Shown here: in pieces, positions 1-6,495 of the stretch | How positions within the stretch are numbered: position 1 is the first letter of the stretch | Layout: each line of letters opens with the position of its first letter | Source of the DNA: Synergistota bacterium | GTDB lineage: Bacteria > Synergistota > JAGHAJ01 | DNA length: 6,495 nt | Reading direction: 5' to 3' | Assembly: GCA_021161545.1 (NCBI GenBank) | Contig: JAGHAJ010000149.1 | Span: forward strand, 1 to 6,495 | Made by a program: the position numbers and the translations under genes | Notes under the pieces: generated by a model | Told to the model about the DNA's origin: nothing | Databases searched by the model: none | What the model saw: only the letters and a program-made list of their open reading frames with translations

Positions 1-680
1 CCCACATACAGTATAAACGGATCCCTTAGCCCATACTTCTCCCTAAACCGCTCTCCATCACTCTCAAATTCCGTATCAACACCTTCGCCAACCAAGTAGG
101 CCTTCTCTTCCGATATGTTATACAGCCTCTGAGCAAGCCTCTTTTCGGCTGGAGAGTGAAATATTAGTCCCCTTACTCTTCTAAACATGTCCTTAAACAC
201 CTTCATACAGGCATATGGCTCATCGTGCAAACACGGTATTATAAAAGACCTATCTGGTACCAACTGAGAGCCCCAATAAGTTGTTCCAAAAAGATATGGT
301 ATAAAGAAAAACACATACTCATCCCCATGTGTTTTTATATACCTGAAAAGCCGCTTGCTCCTGATACTTTCTCTGACAAATACCTCTTCATCTGAATCAT
401 ATACAGGAAGGTTGTTCATCAACTTAAAGTTAACAGCATCAAAAAGTGGCTTATTCACTCTATCTGCACGGAATCTCCTCACAATGACCCCGTTATCCTC
501 ATATACACCTTCTCTGTAAAAATCCTCGTCCCACGGATAATCATGTCCCCTCACGCAGGTAGTCAAAACCTCGGTATGCATACCTGCCGCATTCAAGTTT
601 TCAACCGTCCTTCTTACCTCACTCTCTGCACCACCCGTAGCATATTCCCCATACCACGGAACAACAAACGCAATTTTCAC
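1..680 (-). CDS. GT4-family glycosyltransferase, N-terminal part (C-terminus beyond window edge)
   Basis: Predicted cytoplasmic retaining glycosyltransferase that adds a sugar to the growing surface polysaccharide; donor and acceptor cannot be read. I translated 226 residues from the GTG at 680 to the window edge with no stop. It opens with a Rossmann first strand, KIAFVVPWYG, then TGGAE (15-19), the glycine-rich loop of GT4 N-domains. VLTTC (38-42), IPYLFGTTYWG (127-137), IPCLHDEPYA (148-157), FHSPAEKRL (174-182) and VGEGVDTEF (197-205) match the GT4 subfamily commonly found beside Wzm/Wzt exporters. It stops at ILYV (223-226), where the C-terminal, nucleotide-sugar-binding domain normally starts, so the EX7E motif is outside the window. 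The start is chosen because GGAGG lies 8 nt upstream and GTG overlaps the previous stop as GTGA. Family is firm; specificity is unknown. Confidence 0.9.
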   Translation of the reverse strand, partial: MKIAFVVPWYGEYATGGAESEVRRTVENLNAAGMHTEVLTTCVRGHDYPWDEDFYREGVYEDNGVIVRRFRADRVNKPLFDAVNFKLMNNLPVYDSDEEVFVRESIRSKRLFRYIKTHGDEYVFFFIPYLFGTTYWGSQLVPDRSFIIPCLHDEPYACMKVFKDMFRRVRGLIFHSPAEKRLAQRLYNISEEKAYLVGEGVDTEFESDGERFREKYGLRDPFILYV

Positions 681-1771
681 TCAGGCTTCCTCCCAACCAC
701 CGCATAACATCTATAACCAAAAAGCATCTCATTGAGCTTTCTTATATTGCCGTTGATTACCTTGCCCACCACACCATCTAAATCCACATGCCTCAAAGCA
801 TCTCCCTCTGAAAATGGAAGCATCGGTATAGCTTCTACATTAACAAATCCTAATTCCTTGAATACAATTACTAAGGCCTCTGGACTCACAGGTCTTAAAG
901 CTACTATATCCTGCCAGAAATCCCTTAGCACGGAAACCGAATGTGGATTAAGTATCTCTACCACCACATAAGCACCGGGTTCCAGCACATCGTAAGAGCT
1001 TGCAAGAAACCTTCTCAACTCACCCGGTGTAAGCAACTCAGCCAGCACAGACGCAAATATACCACCAAGCAAGTCAGATGGAAGCTCAAATAGGTAATCC
1101 AGCACATCCCCCTCCCTGATATCAAACCCATTCGTATCTATACCCTCTAAGAGTTTTTTATCAGAAACAACACCATAAGCTTTTATGCCATTTTCCTGCA
1201 TAAACTTCAAGAAAGCAACATCTCTACATGTAACATCAACGACATCCTTTCTGCCAGCAAAGTACTTCAGATACTTCTCAAATCTCCGTGTTTCTTGCCT
1301 CAAGAACGCAGGCTGAATACTCAAGGCTATAGGCCTCTCGTACACCCCCATTCGTTTCGCAACACCTTCTAATTTGTGCTCTATCCTCTTTATTTTCCCA
1401 TCGATACCCACAAAACTTCTCTCAAACTTCCTGACCAGTGCATTCAAAACCTTCACCACGAGCGAGTTAAAATCCCTCTGCGTATCCACAACCTTGCACA
1501 GCCATGGTCTAACAAGGATTTTTACAATCTTTTTTTCAAGAAGCAAAAGTTTACCCTTAACGCCTCCATGTATGGTTGTTACTGTCTGGTCATCTAAATA
1601 CCATGATGTATTAACCTTCTGAAGATAGTATTCCACTTCGTCAGGCATCTCAGTGTTTCTTAAAACCTCGTTAGCAATAGCATCAAGATCCTCCGTATAG
1701 ATACCCTTCCTCTTTTTCTCTTCAACCCTCCTCTCTATTTCTTCCATTATCTTTTTTACATCCACTCCCAC
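677..1771 (-). CDS. Degenerate class I SAM-methyltransferase-like protein of polysaccharide clusters
   Basis: About 364 residues, numbered here from the GTG at 1771; an ATG at 1786 would add five residues but has only a weak ribosome site, whereas GTG has GGAGG 8 nt upstream. The N-terminal part (8-25, IMEEIERRV and KRKGIY) and the segment RPW...DTQRDFN (88-102) match the N-terminal region of methyltransferases in O-antigen loci. A helical, charged stretch (104-138) precedes a Rossmann-like domain (about 175-363). The family frame is kept: VVDV, GDVLDYL (221-227), LGGI (235-238), VVVEILNP (269-276), RPVSPEAL (293-300), FGYRCYAVVGRKP (351-363). The working residues are not: the glycine-rich SAM loop, usually like GCGRG, reads TCRDV (181-185), and the acidic GVDL-type motif reads GVVSD (200-204). 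The family's EHL and DPTH signatures are also missing. It is probably an inactive pseudoenzyme with a structural role. Its stop overlaps the next start by 4 bases. Confidence 0.8.
   Translation of the reverse strand: MGVDVKKIMEEIERRVEEKKRKGIYTEDLDAIANEVLRNTEMPDEVEYYLQKVNTSWYLDDQTVTTIHGGVKGKLLLLEKKIVKILVRPWLCKVVDTQRDFNSLVVKVLNALVRKFERSFVGIDGKIKRIEHKLEGVAKRMGVYERPIALSIQPAFLRQETRRFEKYLKYFAGRKDVVDVTCRDVAFLKFMQENGIKAYGVVSDKKLLEGIDTNGFDIREGDVLDYLFELPSDLLGGIFASVLAELLTPGELRRFLASSYDVLEPGAYVVVEILNPHSVSVLRDFWQDIVALRPVSPEALVIVFKELGFVNVEAIPMLPFSEGDALRHVDLDGVVGKVINGNIRKLNEMLFGYRCYAVVGRKPE
689..693 (-). promoter_or_regulatory. Ribosome binding site of the GT4 gene
   Basis: GGAGG on the minus strand lies inside the last codons of the methyltransferase-like gene, 8 nt before the GTG at 680. 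It supports that start and the GTGA stop-start overlap (680-677). Confidence 0.7.
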
Positions 1772-1779
1772 CAGCCACA

Positions 1780-1784
1780 CCTCC
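1780..1784 (-). promoter_or_regulatory. Ribosome binding site favouring a GTG start of the methyltransferase-like gene
   Basis: GGAGG on the minus strand lies 8 nt before GTG at 1771. It falls inside the reading frame that would start at ATG 1786, whose own upstream sequence (GAGTAAGT) is a weak site. Starting at 1771 gives a protein that begins VGVDVKKIMEEI, closer to the usual N-terminus of the family. Confidence 0.55.
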
Positions 1785-1788
1785 ATAC

Positions 1789-3489
1789 TTACTCAAGGTA
1801 AATCTTACTAATAGCAACACCAAGCACCCTTGAATCCTCAAGCCCATAATCTGATGCCTTCCAGGGATTCTTTATCTTTACATCAAAATCCCTTATTTCC
1901 CCGCTAACCCAATCGGGAAGGCCAATTCCAACATCCACCCATCTGTCCTCTGAAAGCCTAAAACTACCTATGAATCTACCATCACAAAACACATCAGCCT
2001 CCGTAGGTGCATCCCCTATATCAGGCTTCCCACCTCTAAGAACAAATCTAAGCTTAGTATGTTCAGGTGAAACCCTCAAAACAAATTCAAATCTCTCCTT
2101 ACTCCATTTAAAAGAAATACCCTCCCAATCTTCAAGCCCATAAACACCATACAACAAAAACTTGTCAACCTGCTCGCTACCCACATCTATAGAATCAGGT
2201 GCATCTGCATAAAACTCCCTGAGATAAGATATAAACTCATCAAAAGAGAGAGCCTTCCTGGAAGCATGTAGAGCTGCATCCACTCTCGCAACTCCTACAA
2301 ACGAATAGTCAGGATCTGGCAAAACACTGAAAGATAAGAGGTTATCTCCCCAGAAGAATGTGCCAAAAAGGTGCACATCCAGAAGATGCACAGTAACACT
2401 TATAGTGTATAACCCAACCCCCACATTCATATCAAACTCATACTCCACAGTAATCTCCTCTCCCCTTTTCACTTCTCCAAAAAACTTTTTCAAATGGTAA
2501 CTATTAGTCCCAAATACATTATTTCCAAATCTATCCCTTATACTGAAACCCACAGTCGGGTCTTTCACATCCTGCCAGAAAACAATGTGAGCCACCAGTC
2601 TAACTCTCTGACCTGTTGTAACGTTGTGCAGGACATCTCCATTCTCATCGAGCAATTTGACATCTTTCACAACGGCGTAAAAATTACCGGAACGATACGA
2701 ATTTACACCACCCACGCACTTCTTTTCAATGATGAAATGCTCGTTTCTTATGGCTTTCTTGGCTATAAGTCCATTATAATGGTCAAGAACATCCATGGGA
2801 TTCCCACGATCTATGATCCTCCCCTCATCCACCAGCACCGCTTCATCACACAACATCCTTACCGCTGCTGCATCATGGGAAACAAACAGTATTGTAATAC
2901 CATTATCTTTAAGCTCTCTTATCTTTCGAACACACTTCTGCTGAAAATACGCATCACCTACAGCAAGCACCTCATCTATTATTAGTATTTCAGGGTCTAT
3001 ATTTATAGCCATGGAAAAGCCAAGCCTAACATACATACCAGAAGAATATGTCCTTAAAGGTCTATCTATAAACTCTCCAAGCTCCGAGAATGCAACAATT
3101 TCTGGTAACCTCTCTTCAAGCTCTTCTCTGGATAGTCCAAGCATCCTTCCGTTTAGCAAGACATTCTTTCTGCCTGTAAGCTCAGGATGGAAACCTATAC
3201 CAAGCTCCAGAAGGGCAGACACTCTCCCATTGACTTCTACGCTCCCAGTGGTAGGAGCGGTTATACCACTTATGATACTCAAAAGCGTAGATTTTCCTGC
3301 TCCATTCTGCCCAACAACACCTAGCATGGTTCCCTTCTCTACCTCAAGGTTTATATCCTTCAATGCCCAAAACTCTTTATACCTCTTTCTCCTACCGAGA
3401 GAAACCCAGTCCTTCAGCCTGTCCAGAGAAGATCTATAGACACGATACATCTTAGACACATTTGAAAGCTCAACGGCTACATCTGACAT
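1789..3489 (-). CDS. wzt: Wzt-type ABC transporter ATPase with carbohydrate-binding and extra C-terminal domain
   Basis: Cytoplasmic ATPase of the polysaccharide exporter; it powers the Wzm permease and binds the polymer. 566 residues from the ATG at 3489. The ABC domain (1-245) is complete: Walker A GQNGAGKST (60-68), signature YSSGM (148-152), Walker B ILIIDE (168-173), D-loop AVGD (176-179) and switch histidine H205. LELGIGFHPELTG (94-106) is typical of the Wzt/TagH class. Residues about 265-390 are beta-rich and match the Wzt C-terminal domain, which reads the finished chain in E. coli O9a (established for that system). After a helical linker (about 410-430) comes a second beta-rich domain (about 440-566), with YGVYGLEDW, DGRFIGSF, RWVDVGIGLP and DSRVLGVAIS. 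The O9a protein is about 430 residues, so this domain is an addition. Its start lies 12 nt after the wzm stop. The ATPase assignment is very firm; the extra domain's role is unknown. Confidence 0.96.
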   Translation of the reverse strand: MSDVAVELSNVSKMYRVYRSSLDRLKDWVSLGRRKRYKEFWALKDINLEVEKGTMLGVVGQNGAGKSTLLSIISGITAPTTGSVEVNGRVSALLELGIGFHPELTGRKNVLLNGRMLGLSREELEERLPEIVAFSELGEFIDRPLRTYSSGMYVRLGFSMAINIDPEILIIDEVLAVGDAYFQQKCVRKIRELKDNGITILFVSHDAAAVRMLCDEAVLVDEGRIIDRGNPMDVLDHYNGLIAKKAIRNEHFIIEKKCVGGVNSYRSGNFYAVVKDVKLLDENGDVLHNVTTGQRVRLVAHIVFWQDVKDPTVGFSIRDRFGNNVFGTNSYHLKKFFGEVKRGEEITVEYEFDMNVGVGLYTISVTVHLLDVHLFGTFFWGDNLLSFSVLPDPDYSFVGVARVDAALHASRKALSFDEFISYLREFYADAPDSIDVGSEQVDKFLLYGVYGLEDWEGISFKWSKERFEFVLRVSPEHTKLRFVLRGGKPDIGDAPTEADVFCDGRFIGSFRLSEDRWVDVGIGLPDWVSGEIRDFDVKIKNPWKASDYGLEDSRVLGVAISKIYLE

Positions 3490-3495
3490 CAATCC

Positions 3496-3503
3496 ACCAC
3501 CTT
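3496..3503 (-). promoter_or_regulatory. Ribosome binding site deciding the wzt start
   Basis: AAGGTGGT on the minus strand overlaps the wzm stop codon (TAA, 3504-3502) and lies 6 nt before the ATG at 3489. The TTG just upstream (3492) is less likely as the start because an ATG directly follows it. The overlap suggests that translation of wzt is coupled to wzm. Confidence 0.65.
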
Positions 3504-4287
3504 ACAGTTCATCCGCTATATCCCTTCCAAGATTCCTGAATATCCACGCACCAATGAAGAGGAAAAGTACCGTTATCCCCAGGAAAATCAAAGCATAAGA
3601 AAACTGCGGCACCTTACCCCTAAAAACCGCGTTGTGATACATCTCTATCATGTAGAACATAGGATTAAGCCTTAACACTATTCCAAGTTTATGAGGTATG
3701 ATCGTAATAGGGTAAACTATCGGTGTCATCCAGAACCAGAACTGAAAGATTACATTCACCACCTGAGAAACATCCTTTATATATACATTTATAACCGATG
3801 TTCCCATTGTAAGAGCAAAGGCAAACAACTGCTGCAGAAACATAAGGGGGATTATAAACAAGTAACTTATGGTGATAGGATGCCCCACAATAAGGACAAA
3901 TGCCAAAAAGAGACAGAAAGAAATAGCAAATACTACCATGCTGGATATGTTCGTAAAAGCAAGCAAAACCTCTCTTGGAAAGGATATTTTTTTTATGATA
4001 TTCGCATTCTCCACGAACACATTTGTCCCCCTTATGACCGCTTCCTGAAACGCCATCCACGAAAATATACCAGAACAGAGATATATACTGTAGCCGTAAA
4101 TATCATTCACGCCCGGGAGCTTCGCCCTCATAATCTGTGAAAATATGACTGTGTATATCACTATCATTGCAAGCGGATTTATCACATTCCATAAGATACC
4201 CATCATAGACCCGGCATACCTATTTCTCAAATCCCTCGAGACAAGATTCAGCACAAGCTCCCTGTTTTTCCATATAATAGAAAACAT
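3502..4287 (-). CDS. wzm: Wzm/TagG-type ABC-2 permease for polysaccharide export
   Basis: Inner-membrane subunit, working as a dimer with two Wzt ATPases, that extrudes undecaprenyl-linked polysaccharide to the outer face. Its 261 residues are the normal length for the family. The N-terminal motif RDLRNRYAGSMMG (18-30) followed by LWNVINPL (32-39) is the family signature. About six hydrophobic segments follow, near 35-51, 65-80, 108-134, 141-163, 176-195 and 230-250. WMTPIVYP (186-193), LNPM (207-210) and the C-terminal GRDIADEL (254-261) are also typical. The ATG at 4287 has a near-perfect site, AAGGAGGT, 5 nt upstream, which fixes the start. It is the first gene after the internal promoter candidate. 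The substrate cannot be read from the permease; a teichoic-acid-type substrate is possible in principle, but the Wzt carbohydrate-binding domain favours an O-antigen-like glycan. Confidence 0.95.
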   Translation of the reverse strand: MFSIIWKNRELVLNLVSRDLRNRYAGSMMGILWNVINPLAMIVIYTVIFSQIMRAKLPGVNDIYGYSIYLCSGIFSWMAFQEAVIRGTNVFVENANIIKKISFPREVLLAFTNISSMVVFAISFCLFLAFVLIVGHPITISYLFIIPLMFLQQLFAFALTMGTSVINVYIKDVSQVVNVIFQFWFWMTPIVYPITIIPHKLGIVLRLNPMFYMIEMYHNAVFRGKVPQFSYALIFLGITVLFLFIGAWIFRNLGRDIADEL

Positions 4288-4292
4288 ATACT

Positions 4293-4300
4293 ACCTCCTT
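4293..4300 (-). promoter_or_regulatory. Strong ribosome binding site of wzm
   Basis: AAGGAGGT on the minus strand, 5 nt before the ATG at 4287. It is nearly the full anti-Shine-Dalgarno complement, it fixes the wzm start, and it supports a bacterial host. Confidence 0.85.
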
Positions 4301-4315
4301 CATGTCACACACAAG

Positions 4316-4324
4316 ATTATATCA
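4316..4324 (-). promoter_or_regulatory. Candidate extended -10 promoter upstream of wzm
   Basis: Read on the minus strand, the gap between the GT-C gene and wzm contains TGATATAAT. This is a perfect TATAAT -10 (4321-4316) with the TG of an extended -10 one base upstream. A -35 box is poor: TTGTGG (4342-4337), 15 bases away. That is usual for extended -10 promoters. Transcription would start near 4309, leaving a leader of about 22 bases that holds the wzm ribosome site. It would let the exporter operon be expressed independently of the upstream gene. Confidence 0.55.
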
Positions 4325-4347
4325 GAGGGTTCAAATCCACAAGAGCT

Positions 4348-6495
4348 CTAACCCTTCTCTCTTATCACCTTTATGCGGTCAAACCACAACTCTGTATTAC
4401 CATAAAAGTACATCCTGAATTGCAATACCCTTTCTGACTTCAGGGTAAAAGGGAGTGGAAATTCCTCGTGTTTCATAGCCTTCTTGAAATCTACTCCACG
4501 AATGAGTTTCTTCAGCCTCTTACTACCATCATAAACCTCAATAGTACACACCTTACTTTCAACCTTGTTTTTCACCTTTAACCTGAAGAGCGCCACATAT
4601 TTACCTGGAGGATATAGCCTGTATGGCCCACAAGTCGGGTATATATCGTGGTCCCATGTCGGAGTCAGATGAATAGCCCTCCTATTGGAAGCCTCGCTAT
4701 CATAAACCATAACCCCTGCTCTGTGGAATAATCTCTCTGCCTCTATGTTCCCAAGTAGCGGGTCTTTCTGAGAAGCAGACACTATATACCGGTAATCTAC
4801 CCAGAGATCTGCTCTCTTAGTGAAAAGCACCCTAAACTCAAGATTTCTGGGCTCAGGTAGGTCCAGGGTAGTAGAAAATGTCTGATACATAAGGCTCTTT
4901 CTAAAATCCGTTCCTTTGAGTTTCCGTTCATACAAAACGGTTTTACCCTTATCAGTGACTATGTCTATAATCGCCACAGTATCTTTTATAGTATTGTCCT
5001 TTACCTTTAATCTGAAGGAGACCTTATACTTCCCAGCAGGCATGGAGACATAAGGGCCAAAGACTATATGGCCCATCGAGGTATGTGCTTTGCTACCATA
5101 AACTGCTTTACCACAGGAAGCGCCTTTATCCTCAACAACCCTGCCAGCCCTCCTCGGGGAGTATTCCGCTTCATAGCATCTACCTATTATACTGCTGATC
5201 TTTATACTTTTCTGTTTAGCAGGCTTTGAAAGCACCTCAAACAGCCACATGTTATCGTCATAACCGACGAACCTGAGATATGGAGAGTTTCTAAACCTTC
5301 TCACCGTAAAATAGACAGGATAAGGGCTGACCCTCATCGGGAATGCATCTGCGTGCACAACAAGATACTTTACATCAAGTTTCCTCAACAGCTCGTACTG
5401 TTGTTTTTTCAACCTACCCATGTTCAGGCACTCAAGTGGCTTAAACACATCGTAAAAGTAGTGATTTGAAACAACTGGGCAATATCCATTTATCATCTTT
5501 GCACGCGTGAGTGTCACATCATACATGTAAACAGAAGATATACTACTATCTCCAGGCCAGAACGATATCTCAAGCATCCGTCTATTACCTATGGTATCTC
5601 TTATCAGTTTATGTATCCTGTTTGGGCCCGGAAGATATGTCATAGCAACGGGGTAAGGAGGAAAGTAATCAAAGAGTATCAGTCCTATGAGTGCAGTGCC
5701 AACCACAAGAGAAAGCCTTCTACTCCCAATCCGTTGAGCAACAAACTCTTTTATTTCTCTGAATCCAAATGCCGCAAGGACCGAAATGGCAAAAAAGGCA
5801 TCAAATATCATCTTTCCCGGGGACCTCGACATCTTAAAGTAAGGAACAAACTTATAGCAGGCTTTATACAGAGGAAACCACTTTAGAGTGGGTCCAAGCG
5901 AGAGTATCACGAAAACCACTCCTATAAATAAGAACATCAAAGCTAAATAAGTGTCCCTGTCCCTTTTACGCCACACTCCGAGAGACAAAAAAGACAGCGG
6001 TAAAACAACCGCACCTATGTAGATATATCTCTCATAGAACCTCTGTACCCTTATAAACAGGTCCTGCCAGTGAGGGGAATACAATAATATTTCTCTGAAG
6101 CTCCTTCCACCGTGTATCCTTGTCCCCACAAATGCACTTTTACTGGATATGTATATATAAAGCACAACTCCACCCAGGATCAAGATAAACGGCAAAAAAG
6201 ACCTTACCACAAGTTTCACATCTCTATCAAGGATAAGAGAAATAAGTGCTCTCAACGGCAAATACAATCCCAATAGAAGAACTATATAGTAAAGCAACTG
6301 GCCCTCCATAAAGTAGAGCGTGGATAAAAGCAAACCCGCCAATAAAGAATAAAACCACTTCCTTCTAAGAAAGGCAAGCTCCAGATAGTAAATAACCATC
6401 GGAAAGTAAAACAGCAAAAATCCAGACAATTGACCACCAAATATCTTTGCTCTATGGTAAGGAAAGAATGTAAAAATCACAGCACCAACAAAGGC
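4348..6495 (-). CDS. GT-C/YfhO-like polytopic membrane protein with two C-terminal carbohydrate-binding-like modules (N-terminus beyond window edge)
   Basis: The frame is open to the window edge; 715 codons are visible and the GTG at 6480 is not a convincing start, since in-frame hydrophobic sequence continues upstream. Residues here count from that GTG. At least eight hydrophobic helices lie within 1-272. GGQLSGFLLFYFP (15-27) and YFMEGQLLYY (56-65) resemble uncharacterised GT-C-fold, polyprenyl-phosphate-sugar-dependent transferases and YfhO-like proteins. A soluble region (about 280-420) holds LEISFWPGD (303-311), NGYCPVVSNHYFYD (331-344) and VKYLVVHADAFP (370-381). Two similar beta-sandwich modules follow (436-567 and 579-707). 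By family topology the C-terminal part should be extracytoplasmic, so it probably handles the glycan after or during export. The catalytic acidic loop of GT-C enzymes lies near the N-terminus, outside the window, so activity cannot be judged. The gene ends TAG 60 bases before wzm. Confidence 0.75.
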   Translation of the reverse strand, partial: AFVGAVIFTFFPYHRAKIFGGQLSGFLLFYFPMVIYYLELAFLRRKWFYSLLAGLLLSTLYFMEGQLLYYIVLLLGLYLPLRALISLILDRDVKLVVRSFLPFILILGGVVLYIYISSKSAFVGTRIHGGRSFREILLYSPHWQDLFIRVQRFYERYIYIGAVVLPLSFLSLGVWRKRDRDTYLALMFLFIGVVFVILSLGPTLKWFPLYKACYKFVPYFKMSRSPGKMIFDAFFAISVLAAFGFREIKEFVAQRIGSRRLSLVVGTALIGLILFDYFPPYPVAMTYLPGPNRIHKLIRDTIGNRRMLEISFWPGDSSISSVYMYDVTLTRAKMINGYCPVVSNHYFYDVFKPLECLNMGRLKKQQYELLRKLDVKYLVVHADAFPMRVSPYPVYFTVRRFRNSPYLRFVGYDDNMWLFEVLSKPAKQKSIKISSIIGRCYEAEYSPRRAGRVVEDKGASCGKAVYGSKAHTSMGHIVFGPYVSMPAGKYKVSFRLKVKDNTIKDTVAIIDIVTDKGKTVLYERKLKGTDFRKSLMYQTFSTTLDLPEPRNLEFRVLFTKRADLWVDYRYIVSASQKDPLLGNIEAERLFHRAGVMVYDSEASNRRAIHLTPTWDHDIYPTCGPYRLYPPGKYVALFRLKVKNKVESKVCTIEVYDGSKRLKKLIRGVDFKKAMKHEEFPLPFTLKSERVLQFRMYFYGNTELWFDRIKVIREKG
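4360..5175 (-). repeat. Tandem pair of related protein modules (carbohydrate-binding-like) in the GT-C gene
   Basis: This is a protein-level repeat. Module 1 is encoded by 5175-4780 and module 2 by 4746-4360. Both begin with an acidic motif (YEAEYSPRRAG; IEAERLFHRAG). Both then carry a central PAGKYKVSFRLKVKD / PPGKYVALFRLKVKN block and a KGTDFRKS / RGVDFKKA block. Both end with LEFRVLF...DLWVD / LQFRMYF...ELWFD. The order and spacing match, and the copies have diverged too far for a recent duplication. The EAE opening, GKY core and terminal W-x-D strand recall CBM6/35-like jelly-roll modules, but the family is inferred from pattern only. Confidence 0.7.

Follow-up and report, generated by a model that had tools for sequence, protein, structure and literature searches.

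In a Synergistota draft genome, the gene placed directly after Wzt codes for a protein that belongs, as a divergent member, to the family of methyltransferases encoded next to Wzm/Wzt polysaccharide exporters. The SAM-site and catalytic motifs of this protein have been gutted, and its sequence indicates that it is likely a pseudoenzyme. We consider the chances about even that it is a methyltransferase that no longer catalyses and has been retained as a non-catalytic component of the complex that assembles or exports the polysaccharide. Retention for a structural role is plausible; a role as a scaffold and the identity of the partner are speculative.

Gene neighbourhood and family assignment

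The stretch of DNA analysed here, referred to as the window, is one entire contig of 6,495 bases from a draft genome of 1.58 Mb that is 82% complete. All of its genes are on the minus strand, in the order large membrane protein (cut), Wzm, Wzt, degenerate methyltransferase and probable GT4 glycosyltransferase (cut); the features discussed below are listed in Table 1. The junction between Wzt and the degenerate methyltransferase reads TAA-GT-ATG, and the GTG start of the GT4 gene overlaps the methyltransferase stop (GTGA). The reading frame was described as intact in the initial annotation and is so, with no stop or frameshift in its 369 codons, and its codon usage is like that of its neighbours (RSCU correlation 0.73-0.80). 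In the C-terminal part of the large membrane protein, two similar segments can be seen by eye (YEAEYSPRRAG... and IEAERLFHRAG...), which are perhaps tandem carbohydrate-binding domains.

Table 1. Positions of genes and protein features in the window
Feature	Positions	Strand	Basis or remark
Degenerate methyltransferase gene, 369 aa	680..1786	-	stop codon 677-679; homologous to 3dli over residues 167-367
Strand 1 and former glycine loop, residues 181-196, DVVDVTCRDVAFLKFM; family has VLDIGCGRGEFL	1199..1246	-	alignment
Strand 2 end, residues 205-209, GVVSD; family has GVD	1160..1174	-	alignment
Former H..EH region, residues 247-252, VLAELL	1031..1048	-	alignment
Former DPTH, residues 293-296, DIVA	899..910	-	alignment
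N-terminal helical segment, residues 1-146, including Q..FNS....NALV	1349..1786	-	helices in low-confidence part of model
Wzt: ATPase domain, Wzt_C cap-binding domain (residues 265-403) and ~165 further residues without known family	1789..3492	-	
Wzm, ABC-2 type permease	3502..4287	-	Pfam/NCBIfam
Probable GT4 glycosyltransferase, cut by contig end	3..680	-	sub-threshold Pfam match
Large membrane protein, cut by contig end, no family match	4348..6495	-	Pfam, NCBIfam

The methyltransferase of Archaeoglobus fulgidus, 3dli, is the best match of the window protein both in sequence and in fold, with approximately 33% identity over the whole methyltransferase domain (phmmer E 7e-27), including the C-terminal N-I-x-KLN-x-x-LFG. 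The window protein thus shares common descent with the 3dli-like polysaccharide-cluster family across the entire domain. The frame motifs of the O-antigen-cluster methyltransferase family quoted in the initial annotation are likewise present. Searches of Pfam and NCBIfam returned zero matches to the protein above the standard cut-offs and none to a kinase domain. When seven proteins were scanned together with Pfam Methyltransf_23 (cut-off 27 bits), it scored 15.4, against 47.8 for 3dli, 60.1 for P0002, 49.4 for P0003 and 71.0 for L042. Structure prediction, suggested earlier as a check, supported the fold: in an AlphaFold model built from a shallow alignment of 8 rows, residues ~154-369 form a class I seven-strand fold, with a core pLDDT mostly of ~70-94 and weaker loops. 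The structure nearest to this model is 3dli (Foldseek E 2e-18; VIA-align Z 22.9, rmsd 4.5 over 210 residues), and the N-terminal half is helical, with low confidence.

Selective erosion of the SAM-site and catalytic motifs

The protein was compared with 15 canonical intact members, including 3dli, in an alignment of 17 sequences. All 15 carry the G-C-G-R-G loop, an aspartate after strand 2, E-H, and the D, T and H of DPTH (D-x-T-H); at the same columns the window protein has T-C-R-D-V, V, E-L and D-I-V-A. The glycine-rich SAM loop of the D/E-x-G-x-G-x-G type, whose three glycines occur in every intact member, is replaced by DVTCRDV, and V207 occupies the place of the acidic residue that ends strand 2, with D209 two residues further. 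In total, G, G, R, G, D, H, H, P, T and H have been lost at columns conserved in 80-100% of the 15 intact members. Also missing is FE..FRG, a motif found ahead of strand 1 in the longer members. Unlike the window protein, which has none of these motifs complete, 3dli presents the full GCGRGEF loop, GVD, VEHL and DPTH.

The replacement of the glycine loop by TCRDV and the GVVSD at the end of strand 2, as first annotated, are therefore borne out against the canonical members. The accompanying claim that the EHL and DPTH signatures are missing holds for the motifs, but goes too far for their residues: E250 and D293 survive, as do D184 and C187 of the loop, so that the motifs are gutted rather than wholly absent. 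Sequencing error and compensating frameshifts were rejected as explanations, since the alignment of the loop is gap-free and the changes affect four separated motifs. Judged from the sequence, the SAM-site loss in this positional homolog of the exporter-linked methyltransferases is real and not artefactual, and we infer that the protein would not bind SAM.

Residues were not lost evenly. In the intact members, 38 columns reach a conservation of 80% or more; of these, the window protein keeps 4 of the 15 that belong to SAM or catalytic motifs and 17 of the other 23 (Fisher one-sided p = 0.005, for 15 canonical members of limited diversity and a motif set compared after the loss had already been noticed). 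Uniform neutral decay was simulated from other family members as ancestors until 11 motif residues were lost. On average, approximately 8 of the 23 non-motif residues then remained; the highest numbers remaining in the three sets of 300 runs were 17, 15 and 18. The observed pattern is consequently not readily reproduced by uniform neutral decay. The loss at the motifs, with other conserved residues spared, favours the view that the active site was lost while the fold remained constrained. The background identity of the protein to 3dli (0.29) equals the highest among members, a comparison weaker than the conserved-column test because it depends on how close the ancestor was to 3dli.

These results bear on the possibility of simple decay, in which function was lost and the gene is drifting, its frame open by chance or through translational coupling to the following glycosyltransferase. 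We consider this unlikely, although the start-stop overlap with the next gene fits it, as does the fact that we are dealing with a single sequence on a long branch (1.37 in the tree, versus 0.67 for 3dli) for which no ortholog was found. The branch length may indeed reflect some relaxation of constraint. However, the concentration of loss at the motifs, the rarity of simulations keeping 17 of the 23 residues, a codon usage matching the neighbours and 369 codons without a stop all argue against drift.

Relatives of the degenerate methyltransferase

The relatives used here were drawn from plasmids, viral contigs and the sole family member in the phylum. Genome-contig and viral scans with the window protein, or with alignments in which it was the lead sequence, returned no relative. 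No close ortholog with the same loop was found, and the maintenance of the gene is consequently judged from one sequence. A search of 185 genomes of the phylum yielded a single true family member, in G050, which is intact and adjoins a Wzt gene. The window's own genome, 82% complete, yielded no intact paralog of the family; its two generic methyltransferase genes fall outside this family. The N-terminal segment alone, used as a query, had no match in plasmids; its second match in the same genome adjoins a MutS2-like ORF and was taken as chance.

An intact family methyltransferase directly follows Wzt in G050, Shinella, Pseudomonas monteilii and Campylobacter (loci L002, L056, L057 and L059), and all four Wzt proteins carry Wzt_C. 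This position is common in the family and absent in some members, and is thus not strictly defining. In Sulfitobacter sp. DSM 110093 (L052:2351-5507) and Campylobacter sp. RM16187 (L059:2417-5537), proteins annotated as glycosyltransferases and exceeding 1,000 aa begin with the intact methyltransferase domain.

UQZ91443.1, encoded within a polysaccharide cluster on a plasmid of Deltaproteobacterium Smac51 (P0001, L003:4674-5879) and annotated as hypothetical, shares with the window protein the Q..FNS....NALV N-terminal segment, the lack of FRG and of DPTH (DIGR) and the replacement of PQDYA by YR.Y. In contrast to the window protein, it has retained CGTG, GVD and EH, scores above the Pfam methyltransferase cut-offs and shows losses that are not concentrated at the motifs. 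It is a partly degenerate relative in the same methyltransferase family. The two proteins group in the tree (84/71); both branches are long, so this grouping may be due to attraction. A wider divergent lineage including both proteins is possible. Rather doubtfully, one could go further and propose a divergent lineage of exporter-linked methyltransferases, both proteins included, in which methylation is being or has been abandoned. Its members would take part in cap-dependent polysaccharide assembly as subunits that are structural or sense the chain end, and another enzyme would perform the capping.

The initial annotation had proposed a pseudo-methyltransferase kept for structure. This proposal gains from the kept fold, the selective loss of SAM-site and catalytic residues, the intact ORF lying tight in a Wzm-Wzt operon and the cap-binding residues retained in Wzt; it is weakened by the long branch and by the only partial degeneration of the Smac51 protein, the nearest relative with the same N-terminus. 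Methyltransferase-fold proteins that perform no methyl transfer exist, and the [4+2]-cyclase SpnF is among the Foldseek matches of the window model. The selectively changed pocket and the retained fold could thus also speak for a repurposed protein that binds another ligand (sugar, nucleotide sugar or lipid) or carries out a different chemistry. To this reading we likewise give little credence, as one sequence cannot define a new conserved pocket and the loop of the window protein does not recur in its Smac51 relative.

A probably cap-dependent exporter and a possible structural role

The window Wzt carries the Wzt_C domain (PF14524, 7.6e-31), and its best solved relative is the Aquifex aeolicus WzmWzt (8dku, E 1e-99), an exporter that reads a methylated terminal sugar (PMC9445017). 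It keeps H350, H355 and W362 of the Aquifex cap site, whereas the methyl-pocket residues L300, T346 and A348 read S, S and T; these three positions also vary among Wzt paired with intact methyltransferases. The two histidines, the tryptophan and Wzt_C being retained, the window exporter looks cap-dependent, although its neighbour should not methylate. The cap could come from another enzyme outside this contig or be of another kind.

Relative to 8dku, the window Wzt also has an extra C-terminal region of ~165 residues past Wzt_C (positions 1792-2280, minus strand). Neither Pfam nor the plasmids gave a match to it, and its model, of low confidence (pLDDT 45), is mostly beta. This tail may be a second glycan-binding domain.

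Two chain-terminating methyltransferases, E. coli WbdD (O9a/O8) and Klebsiella O7 ORF6, are, like the window gene product, encoded in an ABC-transporter-dependent O-antigen locus. The O9a and O7 terminators combine methyl-phosphate capping with a coiled-coil ruler, and their coiled-coil parts are tied to chain-length control (PMC3482155, PMC11231755). These enzymes are active and, in O9a and O7, have kinase domains, whereas the window protein has neither a kinase domain nor a recognisable SAM site. It is very unlikely that the latter is a still-active methyltransferase whose changed loop binds SAM and in which D209 stands in for the usual acidic residue. In favour of such an enzyme, one could cite the predicted class I fold, the acidic residue two positions further and the kept D184 and E250. 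Against it, all loop glycines, the acidic residue, both conserved histidines and the T-H of DPTH have changed together, and E. coli O9a WbdD needs its active-site residues, including H132 and H133 (PMC3482155).

A non-catalytic part of the assembly or export complex could have arisen as follows. The ancestor was the methyltransferase encoded next to cap-dependent Wzm/Wzt polysaccharide exporters; SAM binding and methyl transfer would have been lost, with the fold and the N-terminal helical segment retained. The helical part and the methyltransferase-fold body would hold the glycosyltransferases, the growing chain end or both near Wzt, and the cap read by Wzt would be added by another enzyme, which is not seen within this contig of only 6.5 kb. 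The most economical reading is that the retained helical N-terminus and methyltransferase body could keep the tethering half of the job of the O9a/O7 terminators. Among the papers searched, none described a dead methyltransferase at a locus of this kind.

Terminating enzymes of cap-dependent O-antigen systems are believed to control chain length in two ways, through their chemistry and by serving as a ruler and a tether for the polymerase. With a naturally dead version that still adjoins a cap-reading exporter, the structural role could be told apart from the chemistry. The case of the window protein also indicates that gene position alone is insufficient to call such a gene a methyltransferase.
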